The translations under genes and the position numbers were made by a program. Positions 1-64,000 of a DNA stretch of 64,000 bases are shown in pieces. The stretch is from Aquibaculum arenosum (GTDB lineage: Bacteria; Pseudomonadota; Alphaproteobacteria; Kiloniellales; DSM-21159), in contig NZ_JARHUD010000008.1 of assembly GCF_029222965.1 (NCBI RefSeq), positions 1-64,000 on the forward strand, read 5' to 3'. The notes under the pieces were generated by a model. The model saw nothing but the letters and a program-made list of their open reading frames with translations. It did no database searches and had not been told where the DNA came from. Within the stretch, counting starts at the first letter, position 1. The number at the start of each line of letters is the position of its first letter.

Positions 1-24
1 GCTCTTACGTTCAATTCTGGTCAT
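1..24 (-). CDS. 5' end of an unidentified leftward gene (partial)
   Basis: Reading leftward, an ATG at 24-22 opens a frame (MTRIERKS...) that runs off the window edge. An AGGAGG Shine-Dalgarno-like stretch lies about 10 bases upstream of it. Only eight codons are visible, so no function can be given. An ATG six bases further upstream is closed at once by a stop codon, which favours this start. Confidence 0.35.
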
Positions 25-80
25 GGCATGCACCCCTCCTGAGGGTCCGGTGAGTTTCACATCACCAGCGTGCCATGACC
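19..80. repeat. 10-bp inverted repeat
   Basis: GGTCATGGCA at 19-28 is repeated in perfect inverted orientation, TGCCATGACC, at 71-80. The left arm covers the start codon of the partial gene at the window edge and the right arm lies in its upstream region. It could be an operator pair or a structured leader; it may also be chance. No known regulator motif was recognised. Confidence 0.35.
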
Positions 81-110
81 GCTGAAACCGTCACCGCTTT
101 TGCTGAAAAT

Positions 111-284
111 TCAGTACACGATCTGCGCCAGGCTATCGTAGACTTCGCGATACAGCCGGCGCTTGCCAGAGAGCGGGGTGAAGACCCCTTTCCTCAGCAG
201 TGATTTGCGATGGCGCCGTAAGAAGTGCTGGAGCGTAGTGCTGCCGGCCTTCGGCATGCCCACGTGAATGATGCAGCGGCGCAT
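111..284 (-). pseudogene. truncated sulfotransferase N-terminus (P-loop fragment)
   Basis: A 57-codon frame begins MRRCIIHVGMPKAGSTTLQ and ends at a TGA. The segment HVGMPKAGSTTLQ has the form of the 5'-phosphosulfate (PAPS) binding loop that opens the sulfotransferase family, where full-length proteins usually have 250 or more residues. Everything after the first helix and loop is missing, including the 3'-phosphate binding region and the core fold. This is therefore most likely the surviving head of a deleted or frameshifted gene rather than a working enzyme. The following 90 bases show no obvious continuation. It lies just upstream of another leftward gene start, which suggests that a deletion joined the two. 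Confidence 0.6.
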
Positions 285-452
285 GAACTCCCGAAATCCC
301 GATGATCCACAGCACCTGTTGCCTGCCGACAGAGGTGACTCTTGTGGCGAAGAACAGACCGCTTGCTAGCGCTTCAAACGGGCGCTTGTCACAGGCGCTT
401 TCGGGGCACCCCCCAAGGTTCCGCCGCGACCTCGAACAAATCCCCCCAGCAC

Positions 453-2789
453 TCAGATGGCGATGGCCATTTCCTGGGCCCGCTGCAGATTGCGGAGGTA
501 TTGCGCGCGGCCGGTCTCATACTGCGGCGGCCACTGCTGCCCCTCGTGGCCAAGTTGGGCGGCGGCGTGCAGTGTCCAGAAGGGATCGGCCAGATGCGGC
601 CGCGCCAGGGCGCAGAGATCGGCCCGCCCCGCGGCCAGAATCGAGTTGACGTGGTCGGTCTCGTAGATGTTGCCCACCGCCATGGTGGCGATGTCCACCT
701 CGTTGCGGATGCGGTCGGAGAAGGGGGTCTGGAACATGCGGCCATAGATGGGCTTCGCCTCAGTCGAGGTCTGGCCGGCGGAAACGTCGATCAGGTCGGC
801 ACCGGCTGCCTTGAAGGCCCGGGCGATCTCCACGGCCTCATCGGCCCCGATTCCCCCCTCGACCCAGTCGCTGGCGGAAACGCGCACCGCCATCGGCCGC
901 TCCTGCGGCCAGACGGCCCGGATCGCCTCGAAGACCTCGATGGGAAAACGCAGCCGTGCGTTCAGGTCGCCGCCATAGGCATCCTGCCGCCGGTTCTTCA
1001 GCGGCGTGATGAAGCTCGACAGCAGGTAGCCATGCGCGGCGTGGAGCTCCAGCATGTCGAATCCGGCCTCCAGCCCTCGTTCCGCGGCCACCACGAAGTC
1101 GGCGATCACCTGGTCCATGTCGGCGCGCGTCATCTCCCGCGGCGTCTGGTTGGCCGGGCTCCAGGGAATGGGAGACGGCGCCAACAGCGGCCAGTTGCCC
1201 TCGTCGAGCGGGAGGTCAGCCCCCTCCCAGGGCACTTTGGTCGAGCCCTTCGGCCCGGCGTGGCCGAGCTGCAGGCAGACCTTGGCTGGCGAATGACCGT
1301 GGATGAAATCGACGAGGCGCTTATAGGCGCGGCTGTGTTCCGGGTCATAGAGGCCGCAGCAGCCCGGCGTGATGCGCCCCTCGGCCGAGACGCAGGTCAT
1401 CTCGGTGTAGATCAGCCCGGCCCCGCCCAAAGCGCGTGAACCTAGGTGCACCAGGTGGAAGTCATTGGGTGTCCCCTCCTTGGCCGAGTACATCGCCATG
1501 GGGGACAGCACCACGCGATTGGGCAGCGCCATGTTGCGCAGGCGGAAGGGCGTGAACATGGGTGGAATGGCGGCAGGCGTTTCCTTTTCGGGCGCTGCCT
1601 GCCTACTCACGCGCTTGTCCTCGACCTGCGCGGCGGCGCGGCCGGCGAACCAACGCTCGACACCCTCGAGATAACCTCGGTCGCGCAGTCGCAGGTTCTC
1701 GTGGCTTACGCGCTGGGAGCGGGTGAGCAGGGCATAGGCAAACTGCTCGGGCTCCAGGCTGGCATAGCGCGCCACGTTCTCGAACCATTCGGTGGAGTTG
1801 CGCGCGGCCGATTGCAGCCGCAGCACCTCGACCCGCCGTTCCGCCTCGTAGGCCGCCAGCCTGTCCGTGAGCGAACCCTCGCCAGTGTCGAGATGACGCG
1901 CCAGGGCGATGGCATCCTCCAGCGCCAGCTTGGTGCCGGAGCCGATGGAAAAATGCGCCGAATGGGCCGCATCGCCCATCAGCACGATGTTGTCCTTCAC
2001 CCAGGTATTGTTTGAAATGCGCGGGAAGGAGATCCAGTCGGAGCCGCGCAGGTGTCGGCTGTTGGCCATCAGGCCATGGCCGTCGAGGTAGGGGGCGAAG
2101 AGCCGCTCGCAGAAGTCGATGGTCGCCGCCGTGTCTGCCTGGTCCAGCCCGGCGGCACGCCAGGTCTCCTCGCGGGTCTCGACGATGAAGGTCGAATGCT
2201 CGCGGTCGAAGCGGTAGGCATGGGCCTGGAACCAGCCCCACTGGGTTTGCTCGAAGATGAAGGTGAAGGCCTCGAAGAGCTTGCGGGTGCCCAGCCAGAC
2301 AAACTTGCACTTGCGCAATTCGATGTCCGGCCGAAAGTGCTGCTCATGGGCCTGACGTACCCGGCTGTTGATGCCGTCGGCCGCCACGATCAGGTCGGCG
2401 TCCGGGAAGGCCGCCTGCACCTCGCCTTCGATCTCGGTTTCGAAGCGGAGTTCCACGCCCAGTTCCTCGGCCCGCGCCTGCAGGATCGCCAGCAGGCGCT
2501 GCCGGGCGATGCCGCAGAAGCCGTGCCCGCCTGAGGTGATCAGCCGGCCCTTGAAGTGGATGTCAATGTCGTCCCAGTGGGCGAAGGCGTCGAGTATGCG
2601 GCGCTGGCTGGGCTCGTCCGCGCCCTCCAGGTTCTCCAGCGTCTTGTCGGAGAAGACCACGCCCCAGCCGAAGGTGTCGCCGGCGCGATTGCGCTCATGG
2701 ACCGTCACCTCATAGGCCGGATGGCGCTTCTTCATCAGAATGGCGAAATAGAGTCCGGCCGGCCCGCCGCCGACGATGGCAATACGCAT
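453..2789 (-). CDS. bifunctional salicylyl-CoA 5-hydroxylase / OYE-like oxidoreductase
   Basis: A 778-residue two-domain flavoprotein. Residues 1-380 form an FAD-dependent aromatic monooxygenase: GGGPAGL near the N-terminus binds FAD, AADG follows at mid-domain, and GDAAH is the GD motif. Residues from about 410 onward form an Old Yellow Enzyme-like FMN barrel ([27 protein letters not shown]). This fusion and length match the family annotated as salicylyl-CoA 5-hydroxylase, which converts salicylyl-CoA to gentisyl-CoA; the close relative 2-aminobenzoyl-CoA monooxygenase/reductase is the main alternative. The start at 2789 is chosen because GGAGAG precedes the ATG and the FAD motif follows directly. 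No CoA ligase or gentisate genes are visible here, so the substrate is inferred from family only. Confidence 0.85.
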
Positions 2790-2835
2790 GGCGCTCTCCG
2801 CTGTTCGCTGCCCCAATGTGAGAGACAGAGCGGAG

Positions 2836-2855
2836 ATAGTTTAAGCTTAAACTAT
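2836..2855. promoter_or_regulatory. perfect 20-bp palindromic operator
   Basis: ATAGTTTAAG is followed directly by its exact reverse complement, about 46 bases upstream of the hydroxylase start. The site is AT-rich in an otherwise GC-rich stretch. Its size and symmetry suit a dimeric winged-helix regulator such as a MarR-family protein, a type that often controls CoA-linked aromatic degradation (inference). No regulator gene lies next to it. Confidence 0.6.
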
Positions 2856-2936
2856 GTCGCACGTCGACCGGAAGTCCTGCAGACTCACGCAACCCTACCC
2901 TTGGGGTGGGTTGTCCAACCGGACAGGTTTCACGGT

Positions 2937-3509
2937 CTAATGCGCGGCATCGCCATCGTGCCAGTTGGCTGCAACCCGTGGCAAACAGCCCGCAATGCGA
3001 CAGCGGGATTCATGCTCATGGTTCTCCACCACGAGCAGGTGGCTAATCCGTTCCCCCGACGCATCGCTGAGCGGCAGGATAAGGCGCAGGTACCGGCCGA
3101 GCTGGCTGTGGGAACTAACGAAAAGGCTGTGCGCCAGCGGCTGCCAGCTTTCACTGCACGCGCGATAATGCTGCTGAATCAGTTCGCCAAATGCCCGCGG
3201 CCTGAGATCCGTGGGGGCAAGGCCCTTGAGGCTGTGCCCATGAACGTAGCGCACCCCTTCGCCGACGATGGCATAGCGAAAAGTTTCCGCCCTGTCCTCT
3301 TCGATCTTGCCCTCACCAACCTCGCCCCGTTCGACCTCCACCAGGAGCGTAAAAGCCAGGGCCCAAGAGAAATCCGCCGGGTCCATCTCGATCTTGGTGG
3401 GCGCCCGACGCGCGCCGCGGCGCAATTGCCAGTAATCGAGAAGTTTGCGCAAGCGCGGCGGCAATTCGCCGCGAAGATCGAGCGCGGCCGCTTTGACGTC
3501 ATTTGCCAT
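2937..3509 (-). CDS. PAS_5-type domain protein
   Basis: A 190-residue soluble protein resembling the alphaproteobacterial PAS_5 family, usually a single PAS-like sensor domain of 150-200 residues without an attached output domain. The typical parts are a Trp/Arg-rich first helix (LDYWQLRRG), the PTKIEMDP segment, a long strand FRYAIVGEGVRY and the phrase LKGLAPTDLRP. The start MANDVKA at 3509 is preferred over upstream ATGs because it lies nearest the domain and follows a purine-rich stretch. No signal peptide or membrane segment is seen. It sits alone between the hydroxylase and the exporter gene, all leftward, and its ligand and partner are unknown. Confidence 0.6.
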   Translation of the reverse strand: MANDVKAAALDLRGELPPRLRKLLDYWQLRRGARRAPTKIEMDPADFSWALAFTLLVEVERGEVGEGKIEEDRAETFRYAIVGEGVRYVHGHSLKGLAPTDLRPRAFGELIQQHYRACSESWQPLAHSLFVSSHSQLGRYLRLILPLSDASGERISHLLVVENHEHESRCRIAGCLPRVAANWHDGDAAH

Positions 3510-3734
3510 GGGTTCCGCCCCTTCCCCAAGACGCAGAGTGCGTGAGAGCTCAGGAGCAAGGCATGAAACCTTTTGATACTTTGCAATTTCAATGGGTATT
3601 GTGCGGGCGTTCAAGATCGAGGTCATGCCTCCACCTCCGTGGCTACCCCTGCCCCCAATGTATGGAGTGTCCGCGCGTCCTACCTATTCCGTCTGCGCCC
3701 CCTGTCTACTTTGGGACCAGAAACGCGTGCCTTA

Positions 3735-4784
3735 TCACAGATCGCTCGCGAGCAGCAGGAAGCCGAGCACCGCGACCAGAAGGAACAAGGTCTCGCTCAC
3801 CACCAGGATGAAGGGCTTCCAGCCGAGCTGCGTCATCTCCTTCAGGCTGGTCTTCATGCCGAGTGCGGCTACGGCCAGCACGAGGCACCAGCGCGAGGTA
3901 TCGATCATCGGCTGCGCCAGGCTGGCCGGCAGGAAGCCCAGTGAGTTGATCCCCACCAAGACCACGAATGCGACCAGGAAGAGTGGCAGGCCGATCAGAC
4001 GCCCCTGCGCCGCCTCCCCCAGGGCCAAACGCCGCGGCTTGAAATAGAGCGAGAGCAGGAAGACGACGGGAACCAGCATGGCGACGCGCATCATCTTGGT
4101 GAAGGTCGCGGTGTCGCCGGCCGTATCGGAGATCGTGTAGCCGGCCGCCACCACCTGGGCCACGTCATGAATCGTCGCGCCGATCAGAACGCCCCCGGTG
4201 GTCTCGTCGAAGCCGACGAGCGCCACCAATGCCGGATAGAGCACCATGGCGCAGGTCGAGAGCGTGGTCACCGCCACCACGGCATAGACGGTGTTGCGCT
4301 CCAGCTCAGCGCGTTTGGGCATGACCGAGGAGATGGCGAGCGCCGCCGAAGCGCCGCAGATCGCCGTCGCCCCGCCGGTCAGGATCCCCTGCTCCTCCCC
4401 CAGCCCCAGCCGACGGGCGAGAAAGCGCCCGAACAACAGGGTGCCCACAACCGCCAGCACCACGGCAAGACTGGGCACGACGCCGAGCGACAGGATCTGC
4501 TCGAGCGTGATCCGCGCCCCCAGCAGGGCCACGCCCAGGCGCAGCACCGTGCGCGATGTGAAGGCGATGCCCGCGCGAAAGCGCGCATCGTCTGAGAGAA
4601 AGTTGAACGCCATGCCAATCAGCAGGGCGAAAAGCAGCACCGGCCCGCCGTGATGATCCCCGATCCAGGCAGCCGCAAGCCCGACGACCAGCGCCAGCCC
4701 GAAACCGGGACCAAGCTGACGCCCCCGCTGCGCGATCGTGGGGGGAAGTGCGGCAAGCGAGCCGCCGCCTGGTAACGGGAACAT
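3735..4784 (-). CDS. YeiH-family putative sulfate exporter
   Basis: A 349-residue integral membrane protein of the YeiH/UPF0324 (Cons_hypoth698) family, with about ten hydrophobic segments. Family landmarks include GVALLGARITLEQIL and the glycine/alanine-rich loop TGGATAICGASAALAI followed by ISSVMPKRAELER. Members are annotated as putative sulfate exporters, for instance near sulfonate-degrading genes. Direct proof is limited, so the substrate is a family-level guess. Length is normal for the family. The TctA gene of the transporter operon lies 74 bases upstream on the same strand, so it could be co-transcribed with tctCBA. Confidence 0.75.
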   Translation of the reverse strand: MFPLPGGGSLAALPPTIAQRGRQLGPGFGLALVVGLAAAWIGDHHGGPVLLFALLIGMAFNFLSDDARFRAGIAFTSRTVLRLGVALLGARITLEQILSLGVVPSLAVVLAVVGTLLFGRFLARRLGLGEEQGILTGGATAICGASAALAISSVMPKRAELERNTVYAVVAVTTLSTCAMVLYPALVALVGFDETTGGVLIGATIHDVAQVVAAGYTISDTAGDTATFTKMMRVAMLVPVVFLLSLYFKPRRLALGEAAQGRLIGLPLFLVAFVVLVGINSLGFLPASLAQPMIDTSRWCLVLAVAALGMKTSLKEMTQLGWKPFILVVSETLFLLVAVLGFLLLASDL

Positions 4785-4858
4785 GATGCAGACTACCCTG
4801 GTAGAAGCGGAAAACGTGATCGGGGAAGGACGCCCTCGGATGCGGCCGGAGCCGGAAC

Positions 4859-6376
4859 TCAGGCGGGGCCCGAGCCACCAGCCGGCCGCGCACCCGGCTT
4901 GAGCCGCGGCGGCAGCAGCCTGGAGAGCAGCGGCCAGAGCAGAAGTAGCAGGGCGATTCCCATGAGAAAAGCCGGCAGCGGCTGCGTGACCAGCGGCGAG
5001 GGATCGCCGGCCGTGATCATCAGCCCGGTGCGCAGCTTGGCCTCGGCCAGCGGCCCCAGGATGAAGCCGATCACCAGCGGCGCCAGGGGAACCCGCGCCT
5101 TTTCCAGCAAGAAGCCGAGCACCCCAAAGGCCAGCATGACCCAGACGTCGAAGAAGCGATTGGTGGCGGCATAGCTGCCGACGATGCAGAAGACCAGGAT
5201 GCCGGGCAGCAGCAGGCTGCGATCGACCCTAGCCAGCTTGGGCAGGTGACGGACCAGGCCGGTCATCAGCACGAACATCATCAAGGTGGCCACCAGGCAG
5301 GAAATCATGATGGCGTAGACCACATCGGGGTTCGTGCTGAACAGCATGGGTCCGGGGACGATGCCGTGCAGGTAGAGGCCCCCGATCAGGATGGCATCGA
5401 TCACACTGCCCGGAATGCCGATCGCCACCAGCGGCACCAGCGCGCCCCCGACGGTCGCGCTGTTTCCTGCCTCCGACGCGATCACGGCCTCTTCCGAGCC
5501 GGTGCCGAAGCGCTCCGGCTCCTTCGAGAAGCTGCGCGCCGTGGAGTAAGCCACCACCGAGCCAACATTGGCGCCGACACCGGGCAGAATGCCGATCAGC
5601 GTGCCCAGGGTGGAGGAGCGCAGCATGTTGCCGCCGTGGCGCCGCCAATCGGCGAGGCTCAGCGTCACCCGCTCTCGCCGGATCTCGATCCGCTCGGCCA
5701 CGCCGAGATGCTCGGTCAGCCCGCGCATGATCTGGCTGACGGCGAAAAGACCGATCAGCACCGGCAGGACGTCAAAGCCGTTCTCCATGGCCCGATTGCC
5801 GAAAGCCAGCCGGGGCATGCCGGTGGAGGGGTCCGACCCCGGCATGGCGATGAGGATGCCCAGAAAGCCGGAGAGCAAACCCTTGACCATCGCCCCGCGA
5901 CTGAGGCTGGCGATCAGCACCATGGCCACCATAATGAAGGCGAAGTAGTCCCAGGGGGTGAAGCGCAGTGCGAAATCGGCCAGCGGCCGGGACACCAGGA
6001 TCAGTGCCACCCAGGAGACGAGCCCACCGACGAAGGAGGCCGTGATGCCGAGCGCCAAAGCGCGGCCGGGCCGCCCCGCCCGCGCCATGGGGTAACCGTC
6101 CAGGGTGGTGAGCACCGAGGCCGGGGTCCCGGGCATGCGCAGCAGCGTGGCACTGATCAAGCCGCCGGCAACGGATCCCACATACATGCCCACCAGCATC
6201 ATCAGCGCGAGCGCCGGCGACATGGTGAAGGTGAGCGGCAGGCTGAGCGCGATCAGCATTGTCCCGCTCAGCCCCGGAATGGAGCCGACCAGGATACCCA
6301 GCGTGGTGCCGATCAAGGTGAAGAGCAGACCTTCGAGGGACAGCGCGAGTGGCAGAGCTTGGAGAAGTCCGTCCAT
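4859..6376 (-). CDS. tctA: tripartite tricarboxylate transporter, large permease TctA
   Basis: A 505-residue polytopic membrane protein, the large permease of a TTT (tripartite tricarboxylate transporter) system that imports carboxylates using a periplasmic binding protein. The hallmark segments are GILVGSIPGLSGTMLIALSLP near the N-terminus, MYVGSVAGGLISATLLRMPG, and GILPGVGANVGSVVAYSTA in the second half. It is the last gene of tctC-tctB-tctA and starts 6 bases after the tctB stop. The substrate cannot be read from sequence. The divergent TauD-type dioxygenase and shared promoter motif suggest a compound handled by that enzyme. Confidence 0.92.
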   Translation of the reverse strand: MDGLLQALPLALSLEGLLFTLIGTTLGILVGSIPGLSGTMLIALSLPLTFTMSPALALMMLVGMYVGSVAGGLISATLLRMPGTPASVLTTLDGYPMARAGRPGRALALGITASFVGGLVSWVALILVSRPLADFALRFTPWDYFAFIMVAMVLIASLSRGAMVKGLLSGFLGILIAMPGSDPSTGMPRLAFGNRAMENGFDVLPVLIGLFAVSQIMRGLTEHLGVAERIEIRRERVTLSLADWRRHGGNMLRSSTLGTLIGILPGVGANVGSVVAYSTARSFSKEPERFGTGSEEAVIASEAGNSATVGGALVPLVAIGIPGSVIDAILIGGLYLHGIVPGPMLFSTNPDVVYAIMISCLVATLMMFVLMTGLVRHLPKLARVDRSLLLPGILVFCIVGSYAATNRFFDVWVMLAFGVLGFLLEKARVPLAPLVIGFILGPLAEAKLRTGLMITAGDPSPLVTQPLPAFLMGIALLLLLWPLLSRLLPPRLKPGARPAGGSGPA

Positions 6377-6382
6377 TGGGCC

Positions 6383-6889
6383 TCAGGGCAGGTCCACGAT
6401 AAAGATCTGGGTGAAGAGGTAGTCGCAGCCGAAGCCGAGAATGACGCCGGCGGCCAAGGCCTTGGGCAGAGCGGCGATGCGCCTGTTTGATAGCAGCCAG
6501 ACCGTGATGGTGACGAACACCAGGGTCGCGCCCCAATAGGGCAGACGCAGGAAGGCCAAGGCTGCTACGTAGAGCAGCGTCACGAGAGAAACCAGCAGCA
6601 GGGGGAGCGGCGATGGTGGCTGGCGCGCCGCGCTGCCGTCTGCGGTTTCCGCGAAGGAGCCCGATGGCTCGAAACGCTTGCGCCTCAGAGCCTGACCAAT
6701 CATAGCCAGGCTAAGCAGAATGACGATCAGTGCCGCCGCCATGGGCAGTGCGCCCGGCCCCAGCGGGTCGAGGCCGGGCTGCGGCGCGGCCATTGCCGCC
6801 GCGACGCAGGCGCCCCCGATGACTGCCAGGATCAGGCCGGCGGCGATCTCTGCCCGCTCTTCAGACACAGTCTCGGCCCTTTCCCGCAC
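6383..6889 (-). CDS. tctB: tripartite tricarboxylate transporter, small permease TctB
   Basis: A 168-residue protein with four hydrophobic segments, the size and layout of TctB, the small membrane subunit of TTT carriers. TctB sequences are poorly conserved, so its position between tctC and tctA is the main support. The start is a GTG at 6889, with TAGGGAG at the right distance; the stop codon of tctC overlaps that ribosome-binding site, suggesting translational coupling. Residues 70-95 form a polar loop between the second and third segments. Confidence 0.85.
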   Translation of the reverse strand: MRERAETVSEERAEIAAGLILAVIGGACVAAAMAAPQPGLDPLGPGALPMAAALIVILLSLAMIGQALRRKRFEPSGSFAETADGSAARQPPSPLPLLLVSLVTLLYVAALAFLRLPYWGATLVFVTITVWLLSNRRIAALPKALAAGVILGFGCDYLFTQIFIVDLP

Positions 6890-6904
6890 CCACGTTTCGG
6901 CTCC

Positions 6905-7861
6905 CTACTGAGCCTGCGTGGCCCGCACGGCGACCGGCGCGATACGCTCGAACTCCTGCGCGATGAAGTCCTTGAACGCCTCGCCACGGCGGAAAACGTT
7001 GGTGTAGGCTCGCTCGCGGAAGGATTCCTGCACACGCTCGCTCTCCATGGCCGCTTCCAGAGCGTCTGCCATGGTGTCCACCGCGTCACTGGGCGTGCCT
7101 GCCGGTGCCAACCACCAGTAGTCATAGCAGAACTGCGCATTCACGTCCTGCTCCATCGCCGTGGGAACATCCGGCATTTCCGGATGACGCTCCTCGGCAA
7201 GCAGACCCAGAGCCTTGATGCCGCGTCCGCCCGAGGCCTTGTACTGCCCGGTGGAGATCACCGAAGCGTGGGTCGTGCCGCCCGCCACCGCGGTGTAGTT
7301 GTCAGCGTCCCCGCCGATCTGGACGAAACGGAAGCTGGCGCCCCCCTGCGCGTCCTGCAGCAGCAGACCGCCAAGATGGTTCATGGCACCGAGGTTGGCT
7401 CCGAACACGATCTCGCCCGGCCGCTCGGCAGCATCGTCGAGCAGATCCGCCAGAGTTTCATAGGGAGCCGATTCCGGCACGATCGCGACAAAGCAGACAC
7501 CGCCCGTGGACGCCACCGGTTCGTAGTCTTCATGACCGAAATCGGCCAAGCCGGAAGCCTCGCTCGACAGCAGGGTGATATGGTTGCTGAGAATGGTGTA
7601 GCCGTCCGGCTCCGCTTCGACCACCCGGCGCGAGCCGGTGCGGCCGCCCGCGCCCGGGATGTTGATCACGGCCAAGGGCTGCGGCAGCAGTTTTTCTTCC
7701 TCGATCACGCGCTGGAACAGGCGCACCGTGGCGTCACTGCCGCCTCCGGCGCCATAGGGCACGACGATCTGGATCGGCCGCTCTGGCCATTCGGCGAATG
7801 CCGCGGTCGCGCCGCTCGCCAGAAGTGTTGCTGCAAGGGCGCAACCTAGCAATCTCTGCAT
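6905..7861 (-). CDS. tctC: TTT substrate-binding protein TctC
   Basis: A 318-residue periplasmic solute-binding protein of the Bug/TctC family. Residues 1-23 are a cleavable signal peptide ending AFA. The mature start EWPERPIQIVVPYGAGGGSD is the family signature, in which the loop after VPYGAGG contacts the ligand carboxylate. The next segment, INIPGAGGRTGSR, is also typical. It is the first gene of the tctCBA operon and is divergent from the TauD-like gene across a 233-base promoter region that holds a GntR-like operator. The ligand is unknown; family members bind diverse carboxylates, so citrate should not be assumed. Confidence 0.92.
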   Translation of the reverse strand: MQRLLGCALAATLLASGATAAFAEWPERPIQIVVPYGAGGGSDATVRLFQRVIEEEKLLPQPLAVINIPGAGGRTGSRRVVEAEPDGYTILSNHITLLSSEASGLADFGHEDYEPVASTGGVCFVAIVPESAPYETLADLLDDAAERPGEIVFGANLGAMNHLGGLLLQDAQGGASFRFVQIGGDADNYTAVAGGTTHASVISTGQYKASGGRGIKALGLLAEERHPEMPDVPTAMEQDVNAQFCYDYWWLAPAGTPSDAVDTMADALEAAMESERVQESFRERAYTNVFRRGEAFKDFIAQEFERIAPVAVRATQAQ

Positions 7862-7993
7862 GAACGTATCCTTCCCAGCTTTCAGGTTTGTGGGTCAGGT
7901 TTCCTGCTGCATAGCCGGCCCTGGCACCAATTTATCGTGTGGGCGATTGTTCATAGCAGCCATGTGAGTGTCAACCACTCAATGGACATTAGA

Positions 7994-8005
7994 ATTGTTG
8001 ACAAT
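7994..8005. promoter_or_regulatory. candidate GntR operator (shared motif)
   Basis: The 12-mer ATTGTTGACAAT has arms ATTGT/ACAAT around a 2-base centre. Its first eleven bases recur upstream of the gntR gene at 9794-9804. The site lies between tctC and the dioxygenase gene, just upstream of the latter's -35 box. Further TGTCAA and TTGAC elements occur at 7969 and 8013. The small, A/T-flanked inverted repeat suits a FadR-type GntR protein (inference). Confidence 0.6.
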
Positions 8006-8012
8006 CGCTCTG

Positions 8013-8042
8013 TTGACTTGATGCTGCCGTTCTTGCTAGGCG
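8013..8042 (+). promoter_or_regulatory. sigma-70-like promoter for the TauD-type gene
   Basis: TTGACT at 8013-8018 and TAGGCG at 8037-8042 are separated by 18 bases and point to the dioxygenase start 52 bases further on. The candidate operator ends seven bases upstream of the -35 box. A ribosome-binding GGAGGAG follows before the ATG. Confidence 0.5.
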
Positions 8043-8094
8043 TGAACCACAGCCGGTCGCTTCATCGAACCGGCGTTAACGGAGGAGACACTCA

Positions 8095-8991
8095 ATGAAC
8101 GCGACTCAGGAATGGAAAGAGGCCGGACTGAACTTTCGGCAGATCACCCCCGCCATTGGTGTGGAGGTAGGCGGCGCCGATTTATCCAAGCCCGTCGGCG
8201 AGGAGCAGTTACAGGCCATCCGCAAGGCACTGTGCGAACACTCGCTGCTGCTGTTCCGGGGCCAGGAGCTCCCGCCGGAGCCGCACATTGAGTTCAGCCG
8301 CCGCTTCGGCCCGCTGGAGAACCATGTGCTCAAGCAGTTCTGCCTGCCCGAGCATCCCGAGATCTTCATTGTTTCCAATATTGTCGAGAACGGCCGTCAT
8401 ATCGGCGCACATGGCGGCGCCAAGCTGTGGCACTCCGACCTCTCCTACATGGAGGAGCCCAGCCTCGGCTCCGCCTTCTACTGCCTCGAATGCCCGTCGG
8501 AGGGCGGCGAGACCGAGTTTGCCAGCATGTACGCGGCCTACGACGCCCTTCCTGAGGAACGCAGGCGCTGGCTGGACGGTCGCCGGGCCGTGCATGACTA
8601 CAACTATCATTATGAGACCTTCCTGACCCATCGGCCACCGCTGACCGAGGAGCAGAAGGCCAAGGTGCCGCCGGTCTCCCAGCCCTGCGTGCGCACGCAT
8701 CCCGAAACCGGGCGCCAGGCGCTCTATCTCTGTTACGCCCTGGTTTCGCACTTCGAAGGCATGAGCCCGGAGGAGAGCCGGCCGATTCTCAAGGAGCTCA
8801 CCGAGTTCGCCACACAACCGGCCTTCACCTACCGCCATGCCTGGAAGCCGGGCGACCTGGTCTTCTGGGACAACCGCAGTGCCATGCATCGCGCCTGCCC
8901 CTTCGACGAGAAGGGCAGCCGCCGGCTGATGTACCGCACGACGATCAAGGGCGATCGCCCCTTCCATCGCCCGGCTGCCGCCGCGGCCTGA
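8095..8991 (+). CDS. TauD/TfdA-family Fe(II)/2-oxoglutarate dioxygenase
   Basis: A 298-residue cytoplasmic non-haem iron dioxygenase of the TauD/TfdA superfamily, which couples 2-oxoglutarate decarboxylation to hydroxylation of a substrate that often then loses sulfite or a side chain. The iron site is visible as WHSDLSY (His and Asp) in the middle and MHRACPF (distal His) near the end, followed by the basic RRLMYRTT segment that binds 2-oxoglutarate. A GGAGGAG ribosome site precedes the ATG. It is divergent from tctCBA and convergent with a GntR regulator, so it probably acts on the transported compound. Sequence alone does not separate taurine, 2,4-D-like or other substrates. Confidence 0.85.
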   Translation: MNATQEWKEAGLNFRQITPAIGVEVGGADLSKPVGEEQLQAIRKALCEHSLLLFRGQELPPEPHIEFSRRFGPLENHVLKQFCLPEHPEIFIVSNIVENGRHIGAHGGAKLWHSDLSYMEEPSLGSAFYCLECPSEGGETEFASMYAAYDALPEERRRWLDGRRAVHDYNYHYETFLTHRPPLTEEQKAKVPPVSQPCVRTHPETGRQALYLCYALVSHFEGMSPEESRPILKELTEFATQPAFTYRHAWKPGDLVFWDNRSAMHRACPFDEKGSRRLMYRTTIKGDRPFHRPAAAAA

Positions 8992-9008
8992 GGCACACCA
9001 CAGAATAC

Positions 9009-9041
9009 AAAGAGGCCGGGAGCAACGCTCCCGGCCTCTTT
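9009..9041. terminator. bidirectional rho-independent terminator
   Basis: A perfect 15-bp stem (AAAGAGGCCGGGAGC and its complement) with an AAC loop lies between the convergent dioxygenase and gntR genes. Runs of A on one side and T on the other let it work in both directions. Confidence 0.85.
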
Positions 9042-9078
9042 GTGTGTGAAGCTGCCCGCAGCACCCGGTGCGCTGCCG

Positions 9079-9771
9079 CTACTCGTCCGGTGACTGCAGG
9101 GCCAGCATGCGCATGGCATGCTCCTGAGAGTTGGTCACCATCTGCGCGGCGGTGCGTTCCGCCTTCTGTCCGTTGCGCACCGCAATGGCTTCGACCATGG
9201 TCTGCCAGGAACTCAAGGACTGACGGCGCCGCGTTTCGCTGGCCAGGCCCAACCGCGTGTAACGCAGGATCTGGCGCGCAAGCTGAGTGACCATGTCGCG
9301 CAGGCGGCGGTTGCCGCAGTGTTCCAGAATCAGGTCGGCCATGTCCCGCGAAAGCTGCACGTGGGTGCCGAGATCGCCACCGGCCTCCACCTCCCGCTTC
9401 ATCTCGGCGAGAAGCCGTTCCAGCCTGTCCAGCGTCTCCGGCTTGTGGAACTGGGCGAAGAGCCGTGCCGCCAGCCCGAAGAGCGTGGCGCGGATCACGA
9501 AGACCTCGCTCACTTCGTCGACGGAAAGCTTGGTGACCTGCGCCCCGCGCCGGGGGTTGATGGTCACCACCCCTTCCTTCTCCAGAATCCGAAGCGCTTC
9601 CCGTACGGGGCCGCGGCTCACCTGGAAGTAGCTCGCCAGCCGAACCTCCGGGATGTTCTCCCCCGGTCGATACTCTTCCTTGAGCACCATCTCGGCCACA
9701 TGATTGGCAATCTGCTCCGCCAAGGATAGCGGCCGGCGCATGTCGGAAGCATAGAGTGGCGAGTCGGTCAT
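9079..9771 (-). CDS. GntR-family regulator with FCD domain
   Basis: A 230-residue FadR-subfamily transcription factor. The N-terminal winged helix-turn-helix is clear (PEVRLASYFQVSRGPVREAL, then RILEKEGVV and the wing NPRRGAQVTKLS). The rest is an all-helical FCD ligand domain of normal size, with the metal-type histidine region HVQLSRDMADLILEHCGN. Start MTDSPLY at 9771 is chosen over an ATG 51 bases upstream because a -35/-10 promoter and operator repeats occupy that upstream segment. The same operator core is present at the tct/dioxygenase promoter, so it probably represses that operon and itself. The effector is unknown. Confidence 0.85.
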   Translation of the reverse strand: MTDSPLYASDMRRPLSLAEQIANHVAEMVLKEEYRPGENIPEVRLASYFQVSRGPVREALRILEKEGVVTINPRRGAQVTKLSVDEVSEVFVIRATLFGLAARLFAQFHKPETLDRLERLLAEMKREVEAGGDLGTHVQLSRDMADLILEHCGNRRLRDMVTQLARQILRYTRLGLASETRRRQSLSSWQTMVEAIAVRNGQKAERTAAQMVTNSQEHAMRMLALQSPDE

Positions 9772-9781
9772 AATGGAACCG

Positions 9782-9819
9782 TTTATACCAGGGATTGTTG
9801 ACAAGTCAAAATTCAACAA
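9782..9819 (-). promoter_or_regulatory. gntR promoter with overlapping operator repeats
   Basis: On the minus strand TTGACT (9804-9809) and TATAAA (9782-9787) are 16 bases apart and face gntR. The spacer holds TTGTCAACAAT, shared with the tct promoter. TTGTTGA at 9795-9801 and TCAACAA at 9813-9819 form an inverted repeat. The start codon is only about ten bases past the -10 box, so the transcript may be almost leaderless. Confidence 0.6.
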
Positions 9820-9939
9820 CACATCCTGGCAGAACGGAAGGCCGCAGCGCGTAACAGTCCCACGGATTCGGGGCCGATCGGCGGGGACTGCACGCGCCCC
9901 GTCGGACGGCGCAACCCCTGCCCTATCGGCCTGTCAGGC

Positions 9940-11436
9940 CTACTTCATGGTCGGCATGACGAACTCGGCGCCGGCGCGGATGCCGGTGGGCCAGCGCGAG
10001 GTCACGGTCTTGAGGCGGGTGTAGAAGCGCACGCCTTCGGGACCGTGCATGTGGTGGTCGCCGAAGAGCGAGCGCTTCCAGCCGCCGAAGGAGTGGAAGG
10101 CCATCGGCACCGGGATCGGCACGTTGATGCCCACCATGCCGACGTTCACGCGGCTGGCGAAGGTGCGGGCAGCATCGCCGTCGCGGGTGAAGATCGCCGT
10201 GCCGTTGCCGTACTCGTGGGCGTTCACCAGCGCGGCGGCCTCGTCATAGCTCTCGGCCCGCACCACGGAGAGGACCGGACCAAAGATCTCCTCCTTGTAG
10301 ATGCGCATGTCGGGCTTCACCTCGTCGAAGAGGCAGCCACCGATGAAGTAGCCGTTCTCGTAGCCCTGCATCTTGAAGTCGCGGCCGTCGACCACGAGCT
10401 TGGCGCCTTCCTCGACGCCGATGTCGACGTAGCCCTTCACCTTCTCGTAGTGCTGCTTGGTCACCAGCGGGCCCATCTCCGCCTCGGAATCGGAATAGGG
10501 GCCGATGCGCAGGTTCTGCACCTTCGGCGTCAGGCGTTCCATGAGGGCATCGCCGGCGGAACCGACGGCAACCGCCACGGAAACCGCCATGCAACGCTCC
10601 CCGGCCGAGCCATAGCCGGCGCCCATGAGCGCATCGGTGGCCTGATCCATGTCGGCGTCGGGCATGACGATCATGTGGTTCTTGGCGCCGCCCAGGGCCT
10701 GGACGCGCTTATTGTTTGCCGTGCCGCGGTGATAGACGTATTCGGCGATGGGGGTGGAGCCGACGAAGCTGACCGCCTGGATCTCCGGGTGATCCAGGAT
10801 GGCGTCGACCGCTTCCTTGTCGCCATGCACCACGTTGAAGACACCAGCCGGCAGTCCGGCTTCCGCCAGCAGTTCGGCCAGGATCAGCGGGGCGCTGGGG
10901 TCGCGCTCGGAGGGCTTGAGGACGAAGGTGTTGCCGCAGGCGATCGCCACCGGGAACATCCACATCGGCACCATGGCCGGGAAGTTGAAGGGGGTGATGC
11001 CGGCGACCACGCCCAGCGGCTGGCGCACGGAATAGCTGTCGACGTTGGTGCCGACATTCTCGTTGAACTCGCCCTTGAGCAGATGCGGAATGCCGCAGGC
11101 AAACTCCACGACCTCCATGCCGCGGGTCACCTCGCCGGCGGCGTCGCTCAGCACCTTGCCGTGCTCACGGCTGATGGCTTCGGCTATGCGATCGCGGTTG
11201 CTCTCGATCAGCTCCTTGAACTTGAACATGACCCGGGCGCGGGTGAGCGGCGGGGTGGCGGCCCACTTGGGCAGGGCCTCGGCGGCGGCGCGCACCGCGG
11301 CATCGACCTCGGCGGTGCTGGCCAAGGGAACCTGTGCCGCCACCTCACCGGTCGCCGGATTGAAGACATCGGAGCGGCGGCCGCTCTTGCCCTCCTGTGG
11401 CTGTCCGGCAATGTAATGATTGAGCTGGGCCGTCAT
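9940..11436 (-). CDS. mmsA: CoA-acylating methylmalonate-semialdehyde dehydrogenase
   Basis: A 498-residue aldehyde dehydrogenase that oxidises (methyl)malonate semialdehyde to propionyl- or acetyl-CoA in valine, inositol or beta-alanine breakdown. The nucleophile is the cysteine in SAGERCMAV. The general-base glutamate of ordinary aldehyde dehydrogenases is replaced by Asn in QALGGAKNH, which is characteristic of this CoA-dependent subfamily. [12 protein letters not shown] is the NAD-binding turn. Length is normal and AGAGGA precedes the ATG. It stands alone on the minus strand, with no valine-degradation partner visible, and is divergent from a small hypothetical gene. Confidence 0.93.
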
Positions 11437-11531
11437 GGGTCATCCTCTCGTCTTGTTGTTCTGGAGCCCGCGCAGCACAGAAGGCGGCAGCGCAGGCGAC
11501 TGCGGGTACCATAGAGCAAGCGCCCGGTCGG

Positions 11532-11930
11532 GTGAAAGTGTGGGAAGTGGTGAATTCGAACCCGATGCATCCTCTGACGAATGATGATCCGGAGCTGTGT
11601 CAGACTCTTCGCGCCATCGCCAAGGACCGCGGCCGCATCACCTATGCGGAACTGGCCGCAGCGCTTTCGCAGCCCGGTCCACAGCGCATCCGCCGGCTGG
11701 CGGAGCGCCTGGAGGCAAGCGTACGCGCAGACCACGCAGTCGGAAGGCCTCTCTTGGCTTCGGTGGTGGTGAGCCGGAGCAGCGCGCTTCCGCAGCGCGG
11801 CTTCTTCGACCTGCTGCAGGAGCTGGGGCGCTACGAGGGACCCACCACGGGCCCGCAGGCCGAGGCCGCTCATGCAGCGGAGCTGACCGCTGTCTACGAC
11901 TGGTGGGATCAGAACAGGGACGACGCCTAG
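11532..11930 (+). CDS. conserved hypothetical protein, helical
   Basis: Up to 132 residues, soluble, with no signal peptide. Three parts can be seen: a helical start with GRITYAELAAALSQ, a charged helix RIRRLAERLEASVRADHAVG, and a C-terminal GRPLLASVVVSRSSALPQRGFF followed by LLQELGRY. The GRPLL...VVSR...LP..GFF pattern resembles a small family I recall from other proteobacteria, but I cannot name it or give a function. The start is uncertain: GTG at 11532, two GTGs at 11547 and 11550, and ATG at 11565 are all in frame and none has a good ribosome site. It is convergent with serB, 8 bases from that gene's stop. Confidence 0.55.
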   Translation: MKVWEVVNSNPMHPLTNDDPELCQTLRAIAKDRGRITYAELAAALSQPGPQRIRRLAERLEASVRADHAVGRPLLASVVVSRSSALPQRGFFDLLQELGRYEGPTTGPQAEAAHAAELTAVYDWWDQNRDDA

Positions 11931-11938
11931 CTGACTGC

Positions 11939-12841
11939 TCAGCCGGCCACGATCTCCTCGCGCCGGTAGCCCTGGAGGAAGAGCAGGCCGGTCAGGTCGG
12001 CGTGATCCAGGCGGAAGCGAGCGCGCTCACGCACCAGCGGCTTGCCGCGGTAGGCAACGCCCAGCCCCGCGGCCTCCAGCATCGCCAGGTCGTTGGCGCC
12101 GTCTCCCACGGCAGCGGCCTCGGCCAGGGTGATGTCGCCTTCGCGGCAGAGCTCCTGCAGTGTTTCGAGCTTGGCTTCGCGGCCCAAAATGGGCTGCACC
12201 ACGCGCCCGCTCAGCCGCCCATTCGACACTTCAAGGCAATTGGCGCGCACCACTTCGAAACCGAGCCGCTCCGCAATGGGCTCGGCAAAGCAGGTGAAGC
12301 CGCCCGAGACCAGGGCGCAGCGCACGCCCTGGCGGCGCAGCGTGGCCACCAGGCTCGCCGCGCCAGGATTGACGCTCATGCGCGCGGCCGTGTCCGAAAG
12401 CACCCGTTCCGGCAGGTCAGCCAGCAGTGCCACGCGCGCGTTCAAAGCCTCCTCGAAACCCAACTCGCCGCGCATGGAGCGCGCGGTCACCTCGGCGATC
12501 TCAGCGCGCTTGCCCACCAGTTCGCCCAGTTCATCCAACATTTCCTGGGCGATGATGGTGGACTCCAGATCAGCCACCAGCAGCGCCTTGCGCCGTCCGG
12601 CCGCCGGCTGAATGGCAAGGTCCAGCGGCGCATCGCCCAGCACGGCGCGCAGCTGTGCCTCCAGGCCGACGTGATCGGGGGCGGGCGTGAAAGGCAGGTC
12701 GCAGGCCACCCCCTCCCAGAGCCAATCGGCTTCACCGGGTATGGCCCCGGCCATGGCCAGTGCAGCGCGCAGGCTTTCCATGTGCGCCGCGTTCAGTTCC
12801 GCCCGTTGCGGGTCGTCGATGACGGTGAGAACCTGTGTCAT
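11939..12841 (-). CDS. serB: phosphoserine phosphatase SerB
   Basis: A 300-residue HAD-superfamily enzyme for the last step of serine synthesis, O-phosphoserine to serine. An N-terminal ACT-like region (about residues 1-80) precedes the catalytic domain. Motif I is LLVADLESTII with nucleophile Asp91; motif II is ALVSGGFTCF, and motif IV is VGDGANDLAML. Motif I normally reads DxDST. Here the second aspartate is Glu93, which keeps an acid but lengthens the general-base side chain. The rest of the active site is intact, so it is probably active. It is divergent from miaA. Confidence 0.93.
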   Translation of the reverse strand: MTQVLTVIDDPQRAELNAAHMESLRAALAMAGAIPGEADWLWEGVACDLPFTPAPDHVGLEAQLRAVLGDAPLDLAIQPAAGRRKALLVADLESTIIAQEMLDELGELVGKRAEIAEVTARSMRGELGFEEALNARVALLADLPERVLSDTAARMSVNPGAASLVATLRRQGVRCALVSGGFTCFAEPIAERLGFEVVRANCLEVSNGRLSGRVVQPILGREAKLETLQELCREGDITLAEAAAVGDGANDLAMLEAAGLGVAYRGKPLVRERARFRLDHADLTGLLFLQGYRREEIVAG

Positions 12842-12917
12842 GGCCTTGAGCTAAAGGGCTGCCGGCGGCAGATCAAGCACCCTGCTCAGCATGGGGCAGC
12901 TAAAACAGGACGGGCGA

Positions 12918-13889
12918 GTGACGAACGGAACAGAAGACTTGCCTTTGGCACTGGTGATCGCCGGCCCCACGGCCAGCGGCAAGTCGGCCCTGGCGGTGCG
13001 CCTGGCCGAAGCCCGCAAAGGCACCATCATCAACGCCGACGCCCTGCAGCTCTATCGCGAGCTGTCGATTATCAGCGCGCGCCCGGACACCGCCGACCTG
13101 GAGCGGGCGCCGCACCGGCTCTACGGCACCTTGCCGGCGGCGGAGGGCTGCTCTGCCGGGCGCTGGCGCGAACTGGCCCTGGCCGAGATGGAGGCGGCCC
13201 GGAACGCTGGGCGCCTGCCGATCCTCGTGGGTGGGACGGGGCTCTATCTCAAGGCGCTGGAGGAGGGCATTGCGGCGGTTCCGCCGGTGCCCCCCGAGGT
13301 GCGGGCGCGCGGCGAAGCGCGCCTGGCGGCAGGTGAGCGCGACGCATTGCGCCGGGAACTGGCCGCCGGCGACCCGGAGATGCACGACCGCCTGCATCCC
13401 AATGACAGTCAGCGTCTGCTGCGGGCCTGGGCCGTGCTGGAAGCCACCGGCCGACCCCTGTCGGCCTGGCAGGCCAGCACCGCTGCCCCTCCCGCGCCTT
13501 GGCGCTTTGCCTGGATCGTGCTGCTGCCGCCGCGCGAGGCCTTGAATCAGGCCATCGAGCAGCGCTTCCAGTCGATGATCGATGCAGGGGCGTTGGACGA
13601 GGTGAAGGCGCTGCTGGCCTTGGACCTTCCCGCCACCTCCACCGCCATGAAAGCCGTCGGTGTGCCGGAACTCGCGGCCTATCTTGCGGGCGACTGCAGC
13701 CGCGAGGACGCCATCGCAGCAGCACAGGCTGCAACCCGACGCTATGCCAAGCGACAGACCACCTGGCTGCGCGGGCAGGTGATCGGACGGAAACGATCAC
13801 TTCTCCCGCTTAAGCAGCAATTTTCTGAAAGGAATAGCGATGATACCTTTAATAAAATTCTTCAATTTCTGTTGACCCTCCCCCCCTGA
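12918..13889 (+). CDS. miaA: tRNA dimethylallyltransferase MiaA
   Basis: A 323-residue enzyme that adds a dimethylallyl group to A37 of tRNAs reading UNN codons. The P-loop GPTASGKS, the tRNA-binding NADALQLYREL, the segment PILVGGTGLYLKAL and RRYAKRQTTWLR near the end are all family signatures. The start chosen is a GTG at 12918, seven bases after AGGA and directly before the P-loop strand; an ATG at 12891 in the same frame has no ribosome site. The last 25 codons are unusually AT-rich and overlap a possible ilv leader peptide in another frame. They lie beyond the conserved core. Confidence 0.93.
   Translation: MTNGTEDLPLALVIAGPTASGKSALAVRLAEARKGTIINADALQLYRELSIISARPDTADLERAPHRLYGTLPAAEGCSAGRWRELALAEMEAARNAGRLPILVGGTGLYLKALEEGIAAVPPVPPEVRARGEARLAAGERDALRRELAAGDPEMHDRLHPNDSQRLLRAWAVLEATGRPLSAWQASTAAPPAPWRFAWIVLLPPREALNQAIEQRFQSMIDAGALDEVKALLALDLPATSTAMKAVGVPELAAYLAGDCSREDAIAAAQAATRRYAKRQTTWLRGQVIGRKRSLLPLKQQFSERNSDDTFNKILQFLLTLPP
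13840..13875 (+). CDS. possible ilv leader peptide (11 codons)
   Basis: ATG at 13840 is preceded by AAGGA at a 7-base spacing and encodes MIPLIKFFNFC before a TGA. It contains two Ile and one Leu, spelled with ATA and TTA codons that are rare in this genome, and lies in an AT-rich island overlapping the end of miaA. A terminator-like hairpin follows 34 bases later, before ilvB. This is the layout of an attenuation leader. Phe outnumbers Ile/Leu, however, so the call is tentative. Confidence 0.35.
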   Translation: MIPLIKFFNFC

Positions 13890-13900
13890 GTGGCTAGGGT
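13872..13900 (+). promoter_or_regulatory. sigma-70-like promoter upstream of ilvB
   Basis: TTGACC at 13872-13877 and TAGGGT at 13895-13900 are 17 bases apart. A transcript starting here would begin just before the hairpin at 13909 and would not include the possible leader peptide. This promoter and leader-peptide attenuation are therefore competing readings. Confidence 0.4.
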
Positions 13901-13908
13901 GCGCTTGC

Positions 13909-13944
13909 CGCCGGGGGCCAGAGAGTGGCCGCCCCGGCGCTTTT
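13909..13944 (+). terminator. rho-independent terminator or ilv attenuator
   Basis: CGCCGGGG pairs with CCCCGGCG, extended inside by GCC/GGC around an AGAGAGT loop with a 2-base bulge, and a C then TTTT follow. It sits 20 bases after the miaA stop and 46 bases before ilvB, so it may end miaA transcripts, attenuate ilvB, or both. Confidence 0.6.
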
Positions 13945-13990
13945 CCTGTGAAACGGATCGCAGTTTTGCGGCCATAGATATTGGGACCTG

Positions 13991-15775
<1,785 letters not shown>

Positions 15776-15836
15776 GCTCCAAGCACGGCAAGCGGCCCCC
15801 TTTCATTCGCGGCGGCTTCGGCCGTCGCTCCACGAG

Positions 15837-16367
15837 ATGGCATACATGATCGACAACGACAGCAAGCCGCCGATCGAACGGCGCACCATCGCGGTCCTGG
15901 TGGACAATGAGCCCGGCGTGCTCGCCCGGGTGATCGGGCTTTTCTCCGGTCGAGGCTACAACATCGAATCGCTGACCGTGACCGAGGTGGACCCGGCGGT
16001 TCACCTCAGCCGCATCACCATCGTCACCAGCGGCACGCCCCAGGTGCTCGAGCAGATCAAGGCCCAGCTCGATCGTCTGGTGCCGGTGCACCGCGTGTCC
16101 GACCTCACCCGACAGGGCCCGCATGTACCGCGCGAGCTCGCCCTGGTGAAGGTGGTGGGAAGCGGCGAAAAGCGGGTGGAAGCGCTGCGGATCGCCGACA
16201 TCTTTCGCGCCCGCGCCGTGGACAGCAGCCATGAGCACTTCACCTTCGAGATCGCCGGCGACAGCGGCAAGCTCAACGCCTTCGTTGAGCTGATGCGCCC
16301 GCTCGGCATGGTGGATGTCAGCCGCACCGGCGTTGTCGCCATCGCCCGCGGGCCGAAGGGACTTTGA
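15837..16367 (+). CDS. ilvN: acetolactate synthase, small regulatory subunit
   Basis: A 176-residue regulatory partner of IlvB that gives feedback inhibition by valine. An ACT domain fills residues 15-90 (RRTIAVLVDNEPGVLARVIGLFSGRGYNIESL), and a second C-terminal domain with ELALVKVV and the GVVAIARG end follows, as in the longer IlvH-type subunits. The start at 15837 is taken because it is the first ATG ahead of the ACT domain; an ATG nine bases later is also possible. It lies 61 bases after ilvB and was probably co-transcribed. Confidence 0.94.
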   Translation: MAYMIDNDSKPPIERRTIAVLVDNEPGVLARVIGLFSGRGYNIESLTVTEVDPAVHLSRITIVTSGTPQVLEQIKAQLDRLVPVHRVSDLTRQGPHVPRELALVKVVGSGEKRVEALRIADIFRARAVDSSHEHFTFEIAGDSGKLNAFVELMRPLGMVDVSRTGVVAIARGPKGL

Positions 16368-16384
16368 GCAAGATTTGGAGATGA

Positions 16385-17536
<1,152 letters not shown>

Positions 17537-17561
17537 GCGAGCTCTCCACCTGCTCGATGAG

Positions 17562-17595
17562 AAACGCCCCGGACCACCCCCGGGGCGTTTTTTTT
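17562..17595 (+). terminator. rho-independent terminator of the ilv operon
   Basis: AAACGCCCCGG pairs perfectly with CCGGGGCGTTT across a 7-base loop, followed by a run of eight T in total. It ends ilvB-ilvN-ilvC. Confidence 0.93.
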
Positions 17596-17618
17596 CTGAG
17601 ATCGAATAGGGAATCAGA

Positions 17619-17726
17619 CACAAAGGTCGCAAAGAATAGCACGAAGTGCACAAAGATTATTTCCTCAACCACCTACCAACTGGATGAGACTTCGTGAACT
17701 TCGTGAAACCCTTGGTGTCCTTCGTG
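17619..17726. repeat. paired 37-nt inverted repeats built from CRCRAAG-type heptamers
   Basis: The left element, 17619-17655, has four heptamers (CACAAAG, CGCAAAG, CACGAAG, CACAAAG) spaced 2, 5 and 2 bases apart. The right element, 17690-17726, reads CTTCGTG, CTTCGTG, CTTGGTG, CTTCGTG with the same 2-5-2 spacing, so it is the reverse complement of the same design. A 34-base spacer lies between. The block fills the gap between the ilv terminator and the Usp gene and codes for nothing visible. Heptad repeats of this type are known in intergenic DNA of many bacteria, but their role is not settled. Confidence 0.75.
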
Positions 17727-17754
17727 TCGAAACGCCCCGTCTCAACCGTTCACG

Positions 17755-18597
17755 TCAGTGCGACATAAGCAGGGGGACGGTCATGTTGCGGAGCAGGGTG
17801 TGGGTGACGCCGCCCATGATCAGTTCGCGCATACGCGAGTGGCCGTAGGCGCCCAACACCATCAGGTCGGTACCCTGATCCGCCGCGCGAGAGAGCATCA
17901 GATCGGCCACTTCGACCTCGCGGCTCACCACATGCTGAGCCTCGGCCTTGACGCCGTGGCGCGCGAGCGAGAGCGCAATGTCCGCACCCGGTTCTTCGCC
18001 GTGTCCGCCGATCCCCCGCTTGGGGTTGACGCAGAGCACCCGCACCGCATCGGCGCGCTTCAGGAAGGGCAGCGCGTCACTGGCGGCGCGCGCGGCTTCA
18101 CGGCTGCCGTCCCAGCCCAGGGTGATCTGCCGGCCGAAGCCCTCCGGCGCGCCGATGTAGGGCACCATGAGCACCGGACGCCCCACGCTGAGCAACGTTT
18201 CCTCGGTGAGTGACGAGGGCAAGGACTCCTCATCATCCTCATCCTGCTGCCCCAGGATCACCAGGTCCGAGTAGCGCCCGTGCAGTGCAATGACATCGGG
18301 GATCTCATCCAGGAAGGCGGCCTGGCGGCGGCTTTCCACCGTCACGCCGGCCTTGCGCGCGGCCTCCTCGAAGGACCCGATGGCCTCCTCGGCGCGCTCG
18401 CGTCGCAGGTTAAGCTGCATGGTGCGCACCTCCTCGCCGAGCTGCGCCTCGATGAAACTGGGCACACTGAGCTCCGGGCTGACATAGAGGCCTACGAGAT
18501 GGGCATCGAAGCGCTGTGCCAGCTCCAGGGCCGCAGCCACACGCTTTTGGCAGGCCCTGGTGGTGTCGAGTTGCACCAGCAGATTCTTGTAACCCAT
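17755..18597 (-). CDS. tandem-domain universal stress protein (UspA family)
   Basis: A 280-residue cytoplasmic protein with two Usp domains, about 1-140 and 150-280. The second has the ATP-binding pattern LGAYGHSRMRELIMGG followed by THTLL. The first has an acidic, degenerate loop (GQQDEDDEESLPSS) where that motif should be, so probably only one half binds nucleotide. The start at 18597 (MGYKNLLVQLD) follows AAGGAG at good spacing; upstream in-frame codons are not part of the fold. It stands alone on the minus strand. Confidence 0.85.
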   Translation of the reverse strand: MGYKNLLVQLDTTRACQKRVAAALELAQRFDAHLVGLYVSPELSVPSFIEAQLGEEVRTMQLNLRRERAEEAIGSFEEAARKAGVTVESRRQAAFLDEIPDVIALHGRYSDLVILGQQDEDDEESLPSSLTEETLLSVGRPVLMVPYIGAPEGFGRQITLGWDGSREAARAASDALPFLKRADAVRVLCVNPKRGIGGHGEEPGADIALSLARHGVKAEAQHVVSREVEVADLMLSRAADQGTDLMVLGAYGHSRMRELIMGGVTHTLLRNMTVPLLMSH

Positions 18598-18698
18598 TGT
18601 TGCGCTCCTTGCGGTGAGATGCCCGACGCTTTCCGCGTCGCTGTCGATGATCACTGATCCTAGCTACTGCAGTTGCAGACTGCACCCCTTGACTCAAA

Positions 18699-19802
18699 TC
18701 AAGGCGCGGACGCGCCGCGGCCCAGCGCCTGACGCACGGCTGCTTCGGTCAGCCGCCCCTCCTCCACGGCATGACAGCGCACCTCGCCGCCATGAGGCAA
18801 GGTGATCGAAAGCGGCACCTCCGCCCGGCAACGCTCGTTGGCGAAGGGACAGCGGGGATAAAAATGACAGCCGCTGGGCGGGTTCATGGGGCTCGGCACC
18901 TCCCCACGCACCGGGATGCGCCGCCGGCCGGTCATCTCCAGGTCGGGAATGGCGTCCAGCAACATGCGGGTGTAGGGGTGCTGCGGCTTGCGGAAGAGAC
19001 TGCGCGCCTCACCCCATTCCACGAGACGGCCGAGGTACATCACGCCGACGTAGTCGGAGATGTGATAGACCACGGCGAGGTCGTGGCTGATGAAGAGATA
19101 GGTGAGTCCGAGCTCACGCTGCAGATCCTTCATCAGGTTGAGGATCTGTGCCTGAACGGAAACGTCGAGCGCCGAGGTCGGTTCGTCGCAGACCAGGAAC
19201 TCGGGGTTGCTGGCCAGGGCACGGGCGATGGAAATGCGCTGGCGCTGCCCGCCCGAAAACTCATGCGGGTATTTCTGTCCATCCGCTGCGGTCAGGCGCA
19301 CCAGCTCCAGCAATTCGCCCACCCGCCGATCGATCGCCCGGGTCTCGCTCAAGAGGCCATGGGCGCGGATCGGCTCAGCGACGATGTCACGCACGCGCCA
19401 GCGCGGATTGAGGCTGGCAAAGGGGTCCTGGAAGATCATCTGCAGCCGGCGGCGCACGGGCGCCATGGCGGCTCGGCTGTTCAGGCCGGCCAGGTCGGTG
19501 CCATCGAAGACCAAGCGGCCAGCGGTGGGAGTGTAGAGACCGACGGCCAGGCGGGCCACGGTCGATTTGCCGCAACCCGATTCTCCCACCAGACTGAAGG
19601 TCCTGCCCCGCGGAACTGCGAAGCTGACCCCGTCGACGGCCTTCAGCAGCGTGCGCGGCTGACGCTCCAGCACCCGAGTCAGCCAGGGCGGCGAAACGTC
19701 GAAATGCTTGGCAAGGTCGACCGCCTCCACCAGCGGACTGTCAGCGGAGGGCAAGGGGCGCACCTCAACCATGGCCACCTCCACCGCTGCGCTTGTCGTC
19801 AT
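18699..19802 (-). CDS. peptide/nickel-type ABC transporter ATP-binding protein (OppF/DppF-like)
   Basis: A 367-residue ATPase, the second nucleotide-binding subunit of an oligopeptide-class importer. Walker A is GESGCGKST, the signature is [15 protein letters not shown], and Walker B is [12 protein letters not shown]. The C-terminal oligopeptide-transporter extension includes [17 protein letters not shown], typical of OppD/OppF. The start may be 19802 or the ATG at 19772; either overlaps the end of the preceding ATPase gene, which implies coupling. It is the last gene of the five-gene operon. Confidence 0.9.
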
Positions 19803-20769
19803 AGAGCCAGCAGGCCACCTCGGAGTTCTCGACGGGAATCGGGTCCGGTCGCTCCTGGTCGCAGGGTTCGAAGACGCGCGGACAGCGTGGATGGAAGGGG
19901 CAGCCCGGGGGAATTTCGCTCAGGCGTGGCATGGAGCCATCGATCTGGGTCAGACGGTCAAGGTCCTGCCCGACGATGGGAATGGAGCCCATCAGGCCGT
20001 GGGTGTAGGGGTGGCGGGCGTGCTTGACCACGTCCTTCACCGGACCGATCTCCGCCAGCCGGCCGGCATACATCACTGCCACCCGGTCCGCTGTCTCGGC
20101 AATCACGCCCATGTCGTGAGTGATCAGCATCACCGCGGCACCATGCTCGCTGCACAGGCGCTTGAGCAGGGAGATGATCTGCGCCTGGATCGAAACGTCC
20201 AGCGCCGTGGTCGGCTCATCGGCGATCACCAGGCGCGGATTGGCACAAAGCGCCAGAGCGATGACGACACGCTGGCGCATCCCGCCGGAGAATTGATGCG
20301 GATACTGGTTCACCCGTCGTTCAGGGGCCGGAATGCCGACCTCGGCCAGCAACTCGACGGCCCGGGCCTTGGCACGGCCCTCGCTGAGGTCGCTGTGGGT
20401 GCGGATCGTCTCCACAAGCTGGCGCCCCACGGTGTAGAGCGGATTCAGGCTGGTGAGAGGGTCCTGGAAGATCATGCCGATCTCCTTGCCCCGGATCCGG
20501 CGCAACTCCTCGTAAGGCAGATTGTCGATGCGCCGGCCGCGCAGCAGGACCTCACCCCCGGCAATACGTCCAGGCGGCTCCAGCAGGCCGATGACCGCCG
20601 TGCCGGTCATGGACTTGCCCGCCCCGGACTCGCCCACGACACCCAATACCTCGCCCTCATGGATATCGAAGGAGAGGTCGTCCACCGCGGTCAGGACGCC
20701 GCGGCGTGTCGGGAACTCGACCCGCAGGTTGCGCACCTGCAGCAGAGGGGTTTTCACTGCACTGCTCAT
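19765..20769 (-). CDS. peptide/nickel-type ABC transporter ATP-binding protein (OppD/DppD-like)
   Basis: A 334-residue ATPase with Walker A GESGAGKSM, signature FSGGMRQRVVIALAL and Walker B LVIADEPTTALD, plus the oligopeptide C-terminal region with PGCPFHPRCPRVFEPCD. It pairs with the OppF-like protein to power the two permeases. Its ATG overlaps the stop of the preceding permease gene by one base, and its end overlaps the next gene by 38 bases. Confidence 0.9.
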   Translation of the reverse strand: MSSAVKTPLLQVRNLRVEFPTRRGVLTAVDDLSFDIHEGEVLGVVGESGAGKSMTGTAVIGLLEPPGRIAGGEVLLRGRRIDNLPYEELRRIRGKEIGMIFQDPLTSLNPLYTVGRQLVETIRTHSDLSEGRAKARAVELLAEVGIPAPERRVNQYPHQFSGGMRQRVVIALALCANPRLVIADEPTTALDVSIQAQIISLLKRLCSEHGAAVMLITHDMGVIAETADRVAVMYAGRLAEIGPVKDVVKHARHPYTHGLMGSIPIVGQDLDRLTQIDGSMPRLSEIPPGCPFHPRCPRVFEPCDQERPDPIPVENSEVACWLYDDKRSGGGGHG

Positions 20770-21749
20770 CAGCGCAGCTTTGGATTCAGAGCATCACGCA
20801 GCCAGTCGCCCAGCAGGTTGACGGACAGCGCGAGCAGGATGAGGGCCAGACCGGGGAAGAGCGTGATCCACCACTCCCCGGAGAAGAGATAGTCATTGCC
20901 GATGCGGATCAGCGTGCCCAGCGAGGGCGTCGTCGGTGGTACGCCTACGCCCAGGAAGGACAAGGTCGCTTCGGCAATGATCGCCAGCGCCAGGCCGATG
21001 GTGGCGATCACCAGCACCGGGCCCATGACGTTGGGCAGCACGTGACGCAGCATGATCAGCATCGGATGCACGCCGATCACGCGGGCGGCCTGAACATACT
21101 CCTTGTTTTTCTCCACCATGGTGGTGCCGCGCACCGTGCGCGCATACTGCACCCAGTCGGACAGCCCGATGGCCACGATCAGGACATAGATCACCATGTC
21201 CTCCTGGAAGCTGCGCGGCAGAGTGGCGCGGGCCACGCCGAAGATCAGCAGCGCGACCAGGATCGCCGGAAAGGAAAGCTGCACATCGGCGATGCGCATG
21301 ATGAGGCTGTCGATCCAACCGCCCTTGTAGCCGGCCAAGAGGCCAAGGCTGATACCAAGCACCATGGCAAAAAGCACCGCACAGAAGCCGACGAAGAGGC
21401 TGATGCGCGCGCCATAGAGAATGGCTGAAAGCACATCGCGACCCTGATCGTCAGTGCCGAGCAGGTAGCTGTTGCCGGAAAAGGCCTCGCCCATCGGCGG
21501 CGTGAAACCGTCCATGAGATTGAGCGAGGCGGGATCGAAGGGGTTATAGGGTGCGATCCAGGGGGCAAAGAGCGCCCCCAGGAAGAACAGCAGAACGATG
21601 AGAGCCGAAATCACTGTGATCGGCGAGCGGGTGAAGGAATACCAGAGGTCGCTGTCACGCAGGCGCGCCAGGGCCGAGGGCGGGCGACCGGCTCGCTCCG
21701 CAGGGTGGCGGGCGACGGAGGTGGGGCTATTGCGTCCGGGAACAGACAT
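20769..21749 (-). CDS. peptide/nickel-type ABC transporter permease (DppC-like)
   Basis: A 326-residue inner-membrane permease with an N-terminal cytoplasmic stretch, a first helix near residues 43-65 (VISALIVLLFFLGALFAPWI) and five more. The EAA-type loop reads EYVQAARVIGVHPMLIMLRHVLP, the site where the ATPases dock. The N-terminal OppC_N region precedes it. It forms the pore with the DppB-like protein encoded 12 bases upstream. Confidence 0.9.
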   Translation of the reverse strand: MSVPGRNSPTSVARHPAERAGRPPSALARLRDSDLWYSFTRSPITVISALIVLLFFLGALFAPWIAPYNPFDPASLNLMDGFTPPMGEAFSGNSYLLGTDDQGRDVLSAILYGARISLFVGFCAVLFAMVLGISLGLLAGYKGGWIDSLIMRIADVQLSFPAILVALLIFGVARATLPRSFQEDMVIYVLIVAIGLSDWVQYARTVRGTTMVEKNKEYVQAARVIGVHPMLIMLRHVLPNVMGPVLVIATIGLALAIIAEATLSFLGVGVPPTTPSLGTLIRIGNDYLFSGEWWITLFPGLALILLALSVNLLGDWLRDALNPKLR

Positions 21750-21761
21750 GCGTCAACCTCC

Positions 21762-22751
21762 TCAGTGCGCCCTGGCCGAACCGGCCTCGACGCGCAGACG
21801 TGGGTCCACGGCGTAATAAAGTAGGTCGACGATCAGGTTGATCACCACGAAGAAGAGCGCGATCAGCATCAGGTAGGCCGCCATGACCGGAATGTCGACG
21901 AACTGGATGGCGATGATGAAGAGCAGTCCCACACCGGGCCACTGAAACACGGTTTCGGTGATGATCGCAAAGGCGATGATCGAGCCCAGCTGCAGGCCGG
22001 TGATGGTGATGACCGGCACCAGGGTGTTCTTGAGCGCATGCCCGAAGTTAATTGCCCGGTTGGACAGGCCGCGGGCGCGGGCAAACTTGATGTAGTCGGT
22101 GCGCAGCACCTCCAGCATCTCGGCACGCACCAGTCGCATGATGAGCGTGAGCTGGAACAGGCCCAGGGTGATCGCCGGCAGAATGAGCGCGCGCAGGCCG
22201 CTTTCGGTCAGGAAGCCGGTGCGCCAGGCGCCAACCTGGACCACGTCGCCACGCCCGAACGACGGCAGCCACTGCAGCTGCACCGCAAAGATCCAGATCA
22301 GCAGGATGCCGATGAGAAAGGTCGGCAGAGATACGCCGATCAGCGAGATGGTCATCACCAGCCGGCTGGTCCAGCCGTAGCGGTTGAGCGCGGCGTAAAC
22401 GCCGGCACTGACGCCGAGAAACAGGGCGAAGAAAGCGGAGACGAAAGCCAGCTCCAAAGTGGCCGGCAGGCGTTCGGCAATCACCACGTCGACCGGACGG
22501 GCCATGCGATAGGAGATGCCGAACTCCCCTTGCGCCGCATTGGCCACGAAGCGCGCGAACTGCAACGGGAAGGGATCGTTCAGTCCCAGTTGCTCACGCA
22601 GTTCCTCGCGCTGCTCGGTCGTCGCCTCCTGCCCCACCATGTTGTGGATGGGGTCGCCGACGAAGTTGAACAGGCTGAAGGCGACCAGCCCGACCACCAG
22701 CATCACCACGATCGACTGCAGCAGGCGTCGGACCAGAAAGGCGAACATCAC
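21762..22751 (-). CDS. peptide/nickel-type ABC transporter permease (DppB-like)
   Basis: A 329-residue permease with the DppB-type N-terminus (FLVRRLLQSIVVMLVVGLVAF), a large first periplasmic region and the EAA-type loop RTDYIKFARARGLSNRAINF. Six hydrophobic segments are visible. It follows the substrate-binding protein gene across an 87-base gap that holds a strong stem-loop, a common way of making less permease than binding protein. Confidence 0.9.
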   Translation of the reverse strand: MMFAFLVRRLLQSIVVMLVVGLVAFSLFNFVGDPIHNMVGQEATTEQREELREQLGLNDPFPLQFARFVANAAQGEFGISYRMARPVDVVIAERLPATLELAFVSAFFALFLGVSAGVYAALNRYGWTSRLVMTISLIGVSLPTFLIGILLIWIFAVQLQWLPSFGRGDVVQVGAWRTGFLTESGLRALILPAITLGLFQLTLIMRLVRAEMLEVLRTDYIKFARARGLSNRAINFGHALKNTLVPVITITGLQLGSIIAFAIITETVFQWPGVGLLFIIAIQFVDIPVMAAYLMLIALFFVVINLIVDLLYYAVDPRLRVEAGSARAH

Positions 22752-22786
22752 AGACCGCTCCGCAGGGGGGACCGGATGACAAGGAT

Positions 22787-22823
22787 GGGGGCGGCTCGGT
22801 CCGTTTCGACCGGCACCGCCCCC
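22787..22823 (-). promoter_or_regulatory. intercistronic stem-loop between binding-protein and permease genes
   Basis: GGGGGCGG pairs with CCGCCCCC, and a second inner stem CGGTC/GACCG surrounds a 6-base loop. No T-run follows on the minus strand. It probably stabilises the upstream mRNA or causes partial read-through loss, so that the binding protein exceeds the permeases (inference). Confidence 0.6.
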
Positions 22824-22838
22824 TCTGTCGGCCCTTGC

Positions 22839-24422
22839 CTACTTGAAGGTGACCGAGGCAAAGCGCGGCGAGTTGTCGGCGCGTATCGGGATGTCGACGT
22901 TGGACCGCATGGCCCAGTTCAGCACCTCGTGGTGCAGCGGGACATAGGTGAGATCGTCGAGCGCGATCTCCCAGGCCGCGTCGAGCAGCGCATTGCGCGC
23001 ATCCAGGTCGGTCTCGCCGGCCATCCCCTCCACCAGTTCATCCATGCGCTCGCTGGAGAAGCCGGTGAAGTTCCAGGACCCGCGGTTACCGTCGCGCGTA
23101 TGGTAAAGGAAGTTGAAGATGTACTCGCTGTCGAAGGTCGGCACGCCCCAGCCCAGCATGTAGAAATCCAGCTCGCCATTCTGGAGCTGCTGGAAATGCA
23201 AGGAGCGGGTCTGGGCATTCAGGTTGGCGTCGATGCCCACCTGACCCAGCATGCCGACGATGGCCTGACAGATCGCCTCATCGTTATTGTACCGATCATT
23301 GGGGCAGGCGAAGTCGATCTCGAAACCTTCCTCGTAGCCGGCCTCGGCAAGCAGCTCTTTCGCCCGCTCCTGGTCATGCGGCGGCCGCTCGTCGAAGGAC
23401 TCTTTGTAGCCGGTGATGTAGGTGGGGGAGATCGAGCCCGCCGGCACGGACTGTCCGCGCATCACCACGCGCTGGATCGCATCCACGTCGATGGCCAGGT
23501 TGATTGCCTCGCGCACCCGCTTGTCGGCCAAGGGGTTCTCCCCCTCCACCGAGTCGCTCTCGAGGTCATCCGCGCCCTGGTTCAGGCCCAGGAAGATGGT
23601 GCGGTTCTCCGGGGTGTTCTTGACCGCAATGTCGGAGCTCTGCTCCAGCCGCCGCAAGTCCTGCACCGGGGGATAGAGAATGAGGTCCAGTTCGCCGGAC
23701 AGAAGCGCCGCCACGCGGGTCGCCGAGGAGGAGACCGGTGTCGAAACCACGCGCTCGACTTCCATGGGAAGGTTTTCGCGATCCCAATAGTCGTCGTTAC
23801 GCACCAGCACGGTGCGGACGTCGGGCTCGCGGGACTCCAGCCTGAAGGCACCGGTGCCATTGGCATTGCGGACAGCGTGGTTCTCCTCGCCTTCCGCATA
23901 GTTCTGGGTCTGCTCGACCCCGTGCTCCTCGGCCCAGGCCTTGGACATGATCACGATGTTGGTCAGCTGCTGCGGCAGGATCGGATTGGGCGCCTGGGTC
24001 GTGATACGCAGCGTATGCTCGTCGACCACGCTCACCTCCTCTATGGAGGAGACGTAGTTGCGATAATCGGACGGGGGAACGCGTGCACGGTCGAGGGAGA
24101 AGGCCGCATCCTCTGCAGTAAAGGCGCTGCCATCATGAAAGCTCACGCCCTCGCGCAGCTTGAACTCCCACACCGTGGGCTCCATCGCCTCCCAGGACAC
24201 CGCCAGCCCGGGACGCACGGTCATATCGTCGGCGCGGATCACCAGCGGATCGTAGATCTGCTGCGCCATGGTGATGGTCGGCCCCTCGTTTTGCGCATGG
24301 GGATCGAGAGTCAGTGCGTCGCTCTGGCTTGCGAAGCGCAGCGTCTCCGCCGAAGCATCGAATTGCATGCCGGTCAGCGCGGTGCCGACGAGCAGGCCGA
24401 ACATTACTGCTTTGACTTTCAT
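22839..24422 (-). CDS. peptide/nickel-type ABC transporter substrate-binding protein (SBP_bac_5)
   Basis: A 527-residue periplasmic binding protein. Residues 1-25 form a signal peptide ending ASA. The mature protein has the family landmarks ALTLDPHAQNEGPT, VWEFKLREGVSFHDGSAFTAEDAAFSL and ADKRVREAINLAIDVDAI. It lacks a lipobox, so it should be free in the periplasm. The family binds peptides, nickel, glutathione, opines or sugars; nothing here fixes which. It leads the operon SBP-permease-permease-ATPase-ATPase. Confidence 0.9.
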   Translation of the reverse strand: MKVKAVMFGLLVGTALTGMQFDASAETLRFASQSDALTLDPHAQNEGPTITMAQQIYDPLVIRADDMTVRPGLAVSWEAMEPTVWEFKLREGVSFHDGSAFTAEDAAFSLDRARVPPSDYRNYVSSIEEVSVVDEHTLRITTQAPNPILPQQLTNIVIMSKAWAEEHGVEQTQNYAEGEENHAVRNANGTGAFRLESREPDVRTVLVRNDDYWDRENLPMEVERVVSTPVSSSATRVAALLSGELDLILYPPVQDLRRLEQSSDIAVKNTPENRTIFLGLNQGADDLESDSVEGENPLADKRVREAINLAIDVDAIQRVVMRGQSVPAGSISPTYITGYKESFDERPPHDQERAKELLAEAGYEEGFEIDFACPNDRYNNDEAICQAIVGMLGQVGIDANLNAQTRSLHFQQLQNGELDFYMLGWGVPTFDSEYIFNFLYHTRDGNRGSWNFTGFSSERMDELVEGMAGETDLDARNALLDAAWEIALDDLTYVPLHHEVLNWAMRSNVDIPIRADNSPRFASVTFK

Positions 24423-24605
24423 GTGCTACCTCACCTGTGCGCGAAACGGTTGAGGCCCGATTCCGCTTGGTTGAACCCAGGGATCACTGTAACGCGAGTC
24501 CCACACGTCATGGAAGAATGCGATGCTCTCCTTCGTTCGGCATCAGCCTAGAGCAGCTTTGCAGCCGACGAAAGCCCGACCCGACACGCCGCGAAAGCAG
24601 ACCCG

Positions 24606-25577
24606 GTGACCAGCGCGCCTCCTGACCGGCCTGTCCCACCCTGTCCCACGGTTGCTGCGCAGCCGCAGCGCCTGCTCATCATCCACAACCCCATCGCCGG
24701 TCAGCGCCGACGCCGACGCTACGCCGGGTTCCTCGCAGCCCTCCGCCGGCAGGGCGTGGAAATCGAGGATCAGCCCACTACGCGGCGCGGCGATGCGGAG
24801 CGTCTGGTCGCCAGCCTGCAGCCGTCGCCCGGCACGATTGTGGCGGCGGCCGGCGGCGATGGCACCATCAATGAGGTGATCAACGGCCTCATGGCCAACC
24901 CCTCGGCCCGGGAGCTGCCGCTGGCAATCCTGCCGCTGGGCACGGCGAACGTCCTGGCGGCGGAAATCGGCCTGCGCTGCGATGCGGAGAGTGTCGGGCG
25001 CTACATTTGCGGCGGGCATGCCCGGCCCATCACCCTCGGTCGGGTGAACGGCCGCTACTTCGTGATGATGGCGGGTGTCGGCTTCGATGCCCAGGTAGTC
25101 GCCGATGTAAACCTGCCCCTCAAGCGCCGTCTGGGCAAGCTGGCCTATGTGCTGAAGACGCTGCAGCTGCTGGGGCACTATTCTTTCCCCCGCTATGACC
25201 TGCGGTGCGACGGCCGACGCATCGCGGCGGCCTCTGCTGTGGTCGCCAATGGCCGCTATTACGGCGGCCGGCTGTTGATGGCGCCGGCTGCCGATTTGAC
25301 GCAGCCCGATCTCGAAGTCGTGGTTTTGACGCGCAGTGGCCGCCTGCAGGTGCTGCGCTACGGTGCGGCGCTGCTGTTCGGTCTGCTACCGAAACTGCGC
25401 GACGTTCAGACCCTGACCGCCCGAGAGATCCACATTGACGGTCCAGCTGGCGAGCCACTGCAGGCAGACGGCGACATCGTTGCCCGCTTGCCGGCCAAGA
25501 TTGAAACGGTGCCGCAGGCCCTGAGACTGTGGGTGCCCGGACCCGTGAGTCACTCCAGCGACGCCTCGTCGATATAG
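24606..25577 (+). CDS. diacylglycerol kinase-family lipid kinase
   Basis: A 323-residue DAGK_cat protein, related to DgkB and YegS, that phosphorylates a lipid with ATP. The nucleotide loop is AAAGGDGTINEVINGL, preceded by LLIIHNPIAGQRRRRRY and followed by LPLAILPLGTANVLAAE, all hallmarks. The C-terminal beta-sandwich includes LLMAPAADLTQPDLEVVVL and the GEPLQADGD segment. The start is a GTG at 24606 with a weak ribosome site. The exact lipid cannot be told. Its last nine codons overlap the convergent SH3-domain gene. Confidence 0.85.
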   Translation: MTSAPPDRPVPPCPTVAAQPQRLLIIHNPIAGQRRRRRYAGFLAALRRQGVEIEDQPTTRRGDAERLVASLQPSPGTIVAAAGGDGTINEVINGLMANPSARELPLAILPLGTANVLAAEIGLRCDAESVGRYICGGHARPITLGRVNGRYFVMMAGVGFDAQVVADVNLPLKRRLGKLAYVLKTLQLLGHYSFPRYDLRCDGRRIAAASAVVANGRYYGGRLLMAPAADLTQPDLEVVVLTRSGRLQVLRYGAALLFGLLPKLRDVQTLTAREIHIDGPAGEPLQADGDIVARLPAKIETVPQALRLWVPGPVSHSSDASSI

Positions 25578-26089
25578 GCACCGTAGAAACCATCGCGCGG
25601 CAACCACCCTTGCAACCCGGCGAAGTCCAGGCGGCACCAGGTCCGCTCGCATCCGCGCAGCTGGCCGATCGCGCCCACCTCCAAGCGTGCCACCGGCGGC
25701 GCATCGTCGCCCGCGTCCCGGCGCAGCAGCAGGCCTTCCCTGGTCACCCGGGCGGTGCGCGTACCCTGCAGCATCGACTGGTGAACCCAGCCCTCGGTGC
25801 CTTCCCAGTCGCGAATCCGCCGCCAGGTCTCGTACTCGTCGATCACCTCGACCGGCTGACCACTGCGGCGGTAGACCCATTCGACGGGATAGCGGAAGCC
25901 CGGTCCCGCCCGCAGATTGACCTCGCTGGCGCGCAGCGAGACGAAACGTGGCAAAGGCAGGCCGGTGCGCCCCGGTCGCACGACCTCCTGGGGTTCACTG
26001 ACAGCCGGCGGATCGCCGTCAGCCGCTTGGGCGAAGAGCGGCGCGGGCAGGAGAAGTGAGAAAAGGCACAAGGACAACAGCAGGCGCAT
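25550..26089 (-). CDS. periplasmic protein with two bacterial SH3 domains
   Basis: A 179-residue exported protein. Residues 1-20 form a signal peptide (LLLSLCLFSLLLPAPLFAQA). Two SH3-type repeats follow, about 48-108 (FVSLRASEVNLRAGPGFRYP through EGWVHQSML) and 112-172 (ARVTREGLLLRRDAG through WLPRDGFYG). Such proteins are usually wall- or ligand-binding modules; many alphaproteobacteria carry one beside the 2-hydroxyacid dehydrogenase gene found here. No catalytic domain is present, so the role is not known. Confidence 0.8.
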   Translation of the reverse strand: MRLLLSLCLFSLLLPAPLFAQAADGDPPAVSEPQEVVRPGRTGLPLPRFVSLRASEVNLRAGPGFRYPVEWVYRRSGQPVEVIDEYETWRRIRDWEGTEGWVHQSMLQGTRTARVTREGLLLRRDAGDDAPPVARLEVGAIGQLRGCERTWCRLDFAGLQGWLPRDGFYGAYIDEASLE

Positions 26090-26248
26090 GTGGGCTAGCT
26101 AGGCGCGCCGCCGCGTTCCGGTCAAGGGTCGAGAATGGACAAAAGCCGGCGGTGACTGCTACACGCCCGGCGAAGCCTCGGTTAGGATAGCTGTCCCGGT
26201 GCCGATTGCGGCGCTCGCCGGCACAGCCAAGGAACGCGGATCCTCCCT

Positions 26249-27229
26249 ATGAACAAACCCCTCGTTATCGTCACTCGCCGCCTGCCGGACGTCATCGAGA
26301 CTCGGATGATGGAGCTCTTTAACTGCCGGCTGAATCTCGACGATACACCGATGAGCCAGGCGGAGTTGATCGATGCGGTCAAGGTAGCCGACGTGCTGGT
26401 GCCAACGGTCACCGACCGGATCGATGCCGCTGTGCTGAGCCACGCCGGGCCGCAGCTGCGCCTGATCGCCTCCTTCGGCACCGGTGTCGATCACATCGAC
26501 CTGAAGACCGCGCGCCAACGCGGCATCACCGTCACCAACACGCCGGGCGTCCTGACCGAGGACACCGCGGACATGACCATGGCCCTGATCCTGGCCGTCT
26601 CCCGCCGCCTGAGCGAGGGCGAGCGGCTGGTGCGCTCCGGCAAGTGGCACGGTTGGAGCCCGACTTCGATGCTGGGCCACCGCATCTGGGGCAAGCGCCT
26701 GGGCATCATCGGCATGGGCCGGATCGGCCAGGCCGTCGCCCGGCGCGCGCGCGGTTTTGGTTTGTCGGTACACTATCACAACCGGCGGCGGGTCCATGAA
26801 GCACTCGAGACCGAGTTGGAGGCCACCTACTGGGAAAGCCTCGACCAGATGCTGGCGCGCATGGACATCATCTCGGTCAACTGTCCACACACTCCCGCGA
26901 CCTATCATCTTCTCTCGGCGCGGCGCTTGAAGCTGCTGCGGCCTGACGCCAGCATCGTCAACACCAGCCGCGGTGAGGTGATCGACGAGAACGCTTTGGC
27001 CCGCATGCTGGGCGCCGGTGATCTGGCCGGTGCCGGCCTCGACGTCTTCGAGCACGAGCCTGCGGTCAATCCCAAACTGATGAAGCTGCAGAATGTTGTC
27101 TTGCTGCCGCACATGGGATCGGCCACCATCGAGGGGCGCATTGCCATGGGCGAAAAGGTCCTGATCAACATCAAGACCTTCGTCGACGGTCACGCGCCGC
27201 CGGACCGGGTTCTGGAGGCGATGTACTAA
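26249..27229 (+). CDS. D-isomer-specific 2-hydroxyacid dehydrogenase (glyoxylate reductase-like)
   Basis: A 326-residue NAD(P)-dependent dehydrogenase. The nucleotide fold is LGIIGMGRIGQAVARRA. The substrate Arg lies in NTSRGEVIDENAL, the Glu in DVFEHEP, and the catalytic His in LPHMGSAT. ASFGTGVDHID is the N-terminal substrate loop. The residues just after the first Rossmann strand pair (YHNRRR) favour NADP(H) by charge. Glyoxylate or hydroxypyruvate reduction is the best family guess; a phosphoglycerate role is less likely because no ACT domain is present. Confidence 0.85.
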   Translation: MNKPLVIVTRRLPDVIETRMMELFNCRLNLDDTPMSQAELIDAVKVADVLVPTVTDRIDAAVLSHAGPQLRLIASFGTGVDHIDLKTARQRGITVTNTPGVLTEDTADMTMALILAVSRRLSEGERLVRSGKWHGWSPTSMLGHRIWGKRLGIIGMGRIGQAVARRARGFGLSVHYHNRRRVHEALETELEATYWESLDQMLARMDIISVNCPHTPATYHLLSARRLKLLRPDASIVNTSRGEVIDENALARMLGAGDLAGAGLDVFEHEPAVNPKLMKLQNVVLLPHMGSATIEGRIAMGEKVLINIKTFVDGHAPPDRVLEAMY

Positions 27230-27271
27230 CAAAAAATCAATCGCGCAAAAATTAACCGGGGGGAACGGGCG

Positions 27272-27991
27272 ATGGGCGAAGCGATGCAGTTCAAGTTCAC
27301 ACGACGCGGACTGCTGGCGACGGCCGGGGCGGCCGCGCTCTTGCCCGGCCTGCCGCACGCGCTCATGGCGGCCAGTGGCGTTCCCCCCACCAGCCTGAGC
27401 GCCGATGCGGCTCTGGAACGCCTGATGGAAGGCAATTCCCGTTATGCCGCGAACCTGCACCTGCACGGTCCGGCAGCCGACCGCGAAGCACTGGCCACGG
27501 GCCAGGCGCCCTTCGCCGTGGTCCTGGCCTGCGCCGATTCCCGGGTGGCGCCGGAACTGGTCTTCGACCAGGGACCCGGCGGGCTGTTCACCATCCGCCT
27601 GGCCGGCAACTTCGTCACTGACTACGGCTTGGCCAGCATCGAGTACGCAGTCGAATACCTCCAGGTTCCCTTGGTCATGGTCATGGGCCACAGCGGCTGC
27701 GGCGCCGTCAGCGCGGCGGTGGATGCGGTTGAAAGTGACGCTCGCTTTCCCGGAGAGCTCGACAAGCTGGTGGGCCGCATCACGCCGGTGGTCCGCGATC
27801 TGAACGGGCAACAGGATGAAGGCGCGAACGGCGAAAAACTGCTCGATCAAGCCATACGCGAGAACGCGCGGCGCAACGCCCGTCTCCTAGAAAGCGAGGG
27901 CGCGATCCTGCCGCAGCGCGTGCGCGAGGGTCGGCTTCGCGTGGTCGCCGCGCTGCACGATCTCGCCGGCGGCCACGTGTATTTGGTCTGA
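27272..27991 (+). CDS. beta-class carbonic anhydrase with Tat signal
   Basis: A 239-residue zinc enzyme that hydrates CO2. Residues 1-33 form a twin-arginine signal (FTRRGLLATAGAAALLPGLP) ending in ALMA, so export to the periplasm is expected. Zinc ligands are the Cys in LACADSRVAPE and the His and Cys in GHSGCGAV; the Asp-Arg pair of CADSR is intact. GGGGGGAA precedes the ATG at a suitable distance. It starts 42 bases after the dehydrogenase gene and may share its transcript. An exported beta-carbonic anhydrase could supply bicarbonate or buffer the periplasm. Confidence 0.88.
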   Translation: MGEAMQFKFTRRGLLATAGAAALLPGLPHALMAASGVPPTSLSADAALERLMEGNSRYAANLHLHGPAADREALATGQAPFAVVLACADSRVAPELVFDQGPGGLFTIRLAGNFVTDYGLASIEYAVEYLQVPLVMVMGHSGCGAVSAAVDAVESDARFPGELDKLVGRITPVVRDLNGQQDEGANGEKLLDQAIRENARRNARLLESEGAILPQRVREGRLRVVAALHDLAGGHVYLV

Positions 27992-28027
27992 CGCGCCTGT
28001 GATCTAAACAAAAGCTGGGGAAAGAGA

Positions 28028-28981
28028 GTGTTCGATCTCACGGAGTTGGAAGCAGCACGCGACCTGGTCCATGCGGCCATGAGTCCCACGCCCCAGATCG
28101 CCTGGCCACTGCTGGCCGAGCGCGCTGGCTGCAAGGTCTGGGTCAAGCACGAGAATCACAGCCCCATCGGCGCCTTCAAGGTGCGTGGCGGCCTCACCTG
28201 GATGGACTGGCGCATGCGCCAGGATCCGCCGCCGGCCGGAATCGTCAGCGCCACCCGAGGCAATCATGGACAGTCGCTGGCCTTCGCCGCGCGCCGGGTC
28301 GGCGTGCCGCTGGTCATCTGTGTGCCGGAAGGCAACTCCGTGGAGAAGAACGCAGCCATGCGTGCCTTCGGTGCCGAACTCGTGGAGGCTGGTCGCGATT
28401 TCGAGGCAGCCCGCCAGAAAGCCCAGGAAATTGCCACCGAACGCGGCTTGGAGATGGTGCCTTCCTTCCACCCCCAGCTGGTTCGCGGCGTCGCCACCTA
28501 TGCCCTGGAGCTGTTTCGTGGCGCCGGCGAGCTCGACGCTGTCTACTGCCCCATTGGGCTGGGCTCGGGACTCTGCGGCATCATCCGCACGCGCGATCTG
28601 CTTGGCCTGAAGACGGAGGTCATCGGCGTGGTTGCGGAAGGTGCGCCGGCCTATGCGCTGTCCTATGGCGCCGGCGAAGTGGTGCCGACCGAGTCATCGA
28701 ACACCCTTGCCGATGGCATGGCGACGCGCATCCCCGACCCGGATGCCTTTGCCATGATCCGTGACGGCGTGGCGCGCATCGTGACCGTGAGCGACACCGA
28801 GATCGTCGCCGCGATGCAGGCCTACTACAGCGACACCCACAACCTGGCCGAAGGCGCCGGCGCCGCCGCCCTCGCGGCTCTGTTGCAAGAGGGGGAGCAG
28901 CAAGCCGGGCGCAAGGTTGGCGTCATCCTCTCCGGCGGCAACATCGACCGCAGCCTCTATCTGAAGCTAATGGCTGCTTAG
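28028..28981 (+). CDS. PLP-dependent threonine/serine dehydratase-family protein
   Basis: A 317-residue fold-type II PLP enzyme. The Schiff-base lysine is in SPIGAFKVRGG, the phosphate loop is the glycine-rich PIGLGSGLCG, and SATRGNHGQSLAFAA is the substrate loop. The C-terminal regulatory ACT domain of biosynthetic IlvA is absent, so it is a catabolic or specialised dehydratase: threonine, serine, hydroxyaspartate or the ectoine-utilisation EutB type are all possible. The start is a GTG with GGGGA eight bases upstream. It follows carbonic anhydrase by 36 bases. Confidence 0.8.
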   Translation: MFDLTELEAARDLVHAAMSPTPQIAWPLLAERAGCKVWVKHENHSPIGAFKVRGGLTWMDWRMRQDPPPAGIVSATRGNHGQSLAFAARRVGVPLVICVPEGNSVEKNAAMRAFGAELVEAGRDFEAARQKAQEIATERGLEMVPSFHPQLVRGVATYALELFRGAGELDAVYCPIGLGSGLCGIIRTRDLLGLKTEVIGVVAEGAPAYALSYGAGEVVPTESSNTLADGMATRIPDPDAFAMIRDGVARIVTVSDTEIVAAMQAYYSDTHNLAEGAGAAALAALLQEGEQQAGRKVGVILSGGNIDRSLYLKLMAA

Positions 28982-29009
28982 ACCGGATTGCATTGGTAAA
29001 GACGTAGAG

Positions 29010-29038
29010 CGGACCACGCCCTCAGGAGGCGTGGTCCG
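29010..29038. terminator. stem-loop between convergent genes
   Basis: CGGACCACGCC pairs with GGCGTGGTCCG around a 7-base loop, in the 63-base gap between the dehydratase gene and the methyltransferase-like gene. There is no T-run on either side, so termination would be weak or factor-assisted. Confidence 0.5.
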
Positions 29039-29044
29039 TAACAC

Positions 29045-29959
29045 TCAGTCCTCGGCTTCAGCCACGGCCTGGTCCACCAGGCCGCGCAGGGAAACCCTCT
29101 CCTGCGCTGGGCGTGCCAGATAGCAGTGAGCATAGAGCCGACCGTCGCGCTGCTCAGCACGCGCGTCGATGTCGTTCTCCTTCAAGCGCTGCAAGGTGCG
29201 CTCACGCTCGTTGTCGTCGGCAAAGCGACGCTGGGGAATCGGATTGTCCCAGGCCTCGGTTTCCAGCCCAAAGTCAGCAAAGGCTCGGTCGAATCGGGCA
29301 AGGTCCAGGCCGCGCAGCGGGAAGGACAGGATCCAGGGCCGCGCTTTTTCCGGCGTCACCTCAAGCAGTTTGCGGAAGGTCACGTCGGTGACGTAGCCCA
29401 TGCCGCCGGTCACCGTGATGATGTCGACCTCGGCCAGTTCCTGCGCCAGGCGCTGCGGCAGGTCTTCGCGCTCCAGGTTGATGGCCGCGCCACGGTCGAT
29501 CAGACCCGTTTCTTCGGCATAGCGCACCGCCTTGTCAGCAACATCGAGCCCGACGATGTCACCCACCAGCTCTGCGGAGCCGTTGCGACGGTTGCGGGCG
29601 AAGAAGCGGCGATCAGCCTCTGCCAACTCTTCACTGGGCAGACCATCCAGCTTCGGATCGCTGTAGTGATCGTAAAGGTCGGCCATGGTCACGCTGTGGC
29701 GCAGTACGCTGCCATTGATGCCATAGCCGCAGCAGAGATCGAGGATGGTCAGGCGCTGCTTGCCGCGTATCTGCGACAGCGCACGCAGGCAGCCCTCGAC
29801 AATGGGGCGGGCATAGTCCGCCACCCGATAATCCAACGGCCCCAGTGTGCGGTAGTAGGAGCGTGGATCATCCTGATTGTAGATGTTGTTGAAGTTCTGC
29901 TTTCCGCCAACTTTCGACGAAGACTGATCTGAATCCGAACGTGACTTGAGGGTCTGCAT
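29045..29959 (-). CDS. class I SAM-dependent methyltransferase-like protein, function unknown
   Basis: A 304-residue soluble protein. A Ser/Gln-rich start is followed by FNNIYNQDDPRSYYRTLGPLDY and then LTILDLCCGYGING, which is the glycine-rich SAM-binding motif I of class I methyltransferases. DIVGLDVADKAVRYAEETG supplies the acidic end of strand 2, and VDIITVTGGMGYVTD fits motif IV. The C-terminal half is charged and ends in an acidic tail. The start at 29959 follows GGGGAGG and is preferred to an ATG 21 bases upstream. I do not recognise the family or substrate. A strong promoter lies about 260 bases upstream, giving an unusually long 5' leader. Confidence 0.65.
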   Translation of the reverse strand: MQTLKSRSDSDQSSSKVGGKQNFNNIYNQDDPRSYYRTLGPLDYRVADYARPIVEGCLRALSQIRGKQRLTILDLCCGYGINGSVLRHSVTMADLYDHYSDPKLDGLPSEELAEADRRFFARNRRNGSAELVGDIVGLDVADKAVRYAEETGLIDRGAAINLEREDLPQRLAQELAEVDIITVTGGMGYVTDVTFRKLLEVTPEKARPWILSFPLRGLDLARFDRAFADFGLETEAWDNPIPQRRFADDNERERTLQRLKENDIDARAEQRDGRLYAHCYLARPAQERVSLRGLVDQAVAEAED

Positions 29960-30223
29960 GTCGCCTCCCCTAGTTTGCATGCACGCAATCGGCCCGGCGT
30001 GGATTTGGTGTCCGTGGGACCACCGGCGTCACGCAGGCCTTTCCGGCTCTCCCCTCGGAGAGGCCGCCTCCGCGCTACCACGCTGTGCGGTTTCGCCACT
30101 CGACCATCATTCACGGAGAAAAAAGGACGCTGCGCTCAACCACCAATCGCGGTGCATCGGCTGTGCGCAAGAGCCCCCTGACGGTCGTGGGCCGTTACGA
30201 CGGCTGGATTGCCGTATGGCGCG
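29960..30223 (-). other. long 5' leader of the methyltransferase-like gene
   Basis: The minus-strand transcript from the promoter at 30224-30252 would carry about 255 untranslated bases. Visible structure includes CTCTCC-GAGG-GGAGAG (a 6-bp stem and tetraloop) and a GGTGGTCC/GGACACC hairpin. It matches none of the riboswitch consensus sequences I can recall, including the SAH, SAM, ZTP and cobalamin classes. No convincing reading frame is present. The rest of the gap, 30253-30419, shows nothing I can name. Confidence 0.4.
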
Positions 30224-30252
30224 ACGCTAGGGATTCCTGTCGAACCTGTCAA
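30224..30252 (-). promoter_or_regulatory. sigma-70-like promoter (leftward)
   Basis: On the minus strand TTGACA (30247-30252) and TAGCGT (30224-30229) are exactly 17 bases apart. It points to the methyltransferase-like gene whose start codon lies 265 bases away. Confidence 0.5.
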
Positions 30253-30419
30253 CATAGCGACCGAAACTTTCCTAAATGCGACCAGCCGGTGGGCCGCAAA
30301 CACGCGCATTTCCCCACGCCGCAGCGCCCCAGCGGAAGCGGCCTGTCGCCTCTGCGACTGGAATGTCGCCGGCATCAGGATAGTAGAGAGGTGAGAATGT
30401 GCTGGCTTGCCGTTTGCGG

Positions 30420-31199
30420 TCAGGAGCCGGCCCGGGGTGTTCCCGACTCGTCGGAATCGAGAAAATCCAGGTCGATGGTGACCGCGTCCGGGGTATCTTC
30501 CGCTTGGGTGTGGAACAACACGCTGTCGCCGGCAGCCAAGCGCGAACGCTCCGCCTCGAAGGTCCAACTGCGGACCCGGTTGCCAGAGCGATCGAGGAGA
30601 TGTGCACGCAGCGGCGGCAGCGCCACGTCACGATCGCCGTCATTGGACACGGTCCCCTCGACCACCACCATGTCACGCCCCTCCAGGCTGCGCCGCAGAA
30701 GGTTGATGTTCTGCAGGGAGAGCCCATCCAGCGGAGAGGCTACCTCCACACCCAAGGCGGCGTAGAGGCCGCTGGTGCCGGGAACGCTTCTAACGATTTG
30801 CTCGCGCCCAAGCCACGCCAGCAGGGGAATGAACAATAGCAACAGCAGGAAGAAGAGCTTGCGCCGCCGCGGTCGCTTGTGCTGCTCCCGCTCGGCCTGC
30901 TCTGCAACCTGCCATTCCGTCATGCCTTGGCCTTGAGGCGGCTCAGCCCCGGCAAGGCGCACACGGGCTTCGCTGCGCGATTGGCCGCGCTCGAAGTGGG
31001 GGCCTGGATAGTGAGGTGCGGACTGCCAATCCTGCGACTCGGACACCGGTTCGGCAGGACGCGGCGAAACCGGGACCGGCAGGCGTGTCGCCAACCAAAC
31101 ATGACCGCAGGCGCTGCAACGCACCTTGCGCCCCTTCGAGGTAACGGCGCTCTCGCGCACCTTGAAGGCGGTGTCGCAGGCGGGACAGGTCAGGATCAT
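30420..31199 (-). CDS. MJ0042-type zinc-ribbon / DUF3426 membrane protein
   Basis: A 259-residue protein. Residues 1-37 form the zinc ribbon: CPACDTAFKV and VRCSACGHVW give two CxxC knuckles. A polar, charged linker follows, then one transmembrane helix near 120-140 (KLFFLLLLLFIPLLAWLG) after a basic RRRK stop, so the ribbon is cytoplasmic and the C-terminal DUF3426 domain periplasmic. The start at 31199 (MILTCPACD) is the family's usual start. It is divergent from ftsE, an arrangement common in alphaproteobacteria. Its function is unknown; an envelope or division role is a guess from context. Confidence 0.8.
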   Translation of the reverse strand: MILTCPACDTAFKVRESAVTSKGRKVRCSACGHVWLATRLPVPVSPRPAEPVSESQDWQSAPHYPGPHFERGQSRSEARVRLAGAEPPQGQGMTEWQVAEQAEREQHKRPRRRKLFFLLLLLFIPLLAWLGREQIVRSVPGTSGLYAALGVEVASPLDGLSLQNINLLRRSLEGRDMVVVEGTVSNDGDRDVALPPLRAHLLDRSGNRVRSWTFEAERSRLAAGDSVLFHTQAEDTPDAVTIDLDFLDSDESGTPRAGS

Positions 31200-31467
31200 C
31201 GCTTGTGTCACGGCCACCCGGTTCGCGGTTTGCATTAGTTACAATGCCATATAATCGCGCCGCTCGCAGCGACGCAAGCCGAGTGGCACCGAGCCGCCCA
31301 CGCTCTCGCAAACGACACGCCTCCTGTCTTGATCATTCATCCCTTTCACGCCTCGCGGAGATCGCGCTTGCCAAGAGGGTGACACGCGCCCGCATGGCGC
31401 GCCTTTACCTCTTTTCGGCCCCGTGCCATCTTGCGGCTTTCCGTCAACCAGCTGAGGATTCCGGCCC

Positions 31468-32187
31468 TTGGTTCGCTTCGAGGACGTCACCCTGCGCTAT
31501 GGCCAGGGGCCTGAGATCCTCACGGGCCTGTCCCTGCATCTGGAGCCGGGATCATTCCACTGCCTCGTGGGACCCAGCGGCGCCGGGAAGTCTTCGCTGC
31601 TCAAGCTGCTCTACCTGGGCCAGAAACCCAGCGCCGGGCGCATCTCCCTCTTCGGCCGCGACGTTTCGCGTCTCTCGCGCGACGGACGGGCGCGGCTGCG
31701 CCGGCAGATCGGCGTGGTGTTCCAGGAGTTCCGCCTCATCAGCCACCTTTCCGTCTTTGACAATGTGGCCCTGCCGCTGCGTCTGGCCGGTGAGCGCGAA
31801 TCAAGCCTGCGCACCAAAGTGGAGGAGCTGCTGTCCTGGGTCGGCCTGGCCGATCACCTGAGGGCCGCGCCGGAAACGCTGTCCGGCGGTCAACAGCAGC
31901 GCGTGGCCATCGCCCGCGCCTTGGTCGGCCGGCCCAATCTGCTGGTCGCCGACGAGCCCACCGGCAGCGTGGACGACCGCATCGGCCAGCGGCTGATGCA
32001 CCTCTTTCAGGAGCTCCACCGCAACGGCACCACCATCGTGCTCGCCACCCACAACCTGGCCATGGTGGAGCGGCTGGGCCATCCGGTGCTGCGCCTAGAG
32101 GATGGCCAGATTGCCGGTCAGCCGGGCGAAGAACGCGAAGGGCTTGGGCCGCTTTCCCCTGGATCACGGGGCCATTGGCCGGCATGA
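31468..32187 (+). CDS. ftsE: cell division ATP-binding protein FtsE
   Basis: A 239-residue ABC ATPase that works with FtsX to control septal wall hydrolases. Walker A is GPSGAGKSS, the signature is LSGGQQQRVAIARAL, and Walker B is LLVADEPTGSVD. VVFQEFRLISHLSVFDNVALPL matches FtsE well. The start is a TTG at 31468 with GAGGA about ten bases upstream. No in-frame ATG precedes the conserved VRFEDVTLRY strand. Its stop overlaps the ftsX start by four bases. Confidence 0.92.
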   Translation: MVRFEDVTLRYGQGPEILTGLSLHLEPGSFHCLVGPSGAGKSSLLKLLYLGQKPSAGRISLFGRDVSRLSRDGRARLRRQIGVVFQEFRLISHLSVFDNVALPLRLAGERESSLRTKVEELLSWVGLADHLRAAPETLSGGQQQRVAIARALVGRPNLLVADEPTGSVDDRIGQRLMHLFQELHRNGTTIVLATHNLAMVERLGHPVLRLEDGQIAGQPGEEREGLGPLSPGSRGHWPA

Positions 32188-33089
32188 GCGACACGGAACT
32201 GACCCAGCTCAGCCGGCGCGATCTGCCGCTTGCCGGCGACGCCTCCGCCCGCTTTCTGCCTTGGCTAATCGCCTTCATGGTCTTCCTCGCTGCCCTGGCT
32301 CTCGTCGGGGCCGACGCCTTGCGGCAGACGGCGGCGCGCTGGAACGGCGGGCTTTCGGGGCAGATCACCGTACAGCTTCCGCCGCTGGTGCGTGAGGATG
32401 CCCCGACAGCGGCAAGCCGGGCCGAGCAGGCCGCGGCGCTCCTGCGTGATCTGCCGGCCGTGCGCAGCGTGGAGACGCTGGAGCGCGCAGAGGCGGCCGC
32501 GCTGCTGGAACCCTGGTTGGGCGCAGCGGCAAATGATGCCGCCCTGCCGCTGCCGACCCTCATCACCGTTCGGCACAGCGGCGATCCCGCCCCGCTCGCA
32601 GCCGAAATGCGCCAACGGCTGCAGAACGAGTTTCCCGATGCCGAGGTGGACGATCATCAGGCCTGGATCGGCGGCCTGCTCAACCTGACACGCGGCCTCG
32701 AGATCCTGGCGCTTTTTCTGCTGTTGCTGGTGGGCGCCGCGGCGGTGGTGACCGTGGTCTTCGTCACCCGAACCGGCCTGGCGGTCCACCGGCCGGTCAT
32801 CGAACTCTTGCACCTGATGGGCGCACGCGACGTGCAGATCGCCGGGCGTTTCCAGACCCACGCCCTCTGGCTCGGCCTCAAGGGCGGGCTGCTCGGGCTG
32901 GCGGTGGCGGCGCTCTGCTATGGGGCACTGCAGTGGGCGGTTTCGCCCACCACTCTGGCGCTGCTGCCCGCCTTCGAAATCGGCCCCGTACTCCTAGTGC
33001 TGCTCGCCTTGCTGCCGCTGCTGGCCGCCGGCATCGCCTGGCTGACCGCGCGCGTGACCGTCTTGCGTACCCTCGGCCGGATGCCCTGA
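32184..33089 (+). CDS. ftsX: cell division permease FtsX
   Basis: A 301-residue membrane protein with four helices: one near residues 25-45, then a periplasmic domain of about 120 residues, then three near 165-190, 215-245 and 255-285. This is the FtsX topology. LHLMGARDVQIAGRF is the conserved coupling segment before helix 3. The ATG at 32184 overlaps the ftsE stop (ATGA); an ATG nine bases upstream is less likely. It passes the ATPase signal to periplasmic hydrolase activators. Its stop overlaps the next start by one base. Confidence 0.9.
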   Translation: MSDTELTQLSRRDLPLAGDASARFLPWLIAFMVFLAALALVGADALRQTAARWNGGLSGQITVQLPPLVREDAPTAASRAEQAAALLRDLPAVRSVETLERAEAAALLEPWLGAAANDAALPLPTLITVRHSGDPAPLAAEMRQRLQNEFPDAEVDDHQAWIGGLLNLTRGLEILALFLLLLVGAAAVVTVVFVTRTGLAVHRPVIELLHLMGARDVQIAGRFQTHALWLGLKGGLLGLAVAALCYGALQWAVSPTTLALLPAFEIGPVLLVLLALLPLLAAGIAWLTARVTVLRTLGRMP

Positions 33090-33724
33090 TGCCGGCACGC
33101 CGTATCACACGCCTGCTCTTCGTCCTTGCCTGGCTGGTGCCCTTGCTGGTGCTGCTTGGCGTGCTGGCCGGCCTGTTTCACTTCGCCGCACAGTTGCCCC
33201 GAACCGCTCAGGCGCCCGAGCACGTCACCGACGCGATCGTGGTGCTCACCGGTGGGGCGGGACGGATCGACCGCGGCTTCGAGCTGCTCGCCGATGATCG
33301 GGCGGAACGCTTGCTGATTTCCGGGGTCTATCGTGGCGTGGAAGTAGAAGAACTGCTGGCACTGGCCCAGCGCTCGCCGGAGGAAATGCGCTGCTGCATC
33401 GAGCTCGGCTACGAGGCCGACAACACCATCGGCAATGCACAAGAAACCGCGGTGTGGGTGGCCACACACCAGATCCGCAGCCTGCGCTTGGTCACGGCAG
33501 CCTATCACATGCCCCGCGCGCGGCTCGAGTTGTCGCGCTACCTGCCGGGCGTGGAGATCCTGGAGGAGCCGGTGCTGGCGGAAACCACGCGGCTGGATCG
33601 TTGGTGGCAACACAGGCCGACAGCCACCTTGATCACCATGGAGTACCTCAAGTACCTGGCGGCGAGCTTGCGCAGGTTGCCGGAAGAATTCAGCCCTAAT
33701 CTCTGGGGAGGGTCCTCCACGTGA
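33089..33724 (+). CDS. YdcF/DUF218-family membrane-anchored protein
   Basis: A 211-residue protein with one N-terminal helix (LLFVLAWLVPLLVLLGVLAG) and a DUF218 domain: DAIVVLTGGAGRIDRGFELL, ADRAERLLISGV, the conserved Asn of EADNTIGNAQETAVW, and VTAAYHMPRA. E. coli YdcF binds SAM, and SanA/ElyC relatives affect envelope integrity. Here its place inside ftsE-ftsX-ydcF-plsC suggests an envelope role. The start TGATG overlaps the ftsX stop. Confidence 0.82.
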   Translation: MPARRITRLLFVLAWLVPLLVLLGVLAGLFHFAAQLPRTAQAPEHVTDAIVVLTGGAGRIDRGFELLADDRAERLLISGVYRGVEVEELLALAQRSPEEMRCCIELGYEADNTIGNAQETAVWVATHQIRSLRLVTAAYHMPRARLELSRYLPGVEILEEPVLAETTRLDRWWQHRPTATLITMEYLKYLAASLRRLPEEFSPNLWGGSST

Positions 33725-34428
33725 CTCCCCTGCGATCTTTGCTATTCAACCTATACTTCATGCTGCTCAGCCTGACCCTGGCGATCGTCTACCTGCCGCT
33801 GCTCGCCCTGCCGCCGCGCTACCTCTGGGCCGGCGGACGGCTGTGGGTGCGGCTGCTCTATGGCGGCCTGCGAGTCATCTGCAGCCTCGATTATCGCATC
33901 GAGGGGGGCCACCGGCTGCCGCAGGGCGCGGCCGTCATCGCCTCCAAGCATCAGTCGGCCTGGGACACGCTGATCTTCATGCTGCTGCTGCCCGCACCGG
34001 CCATGGTGCTGAAGCGCGAACTGCTGCGCATCCCGCTTTTCGGCTGGTATCTGCGCCACCTGGACATGATCGCCGTTGACCGCACGGGCGGTGCTGCGGC
34101 GCTGCAGGGGCTGCTGCGCCAGGCCAGGGAGTGCCTGGACGCCGGTCGGCAAGTGGTGATCTTTCCGGAGGGAACCCGCACCGCCCCCGGCCAGCGCCGC
34201 CGCTACCAGCCGGGGATCGCGGCACTCTATCGGGCGCTGGGCGAGCCGGTGATTCCGATCGCGCTCAACTCCGGACACTACTGGGGCCGACGCGCCTTCA
34301 ACAAGCGCGCCGGCACCATTCGCTTGAAGGTGCTGCCGCCCATCCCCCCCGGCCTGAACCGGGCGGTCTTCATGCGCCAGTTGCAGGACGCGATCGATGG
34401 CGAAAGCGACGCCCTCGATCGCGATTGA
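33721..34428 (+). CDS. 1-acyl-sn-glycerol-3-phosphate acyltransferase (PlsC-like)
   Basis: A 235-residue membrane enzyme that makes phosphatidic acid from lysophosphatidic acid. An N-terminal hydrophobic region precedes the catalytic KHQSAWDTLIF (HX4D motif), and VVIFPEGTRTAPG is the substrate-binding motif III. ALGEPVIPIALNSG is motif IV. The start is a GTG at 33721, overlapping the YdcF stop by four bases, so the four genes are translationally coupled. Confidence 0.9.
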   Translation: MTPLRSLLFNLYFMLLSLTLAIVYLPLLALPPRYLWAGGRLWVRLLYGGLRVICSLDYRIEGGHRLPQGAAVIASKHQSAWDTLIFMLLLPAPAMVLKRELLRIPLFGWYLRHLDMIAVDRTGGAAALQGLLRQARECLDAGRQVVIFPEGTRTAPGQRRRYQPGIAALYRALGEPVIPIALNSGHYWGRRAFNKRAGTIRLKVLPPIPPGLNRAVFMRQLQDAIDGESDALDRD

Positions 34429-34439
34429 GGACTTCCCGG

Positions 34440-34907
34440 TCAGCCCAGGTGGGCGCGGAGCATCCAGGCTGCCTTCTCGTGCGCGCTCAGGCGCTGGGTA
34501 AGAAGGTCGAGGGAGGCCTCGTCATTGGCCGCTTCCGCCGTCGGGAAGACAGAACGGATGCTGCGCGCCGTGGTCTCGTTGTCGGCCAGTAGGGCTTCGA
34601 CCATTTCCTTCCAGCTCGGCACGCCCTCGGCCTCCTGCAGGGAAGTCAGTTCGGCGAAGGCCTTGTAGCTGCCCGGTGCCGGCTGGCCCAAGGTGCGGAT
34701 GCGCTCGGCGATCTCATCCACGGCCGCGGCCAGTTCAGTGTACTGCGTCTCAAAAAGGTTGTGCAGCGACTGGAAGTTGGGGCCGGTCACGTTCCAGTGG
34801 AAGTTGTGGGTCTTGAGATAGAGCGTGTAACTGTCGGCCAGCACGCGGGACAGCCCCGCCGCCACGGCCTTACGATCTTCCTCTGACATACCGGTGTTCA
34901 AAGCCAT
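34440..34907 (-). CDS. dps: Dps-family ferritin-like DNA-protecting protein
   Basis: A 155-residue four-helix protein forming 12-mers that oxidise and store iron and protect DNA under stress. LKTHNFHWNVTGPNFQSLHNLFETQY and AAAVDEIAERI carry the His, Asp and Glu of the inter-subunit ferroxidase site. The C-terminal helix ends SAHEKAAWMLRAHLG. AAGGAGGG stands at ideal spacing to the ATG, next to a 6-bp hairpin. An Irr-like palindrome lies about 105 bases upstream, fitting iron control. Confidence 0.93.
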   Translation of the reverse strand: MALNTGMSEEDRKAVAAGLSRVLADSYTLYLKTHNFHWNVTGPNFQSLHNLFETQYTELAAAVDEIAERIRTLGQPAPGSYKAFAELTSLQEAEGVPSWKEMVEALLADNETTARSIRSVFPTAEAANDEASLDLLTQRLSAHEKAAWMLRAHLG

Positions 34908-34914
34908 GATTACC

Positions 34915-34933
34915 CTCCTTCACTTCAGTGAAG
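34915..34933 (-). promoter_or_regulatory. dps ribosome-binding site with adjoining hairpin
   Basis: In the mRNA sense CTTCAC-TGAA-GTGAAG forms a 6-bp stem and tetraloop. Its 3' arm runs into the AAGGAGGG ribosome site, so folding could partly mask it. Confidence 0.45.
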
Positions 34934-35011
34934 CACCAGCGAAACAGGAACCTCGCCGGCGCGCCTTGTTCTGAATCAGATATGGGGTCTGGCGAAGCCG
35001 ACACAAGCTGT

Positions 35012-35030
35012 TTTTAGAACAGTTCTAAAA
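35012..35030. promoter_or_regulatory. Irr-box-like palindrome upstream of dps
   Basis: TTTTAGAAC-A-GTTCTAAAA is a perfect 19-base inverted repeat. It contains TTTAGAA-N3-TTCTAAA, which as I recall is the iron-control element bound by Irr, the Fur-family regulator of alphaproteobacteria. A possible promoter (TTGTGT, 17-18 bases, then ATATCT/TATCTG) lies on its dps side. Confidence 0.7.
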
Positions 35031-35173
35031 TAAGGCCGCATTTGCTCCCTTGCCGCGTCGATGGCTTGTTTGAGCGACGCTTGCGTATGGCACATCACCC
35101 CTTATAGTAATTATAGGGAGATTATATGCTGTTTTGAATTGCGGAGAAGATGATGGCGCCACGCCTCCAGCGC

Positions 35174-36097
35174 TCAATGCTTGTCCGGCGGCACGACGGG
35201 GACGCCGCTGCCCTGTTCCGCGCTGCCCAGCGCATCGGCCAGACGGGCGGCGGCGCTGCCGGGCCGCAGGGGCTTAGGCTGTTCGGCGTGGGGCGCCCAC
35301 CCCACGGCCCAAAGAAACTCGAACGTGACCGGCAGCCGCCCCTCGCTCGTGCCGAAACGCTCCGCATAGATCTCGAAGGTCCGCGCCAGTACATCCCGCC
35401 GCAAACCGCCTCGCGGCCGCTCGATCAGCGCATTGGCCGCTGCCATGCCGCGCAGTTCGCGCAGCAGCTTGATGGGGTCGGCATAGGTGACGGCAAGGCT
35501 TTCCCGATCGGCCACCGGCATGGCAAAGCCGGCGCGCTGCAACAGCCCCGCCAGGTCACGCAGTTCGGCAAAGGCGGAGACACGCGGCGCTGCTCCGCCC
35601 CGCAGTTCGCTCTCCGCCAGGATCAGCGAAGCGCGCAGCTCATGGAGACTGTCGCCCCCCAGCATCACGCCCAGAAAAAGACCGTCAGGCTTCAAGGCGC
35701 GGCGCAGTTGCAGCAGGGCGCCGGGCAGGTCGTTCACCCAGTGCAGAGACAGCAGGCTGACCGCCAGATCGAAGCTCTCCGGCGCGAAGGGCAGAAACTC
35801 CTCATCCGCTGCCAGCGCCGGCTGGCCGTTGGTCGCAGCCTGCCGCGCCATGGCCGGCGAGAGGTCGCACTGCACCACCCGCTCGACACCTGTCTGTCCC
35901 AGCAGGCGCGGCGCCAGGGTGCCGCCGTGGCATCCCAGGTCGAGCGCAAGGGGAAAGCTGCGGCGCACCTCTTCCAGCCGCTCGAGCAGGCGCTCGGCCG
36001 CCTCGGCCACCAGAAAATCGTGGTTCGGCCAGTCGGGCGCGGCCCTATCCCGGTTGCGGCGAACAGCCGCCCGATCGAAAACCAACATCTCGCTCAT
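35174..36097 (-). CDS. NDUFAF5-like SAM-dependent methyltransferase
   Basis: A 307-residue class I methyltransferase. Motif I is FPLALDLGCHGGTLAPRL; the pre-motif FDRAAVRRNRDRAA and HDFLVAEAAERLLERL match the alphaproteobacterial relatives of mitochondrial NDUFAF5, a complex I assembly factor, and more distantly BioC. The post-motif region LSLHWVNDLPGALLQLRRALKPDGLFLGVMLG is typical. The start at 36097 is taken because upstream codons in the frame are not conserved in character and run into the divergent comF promoter. Here the target is inferred from homology only. It is divergent from comF. Confidence 0.8.
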   Translation of the reverse strand: MSEMLVFDRAAVRRNRDRAAPDWPNHDFLVAEAAERLLERLEEVRRSFPLALDLGCHGGTLAPRLLGQTGVERVVQCDLSPAMARQAATNGQPALAADEEFLPFAPESFDLAVSLLSLHWVNDLPGALLQLRRALKPDGLFLGVMLGGDSLHELRASLILAESELRGGAAPRVSAFAELRDLAGLLQRAGFAMPVADRESLAVTYADPIKLLRELRGMAAANALIERPRGGLRRDVLARTFEIYAERFGTSEGRLPVTFEFLWAVGWAPHAEQPKPLRPGSAAARLADALGSAEQGSGVPVVPPDKH

Positions 36098-36161
36098 ACC
36101 CCCAGATATGAAGCAGCGACCGGCCGGGGAAAAGCCCGGATGTGCCCGGCATGAGCGGGGC

Positions 36162-36929
36162 ATGAACACGGCCAAGTCCCGGGAGGCGCTGCGGCTGCTG
36201 CGTCTTGCGGGGCGTGGCCTGCTCGATGCCGTGCTGCCGCCACGCTGTCTCAATTGCGGCCTCGTGGTCACCGAGGTGCGCACGCTCTGCCCCGCGTGCT
36301 GGCAGGGACTGACCCTGCTTGCCGACCCGCAGTGCGATGCCTGCGGCCTGCCCTTCCCGCACAGCCAGCCGGACGGCAGCCTCTGCGGCGCCTGCCTGCG
36401 CCGGCCGCCGCCCTGGGAGAAGGCCCGAGCGGCGCTGGCCTATGATGATGCCAGCAAAGGCATGATCCTGCGCTTCAAGCACGCGGACTACACCGAAGCG
36501 GCAGATACCCTGGCCGTTTGGATGGCTCGAGCCGGAGACCCTTTGCTGCGCCGCGCCGAGCTGTTGGCGCCGGTACCACTGCACCCGCGCCGGCTCTTCG
36601 CCCGGCGCTACAACCAATCGGCACTGTTGGCGCAGGCGCTGGGCCGGCGCAGCAATTGCGCCGTGGTGCCCGACCTGCTGCTGCGCCGGCGCAACACGCC
36701 CTCCCAAGGGCATCTCTCTCTGGCACAGCGCAGGCGCAACGTGGCCGGCGCCTTTGCGGTTCATCCCCGGCACCGGGCGCAGTTGGACGGCCGGCACGTG
36801 CTGTTGATCGATGATGTCTACACCACCGGCGCCACCCTGAGCGCCTGTACCCGGGCGCTCTATCGTGCCGATGCCCGGGCGGTCGACGTGCTCACGTTGG
36901 CCCGCGTGGTGCGCCCTGCGCGGGACTGA
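36162..36929 (+). CDS. ComF-family phosphoribosyltransferase-like protein
   Basis: A 255-residue protein. The N-terminal double zinc ribbon has CLNCG and CPACW, then CDACG and CGACL. The C-terminal type I phosphoribosyltransferase fold has the PRPP loop LLIDDVYTTGATLSAC. RYNQSALLAQAL and HLSLAQRRRNVAGAF are ComF signatures. In competent bacteria ComF aids DNA uptake; in alphaproteobacteria it is usually a household gene beside grxC, as here. No other competence gene is in view. Confidence 0.88.
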   Translation: MNTAKSREALRLLRLAGRGLLDAVLPPRCLNCGLVVTEVRTLCPACWQGLTLLADPQCDACGLPFPHSQPDGSLCGACLRRPPPWEKARAALAYDDASKGMILRFKHADYTEAADTLAVWMARAGDPLLRRAELLAPVPLHPRRLFARRYNQSALLAQALGRRSNCAVVPDLLLRRRNTPSQGHLSLAQRRRNVAGAFAVHPRHRAQLDGRHVLLIDDVYTTGATLSACTRALYRADARAVDVLTLARVVRPARD

Positions 36930-37021
36930 ACTGCTCCCCATACACACCGCCGCCGGTTTCGCTGCGGCGCGGGCTTCCTATATGGTGACGGTATCTTTTT
37001 GAACGGAATCGACAGGACACC

Positions 37022-37285
37022 ATGCCAAAGATCGAGATTTACACCACCTTCCTCTGCCCCTTCTGCAGCCGCGCCAAGAAGCTGCTCGACCGCAAGGGCG
37101 TCGCCTACGAAGAGATCGACGCCGGCAGCGCCAAGGTACGCGCGGCCATGCGCGAGCGGGCCGGCGGGCGCAACTCCGTGCCGCAGATTTTCATCGGCGA
37201 GCACCACGTCGGCGGCTGCGATGAGCTCTATGCCCTGGAGCAGAAGGGTGATCTCGATCCCCTGTTGCAGGGAAGCGCGGCATGA
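37022..37285 (+). CDS. grxC: glutaredoxin 3
   Basis: An 87-residue thiol-disulfide oxidoreductase using glutathione. The active site is CPFCSRAKKLL, a dithiol form with Phe in place of the common Tyr. The cis-proline (NSVPQIFIG) and GGCDELYALE glutathione-binding segments are present. AGGA lies eight bases before the ATG. Its stop overlaps the following gene start (ATGA). Confidence 0.92.
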   Translation: MPKIEIYTTFLCPFCSRAKKLLDRKGVAYEEIDAGSAKVRAAMRERAGGRNSVPQIFIGEHHVGGCDELYALEQKGDLDPLLQGSAA

Positions 37286-38118
37286 GCGAGGCCTTCACCG
37301 TCGGCCTGGTCCAGACCAACAGCAGCGACGTCCTCGCGGACAACATCGCCGCCGCTTCGCAGATGATCCGCGAGGCGGCCGGACAGGGCGCGGACTTCGT
37401 GCTCACGCCGGAGAACACAACGCTGATGTCGCCCAGCCGCGAGGCCACCTTGGCCGCGGCACTGCCGGAGGAAAGCCATCCCGCGATCCCGGCCTTCTCC
37501 GCACTGGCGCAAGAACTGGGCATCTGGCTGCTGATCGGCTCGCTGTCGGTGCGCCTCGGCCCGGACAAGGCCGCCAACCGCAGCATGCTCTTCGACCCCC
37601 GGGGGCAGGTCGCCGCGCGCTACGACAAGATTCACATGTTCGACGTCAACATCCCCGACGGACAGAGCTACCGGGAGTCCGACACCTTCCGGCCCGGCGA
37701 GCAGGCCGTGGTTGCCGACCTGCCCTGGGGCCGCCTGGGCCTGACGATCTGCTACGATGTGCGCTTCGCCGCGCTCTACCGCAATCTCGCCAAGGCAAGG
37801 GCCTCCTTCATCTCGGTGCCGGCAGCCTTCACCGCCTTCACCGGACAGGCGCACTGGCATGTGCTGCAGCGCGCCCGGGCCATCGAGACCGGCTGCTTCG
37901 TTTTCGCTCCGGCGCAGTGCGGCACCCATGTCGCCGACCGCCAGACCTACGGCCATTCCCTGGTCGTAGCGCCCTGGGGCGAGGTCCTGGCCGACGCCGG
38001 CTCGGAACCCGGCGTGGTAACGGCCCGCATCGACCCGGCGCTGGTCGCCGAAGCCCGGCGCATGGTGCCGGCGCTCACCCACGACCGCGCCTTCGAAGCG
38101 GTGCCGGAGGGCGCTTGA
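37282..38118 (+). CDS. carbon-nitrogen hydrolase, Nit/omega-amidase type
   Basis: A 278-residue nitrilase-superfamily amidase. The Glu-Lys-Cys triad is seen in LTPENTTL, RYDKIHMFDV and GLTICYDVRFAALYR. It resembles the Nit1/Nit2 branch, whose members remove deaminated glutathione or 2-oxoglutaramate. Its coupling to grxC supports a glutathione-repair role (inference). Length is normal. Confidence 0.88.
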   Translation: MSEAFTVGLVQTNSSDVLADNIAAASQMIREAAGQGADFVLTPENTTLMSPSREATLAAALPEESHPAIPAFSALAQELGIWLLIGSLSVRLGPDKAANRSMLFDPRGQVAARYDKIHMFDVNIPDGQSYRESDTFRPGEQAVVADLPWGRLGLTICYDVRFAALYRNLAKARASFISVPAAFTAFTGQAHWHVLQRARAIETGCFVFAPAQCGTHVADRQTYGHSLVVAPWGEVLADAGSEPGVVTARIDPALVAEARRMVPALTHDRAFEAVPEGA

Positions 38119-38125
38119 GGGCGGC

Positions 38126-38839
38126 TCAGCGCGCGCAGTCCAGCAGCGGCCCCAACTGCTGCACCCGGGTCTGCAGCGTGCCGCCGCGGCGCGAGATGTA
38201 GTCGCTCGGCCGCCCGGCCGCCCACCGCCGGGGGTTGGGCAGCACGGCAGCCATCAGGGCACCCTCCCGGCTGGAGAGATGGGCCGCCGCCTTGCCGAAG
38301 TGTGCCTGCGCGCCCGCCTCGGCACCATAGACGCCCGGGCCCCATTCAGCGACGTTGAGATAGAGCTCCAGGATCCTCTGCTTCGAGAGCAGGGTTTCCA
38401 GATAGAGCGTGAAGTAGGCCTCGACGCCCTTGCGCAGGAAGCCGCCGCCGGGCCAGAGAAAGAGATTCTTTGCCAGTTGCTGCGAGAGTGTGCTGGCGCC
38501 GCGCGAGCGCCCGCCCGACTGGCGCTCGGACCAGGCCTCACGCAAGGACGCGAAGTCGAACCCGCCGTGGCTGCAGAAATGGTTGTCCTCGCCGGCGATC
38601 ACGGCAAAGCGCAGGTTGGGAGAGATCTCTTCCAGTGAGCGCCAGCGCTTTGCCAGCCCCTCCCCCTCGAAGAGCCTAAGGATCATCAAGGGCGTGCCCG
38701 GCGGCGGGACAAGGGAATAGGTCAGCGTCAGCAGCAGCGGCAGGCCCAGCACCAGCACAACCAGAATGAGGGCGGCCTTGCGGATGCGCCGGCCTTGCCG
38801 CTGGTAGAAGCGGCGCACTCGCCCCCTGATGCCCTTCAC
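38126..38839 (-). CDS. mtgA: monofunctional peptidoglycan transglycosylase
   Basis: A 237-residue GT51 enzyme that polymerises lipid II into glycan strands. One membrane helix (about 22-43) anchors it. The catalytic motifs are [17 protein letters not shown] with the key Glu, then [17 protein letters not shown], and [15 protein letters not shown]. No transpeptidase domain is present, as expected for MtgA. The end is convergent with the nitrilase-family gene. Confidence 0.93.
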
Positions 38840-38929
38840 CCGTCCTGCCTCACGCCCACGCCGCCCCTTCTCATGCTTGCACCTTGGCGCCTTGCACCCT
38901 GCGCGCCGCGGTGCGATAACCGCCCCTCG

Positions 38930-39907
38930 ATGACAGCGGCACAGACCTCAGTCGGAAGCTCCGGCTTTCCGCACCGCCACCTGCTCGGCATCGAAGGCCT
39001 GAGCCGGAGCGAAATCGCCTTTCTTCTCGACCTCGCCGATCACTATGCCGCAGAGGACCCGCGCGCGCATCGGCCTTCCGCCTTACTGGCGGGACACACG
39101 GTCATCAACCTTTTCTTCGAGAATTCGACGCGCACCCGCACCTCCTTCGAGCTGGCGGCGAAGCGCCTGGGCGCCGAGGTGATCAACATGTCGGTGGCCT
39201 CCTCCTCGATCAAGAAGGGGGAGACGCTGATCGACACCGCCATGACGCTCACCGCAATGCGCCCAGACCTGCTGGTGGTGCGTCACCCGGACTCCGGTGC
39301 GGTGTCGCTGCTCAGTGAGAAGGTGGACTGCGCCGTCATCAACGCCGGCGACGGGAGCCACGAACATCCGACCCAGGCACTGCTGGACGCGCTTTCCATC
39401 CGCCAGCGCCGCGGCCGTCTCGCCGGCCTGACCGTGGCGATCTGCGGCGACCTGCTGCACAGCCGGGTGGCGCGCTCCAACATCCACCTGCTCACCACCA
39501 TGGGCGCGCGCGTGCGGGTAATCGGGCCGCCGACGCTGTTGCCCTCGGGCATCGAACGCTTCGGCGTCACCGCCTATCACGACATGCGCACCGGGCTCGC
39601 CGATGTGGACATCGTCATGATGCTGCGCCTGCAGAACGAGCGCATGCAGGGCTCCTACGTGCCTTCCGTGCGGGAGTACTTCCGCTTCTACGGCCTGGAC
39701 CGGGAGAAGCTGGCCCTGGCCAAGCCCGATGCGCTGATCATGCACCCGGGACCGATGAACCGCGGTGTGGAGATCGACAGCGAGCTGGCCGACGACATCG
39801 ACCGCTCCCTGATCCGCACCCAGGTGGCCATGGGCGTGGCGGTGCGGATGGCCTGCCTGCACGCTTTATTGCGCGGCACGGCCCCGCCGGAAGAAGGACG
39901 CGCCTGA
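38930..39907 (+). CDS. pyrB: aspartate carbamoyltransferase catalytic subunit
   Basis: A 325-residue enzyme joining carbamoyl phosphate to aspartate in pyrimidine synthesis. [20 protein letters not shown] is the carbamoyl-phosphate loop, [10 protein letters not shown] is conserved, and [17 protein letters not shown] is the aspartate-binding region, ending with [12 protein letters not shown]. The start at 38930 precedes the domain closely; an upstream in-frame ATG lies inside the divergent mtgA gene. The stop overlaps the ATG of the next gene by one base. No regulatory pyrI is present. Confidence 0.95.
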
Positions 39908-41220
39908 TGGTCCAGGAGTCAGCGACTGCACCAGCGCGAAGCGCGCGCGTTGCTTACCTGAACGCCCGCCTGCTCTGCCCGGAGAGTGGCCTGGATGCCC
40001 CGGGCGCGCTGCTGACCGAAGGCGGCCGCATTGCCGACTTGGGCCCGCAGCTCTTCAACGAGGGGGTGCCCGAGGGCATTGCCACTGTCGACTGCGCCGG
40101 CGCCTGCCTGGCGCCGGGCCTTGTGGACATGCGCGTGCAGCTGCGCGAGCCCGGCCAGGAGCACAAGGAGACCATCGCCAGCGCCAGCCGCGCGGCGGCG
40201 GCCGGCGGCATCACCTCAATGGTGGCCCTGCCCAACACCGACCCGCCGGTGGACGACGTGGCCGGCGTGGAGTTCGTCGCCCGGCGTGCGCGCGAAGAAA
40301 AGCTGGTCAAGGTCTACACCTACGCCGCCCTCACCCGCCGGCTGGAGGGGCAGGAGATCACCGAAATCGGCCTGCTGCACGAGTATGGCGCCCGCGGCTT
40401 CACCGACGGCGTGAAGCCCCTGGCCGACGCGCAGGTGCTGCGCCGCGCGCTCTCCTATGCCACCGCCTTCGACACGGTGATCCTGCAACTGCCGCAGGAA
40501 CCGGCATTGAGCGGCGGAATGATGAACGGCGGCGAGCTCGCCACCCGGCTCGGGCTTTCCGGCATCCCACCCCTGGCCGAGGTCATGCTGCTGGAGCGCG
40601 ACCTGCGTCTGGTCGAGATGACCGGCGGGCGCTACCACGCATCCCTGATCTCCACCGCAGAGGCCGTGGAAGCCATCCGCCGCGCCAAGGCCAAGGGCTT
40701 GGCGGTCACCTGCGATACGGCGCCGCACTACTTCACGCTGAACGAGAACGCGGTGGGCGACTATCGCAGCTTCGCCAAGGTCATGCCGCCGCTGCGCAGC
40801 GAATCCGATCGGGAAGCGGTTGCCGCCGCGGTGGCCGACGGCACCATCGACGCCATCTGCTCCGACCACGCACCTCAAGACCAGGACGCCAAGCGCCTGC
40901 CCTTCGCCCATGCGGAGTGGGGGATGGCCGGTCTGGAGACGCTGCTGCCGCTGTCCCTAGCGCTGGTGCATCAGGGGCGGCTGTCGCTGCTGGACCTGCT
41001 GCGCCGGCTCACGGCCACCCCGGCCGGCATCCTGCAAGGCCACGCCGCGCTCACCCCTGGCGCGCCGGCGGACCTGGTGCTCTTCGATCCGGAGCGCCCC
41101 TGGGTGATCGATCCCGACCGCTTCCTCTCGAAATCCAAGAACGCCCCCTACGACCGCCATCCGGTGCAGGGGCAGGTGCTGCGCAGCGTGGTCGACGGGC
41201 GCAGCATCTTTACGGCCTGA
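39907..41220 (+). CDS. pyrC: dihydroorotase-like protein lacking metal-site histidines (PyrC')
   Basis: A 437-residue amidohydrolase-fold protein. The family DxHxH metal motif reads D74-M-R76-V-Q78, so both histidines are lost while the following LREPGQEHKE is kept. Later, the segment that in active enzymes is DHAPH reads SDHAPQ (positions 319-324). Asp320 is kept. Loss of metal ligands points to a non-catalytic partner that supports PyrB in a large complex, as known for PyrC' of Pseudomonas. If so, an active dihydroorotase must be encoded elsewhere. The gene is coupled to pyrB by a one-base overlap. Confidence 0.85.
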   Translation: MVQESATAPARSARVAYLNARLLCPESGLDAPGALLTEGGRIADLGPQLFNEGVPEGIATVDCAGACLAPGLVDMRVQLREPGQEHKETIASASRAAAAGGITSMVALPNTDPPVDDVAGVEFVARRAREEKLVKVYTYAALTRRLEGQEITEIGLLHEYGARGFTDGVKPLADAQVLRRALSYATAFDTVILQLPQEPALSGGMMNGGELATRLGLSGIPPLAEVMLLERDLRLVEMTGGRYHASLISTAEAVEAIRRAKAKGLAVTCDTAPHYFTLNENAVGDYRSFAKVMPPLRSESDREAVAAAVADGTIDAICSDHAPQDQDAKRLPFAHAEWGMAGLETLLPLSLALVHQGRLSLLDLLRRLTATPAGILQGHAALTPGAPADLVLFDPERPWVIDPDRFLSKSKNAPYDRHPVQGQVLRSVVDGRSIFTA

Positions 41221-41229
41221 GGTCTGCCC

Positions 41230-42282
41230 CTACAGCTTCGCAAGCACCGCATCGGTCATTTCGCGGGTCGAAGCCGTGCCGCCGAGATCGCGGGTCAGCG
41301 TCTTGCCCTCGGCGCAGACCGCCTCGATGGCGCCCATCAACGCGGCGGCCGCCCTCGCCTCTCCCAGGAAGTCGAGCATCATCTGCGCGGTCCAGAGCGT
41401 GGCGATGGGGTTGGCAATGCCTTGCCCTGCGATATCGGGAGCGGAGCCGTGCACCGGCTCGAACATCGAGGGGAAGCGCTTTTCCGGGTTGAGGTTGGCC
41501 GAGGGCGCGATGCCGATGCCGCCGGCACAGGCCGGGCCCAGGTCGGAGAGGATATCGCCGAAGAGGTTGGAGCCCACCACCACGTCGAACCAGTCGGGAT
41601 GCTGCACGAAGTGGGCGGTCAGGATGTCGATGTGGAACTGGCTGACCTCGACTTGCGGATAGTGCTTTGCCATGGCCGCCACCCGCTCGTCCCAGTAGGG
41701 CATGGTGTGGATGATGCCGTTGGACTTGGTGGCCGAGGCCAGCTTGCCGCGCCGCGCCTTGGCCGCCTCGAAGGCATAGCGCAGGATGCGGTCAACGCCG
41801 TGGCGGGTGAAGACGGACTGCTGCAGCACGGCCTCGCGCTCCGTGCCCTCGAAGACGCGCCCGCCGATGGTGGAGTACTCGCCCTCGGTGTTCTCACGCA
41901 CCACGAGGAAGTCGATCTCCTCCGGCTTGCGGTCGGCCAGCGGCGAACGAACGCCGGGCAGCAGCTTGACCGGGCGCAGGTTGACGTACTGGTCGAACTC
42001 GCGCCGGATCGGCACCAGCAGGCCCCAGAGCGAGACGTGATCGGCCACGCCAGGCGCGCCCACGGCACCCAGGAAAATGGCGTCGAAGCGGCTGAGCTGC
42101 TCGATCCCGTCGGGCGGCATCATCGCGCCGTGGTCCAGGTAGTGCTGGCAGGAGTAGGGGAACTCGGCGAACTCCAGCGCAAAGCCGAAATCGCCGGCCA
42201 AGGCCTGCAGCACCCGCACACCCTCGGGGATCACCTCCTGGCCGATCCCGTCCCCCGGGATCAGCGCGATGCGATAACTCAT
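41230..42282 (-). CDS. tartrate dehydrogenase / D-malate dehydrogenase family enzyme
   Basis: A 350-residue NAD-dependent beta-decarboxylating dehydrogenase of the isocitrate/isopropylmalate family. LIPGDGIGQEVIPEG is the N-terminal loop; REFDQYVNLRPVKLLPGV, RENTEGEYSTIGG and NLFGDILSDLGPACAGGIG are hallmarks of the tartrate dehydrogenase/decarboxylase (TtuC) and D-malate branch. Length and EFDQYVNLRP favour this branch over LeuB. GGAG precedes the ATG. It lies 17 bases after tctB of the second TTT transporter, so the imported acid is probably its substrate (tartrate or malate-like; inference). Confidence 0.85.
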   Translation of the reverse strand: MSYRIALIPGDGIGQEVIPEGVRVLQALAGDFGFALEFAEFPYSCQHYLDHGAMMPPDGIEQLSRFDAIFLGAVGAPGVADHVSLWGLLVPIRREFDQYVNLRPVKLLPGVRSPLADRKPEEIDFLVVRENTEGEYSTIGGRVFEGTEREAVLQQSVFTRHGVDRILRYAFEAAKARRGKLASATKSNGIIHTMPYWDERVAAMAKHYPQVEVSQFHIDILTAHFVQHPDWFDVVVGSNLFGDILSDLGPACAGGIGIAPSANLNPEKRFPSMFEPVHGSAPDIAGQGIANPIATLWTAQMMLDFLGEARAAAALMGAIEAVCAEGKTLTRDLGGTASTREMTDAVLAKL

Positions 42283-42299
42283 CTTTGTCTCCGCCTGGA

Positions 42300-42755
42300 T
42301 CAGAACAGCAGCCCGCGCGGGGGCCGCACATAGAGCAGCTTGTTGAACACGATATAGAAGAAGGCAACCTCCGCCACCACCACACAGGCCCAGATGCCGG
42401 CAAGCTTCCAGGTCACCTGCCGCTGCGCCGCGGCCAGGTAGCAGACCAAAAGGAAGAACGCGATCAGGCTCGCGGCGACGAAGCCCAGGAAGCCGATGCC
42501 CCACCACCAGGCGAAGAGGATCAGGGTGACGACGACCAGGCGCAGGCGGTTGCCCTCCTCGAAGAGCACCCGCATGTCGGGATTGAGGAGACCCTTGACC
42601 AGCAGCGCCACCGAGATCACGGCGGTGAGCAGCAGGATGGTCTCGGGAAAGACGGCGCTGAGGTTCGACAGGCGGCCCATGGAGAACCAGAAGCCCGCCG
42701 CAAAGACGAGCCCGAGGAAGCCGGCCCAGAGATCGCTGTTGACCCGCAGGTTCAT
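42300..42755 (-). CDS. tctB: tripartite tricarboxylate transporter, small permease TctB (second system)
   Basis: A 151-residue protein with four hydrophobic segments, the TctB layout. It starts at an ATG overlapping the tctA stop by four bases. The sequence differs strongly from the TctB at 6.4-6.9 kb, so the two are separate systems and not a recent duplication. Here the order is tctC-tctA-tctB, unlike tctC-tctB-tctA in the first cluster. Confidence 0.85.
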   Translation of the reverse strand: MNLRVNSDLWAGFLGLVFAAGFWFSMGRLSNLSAVFPETILLLTAVISVALLVKGLLNPDMRVLFEEGNRLRLVVVTLILFAWWWGIGFLGFVAASLIAFFLLVCYLAAAQRQVTWKLAGIWACVVVAEVAFFYIVFNKLLYVRPPRGLLF

Positions 42756-44290
42756 GTCTCGCCCCCCGCGTCCCGCTCTTTGCCGACCCGCCGCCGGCGC
42801 CAGGCGCCCACCATGGGGGCGCCCACGGCGAGCACCACGAGCAGCACCAGGATCTGCGACAGGGGGTTTTCCACCAGGCGCAGCTGCGGCACGCTGTAGG
42901 CCATGCCGCCCAGCACCGACTGCACATAGCCCATCTCGGCAATCCCGCCCAGGATGAGGCCGAGGACGATGGGGGCCGATCCGATGCCGATGTTGCGCAG
43001 CAGGTAACCGACCACGCCCAGGCCCAGCATGATCAGCACGTCGACCATGGAGTTGCGCAGGGCATAGGTGCCAAGGATCGTCACCAGGGCGATGCTGGGC
43101 ACGAGGAAGAAGTAGGGCGTGCCCACCACGATGCGATAGATCACCCGCCCGCCCAGCAGGCCGACGGGCAGCATCAGCAGCGCTGCCACGCCCATGGAGA
43201 GGATGAAGCCGTTGGTCAGCACGCCACTGGTGCTGAAGAGCTCGAAGCCGGGGCGCAGACCGTGCAGCATCATCACGCCGAGGATGATCGCATCCGGCGG
43301 AGCGCCGGGAATGCCCAGGGTGAGCAGCGGCACCATGCTGCCGGCGACCATGACGTTGTTGCTTGTTTCCGAGGCCACCAGCCCGTCGACATTGCCGCGC
43401 CCGAAGGTTTCCGGCCGCTTGGAGCTGCGCCGCGCGGCATCGTAGGAGACCAGCGAAGCGATCGAGCCGCCGGCGCCGGGAATGATGGCGATCACCTGTC
43501 CGATCACGGCAGAGCGGATGAGGTTCACGGGCTTGGCGAGCACGGCGCGCGCGGTGCGCAGGAAGATCGCCATGCCTTCGCGCGCCCCGGTCTTCATGCC
43601 GGCGGCATCGATGGCGGCGCGGCCGCGGGTTGCCATCAAGAGCAGTTCGGGCACCACAAAGAGCCCGATCAGCGCCACGATCAGTTCCACCCCGCCCTGC
43701 ATGGCCGGGATGCCGAAGGTGAAGCGGCTCTCCCCGCCCACGGGCGAGACGCCGATGGTGCCGAGGATCATGCCGATGCAGCCGCCCAACAGGCCCTTGA
43801 GCAGGGAGCCTTCGGAGAGGGCCGCTATCAAGGTGAGGCCGAGGATGGCGACCCAAAACATCTCCGCCGGCCCGAAGAAAAGCGCCATGCGCGCCAGCGG
43901 CGGCGCCAGCAGCAGCAGGGCCAAGACCCCGAGCACCCCCCCGATCACCGAGGCCACAGTGGCGGCGCAAATCGCCTCATAGGCCCGGCCCTGCTTGGCC
44001 ATGGGATAGCCATCGAAAGTGGTGGCGATGGACGAGGGCGTTCCCGGCGTGTTGACCAGGATGGCGGCGAAGGAGCCGCCATAGATCGTGCCCATATAGA
44101 CGGCGCCCAGGGCCACGAGACCTTGGAGAGCGTCCATGGTGAAGGTGAAGGGCAGCAGGACCGCCAGCGCCATGGTGGCGGTCAGGCCGGGCAACGCGCC
44201 GACGAAAAGCCCCGCGGTGACGCCGATGAAGATGACCAGCAGCATGTGCGGCTGCAGGATCGATACCAGCGCCTCGAGAAACAGCTCCAT
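42752..44290 (-). CDS. tctA: tripartite tricarboxylate transporter, large permease TctA (second system)
   Basis: A 512-residue polytopic permease with FVGALPGLTATMALAVLLPFTF near the N-terminus, YMGTIYGGSFAAILVNTPGTP and AIIPGAGGSIASLVSYDAARR in the second half, the three hallmark stretches of TctA. It follows tctC by 37 bases and is coupled to tctB. It is only moderately similar in wording to the TctA at 4.9 kb. Confidence 0.92.
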   Translation of the reverse strand: MELFLEALVSILQPHMLLVIFIGVTAGLFVGALPGLTATMALAVLLPFTFTMDALQGLVALGAVYMGTIYGGSFAAILVNTPGTPSSIATTFDGYPMAKQGRAYEAICAATVASVIGGVLGVLALLLLAPPLARMALFFGPAEMFWVAILGLTLIAALSEGSLLKGLLGGCIGMILGTIGVSPVGGESRFTFGIPAMQGGVELIVALIGLFVVPELLLMATRGRAAIDAAGMKTGAREGMAIFLRTARAVLAKPVNLIRSAVIGQVIAIIPGAGGSIASLVSYDAARRSSKRPETFGRGNVDGLVASETSNNVMVAGSMVPLLTLGIPGAPPDAIILGVMMLHGLRPGFELFSTSGVLTNGFILSMGVAALLMLPVGLLGGRVIYRIVVGTPYFFLVPSIALVTILGTYALRNSMVDVLIMLGLGVVGYLLRNIGIGSAPIVLGLILGGIAEMGYVQSVLGGMAYSVPQLRLVENPLSQILVLLVVLAVGAPMVGAWRRRRVGKERDAGGET

Positions 44291-44327
44291 CGTGCCTGCC
44301 CGGCCCCGTGTCTGGTCGTGATCCGGG

Positions 44328-45290
44328 CTAGTTACCCATTTCCGCCTCGATCACGTCACCGTAAGCCTGGCGCATGGTTTCCACCAGGTCGACCGCATCT
44401 TCCCCGGTTTCATGGGTCATGACGAAGCCAAGCGGTTCCTGCTTTTCCCGAATCGCCTCATTGGTCTCGCCGAAGGCCTCGGCAAGGGTTTCGAGGATCT
44501 CGGGCGGGGTGCCCTTGGGCGCGGCAACGCCGCGATAGGCGCCACCGACGATGTCGTAACCCAGTTCACGGAAAGTCGGCACATCCGGCAAGGTCGAAAC
44601 CCGCTCCTCGGCCGCGACGGCCAGCACGCGCACCTCATCGGGCATCTGCAGGCCAAGCACCGTGTAGCTCATCAAGGCGGAGACATGGTTGCCCAGCAGC
44701 GCCGAGGGCAGCGGGCCGGTGCCGGTGAAGGGGATATAGGTCAGATCGATCTCGGCCTCATTCTCCAGACGCAGGGTTTCCAAGTGATTGGCGCTGAAGG
44801 TGCCGCTGCCGCCCAAGGTCACCACCTGGGGGTTCTCCTGCGCATAACTCACCAGGTCCTCCAGCGTTTCGAAAGGGCTGCTCTTGGAGACGACCAAAGC
44901 GCTGGGCGTGAAGTGGAACCAGGTCACAATATCCCAATCGAAGGTGTCGTAGCCCGCATCGTCGCGCAGGATCGGCTGGGCCACGATATGCGGCAGGTTG
45001 ACGCCGATGAGCGTATAGCCGTCCGGCTCGGCGCTGCGCTGGAAGTCGCTCCAGGCCACGGCCCCGCCGCCGCCGGGCCGATGGGTCACGACGACATCGA
45101 CGCCGAGGCTCTCTTCGAGATGCGGCTCCTGGAAACGGGCCGTGACGTCGGATTCTCCGCCAGGGTTGAAGGAAATCACATAGGTGATGGGCTCTTCCGG
45201 ATACTCTGCCTGCGCCATCGCACTGCTCGTCGCCAGTGCAAGAGCGAACGCACAGCTACCCACAGCCAAAGCCGTCGCGGTGGTCTTCAT
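44328..45290 (-). CDS. tctC: TTT substrate-binding protein TctC (second system)
   Basis: A 320-residue periplasmic binding protein. Residues 1-27 form a signal peptide ending AMAQA. The mature start EYPEEPITYVISFNPGGESD is the family's first ligand loop, followed by VTHRPGGGGAVAWSDFQ. The start at 45290 follows GGAGGAA; the in-frame upstream codons lie in the divergent promoter region. The ligand is probably the carboxylate used by the neighbouring tartrate/D-malate dehydrogenase (inference). Confidence 0.92.
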   Translation of the reverse strand: MKTTATALAVGSCAFALALATSSAMAQAEYPEEPITYVISFNPGGESDVTARFQEPHLEESLGVDVVVTHRPGGGGAVAWSDFQRSAEPDGYTLIGVNLPHIVAQPILRDDAGYDTFDWDIVTWFHFTPSALVVSKSSPFETLEDLVSYAQENPQVVTLGGSGTFSANHLETLRLENEAEIDLTYIPFTGTGPLPSALLGNHVSALMSYTVLGLQMPDEVRVLAVAAEERVSTLPDVPTFRELGYDIVGGAYRGVAAPKGTPPEILETLAEAFGETNEAIREKQEPLGFVMTHETGEDAVDLVETMRQAYGDVIEAEMGN

Positions 45291-45654
45291 CTTTCGTTCC
45301 TCCCGGTTGAGTGCAGCCGCTTGCTGCGACCTTGTGCGATTTGTCTTCGGCGCGCGGGCGCCTTCGCCGATCATGTGTCGGAGCCTGAAACCCTTGTACA
45401 GGAGCTTGCACGCTGTCAACGGGTTATGGGTACTGCACGATCCTGCGGCCCGACAAGCGGAAGCTGATCTCACGTGGCGGCCGCGTGCTGCGCCAAGTCA
45501 CGTGGCCGGCACCCTCCTGCTGCCAGCGACGCCCATGAAATGCGCAAGGGATCATCGCTTCTGCTATAGTCCCAAGTGGTTCGAGCCGGGGGATTTACCT
45601 TCCCCCGTCGCTGCGCGCCATACTATAAGAGGAATAGGTAAAGGGGAGTTCGCG
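45291..45654. promoter_or_regulatory. divergent promoter region between tctC and the XRE-cupin gene
   Basis: This 364-base gap has no gene I can support. It holds TATAGT at 45565 and TATAAG at 45624, either of which could be a rightward -10 box. A 7-bp hairpin CGGGGGA-TTTACCT-TCCCCCG lies at 45587-45607. The strand facing tctC is AT-richer around 45395-45425. No clear shared operator between the two sides was found. Confidence 0.4.
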
Positions 45655-46371
45655 TTGAGCAAAGAGTCAGGGGTGCGGACACGAAAGGACACTCACCGGG
45701 CCGCCAAACCGCCGCCAAGCAAGTCGACACCGGTCAAACCGGCGCCGCGCAACGGCGAGGAGCCGGATCTGACCACGGGCTCCAATGCGCCCCGCGCGCG
45801 CGACGGCGGCCTGCAGGAAGCCATCGGCGTGCAGGTGCGCAGTCTGCGCAAGCAGCAGGAAATGACCGTGGTGGAACTGGCCGGGCAGGCCGGGCTGTCC
45901 GCCGGCATGCTCTCCAAGATCGAGAACGGCGGCATCTGCCCCTCCCTCAACACCCTGCAGGCCCTGGCGCACGCCTTGAACGTGCCCATCACCGCCTTCT
46001 TCGAGAAATTCGAGGAACGTCGAGACGCCTCCTATGTGCCGGCCGGCGCGGGCGTCACCATCGAGCGGCGCGGCAGCAAGGCCGGCCACCGCTATCAACT
46101 CCTCGGCCACTCTCTGGGCGGCGACATTGCGGTGGAGCCCTATCTGGTGACCCTGAGCGAGGGCGCCCAGCCGTACGGCAGCTTCCGGCACGAAGGTGTA
46201 GAGTTCATCCATCTGCTCGAAGGCCGCGTGCGCTATCGCCACGGCGACCGCGTGATCGACATGGGCCCCGGCGACTCCCTCTTTTTCGATGCGGCCGCAC
46301 CGCACGGGCCGGAAACCCTCGAGGAATTGCCGCTGCGCCTGCTGTCGATCATCATCTATCCGCGAAGTTGA
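45655..46371 (+). CDS. XRE-family regulator with C-terminal cupin domain
   Basis: A 238-residue transcription factor. A basic, Pro-rich tail of about 50 residues precedes the helix-turn-helix (VRSLRKQQEMTVVELAGQAGLSAGMLSKIENG...SLNTLQALA, about 57-112). A small-barrel cupin follows, with FRHEGVEFIHLLEGRVRYRHGD and GDSLFFDAAAPHG. The start is a TTG at 45655 with AAGGGGAG at correct spacing; no suitable ATG is in frame near the domain. It is upstream of and co-directional with the mgs/gmaS genes and divergent from tctC, so it could control either. Cupin sensing of a small amine or acid is inferred. Confidence 0.82.
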   Translation: MSKESGVRTRKDTHRAAKPPPSKSTPVKPAPRNGEEPDLTTGSNAPRARDGGLQEAIGVQVRSLRKQQEMTVVELAGQAGLSAGMLSKIENGGICPSLNTLQALAHALNVPITAFFEKFEERRDASYVPAGAGVTIERRGSKAGHRYQLLGHSLGGDIAVEPYLVTLSEGAQPYGSFRHEGVEFIHLLEGRVRYRHGDRVIDMGPGDSLFFDAAAPHGPETLEELPLRLLSIIIYPRS

Positions 46372-46404
46372 TCCCCCGGACATATCCGGCCGCTCTGCTC
46401 CGCG

Positions 46405-46419
46405 TTTCCTGACAGGAAA
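46405..46419. promoter_or_regulatory. perfect palindrome at the mgs promoter, candidate XRE-cupin site
   Basis: TTTCCTG-A-CAGGAAA is an exact 15-base inverted repeat ending 15 bases before the -35 box at 46435 and 33 bases after the regulator's stop codon. The position fits an activator or an upstream repressor site of the preceding XRE-cupin protein. Confidence 0.6.
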
Positions 46420-46434
46420 ACAACTTTCTTATTA

Positions 46435-46462
46435 TTGACAGGGCGGCCCGAGCCGCTAGGCT
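46435..46462 (+). promoter_or_regulatory. sigma-70-like promoter of the mgs operon
   Basis: TTGACA at 46435-46440 and TAGGCT at 46457-46462 are 16 bases apart. The first gene starts 28 bases after the -10 box, with GGAGGA between. Confidence 0.6.
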
Positions 46463-46490
46463 CGCAGGCCTCATGCTGGAGGACTGCGCC

Positions 46491-47372
46491 ATGTGCGGTA
46501 TTGTTGGACTTTATCTTAAGGATCAGCGCCTGGCGCCAGAGCTGGGTGCCCATTTGGAAACCATGCTCGTCAAGATGACGGATCGCGGCCCGGACAGCGC
46601 CGGTTTTGCGGTCTATGGCGAGCCCATCGACGGCATGGTCCGGCTCACGATTCGCAGCGATGCGGCCGAACCGGATTTTGAAAGCCTCAGCGCGCGTCTG
46701 GGCAGCGATGTGCGTATCACCGGGCACGGCAATCATGTCCTGGCCCTGGTGCCGGCAAGCTCCCTGGAGCAGGTGAAAACCGTCATTGCCGCCGAACCGG
46801 ATCTGGTGATCTCCAGCCGGGGCGAGCGTGTGGAGATGTACCGCGATGTGGGCCTGCCGGCCAACGTGGCCAAGCGCTTCGGGCTCAGCCGGATGCAGGG
46901 GACGCACGGGATCGGCCACACCCGCATGGCCACGGAGTCCGCGGTCACCGTCGACGGTGCGCACCCCTTCTCTACCGGCAACGACCAGTGCCTGGTGCAC
47001 AATGGCTCGCTCTCCAATCACAATGACCTGCGCCGCCGCCTGCGCCGCGAGGGCATGGAGTTCCGCACGGAGAACGACTCGGAAGTGGCTGCGGCTTATC
47101 TGTCCTGGCGCATGAACCAGGGAGACAGCTTCGGTGACGCCTTGACGCACGCGCTGGATGACCTGGACGGCTTCTACACCTTCGTCGTCGGGACCGGCCG
47201 CGGATTTGGCGTGCTGCGCGACCCGATTTCCTGCAAACCCGCCGTTCTGGCGGAGACCGATGCCTGGGTGGCTTTCGGCTCGGAGTATCAGGTGCTGACC
47301 GACCTGCCGGGCATTGATAAGGCCCGTGTGTGGGAGCCCAAGCCCTCCACCCCCTATTTCTGGGAGCGCTGA
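46491..47372 (+). CDS. class II glutamine amidotransferase, N-methylglutamate synthase subunit A / GlxB-like
   Basis: A 293-residue Ntn-type amidotransferase. After Met removal the N-terminal Cys of MCGIVGLYL is the nucleophile, which fixes the start at 46491; an ATG 18 bases upstream would block it, and GGAGGA lies at the right distance. MATESAVTVDGAHPF and LVHNGSLSNHNDLRRRL hold the glutamine-binding residues. It is the first of three genes equal to the three parts of glutamate synthase. Such split sets are MgsABC, making N-methylglutamate from glutamate and methylamine, or the GlxBCD set of rhizobia. Confidence 0.82.
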   Translation: MCGIVGLYLKDQRLAPELGAHLETMLVKMTDRGPDSAGFAVYGEPIDGMVRLTIRSDAAEPDFESLSARLGSDVRITGHGNHVLALVPASSLEQVKTVIAAEPDLVISSRGERVEMYRDVGLPANVAKRFGLSRMQGTHGIGHTRMATESAVTVDGAHPFSTGNDQCLVHNGSLSNHNDLRRRLRREGMEFRTENDSEVAAAYLSWRMNQGDSFGDALTHALDDLDGFYTFVVGTGRGFGVLRDPISCKPAVLAETDAWVAFGSEYQVLTDLPGIDKARVWEPKPSTPYFWER

Positions 47373-48062
47373 ATGCCAACTGTGGACCTCTCCGTTACCT
47401 CCCTGCGGGAATTGAACCAGGCGCTGCATGAGCAAAGCGACCCGGGCAACGACCGTCACTGGATCGTCAAGAATCCCAAGGGTCAGCACGCCCTGGCGGC
47501 GGGCGTCGATGCCGAGCTCGACATCGATATCGAGGGCCATGTCGGCTACTACTGCGCCGGCATGAACAAGCAGGCCAAGATCACCGTTCACGGCAATGCC
47601 GGCGTCGGCGTGGCCGAGAACATGATGTCGGGCGTGGTGCACGTGAAGGGCGACGCCAGCCAGTCCGCCGGCGCGACCGGGCGCGGCGGCCTGCTGATCA
47701 TCGACGGCAACGCCAGCGCGCGCTGCGGCATCTCCATGAAGGGCATCGACATCGTCGTGAAAGGCGACATCGGCCACATGAGCGCCTTCATGGGCCAGGC
47801 CGGCCGCCTTGTCGTTTTCGGCGATGCAGGCGAGGCGCTGGGTGACTCCCTCTACGAGGCACGGATCTACGTCCGCGGTGCGGTCACCAGCCTGGGCGCT
47901 GACTGCGTCGAGAAGCCGATGGAGGACAAGCACCGCGAGGAACTGGCCGCCTTGATCGACGCGGCCGGCGCGACCGGAGAGGTCGATATCGGCGAATTCC
48001 GCCGCTACGGCTCCGCGCGCAGCCTCTACAACTTCAAGGTCGACAATGTGAGCGCCTACTGA
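47373..48062 (+). CDS. GXGXG-domain protein, N-methylglutamate synthase subunit B / GlxC-like
   Basis: A 229-residue protein equal to the C-terminal beta-helix domain of glutamate synthase. Repeated Gly-rich turns are seen (DIDIEGHVGYYCAGMNKQAK, ITVHGNAGVGVAENM, GRGGLLIIDGNASARCGISM, GDIGHMSAFMGQAG). The ATG follows the previous stop with no gap and its own stop overlaps the next start by one base, so the three subunits are made together. It has no catalytic site of its own. Confidence 0.82.
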   Translation: MPTVDLSVTSLRELNQALHEQSDPGNDRHWIVKNPKGQHALAAGVDAELDIDIEGHVGYYCAGMNKQAKITVHGNAGVGVAENMMSGVVHVKGDASQSAGATGRGGLLIIDGNASARCGISMKGIDIVVKGDIGHMSAFMGQAGRLVVFGDAGEALGDSLYEARIYVRGAVTSLGADCVEKPMEDKHREELAALIDAAGATGEVDIGEFRRYGSARSLYNFKVDNVSAY

Positions 48063-49393
48063 TGACCACGGCCAAGATTCCAACCACCGTTCCGCGGCAG
48101 TCGGCGACCTTCGACGACTACACGCTTTCCGAAATCCGTCGCGCGGCCGCCACCGGCCTCTATGACATTCGCGGCGCCGGCAGCAAGCGCAAGCTGCCCA
48201 ATTTCGACGACCTGCTCTTCCTGGGCGCAAGCATCTCGCGCTACCCCCTGGAAGGCTATCGCGAGAAGTGCGGCACCGACGTGGTGTTGGGCACGCGCTT
48301 CGCCAAAAAGCCGATCGAACTGAAGACGCCGGTGACCATCGCCGGCATGAGTTTCGGGTCGCTTTCTGCCCAGGCGAAGGAAGCCCTTGGCCGCGGCGCC
48401 TCGGCGATGGGCACCAGCACCACCACCGGCGATGGCGGCATGACGCCTGAGGAGCGCGGTCATTCCGACAAGCTGGTCTACCAGCTGCTGCCCTCGCGCT
48501 ATGGCATGAACCCCGACGACCTGCGCATGGCCGACGCCATCGAGGTGGTGGTGGGCCAGGGCGCCAAGCCGGGCGGCGGCGGCATGCTGCTGGGCCAGAA
48601 GATCTCCGAGCGCGTGGCGGAAATGCGGACCCTGCCTCAGGGCATCGATCAGCGCTCCGCCTGCCGCCATCCTGACTGGACCGGCCCGGACGATCTCGAG
48701 GTCAAGATCTTGGAACTGCGCGAGATCACCGACTGGGAAAAGCCGATCTACGTGAAGATCGGCGCCACCCGGCCCTACTACGACACCTCACTTGCCGTGA
48801 AGTCCGGCGCCGACGTGGTGGTGTTGGACGGCATGCAGGGCGGCACCGCCGCGACCCAGGAAGTCTTCATCGAGCATGTGGGCATTCCCCTGCTCGCCGC
48901 TATCCGCCCCGCGGTCCAGGCGTTGCAGGATCTGGGCATGCACCGTAAGGTCCAGCTCATCGTTTCTGGCGGCATCCGCAACGGTGCGGATGTGGCCAAG
49001 GCGCTGGCGCTGGGTGCCGATGCGGTTGCCATCGGCACAGCCGCGCTGGTGGCTCTGGGCGACAACGACCCGCAATGGGCCGAAGAATATGCCGCTCTGG
49101 GCAGCGAGGCCGGTGCCTATGACGACTGGCACGAGGGCCGCGATCCCGCCGGTATCACCACCCAGGATCCGGAACTGGCCAAGCGTCTTGACCCGGTGGC
49201 GGCAGGCCGTCGCCTGCGCAACTATCTCGCGGTCTTGACGCTGGAAGCACAGACCATCGCGCGGGCCTGCGGCAAGTCGCACCTGCACAACCTGGAGCCG
49301 GAAGACCTGGTGGCCACCACCATCGAGTCCGCCGCCATGGCTCGGGTGCCTCTGGCCGGGACCGGGTGGATCCCGGGCCAGGGCGGCTTTTAA
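48062..49393 (+). CDS. FMN-binding glutamate synthase-family protein, N-methylglutamate synthase subunit C / GlxD-like
   Basis: A 443-residue protein equal to the central synthase domain of Glt[30 protein letters not shown] is rewritten here in part as family motif; EVVVGQGAKPGGGGMLLGQ is the 2-oxoglutarate/FMN region, and LIVSGGIRNGADVAKALALG plus VAIGTAALVALG form the FMN phosphate site. The Cys-rich cluster common in full GltB is much reduced. It is the third of the mgsABC-like set; a hairpin separates it from the glutamine synthetase-like gene. Confidence 0.83.
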   Translation: MTTAKIPTTVPRQSATFDDYTLSEIRRAAATGLYDIRGAGSKRKLPNFDDLLFLGASISRYPLEGYREKCGTDVVLGTRFAKKPIELKTPVTIAGMSFGSLSAQAKEALGRGASAMGTSTTTGDGGMTPEERGHSDKLVYQLLPSRYGMNPDDLRMADAIEVVVGQGAKPGGGGMLLGQKISERVAEMRTLPQGIDQRSACRHPDWTGPDDLEVKILELREITDWEKPIYVKIGATRPYYDTSLAVKSGADVVVLDGMQGGTAATQEVFIEHVGIPLLAAIRPAVQALQDLGMHRKVQLIVSGGIRNGADVAKALALGADAVAIGTAALVALGDNDPQWAEEYAALGSEAGAYDDWHEGRDPAGITTQDPELAKRLDPVAAGRRLRNYLAVLTLEAQTIARACGKSHLHNLEPEDLVATTIESAAMARVPLAGTGWIPGQGGF

Positions 49394-49475
49394 GGCATAG
49401 GGCTCTCGTGGGCGTATCGTGCCATTCAGCCCTCGGCGCCCTCCGCTATTGCCGGGTTCCTGCCCGGCCTTTCAC

Positions 49476-49513
49476 CGCCCTCTCCGGCACTGTGAGCGCC
49501 GGAGAGGGCGTTT
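49476..49513 (+). terminator. strong stem-loop between mgsC-like and gmaS-like genes
   Basis: CGCCCTCTCCGGC pairs perfectly with GCCGGAGAGGGCG (13 bp, 9-base loop) and only TTT follows. It may end the first three genes or act as a partial terminator that sets the ratio of the downstream gene. Confidence 0.7.
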
Positions 49514-49552
49514 CGCAATCGTAAGAACGTCGTTCAGAACAGGGACACGACA

Positions 49553-50860
49553 ATGGCAAGTAAGTTGGAACAGGCTGCCAAAGACCGAGGTATCAAATAT
49601 TTTCTTGTATCGTTCGCGGACCTCAAGGGTTCGATGCGGGCCAAGTTGGTTCCAGCCGTCGCGATCGCTGGAATGGAAGAGGATGGCGCCGGCTTCGCCG
49701 GCTTCGCGACATGGCTTGATATGTCGCCGGCTGACGGCGACATCCTGGCCGTGCCCGATCCCGACAGCCTGATCCAACTGCCCTGGCAACCGGAAGTCGG
49801 ATGGGTTGCCGGCGACCTCTGGATGAACGGTGAACCGGTGGAGCAGGCGCCACGCAACGTTCTCAAGCGCGTCATCGAAGCCGGCGGCAAGCACAACGCC
49901 TATATGCGCAGCGGCGTGGAACTGGAGTTCTCGCTGATCACCCCCGACGGCTCGGCGCTTGCCGATACGGCGGATTGCGCCATCAAGCCCTGCTATGATC
50001 CCCAGGCCCTGATGCGGCGCTTCGATCTCATCCGCGAGATGTGCGACGCCATGCAGGAACTGGGCTGGGAGCCCTACCAGAACGACCACGAGGACGCGAA
50101 CGGCCAGTTCGAGATGAACTGGGGCTACGCCGATGCCCTGATCACCGCCGACCGCACCATGTTCTTCAAGTACATGGCCAAGACTCTGGCAGAGAAGTAC
50201 GGCCTGCGCGCCACCTTTATGCCCAAGCCCTTCATCGACCTGACGGGCAACGGCTGCCACGCGCACATGTCGCTGTGGGACCAGCGTGAAGGCGGAACCA
50301 ATCTCTTCATGGGCGATGGTGAACTGGGCCTGTCCCAGACCGCCTATCACTTCCTCGGCGGCCTGCTGCATTCAGCCCCGGCGCTCTGCGCGCTGACCAA
50401 CCCAACGGTCAACTCCTACAAGCGCATCAATGCCCCCACCACCGCATCGGGCTCCACCTGGGCGCCCAATGCGGTGACCTACACCGGGAATAACCGCACC
50501 CACATGGTGCGCATCCCGGACTCAAACCGGCTGGAGTTGCGCCTGCCCGATTGCGCCGCGAACCCCTACCTGATGCAGGCAGGCATGCTTGCATCCGGGC
50601 TGGATGGCCTGGAGAACAAGCGCGATCCGGGGGAGCGCCTGGACGTGAACATGTACACGGACGGCCACCTCTACAACAACGTGCCGAAGCTGCCGCTCAA
50701 CCTGCTCGACGCGCTGCGCGAACTGGAAGCCAACGATGTCTTCCGCAAACACATGGGCAACGACGTGATCGACGGCTTCATCAAGCTGAAGATGGCCGAA
50801 TGGAATGACTACGCGCGTCATCTCACCGAGTGGGAGCGGCGCACGACCCTCGACTGCTGA
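49553..50860 (+). CDS. glutamine synthetase-family protein, gamma-glutamylmethylamide synthetase-like (GmaS/GlnT)
   Basis: A 435-residue ligase of the glutamine synthetase fold. GVELEFSLIT and the later NGCHAHMSLW carry metal and glutamate ligands, NAPTTASGSTWAPNAVTYTG forms the ATP/glutamate region, and NRLELRLPDCAANPYL the C-terminal Arg loop. The start RGIKYFLVSFADLKGSMRAK matches the GmaS/GlnT branch better than housekeeping GlnA (about 470 residues, with an adenylation Tyr loop not seen here). GmaS joins glutamate and methylamine. Its link with mgsABC-like genes supports this, but other amines remain possible. Confidence 0.83.
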   Translation: MASKLEQAAKDRGIKYFLVSFADLKGSMRAKLVPAVAIAGMEEDGAGFAGFATWLDMSPADGDILAVPDPDSLIQLPWQPEVGWVAGDLWMNGEPVEQAPRNVLKRVIEAGGKHNAYMRSGVELEFSLITPDGSALADTADCAIKPCYDPQALMRRFDLIREMCDAMQELGWEPYQNDHEDANGQFEMNWGYADALITADRTMFFKYMAKTLAEKYGLRATFMPKPFIDLTGNGCHAHMSLWDQREGGTNLFMGDGELGLSQTAYHFLGGLLHSAPALCALTNPTVNSYKRINAPTTASGSTWAPNAVTYTGNNRTHMVRIPDSNRLELRLPDCAANPYLMQAGMLASGLDGLENKRDPGERLDVNMYTDGHLYNNVPKLPLNLLDALRELEANDVFRKHMGNDVIDGFIKLKMAEWNDYARHLTEWERRTTLDC

Positions 50861-50887
50861 TTGCGGTTCTTATCACGACCTGCCGAG

Positions 50888-50924
50888 CGGCTCCTTCCGG
50901 TGTGGAAGGAGCCGTTCTGCGTTT
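50888..50924 (+). terminator. rho-independent-type terminator after gmaS-like gene
   Basis: CGGCTCCTTCC pairs with GGAAGGAGCCG around GGTGT, followed by TTCTGCGTTT. It lies between the convergent gmaS-like and DUF488 genes. Confidence 0.75.
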
Positions 50925-50933
50925 CGCAGGCAT

Positions 50934-51287
50934 TCAGTCGAGGCCCTCCAGCAGGTCGGAAAGGATCCTGGCATGGTTGCGCTCGCGATCACGCGCCGCA
51001 TAGAGCAACGTGATCGGCCGCTGGTCGGCGCGGCGTTGTAGGGCGCGCAGATCGTCGTCGCGCCCGCTCAGTTCAGCGCGGTAAGCCGCGAAAAAGGCGT
51101 CCCATGCCTCGGGATTGCGATGAAACCAGCGCCGCAGTTCGCTCGACGGCGCCAGGTCCTTGGCCCAGTGGTCCACCGCCGCCCGCTCCTTGCTTACGCC
51201 ACGCGGCCAGAGGCGATCCACGAGCACGCGCAGACCATCGTCATGGGCCGCGGGATCATAGACGCGCTTGAGGTGAATCCGCGACAT
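50934..51287 (-). CDS. DUF488-family protein
   Basis: A 117-residue soluble protein of the DUF488 family: IHLKRVYDPAAHDDGLRVLV, DRLWPRGVSKERAAVDHWAK, the LAPSSELRRWFHRNPEAWDAF segment and ITLLYAARDRERNHA are characteristic. The start at 51287 follows GGAGGAGG. The gene overlaps the end of nsrR by 32 bases and is probably translated from the same mRNA, hinting at a link to nitrosative stress (inference). The biochemical role is not known. Confidence 0.82.
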   Translation of the reverse strand: MSRIHLKRVYDPAAHDDGLRVLVDRLWPRGVSKERAAVDHWAKDLAPSSELRRWFHRNPEAWDAFFAAYRAELSGRDDDLRALQRRADQRPITLLYAARDRERNHARILSDLLEGLD

Positions 51288-51702
51288 TCCCGCCTCCTCC
51301 TGGCGGCCAGGCACAATCAATCAAGGGCGTCTTGTCCAACTCGCGCAAGAAGACTTCGCGCGCCGCGCTCAATCGCCCGCGCAACAAGCATCCGGGGGTC
51401 AGGGTGCAGCTGCCGCCGTCGTCCCGGAAGCACTCCACCAGCGGCGCATCACCCTCAAGGCGGCGGATGACCGCCCCCAGGCTCACCCTGTCTGCCCCCT
51501 CGGCCAGCCGGATGCCGCCGCCCGCACCCTTGCGGCTTTCTACCAGCCCGGCCTGCACCAGTTCTCCCACCACCTTGACCAGATGGTTGCGTGAGACGGC
51601 AAACTCGCGGGCCAGGGCCTCGGTGGTAAAGCGCGTTCCCGGCGCTCCAGCCAGGCGCATCAGCACGCGTAGCCCGTAGTCGGTGAAAGAAGTCAAGCGC
51701 AT
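51256..51702 (-). CDS. nsrR: Rrf2-family regulator, NsrR-like
   Basis: A 148-residue iron-sulfur repressor of nitric oxide stress genes. The N-terminus MRLTSFTDYGLRVLMRLA and helix EFAVSRNHLVKVVGEL fit NsrR. Three cysteines (Cys91, Cys99 and Cys105, in VECFRDDGGSCTLTPGC) are placed as expected for the NO-sensitive cluster. It is divergent from a truncated haemoglobin gene across 87 bases with an inverted repeat, a typical target arrangement. Confidence 0.88.
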   Translation of the reverse strand: MRLTSFTDYGLRVLMRLAGAPGTRFTTEALAREFAVSRNHLVKVVGELVQAGLVESRKGAGGGIRLAEGADRVSLGAVIRRLEGDAPLVECFRDDGGSCTLTPGCLLRGRLSAAREVFLRELDKTPLIDCAWPPGGGGNVADSPQARL

Positions 51703-51750
51703 GGCTGCATCCGTAATCTCTTGGCAGCTGTCAGTATGGCATGATAAATA

Positions 51751-51765
51751 GGTATCTCAAATACC
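51751..51765. promoter_or_regulatory. candidate NsrR operator at the haemoglobin promoter
   Basis: GGTAT-CTCAA-ATACC is an inverted repeat just after a rightward promoter (TTGGCA at 51721, 16 bases, GATAAA at 51743). It would cover the transcription start, fitting repression by NsrR. Confidence 0.55.
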
Positions 51766-51789
51766 GATTTAACGACGCCTGAGGACGCC

Positions 51790-52290
51790 ATGGCCGCCAG
51801 TCGCGAAACCAATCCCGGTACAGCCAGTCAGCGCCGCATCCAGCTGACGGAAGAAATCATCGAGCGTACCGGCATCGATGATGCGATGATCGAGACGCTC
51901 GTGCGCCGCTTCTACGAGCAGGTGCGCAGCGACCCCTTGCTCGGCCCGGTGTTCGAAGCGCGGATCGTGGACTGGGAGCATCATCTGCAACGGATGTTTG
52001 CCTTCTGGTCATCGGTGGCGCTGATGACCGGGCGCTATCACGGCCAGCCAATGCAAAAGCACGCCCCCCTGCCGGTGGACAGCCGACACTTCAATCGCTG
52101 GCTCGCTCTCTTTGAGCAGACGGCGGCGGATGTCTGCCCTCCGGTGGCGGCAGCCCATTTCGTGGAGCGTGCGCACCGCATCGCCGACAGCCTGGAGCTG
52201 GGTGTTGCGGTGCAGAGCGGCCACCTGCTGAGCAAGGGCGAGCGCCTTCACCGCCCGGACCATGAAGTCGAACTCCCGCCCGCATCCTAG
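51790..52290 (+). CDS. group III truncated haemoglobin
   Basis: A 166-residue haem protein of the group III truncated globin type. FYEQVRSDPLLGPVFEARI, WEHHLQRMFAFWSSVALMTG, RYHGQPMQKHAPLPVDSRHF and NRWLALFEQTA form the expected helices; the proximal haem His is in the segment around SRHFNRW. An N-terminal tail of 20 residues and a C-terminal tail of about 35 extend the fold. Control by the divergent nsrR suggests a role in NO handling (inference). Confidence 0.88.
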   Translation: MAASRETNPGTASQRRIQLTEEIIERTGIDDAMIETLVRRFYEQVRSDPLLGPVFEARIVDWEHHLQRMFAFWSSVALMTGRYHGQPMQKHAPLPVDSRHFNRWLALFEQTAADVCPPVAAAHFVERAHRIADSLELGVAVQSGHLLSKGERLHRPDHEVELPPAS

Positions 52291-52327
52291 CGCGGCACCC
52301 CTTTCACCCGCACCCGAGAGCAGCAGC

Positions 52328-53017
52328 ATGAGTGACCCGAATGACGAGACTCCGGCCGGCTATGCCTCCCCGCCCTGCCTGATGCATGAAGTGGACCCGG
52401 CCTACAGCGGCCTCGCCAACACGGCCGACCCCAGCCAAAAGGCCGACGTGCAGCGCTGGCGCAAGGCGGAGCGGGATCGGCTGGTAAAGGCTCGCCTGGC
52501 TGCGCCCCTGGAGCAACGCAAGGCCTGGGGTGCGACGATCGCCGAGCGACTGGCCGATGCCATCGGCGACCCAGCCGGCCTGACGGTCAGCGCCTACTGG
52601 CCCTTCCGCGGCGAACCGGACCTGCGCGGCCTGCTGAAGCAGGTGATTGCCGGGGGCGGACGCGCTGCACTGCCGGTCGTGGTGGCCAAGGCCACGCCCT
52701 TGATCTTCCGCACCTGGGAACCGAGAGCGCCCCTGGAGCGGGGCGTCTGGAACATCCCCATTCCGGCCGAAGGTGCCGAGGAGGTCACGCCAGACGTGGT
52801 GATCTCGCCGGTGATCGGCTTTGACCCCGACTGCTATCGCCTGGGTTACGGCGGGGGCTTCTTCGACCGTACCCTTGCCGCCCTGCCCCAGCGCCCGCGT
52901 GTCTTCGGTGTCGGCTTCACCCTGGCGGCCATCCCCACCATCTATCCGCAGGCCCACGACATCCCGATGGACTGCGTGGTGACGGAAGAGGCCGTGGTGC
53001 ATCCCCGAGAGACTTGA
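52328..53017 (+). CDS. 5-formyltetrahydrofolate cyclo-ligase family protein
   Basis: A 229-residue enzyme that recycles 5-formyl-THF to 5,10-methenyl-THF with [20 protein letters not shown] starts the fold, [17 protein letters not shown] binds folate, and [21 protein letters not shown] is the ATP loop. An extra N-terminal stretch ([18 protein letters not shown]) of about 35 residues is found in alphaproteobacterial members as I recall. The start at 52328 is the ATG before that stretch; it lies 37 bases after the haemoglobin gene. Confidence 0.85.
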
Positions 53018-53078
53018 ACGCAGCCTTCCTCGCGCCCACAACAGGTCCCTGAAGCAAGACAAGCGTGGGACTGAAGCG

Positions 53079-54176
53079 ATGAAGGTGGACGGACGCCACT
53101 ACCGCACGATCTGGAGCGAGCGCGACGACCGGGTGCAGGTCATCGACCAGACCCGCCTGCCGCATGCCTTCGAGGTACTCACGCTCGAGGATCTGGAGGC
53201 CGCCGCCCAGGCCATCGAGCGCATGGTGGTGCGCGGCGCTCCCCTGATCGGCGCCACCGCCGCCTACGGCCTGGCGCTGGGACTGCGCCGGGACGCCAGC
53301 GACGACGGCCTTGAAGGGGGCTACGCCCGGCTGCTACGCACCCGCCCCACGGCCGTCAATCTCCGCTGGGCGCTGGACGCGCTGCGCAGCACGGTCGCGC
53401 CTCTCCCGGTGGATGAGCGCGCAGAGGCTGCCTGGCAGCATGCCGCCCGGCTCTGCGACGAGGATGTGGAACTCTGCCGGCGCATCGGCGAAGCCGGCCT
53501 GCCGCTGTTCCGTGCCGCCGCCGAAGCCAAGTCCAGCGGCGAGCCCTTGCGGGTACTGACCCACTGCAACGCCGGCTGGCTGGCGACGGTGGACTGGGGC
53601 ACGGCCCTGGCGCCCATTTACATGGCCCATGACGCCGGCATTCCAGTGGAGGTCTGGGTCGACGAGACCCGGCCGCGCAACCAGGGCGCCGCGCTGACCG
53701 CCTGGGAACTGGGCCGCCACGGCGTGCCGCACAAGGTGATCGCCGACAATGCGGGCGGCCACCTGATGCAGCAGGGGTTGGTGGACCTCTGCATCGTCGG
53801 CACCGACCGGACCACCGCCAATGGCGATGTCTGCAACAAGATCGGCACCTACCTGAAGGCGCTGGCCGCCAAGGCCAACGGCGTGCCTTTCTATGTCGCC
53901 CTGCCCTACCCGACCATCGACTGGCAGGTGGAACGCGGCCGCGACATCCCCATTGAGGAGCGCAGCAGCCGCGAGGTCACTCACATCTGGGGTCGGGACG
54001 AGGAGGGGCGGATCCGCGAGGTGCAGGTTACGCCCGACGGCAGCGCCGCCGCCAACCCCGCCTTCGACGTGACGCCGGCGGAGCTCGTCACCGCCTTCAT
54101 CACGGACCGGGGCGTCTGCCCGGCCAACCGCGCCGGACTCGCTGGGCTGTACCGGCAGGCCGAGGCCGGGCAATAG
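53079..54176 (+). CDS. mtnA: S-methyl-5-thioribose-1-phosphate isomerase
   Basis: A 365-residue aldose-ketose isomerase of methionine salvage, related to eIF2B subunits. [19 protein letters not shown] is the substrate loop, the catalytic Cys is in [18 protein letters not shown], and the catalytic Asp in [42 protein letters not shown] is conserved. Length is normal. No other salvage gene is nearby. Confidence 0.93.
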
Positions 54177-54188
54177 GCGCCCTTCAGT

Positions 54189-55322
<1,134 letters not shown>

Positions 55323-55398
55323 AGAGCCTCCGGGCCGTGGATAACTGAGTGTGGCAGCGGGCAGCCGCGCGGCGAGTTTAGCCCCGGCGCCGGACCCT

Positions 55399-55755
55399 TT
55401 ACCAGTGCAGGCCCGAAACGACGCCGTCGCTCATCACCTTTATGAGCATCAGGCCGGCGCCCCCGGCTATGACGCCCAGGAAGAGGTTCTTGCGCGTGAG
55501 CAGGAAGACGGCCAGAGCCAGCGCGCTGGCCAGCAGGCGCTGCCAGAGCGCCGTTTCCTCCAGGATGCCGGCGGGCATGAAGACGATGCGGGCAATCAGC
55601 GCCGCCAGGGTCGCGTAAGCAACACAGGCAAGCCAGCGGAACACCGGCCGATCGGTGTCGAGCCGGCCCGAGACGAACACACCAGTGCCGCGCCAGAAGT
55701 AGGTCGCAAGAGCACAGGCCAACACCAAACCCCAGAGCGACCAATCGCTACTCAC
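55399..55755 (-). CDS. azlD: AzlD-family branched-chain amino acid export subunit
   Basis: A 118-residue small membrane protein with three to four hydrophobic segments (VLACALATYFWRGTGVFVSG, ACVAYATLAALIARIVFM, LLASALALAVFLLTRKNLFL). It starts at a GTG overlapping the azlC stop by four bases. It works with AzlC to export branched-chain amino acids or analogues. Confidence 0.85.
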   Translation of the reverse strand: MSSDWSLWGLVLACALATYFWRGTGVFVSGRLDTDRPVFRWLACVAYATLAALIARIVFMPAGILEETALWQRLLASALALAVFLLTRKNLFLGVIAGGAGLMLIKVMSDGVVSGLHW

Positions 55756-56483
55756 GAGCGGCGCTGCCCGGTTTCGAGGAGGAGAAAGGCGAGTGTCCCG
55801 CCCAGTACACCGGCCAGGATCAGGCTCCACTCCGGCACCAGAAGATGCAGCAGCGGCCCGGCGATGGCGCCGCACAGCAGGGCGGTCACGCCCAGGCGAC
55901 TGCGGGTCTCGCCGCATAGCACCAGGAAGAAATACATGGGGTTGAGGAAGACCAGCCCCAGAGTCACCAGGTCGGTGAAGAGGTAAGAGAGTTGATAGCC
56001 GATGATCGTTCCAGCGGCGCAGGCCAGCCAGAGCAGCACGGTGAAACCGAGAAAATAGGGCAACCGCTCGACCCGGCGCATCTGCGGAAAGCGCCGCATG
56101 GCCACGGCCCAGCCGGTCATGGCGACCAGGTGACCGGCCAGATAATAGTGCGGCGCCCGCCAACGGGGGTGGCGCAGACTGGGCAGCAGTGAAGCGGTCA
56201 TGGGGAAGAAGCGCGCCGCGGTGAGCATCACCGCCAGGATCAGAGCCGGTGCCGCCGTGCCGAGATTGTAAAGTTCGATCAGGGCGATCTGCCCGGGAAG
56301 CGCCCAGATCGCAAAGGTCGAGACCAGACTCAGCAGCAGTGAGAAATCGGCATCGCGGGCCAGGGCGCCGAAACCGATGTAGCCGGCCCCGAGCACCGCC
56401 GCAGGCGTGCCGCCGGCTTCGCGCATCCCCTGCAGCCAGGCGCGGCGCAGCGCCGAAGCCGTCCCCTCTCCTAATTCACTCAT
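55752..56483 (-). CDS. azlC: AzlC-family branched-chain amino acid export permease
   Basis: A 243-residue membrane protein with about six helices. FGALARDADFSLLLSLVSTFAIWALPGQIALIELY and AVMLTAARFFPMTASLLPSL are AzlC hallmarks. The N-terminal 30 residues are cytoplasmic. Coupled to azlD downstream. The pair stands between the OYE gene and the cellulose operon. Confidence 0.88.
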   Translation of the reverse strand: MSELGEGTASALRRAWLQGMREAGGTPAAVLGAGYIGFGALARDADFSLLLSLVSTFAIWALPGQIALIELYNLGTAAPALILAVMLTAARFFPMTASLLPSLRHPRWRAPHYYLAGHLVAMTGWAVAMRRFPQMRRVERLPYFLGFTVLLWLACAAGTIIGYQLSYLFTDLVTLGLVFLNPMYFFLVLCGETRSRLGVTALLCGAIAGPLLHLLVPEWSLILAGVLGGTLAFLLLETGQRRS

Positions 56484-56538
56484 GAACTTGCTGTGGCACA
56501 GCCGCGCCGAATGGTCCAGCGGTCAGCCGGCAACAGGC

Positions 56539-58044
56539 TCAGGCCCCGGGCCGCACCACCATGCAGTCGCGGCCGCGCCCCTTGAGGCTGCTGCAGGCCT
56601 GCCGTGCCTGCGCTTCCGCCAGGCTGGCCAGGCGGGCGCGGTAAAGGGTCTGGCCGTTCACCCGCACCTGCGGCACCGAGACATGCCCACCTGGCAGGGA
56701 CAGCGAAGAAGCAGCGGATGTGGCCGCGTCGCGGGCCATGGCTTCGCGGCTATAGGCACCGACCTGCACCGACCAGCCGCCACCTGCTCCGGAAGACGCC
56801 GTGCGGGGTGCCGGCGGACGCGCGGGGACTTGCTGGCGTTGCGACCGGGCCGCAGCGGTCGAGCCGGGCCCCGGCAAGGGAAAAGCCCCGGCACCCGTTT
56901 GGGATACCGAGGCCGTGGCTTGTGGGCGAGGTTGAGGCTCAGGCGCCCGGCTGCTGCTCTGTTGCGGCAGGGGGAAGGCACCGCTGCGGGCATCGGGCGC
57001 TTTTTGCAGGGGCCGGCTCTGTTCGTGGATCCAGGGAGAGAGCTGGCGTGGCCCGCTGGGCACCGTCGGCGCGACACTTCTGCTCTGGGCCGGCGGCGAG
57101 GCGGAGGCCGGAGGCGGCGGCTCTCGCGGCGCCACAGATCTGGGCAAAGGCATCACGCCCTGGCGCGGCGCCGGCTGTTGGACTCTGGGTGCAGGCGCCG
57201 AACGAACCGGCGGTGTGCTGGCTCTGGGCGCCGATTGAGCCGGCGGCCGCCAGGCGGGAGTCGCGGCTGGCGCTGCGACGCGAGGTGCTGTCCGGGGCGC
57301 AATCTGCGGCGCCTCGACGCTGGGGACCGGGACCGGCGCATAGGATGTACCTAGGTCGCTGTAGTAAGAGGAGGTTCCCGAGTTGGGCACCGCTCCTCCC
57401 CACAGAGGCAGAACCCCGGTGTCCATGCGCACGGCCCCATTCTCGAAGCCGTAGAGCAGCGCTTCGGGTGGCACGTCCGAGCCACCGCAGCGCCGATACT
57501 CCATCTCCAGCGCGCTCATATAGGTCGGCAGGGTCCTGGTCGGGTGATCAAGCGTCTGCCAGGCGAAGACGCAGCTCTGATCGCCATGACGGGCTGTGGC
57601 ATAGACATAACTGCCATAGCGGTTGTTGCGGGGTGCCGCCTGGATCTCCGCCCGAATGCCGGGAAACTCCTCCTGCAGCCGGCGCTGGATCCGTGCCTGG
57701 GAATAGCGAGTTCGCGAGAGGCTGTGCCGTTTCAAGGCGAACCAGTCTGCCGCATCGGTACCCTTGGTGAAGAAGCGCAGCGACATGTAGTTATCACCGG
57801 GCAGGTAGCTGTCACTGGCCAGCCCCAGGCGCTGTTCCATTCCGTTGTCCCAGAGCCGCTGGGACACGCCGATCAGCGATCCGGCATCTTCCGGCGGAAA
57901 GAGAAACAGCGACTTGGAAACCTCCAACCCGTCCCACTGATAGGGCGACAGGCGCTGCTCCAGCGTTTGTGGAGGACCGGACTGGCAGGCCGCGAGCAGG
58001 AGCGCCACCAAAAATGTGGCGATGAATGAATGAGTACGGGTCAT
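56539..58044 (-). CDS. bcsN: BcsN-like lipoprotein with C-terminal SPOR domain
   Basis: A 501-residue outer-membrane-type lipoprotein. The signal ends in a lipobox LAAC with Cys20. Residues 30-215 form a folded part resembling the BcsN family of alphaproteobacterial cellulose operons (SLFLFPPEDA, FFTKGTDAADWFALKRHSLS, RRLQEEFPGIRAEI). Residues about 240-420 are Pro/Ala/Ser-rich linker. Residues 425-500 form a SPOR repeat (GGWSVQVGAYSREAMARDAA ... LYRARLASLAEAQARQACSSLKGRGRDC), which binds denuded peptidoglycan. It overlaps the bcsK stop by four bases. I do not recall SPOR as a usual BcsN part. Confidence 0.72.
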   Translation of the reverse strand: MTRTHSFIATFLVALLLAACQSGPPQTLEQRLSPYQWDGLEVSKSLFLFPPEDAGSLIGVSQRLWDNGMEQRLGLASDSYLPGDNYMSLRFFTKGTDAADWFALKRHSLSRTRYSQARIQRRLQEEFPGIRAEIQAAPRNNRYGSYVYATARHGDQSCVFAWQTLDHPTRTLPTYMSALEMEYRRCGGSDVPPEALLYGFENGAVRMDTGVLPLWGGAVPNSGTSSYYSDLGTSYAPVPVPSVEAPQIAPRTAPRVAAPAATPAWRPPAQSAPRASTPPVRSAPAPRVQQPAPRQGVMPLPRSVAPREPPPPASASPPAQSRSVAPTVPSGPRQLSPWIHEQSRPLQKAPDARSGAFPLPQQSSSRAPEPQPRPQATASVSQTGAGAFPLPGPGSTAAARSQRQQVPARPPAPRTASSGAGGGWSVQVGAYSREAMARDAATSAASSLSLPGGHVSVPQVRVNGQTLYRARLASLAEAQARQACSSLKGRGRDCMVVRPGA

Positions 58045-60059
58045 TTCAGCTCACGTTCCTTGAGGAGCCGCAAGCCCAACTGCGTATCACGGGTGCTCAT
58101 CTGTTGGTCCAGGCGCTTGAAGGTCGTGCGCGCCCTCTCGAACTGGTTGGAATTCAGATAGGCCCAGCCCTGGAGCTCCGCGAGATAGCGCGGCAGCGGC
58201 GCAACACGCTGATGCGCCTCCATCAGTCGCAAGGACTGCTGATAGTCGCCGTTGTCGAAGGCCGCTGACGCCATGTTGGCCATGGCTTGGGAAAAAACCT
58301 CCTGCTTCTGCTCTGCGGTCATGGGCAGGGCGTGCATCTGCTGCATGGCCTCGTCCACCTGACCACGCTGCAGCAGTGTGAGGAGATAGCCATAGCTGGC
58401 CTGGGCATAGGCCTCCTCGTCGCGCGCCTCGGCCATCACCTGTTGGAAGGTGGCCATGGCTTCGGCGCTTCGATCCGCTTCCAAAAGACACCAGGCCCGA
58501 ACGCTACGGTCACCGCCGGAGAGCGACGGCCCGCTAGTCAGCTGCAGGCAACTTGCGATCTGGCCGCGCTGCAGGGCCGTGGCTGCGGCACTTGGTGCGC
58601 CCCCGCCGCCGTCGCCCAGCATCTCGGCAATGCGCGAGGATCGGCCGGCCCATTCCGCTGCCAGCGCATCGAACCCAGCCTGATCACCCAGCTGCTGCAG
58701 GGCCACTGCCAGGCCCACAGCCGCATCCTCACTTTCACGCCAGTTGAGAGACTGCCGGAACCAGGCCTCCGCCGCATAGGGTTCCTCCAGTTCCATGGCA
58801 GCCCACCCCAAGGCCAAAGCCGTCGAGGCATCGCGATTGCGCTCCGCGTACTCGGCAAGCTTTGCAGCCACCTCCAGGTTCACCGGCTTGCCGTCACCCC
58901 CAAGCCTTCCAGTCAACAGGCCGATGTAGCTGCGGTAGATCGCCGGGGAAGAACTGGCATGCCGGGAAGCCAGCGCCTCGGCATCGCCGGTTCGTCCCAA
59001 GCGCATCAGGGCCAGCACCCGTCCTTCCACGGCATCGATGCCAGCACCCCAATCCTGCGCCGCCTGAAACCAGGAGTTGGCATCGGCCCAGGAACGGCGT
59101 TCGGCAAAGTACCAACCAAGGGTCAGGGCCAGTTCGGCGTCCTGCCCCTCACGGGCTTCGCCCTGCAGGCCCTGCAGCAGTTCCGGCGCCAGATCCTCGC
59201 CGCCGGAAAGCCGCTCGGCGAGGCGGCCGCGACGTAGGTCCTCGCGCACGCGCGCGGCCTCCTCGGTTTGCCCCAGACGACGTTCCACCAGGGCGTCGAG
59301 GGCAATCAGCCGCTCATCGTCCAGCAGTTCACTGGCCTTCTGCAGAGTGGCAAGCAGAACGCTCTCGTCGTTGCAGGTGGAAAGGATGCCGCGATAGACC
59401 TCAGCGCCCTGGTTCGGGCGCTCCATGCGCACAAAGGCCTCAGCCACTGTCCAGGCGTTATCGACGCGCTCGCAACTGATCAATGCCGGTTCTTCGCGCG
59501 ACAGTTCGATAACCCGGCCCCACTGCTCCGCCTGCGCGGCCGCACGCAGACGCTCCTGCGCTTCAGCCAGATCGAGTTGTTCCAACAGTTCTTCCGAGGG
59601 GGAATAGCCCGGGGAGGTCTGCTGCAACTCCGCAATGCTCTCGCGCACCTCGGCATAGCGACCCTCGGCAAAGAGATTCCAAAGCGGCGACTCGTCGAAG
59701 CCGCCGCCCGCATCGGGATTGAAGAGGTCGTCCGGAGGCTGCCAGGTGGGATCGATGGAGCGCAGCCGGCGGATCTCGGCTTCCAGCCGCTCCAGATCGC
59801 GCATCCGCGCGTAGTAGCGCAGCGCCGTTTCATCCAGCGCGTCGTCCTCTTCGGCCTGCGCCGCGGCGCTCTCACCCGAGCCGTCGGATGCCCCGCTATC
59901 CTCCTCCGATTCGGCTTCCTCCTGGACCTGCGGCGCCACCGTTTCCTCGGTCGATTCCGGTTCTTCGTTCTGGGCATGCAACTGGTTCGGCTGCCCAAGC
60001 ATAAGGGGCAGCGCCAGCATGCCCATCGCGATCAACCATCGGCACCAGCGTCTCAGCAT
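58041..60059 (-). CDS. TPR protein of the cellulose operon (BcsK-like)
   Basis: A 672-residue exported protein. Residues 1-29 form a signal peptide ending HAQ, and residues 30-75 are strongly acidic (E/S/A-rich). The rest is helical repeats of TPR/Sel1 type, with repeated W.A.SWFQ.A and ALALGWAAMELEEPYAAEAW-like phrases. No outer-membrane barrel is present, so it is not a full BcsC; it corresponds to BcsK of type III operons. It probably scaffolds the periplasmic part of the complex. It overlaps bcsZ by 7 bases and bcsN by 4. Confidence 0.75.
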   Translation of the reverse strand: MLRRWCRWLIAMGMLALPLMLGQPNQLHAQNEEPESTEETVAPQVQEEAESEEDSGASDGSGESAAAQAEEDDALDETALRYYARMRDLERLEAEIRRLRSIDPTWQPPDDLFNPDAGGGFDESPLWNLFAEGRYAEVRESIAELQQTSPGYSPSEELLEQLDLAEAQERLRAAAQAEQWGRVIELSREEPALISCERVDNAWTVAEAFVRMERPNQGAEVYRGILSTCNDESVLLATLQKASELLDDERLIALDALVERRLGQTEEAARVREDLRRGRLAERLSGGEDLAPELLQGLQGEAREGQDAELALTLGWYFAERRSWADANSWFQAAQDWGAGIDAVEGRVLALMRLGRTGDAEALASRHASSSPAIYRSYIGLLTGRLGGDGKPVNLEVAAKLAEYAERNRDASTALALGWAAMELEEPYAAEAWFRQSLNWRESEDAAVGLAVALQQLGDQAGFDALAAEWAGRSSRIAEMLGDGGGGAPSAAATALQRGQIASCLQLTSGPSLSGGDRSVRAWCLLEADRSAEAMATFQQVMAEARDEEAYAQASYGYLLTLLQRGQVDEAMQQMHALPMTAEQKQEVFSQAMANMASAAFDNGDYQQSLRLMEAHQRVAPLPRYLAELQGWAYLNSNQFERARTTFKRLDQQMSTRDTQLGLRLLKERELK

Positions 60060-61084
60060 TCCGGAAACCCGCGGTCTCTGTACAGATTCGACAACAACAG
60101 GAGAGTCGCGGGGTAGTAAAAGCTTTCTGGTGAAAGACTCCGCTGTCCCACTCCCTGCTCTTGCCTTGCGCAGGCAAGCAACTGCCGCAATGCATCGTAG
60201 GCGGGATCGTCGTTGAATTCTACCTCTGCCTCGCCATCCAGCGGCTGAATGACCGGGAAAGGCGTACCTTCATCGCCCCAGGAGCGCGCAAAGGCGCCCG
60301 GGACTTCAGCTTCTTCCACCCCGCCACCCGCCAAATAGAGCGGCACGCGCAGCGCGTTATAGCCGGACTCCCAGGGCAGGTCCTCGGTGGGAGCGAAGCT
60401 GCCATCGGCTTGCACGACGACCCAGTCGGGGATCAAGGGATAAGTGGCGATCAGATCGCGCAAGAGCTCACGCCCACTGTCGATCAGGGCCTGCCAGGTC
60501 GGATCGGGATCGAGTTCCTGCATCTCCTCCAGGCTAGCAAAAATCCAGTAGGAGGGGTTCACCACCAGACCGTCGTCCTGATCGAAACCTTCACTCCCGG
60601 GAATCAGCAGCGTATAGGGCCCCACCTCGCGCACCAGGTTGTTGCGGATCGCCAGCGCAAGGTCCTCCGCTGCCTCGCGGTAGTCCTGTCGTTGCCAGCG
60701 TTTTGCAGCAAGCGAGAGGGCGTGCGCGATCAGCAGATCCCCGTCGGACGCATTGTTCACGTCGGTGATCGGCGGCTGGGACTCGGGATCGTAGCGCCAG
60801 GCCACCAGCCCGTCGTCGCGGATCAGGAGGTTGTTGCGCGTCCAGGTCCAGACCCGGGCAAAGACGCCGGGACTGTCCAGTTCGGCCGCAAGCAGCAAAG
60901 TGTAACCCTGGCTTTCGGAATGGGAGATGCCCGCATTGCCGTCATCGACCACGCGCCCATCCGCCGCCACGTGAACCTCCTGGAACACCTCCCAGGAGCG
61001 TTGCAGCGAATCCCTCGCATGGCTCATAGCGGACAGCCCCACCACCATCACCATGGCACCCAAAAAAGCCTTAACCCAGATCAC
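60053..61084 (-). CDS. bcsZ: cellulose-operon endoglucanase, GH8
   Basis: A 343-residue periplasmic beta-1,4-glucanase that trims nascent cellulose. Residues 1-23 form a signal peptide. The acid Glu57 is in GISHSESQGYTLLLAAEL, and the Asp residues of VNNASDGDLLIAHAL (114 and 116) mark the second catalytic region. PSYWIFASLEEM and the ALRVPLYLAGG segment are further GH8 landmarks. It overlaps bcsB upstream by 14 bases. Confidence 0.9.
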   Translation of the reverse strand: MIWVKAFLGAMVMVVGLSAMSHARDSLQRSWEVFQEVHVAADGRVVDDGNAGISHSESQGYTLLLAAELDSPGVFARVWTWTRNNLLIRDDGLVAWRYDPESQPPITDVNNASDGDLLIAHALSLAAKRWQRQDYREAAEDLALAIRNNLVREVGPYTLLIPGSEGFDQDDGLVVNPSYWIFASLEEMQELDPDPTWQALIDSGRELLRDLIATYPLIPDWVVVQADGSFAPTEDLPWESGYNALRVPLYLAGGGVEEAEVPGAFARSWGDEGTPFPVIQPLDGEAEVEFNDDPAYDALRQLLACARQEQGVGQRSLSPESFYYPATLLLLSNLYRDRGFPEC

Positions 61085-63803
61085 GACGGCGGCGATCCAT
61101 CCGCAGCAGCATGTAGGTCACCGCGCTGAGCAGGAAGACAATCATGCCCGTGCTCACCAGCAGGGCCAGCACGTTGCGCGACAGCCAGTTGCTCAGAATG
61201 AGACGCAGATTGCCCAGTGATGTGGTGGGCGGCATCACCGTGTAGGGTTCTCCCACTGCGCCCGTGCCCAGCGTTTGCGGCTGCGGCCCCCATACTGCCA
61301 AGTCTCCCTTCAAGCTCACCCAGTAGTCAGGCTGCACCAGTCGCTTGACGCCGGCAAGCAGAAGTCGGCTGTCGAGCGCGGTGACCAGCGTCACGGTCCG
61401 CCCGGGAGAGCTGTAGGCCTCGTACTGCATCATGACTGCGGTCACATCGCCGCTGCTTCCACTCAGAAACCGCTGGGCGGCCTGCTCTGCCTGCATGCTC
61501 TGGGCCAGCGCGGGGAGCAGGCTGACCAGACGATGATACCAGCTCCGCTCCGAGTCCTCCTGCTCGCGCGAACCGCGACGCCAGCTTTCGCGCGGCGTGC
61601 TTTCATCCGCTTCGTCGCTCTCGTCAAAACTCTGAGCGACAATGCGCTCCTGCGGCACGCCACTGCGCATCGCCTCGATCCGCTGCAGCAGCGACTCGGT
61701 GGCGGTGGTGGCCGCGATCTCGCGTTCATCCGACACCAGAGGATCGATCGGACGATGGTAGTTCCAGGCAGTCACGATGTCCTGCTGGCGCAAAGGCGCG
61801 TTGGCGAAGACTGTCGGCCGCAGGTTGTTGGTCGGCCCCACGACCAGAAGGTTGCGCGAAGACATGTCCGGATAGCTGAAGGTCGGACGCAAGCGCAGCC
61901 GGTCGTCCGCCTGCCGCGCCACCGCTGCCGCAACCACCAAGGCTGAGTTGATCGTCTGCAGATCCCGCACCGCGATATAGAGATCGCTCAGCACCGGCTG
62001 TCCGTTGTTCACGTAGGGAAAGCCCCGCTTCACGAAGAGATCCAGGTCCGGCAAATGCCCCAGTCGGGCATAGCCGGGGAATGTCAGCTCCGTGTCGGGA
62101 TGCAAGACGAAGCGCGGCGGTTGGTCGATGTTGATGGTGCCGGGCGGACAGAAGCCCTGATTGTCGGCATTGAGAGCCGGAAGGCTCACCTCGAACTCAA
62201 TCTCGTTCACACCCGGCTTGAAGTTGCGCAGCGGCAAGCTGATGAGCCTGTCGTTCATCACCTCGCCCTGGGGGTCGTTCAAGCCGAGCAGGGCCGAACC
62301 GGTGCCGTTGACGAAGATGTTCAGCGCGCTGTTCCGGTCCAGCCCAGGCGCATAGGAGGCGTTGAGTTTCAAGGTGACGGCATCATCGTTGGCCGCGAAG
62401 AAGTCATCCGGAAGCAGAAGTTCCGTTTTGATCGAGCGGCGCAGTCCGCCCACTTCGGTTTCCGGGGTCCCGAGCTGGGCCAGAGTGACACTCTCGCCAC
62501 CTTGGATGGGCTTGCGCGGCGGCCGGGGGCGTTGCAGAGCCGGTGAGAGATCAGAGATCACGGCGTTGGAGCGGGCCGGCATCTCGAGCTCCTGCGAGGC
62601 CCAGGCGGCAATCGCATCACTCACCTCTTCCCGGTTCTGTCCGGAAAAGATGAGCACCGCGCTGCCGTCGCCACGTCCCAGATTATGTACGCCCACGTAC
62701 GGACCCGAGACGAAGCTCATGATCTCACGCGGGACCATTCCGCTCAATTCGTTGGCGGTGCCGAAAAGCGCCAGCATGCCGCCGGGTAAGGCATCGCGAT
62801 CAAAGACCGGCAGCGCCGTTGCAGGGCGGCCAGCGCGCTCCAGACTCTCAAGCGACACAAGTTGAAAGTCCGGCAGGTCTCCTGGTGCGCGCCGGGCTGC
62901 GCCCTGGACCAGCTCAAGAGCGTCGGCAACCCAGTCTTCAGCCGGGCTGTTGGAGGGCGCCAGCAGAGTAAGCCGCCGCGGCCCGTTTATGCCCGAGGCC
63001 AGGGCATAGTCAAAGCTCGCCAGGGAGGGGGGAGCCAGAGGCTGGGCCAGGCGCACCTCGATCCCGCTGGCCAGAGCGTCCACCGCGCTCCAGAGTTCGT
63101 AGATGCCATTGATCGAACAGAGAACGCGGTGGTTCTGTCGCGCGCGAACCACAACCTCGTTGGGCCCTGGCCGGAGCAGCCCCTCGGGCAGATCTGCCCG
63201 TATGTCCTGCGCTCCGGAAACGGCACGCGGCGCGAAGCTGGCAACCAAGCGACCGTTGACGGCGACGTCAAGACGAGAGGCGGCGGGCAGAACCTCGACC
63301 GAGTTCAGATAGCGAATGAAAATGCGGGAGTCGGCGACCACTGATTCCGCCGGCAGGGTGACCGTAAAGCGGCGCTCGGCCTCCTGCTGCTCCAGGAGAA
63401 CTTCTCGATTGTCGTCCGGCAGATTCCCTTCGAGCGGCAGAAAGCGCCAAGCTGCGCCGCGCTGCGCCTCCATACGAGGATCGCTTTGCAGGACATAGGG
63501 ATCGCGCACGCTCGGTGCTTCACGCTCCACGTTTGTCTGCACCTGCGATTCCTGGCCGGAACCTCCCTGCCGCTGCTGTTGCGGCAGAACGCGAAGGTCC
63601 GCATCAGGATCGCCGAGCGCCCCAGTAGCGCCAGATTGCCCATTTTCCATCTCGTTCGCATCGAGTGGTGGCAAGGGAATCAGGGTCTGCGCTTGCGCGT
63701 TTGCGCTGCCAAGAGCAAACGCGATGCCACAAAGGGCTGTCAGTGCAACACCCAGAAACGCCGAACGCAGCCGGGTCATGTGCCATCCCCCAAATCCGGT
63801 CAT
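61071..63803 (-). CDS. bcsB: cellulose synthase regulatory subunit BcsB
   Basis: A 910-residue periplasmic protein anchored by one C-terminal helix (about 875-900, LALLVSTGMIVFLLSAVTYM). It guides the glucan through the periplasm with its carbohydrate- and flavodoxin-like domains: RIFIRYLNSVEVLPAASRLDV, RADLPEGLLRPGPNEVVVRA, LALFGTANELSGMVPREIM and YARLGHLPDLDLFVKRGFPY. A signal peptide ends near ANAQA. The ATG at 63803 overlaps the bcsA stop (ATGA) and follows GGAGG. Its length exceeds the more common 750-800, mainly through a polar insert near 700-760. Confidence 0.9.
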   Translation of the reverse strand: MTGFGGWHMTRLRSAFLGVALTALCGIAFALGSANAQAQTLIPLPPLDANEMENGQSGATGALGDPDADLRVLPQQQRQGGSGQESQVQTNVEREAPSVRDPYVLQSDPRMEAQRGAAWRFLPLEGNLPDDNREVLLEQQEAERRFTVTLPAESVVADSRIFIRYLNSVEVLPAASRLDVAVNGRLVASFAPRAVSGAQDIRADLPEGLLRPGPNEVVVRARQNHRVLCSINGIYELWSAVDALASGIEVRLAQPLAPPSLASFDYALASGINGPRRLTLLAPSNSPAEDWVADALELVQGAARRAPGDLPDFQLVSLESLERAGRPATALPVFDRDALPGGMLALFGTANELSGMVPREIMSFVSGPYVGVHNLGRGDGSAVLIFSGQNREEVSDAIAAWASQELEMPARSNAVISDLSPALQRPRPPRKPIQGGESVTLAQLGTPETEVGGLRRSIKTELLLPDDFFAANDDAVTLKLNASYAPGLDRNSALNIFVNGTGSALLGLNDPQGEVMNDRLISLPLRNFKPGVNEIEFEVSLPALNADNQGFCPPGTINIDQPPRFVLHPDTELTFPGYARLGHLPDLDLFVKRGFPYVNNGQPVLSDLYIAVRDLQTINSALVVAAAVARQADDRLRLRPTFSYPDMSSRNLLVVGPTNNLRPTVFANAPLRQQDIVTAWNYHRPIDPLVSDEREIAATTATESLLQRIEAMRSGVPQERIVAQSFDESDEADESTPRESWRRGSREQEDSERSWYHRLVSLLPALAQSMQAEQAAQRFLSGSSGDVTAVMMQYEAYSSPGRTVTLVTALDSRLLLAGVKRLVQPDYWVSLKGDLAVWGPQPQTLGTGAVGEPYTVMPPTTSLGNLRLILSNWLSRNVLALLVSTGMIVFLLSAVTYMLLRMDRRRRDLG

Positions 63804-64000
63804 CCCGCAGCCTCCATTGGATGGTGGGAGAAGCGGCTGTGACCGACATCCTTTTTGCTGACCTCGAGCACCGGATCGAAACCGCGCGGAGAAGGCGCGT
63901 CCTGTAGCTTTAGGAGGAAGCGAGCGACGTAGTAGATCGAGAGCGCAGATCCCAGAAGGAAGCGCAGTACACCCATAACAACACCCGGCGATCGGGCTCT
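63800..64000 (-). CDS. bcsA: C-terminal end of bcsA (partial)
   Basis: A frame open to the right edge gives the last 66 residues of a protein, with one hydrophobic segment (VLRFLLGSALSIYYVARFLL) followed by a charged tail, and its stop overlaps bcsB by four bases. Position just before bcsB in the operon makes it the likely cellulose synthase catalytic subunit BcsA. The catalytic domain and PilZ region are outside the window, so this rests on context. Confidence 0.6.
   Translation of the reverse strand, partial: RARSPGVVMGVLRFLLGSALSIYYVARFLLKLQDAPSPRGFDPVLEVSKKDVGHSRFSHHPMEAAG

Follow-up and report, generated by a model that had tools for sequence, protein, structure and literature searches.

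Introduction

REP sequences and REPINs are short, intergenic, palindromic repeats, dispersed and non-autonomous, and a lone nuclease-type gene (RAYT, TnpA-REP, a Y1 HUH enzyme) is found flanked by them. Homing endonuclease genes include some that encode PD-(D/E)XK enzymes. For the hupL MITE of Thiomargarita nelsonii, derivation from a PD-(D/E)XK-encoding element has been proposed, with "transposases" of the PD-(D/E)XK_2 type (PF12784, YhgA/Rpn type; PMC4853749).

The element described here lies in the first 64,000 nucleotides of Aquibaculum arenosum contig NZ_JARHUD010000008.1, the whole of which we call the window. It is a palindrome built of iterated heptamers, and we conclude that it probably belongs to an element family partnered by a gene of the GxxExxY family, as a non-autonomous, MITE/REP-like copy that lacks the gene.

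The element in the window

A preliminary description of this DNA had reported two 37-nt halves, each of four heptamers with 2-5-2 spacing, inverted and 34 nt apart, and the window sequence bears this out. The A arm (17619-17655, plus strand) consists of CACAAAG, CGCAAAG, CACGAAG and CACAAAG with the spacers gt, aatag and tg; the B arm (17690-17726, minus strand) consists of CACGAAG, CACCAAG, CACGAAG and CACGAAG with the spacers ga, ggttt and tt. The arms face inward, and the 34-nt middle between them (17656-17689) can be aligned in part with the middles of three other copies. The A arm has no mismatch to the CRCRAAG array pattern and the B arm has one, the heptamer type given earlier being right for seven of the eight and departed from by CACCAAG in the B arm. 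Since the repeated copies run two bases further on each side, to GACAC...GTGTC, we take the whole gene-less element, A arm then B arm, to span 17617-17728 on the plus strand (112 nt); six further copies in the genome can be aligned with it. The phasing that had also been suggested finds no support in the helical sense, the start-to-start steps being 9-12-9 here and mostly 8-10 around GxxExxY genes elsewhere.

The element sits where it had been placed, between the terminator-like hairpin 3' of ilvC (ketol-acid reductoisomerase; 16517-17536, plus strand; NF004017, 1.4e-171) on its left and a stress gene on its right, which encodes a Usp-domain protein (17755-18654, minus strand; PF00582, 8e-20; start codon uncertain). 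Both neighbours are given as context only, and the Usp gene appears to be incidental to the element. Pairs of heptamers with at most one mismatch match seven times in the window against 0.60 expected, four of the seven inside the element, and none of 100 window shuffles reached seven. Short, bounded by inverted terminal repeats in the form of inward arrays and without a gene of its own, the 112-nt element is in these respects like a MITE.

Copies in the Aquibaculum arenosum genome

When the 3.49-Mb genome was searched with the four-heptamer pattern, allowing up to three mismatches, 11 arm matches were found against none for a reversed control pattern. These matches make up seven elements on five contigs: C28, which holds the window, C1, C24, C27 (two) and C6 (two). 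Every copy pairs an A arm with a B arm; since the spacers tell the two apart, the element can be assigned a polarity, which is identical in all seven. In the alignment, four copies have middles of 34-40 nt and the other three have only a few bases there; no target-site duplication is visible at any of the seven.

The neighbours of the copies are ilvC and the Usp gene; thiD and sodB; a metal-ATPase gene; a NusG-like and an AadA-like gene; genes for an ABC protein and a sulfate permease; and a GxxExxY gene near acs and AOX genes. Those supported by Pfam are unrelated to one another, and no element lies within them; some elements are, however, overlapped by mechanically called ORFs, and the GxxExxY ORF, taken at its longest, begins within the element that precedes it. 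The AadA-like nucleotidyltransferase ORF (L022:3514-4284; PF13427) stands at a distance of 170 nt from one copy. A mobile repeat unit had been proposed for the palindrome, and the seven copies at sites with unrelated neighbours argue for it, as do the gene-less pairs of like plan in other genomes and the presence or absence of the element at one Geothrix site that are described below. A RAYT was rejected as the partner because PF01797 (Y1_Tnp), the profile of the REP/RAYT partner, has no match in this genome.

Between the arms of six of the copies, 140 of 168 heptamer positions are identical (83%) against 18 of 54 spacer positions (33%), in a comparison that omitted copy C6a, which has a deletion, and in which the B arm of C27a has a shift. 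Because the heptamers are conserved between arms and the spacers are not, the binding array of the preliminary description is a plausible reading of the putative heptamer sites, and the same contrast favours the heptamers as putative protein-binding units over a plain hairpin. That description had also looked to other copies and to conservation in relatives; the copies exist, but the array pattern (up to three mismatches) occurred in only one of 58 genomes, the element's own, and in none of the 57 relatives, one of them congeneric. In the congeneric genome the matches to ilvC and to usp are not adjacent but on separate contigs, and there is consequently no clean empty site for the window copy.

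The GxxExxY gene and its predicted product

The two copies on C6 flank an ORF, L024:4404-4928, that is the only GxxExxY match in the genome and scores above the cut-offs of both family profiles (TIGR04256, 139.1 bits, cut-off 35, 7.9e-41; PF13366, PDDEXK_3, 135.5, cut-off 22, 1.4e-39). On each side of the gene there is a complete element, not a single arm, and hence the gene-less copies have ends in common with a gene-bearing element of the same genome, as MITEs do.

GxxExxY proteins are small (roughly 120-140 aa) and carry an intact set of motifs. In 71 sequences, D64, E74, K76 and Q88 (L049 numbering) are invariant and Y92 is nearly so, a pattern that fits D...ExK plus QxxxY, the latter being the motif of RecB/Cas4-like nucleases. 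Compared with solved structures, the L024 protein has no sequence relative at E values up to 1. The structure model, a confident one (pLDDT 95.2, pTM 0.87), found no Foldseek match at E ≤ 0.001, the best being SSO0001 (a Cas4; E 5.2e-3) and lambda exonuclease; in VIA-align the best match was 4ic1_G (Z 9.8, rmsd 3.3, 97 residues aligned), and three of 1,000 chains reached Z ≥ 8. The model has the core fold and the D...(D/E)xK residues of the PD-(D/E)XK group, and GxxExxY proteins are accordingly predicted to be nucleases with the PD-(D/E)XK fold.

Arrays around GxxExxY genes in other genomes

Our main set comprised 92 loci, the best 80 of 510 GxxExxY relatives and 12 matches among the relatives of the window genome (its own included); with the best 80 of 510 taken, close relatives are over-represented. 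Unsupervised counts of 7-mers within 400 nt of 80 genes (the best 80 of 510), measured against parts more than 1,500 nt away and with one masked run set aside, recovered the motif CRCNRAG. The leading 7-mers near and far from these 80 genes were CGCAGAG (137 vs 38) and CACAAAG (107 vs 42), followed by ACAAAGG and CACGAAG (82 vs 49) and then by CACCAAG, CGCAAAG and CACAGAG. Counting as an array any run of two or more CRCNRAG heptamers whose steps are 8-12, we found one within 150 nt at 83 of the 89 testable main-set loci (best 80 of 510 plus 12); among the 89, inward-facing arrays stood upstream at 71, downstream at 63 and on both sides at 53, and an outward combination was seen at eight. Control ORFs from the same loci (249, with windows beginning at ORF starts where those of the test loci begin at profile starts) had any array in 23 cases and an inward pair in two. 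Among 18 further loci from multi-copy genomes, ten had an array and eight an inward pair. No CRCNRAG array by this rule was present at six of the 89 main-set loci (best 80 of 510 plus 12) or at eight of the further 18, and most of those inspected by eye show other iterated motifs. On deep branches (L031, L131, L136 and L143-L146), GxxExxY is flanked, by eye, by CACGGAT, CACAGAT, CACGAAT, CGCAGATTA and the like.

At the 51 inward-pair loci measured, the median unit length is 472 nt, mostly with three heptamers per side. Similar arrays bracket GxxExxY genes in many bacteria and some archaea, and the architecture recurs in distant phyla: the 78 loci with a named phylum fall into 19 phyla by their record titles, many of them metagenome bins. 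A phage or plasmid vehicle was rejected, as GxxExxY was found in seven of 72,556 plasmids, none of 50,697 phages and at one locus among viral contigs; that locus (L285), found independently of arrays, has arrays on both sides. Among the open-access papers searched, the passages that name GxxExxY do not mention flanking repeats, and none of the papers contains any of 12 array strings; print at large may differ.

The arrays at the two ends of a unit match each other in type. At the 54 main-set loci with both arrays (best 80 of 510 plus 12), the ends agreed at 2.491 of three positions against 1.362 (sd 0.098) when shuffled, a value reached by none of 10,000 shuffles; position 5 agreed at 54 of 54 loci and position 2 at 48 of 54. 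At the 38 loci with arrays of equal make-up, 16 with unequal arrays being left out, the variable heptamer positions agreed in 282 of 333 cases and the spacers in 68 of 121. On a tree of 110 proteins, which resolves poorly, leaving 57 of its 107 inner branches open, position 5 required six changes against a shuffled mean of 29.4 and minimum of 23 (92 rows, 300 shuffles), position 2 required 15 (mean 30.0, minimum 23), position 4 required 25 (mean 32.9, minimum 27) and host phylum required 37 (mean 54.8, minimum 50). With shuffling confined within phyla, position 5 needed four changes against a mean of 14.6 (none of 500 as low) and position 2 needed 13 against 20.1 (one of 500). To judge from these sequences, array type follows the GxxExxY protein tree, also within host phyla, and this match points to GxxExxY as the probable binder.

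Presence, absence and dispersal in Geothrix

At a site before pyrG, both flanks are readable in 27 of 31 Geothrix genomes: 13 are gene-bearing, another 13 are empty, their flanks lying 8-31 nt apart, and the last is gene-less. The gene-less pair (L172, genome G095) is 195 nt long and of another heptamer type, CGCAGAG; the relatives of G095 carry CACCAAG/CGCCAAG units at this site. Among the gene-bearing units, L160 has no right array in the stretch examined and L161 is shortened. No target-site duplication was seen at the pyrG site. On the tree of the flanks the three states need at least six changes against a shuffled mean of 10.0 and minimum of six (500 shuffles), so that gain and loss recur, with a modest signal relative to shuffling.

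A search of the 31 Geothrix genomes with the pattern CRCCAAGNCRCCAAG gave 1,200 matches against four for its control. The GxxExxY gene is present in 26 of the 31, with 2-114 array matches in these and 0-12 in the five that lack the gene; array and gene numbers correlate (rho 0.58, p 0.0007, uncorrected for kinship). When 20 regions were picked from genome G060, 19 proved to be gene-less pairs 56-82 nt long, whose arms are nearly identical and whose middles vary, and the remaining one a 1,053-nt array pair holding a DUF4268 gene. In this pair (L275:804-1856, on C6 of G060), arrays of like type surround a gene matching PF14088, not GxxExxY.

A model for the element

How might such an element spread? 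A full unit, typically about 470 bp, would consist of a single GxxExxY gene with an inward-facing array of CRCNRAG or its relatives at each end. The arrays would most likely be recognition sites of the GxxExxY protein, a predicted nuclease: once bound to the heptamers, it would cut within or close to the array-bearing ends, after which the unit and gene-less pairs could be copied or moved to new sites, either by transposition or by repair-driven, homing-like copying. It would be GxxExxY that moved the window copy. The footing of the model is the repeat family itself, the association of genes with arrays, the match in type between ends and protein, presence and absence at one site, and the fold prediction.

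Alternative explanations

The alternative that best withstands the evidence, though we think it rather unlikely, is that the arrays are an independent REP- or MITE-like repeat moved by another enzyme or by host repair, with GxxExxY and DUF4268 as cargo that uses or tolerates the repeats. The DUF4268 gene inside a like array pair and the preponderance of gene-less pairs in the regions picked from G060 fit it; the arrays of some Geothrix genomes without the gene (up to 12 matches) count against our own reading. Array-rich genomes without a GxxExxY match also fit the alternative, as seen in a sample of 337 genomes of the class. Here the GxxExxY gene was found in 17 genomes and a loose array pattern in 48, the latter count being contaminated by GC-rich coding repeats; the loose pattern also misses the A. 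arenosum genome, because of the 9-12-9 spacing. Five class genomes had four or more loose-pattern matches, and two of the five had the gene, a weak association (Fisher p 0.02) for which the cut-off of four was chosen after the counts were seen. The other three (G191, G402 and G283) are array-rich without a GxxExxY match, and G191 is 100% complete with 34 matches. Gene-less pairs in array-rich class genomes resemble that of the window. The loci examined in G191 (L207-L216) are mostly tight inverted pairs, in a genome with neither a GxxExxY nor a Y1_Tnp match. Against an independent repeat stands the observation that array type follows GxxExxY phylogeny within phyla. In addition, L275 is the only one of 58 gene-bearing pairs examined that was judged to lack a GxxExxY sequence, although nearly all of these loci were fetched through the gene, and PF01797, absent from the A. 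arenosum genome (G000), G191, G245 and G060, is yet present in G402, G283 and G185.

It is highly unlikely that the element is a regulatory operator, its iterated sites bound by a transcription factor or a nucleoid protein. Its conserved heptamers and free spacers do resemble protein-binding sites, but the neighbours of the seven copies have no evident theme, the pattern is missing from all 57 relatives and the element is missing at the pyrG site in 13 of 27 Geothrix genomes.

We give even less credence to the element being mainly a hairpin, whether a transcription terminator, an attenuator or a structured RNA. The element strand does fold better than shuffles with DNA parameters (z -3.05, with three of 200 shuffles as good); however, identity of 33% in the spacers against 83% in the heptamers means that pairing in the stem is not conserved as such, and ilvC already has a terminator-like hairpin 3' of it. 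The hairpin as the conserved unit was rejected on account of those spacers, and a known RNA family was rejected because none of 13 listed Rfam matches to the element reached the gathering score.

Chance or low-complexity repetition can be dismissed, for while short degenerate heptamers arise randomly and the loose pattern did catch GC-rich coding repeats, it is refuted by the reversed-pattern control in the A. arenosum genome (11 vs 0) and the control in the 31 Geothrix genomes (1,200 vs 4).

Comparison with known systems

Returning to a GxxExxY-partnered family as our preferred reading, we suggest that array-bracketed GxxExxY units are a little-known kind of mobile DNA, and there is a real chance that they form a class of their own. 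More tentatively, and as a possibility we would not yet bet on, GxxExxY proteins may be the enzymes of a distinct class of minimal mobile elements that bacteria and archaea share. A compact PD-(D/E)XK nuclease of RecB/Cas4-like kind would recognize the heptamer arrays, the motif would diversify in step with the protein (CRCAAG, CRCGAG and CRCRRAT-like branches), and such palindromic repeats of environmental genomes, that of the window included, would be gene-less offspring. For a widespread, uncharacterized family, the association offers a likely partner in DNA and a role open to testing; for the dispersed palindromes, it offers a candidate enzyme that is not one of the usual transposases. The covariation of array type with protein makes a direct test of recognition feasible, by swaps of motif type.

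By analogy, the window element most likely works like a MITE or a REP; we do not place it in either group, since the REP partner is absent and target duplications were not seen. Like REP/RAYT systems, the family consists of dispersed palindromic repeats that also flank a lone nuclease-type gene, but here the partner is a PD-(D/E)XK protein and not an HUH enzyme, and the ends are iterated heptamers. As with MITEs and their parent insertion sequences, the same ends occur on the gene-less copies and on a gene-bearing unit of the genome; by contrast, no target-site duplication was seen, the ends are arrays of short direct repeats, and no DDE or HUH enzyme was identified. The hupL MITE is likewise tied to a PD-(D/E)XK-encoding element, but it has 10-bp direct and 19-bp inverted repeats instead of heptamer arrays (PMC4853749). 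The PF12784 "transposases" are, moreover, a different protein family from GxxExxY. With homing endonuclease genes the units share a small nuclease gene adjoining presumed recognition sites, and presence or absence at a site, whereas here there are many dispersed sites and gene-less copies, and no host intron or intein was seen. As to the GxxExxY/PDDEXK_3 family (TIGR04256, PF13366), the gene that the unit carries clearly belongs to it.
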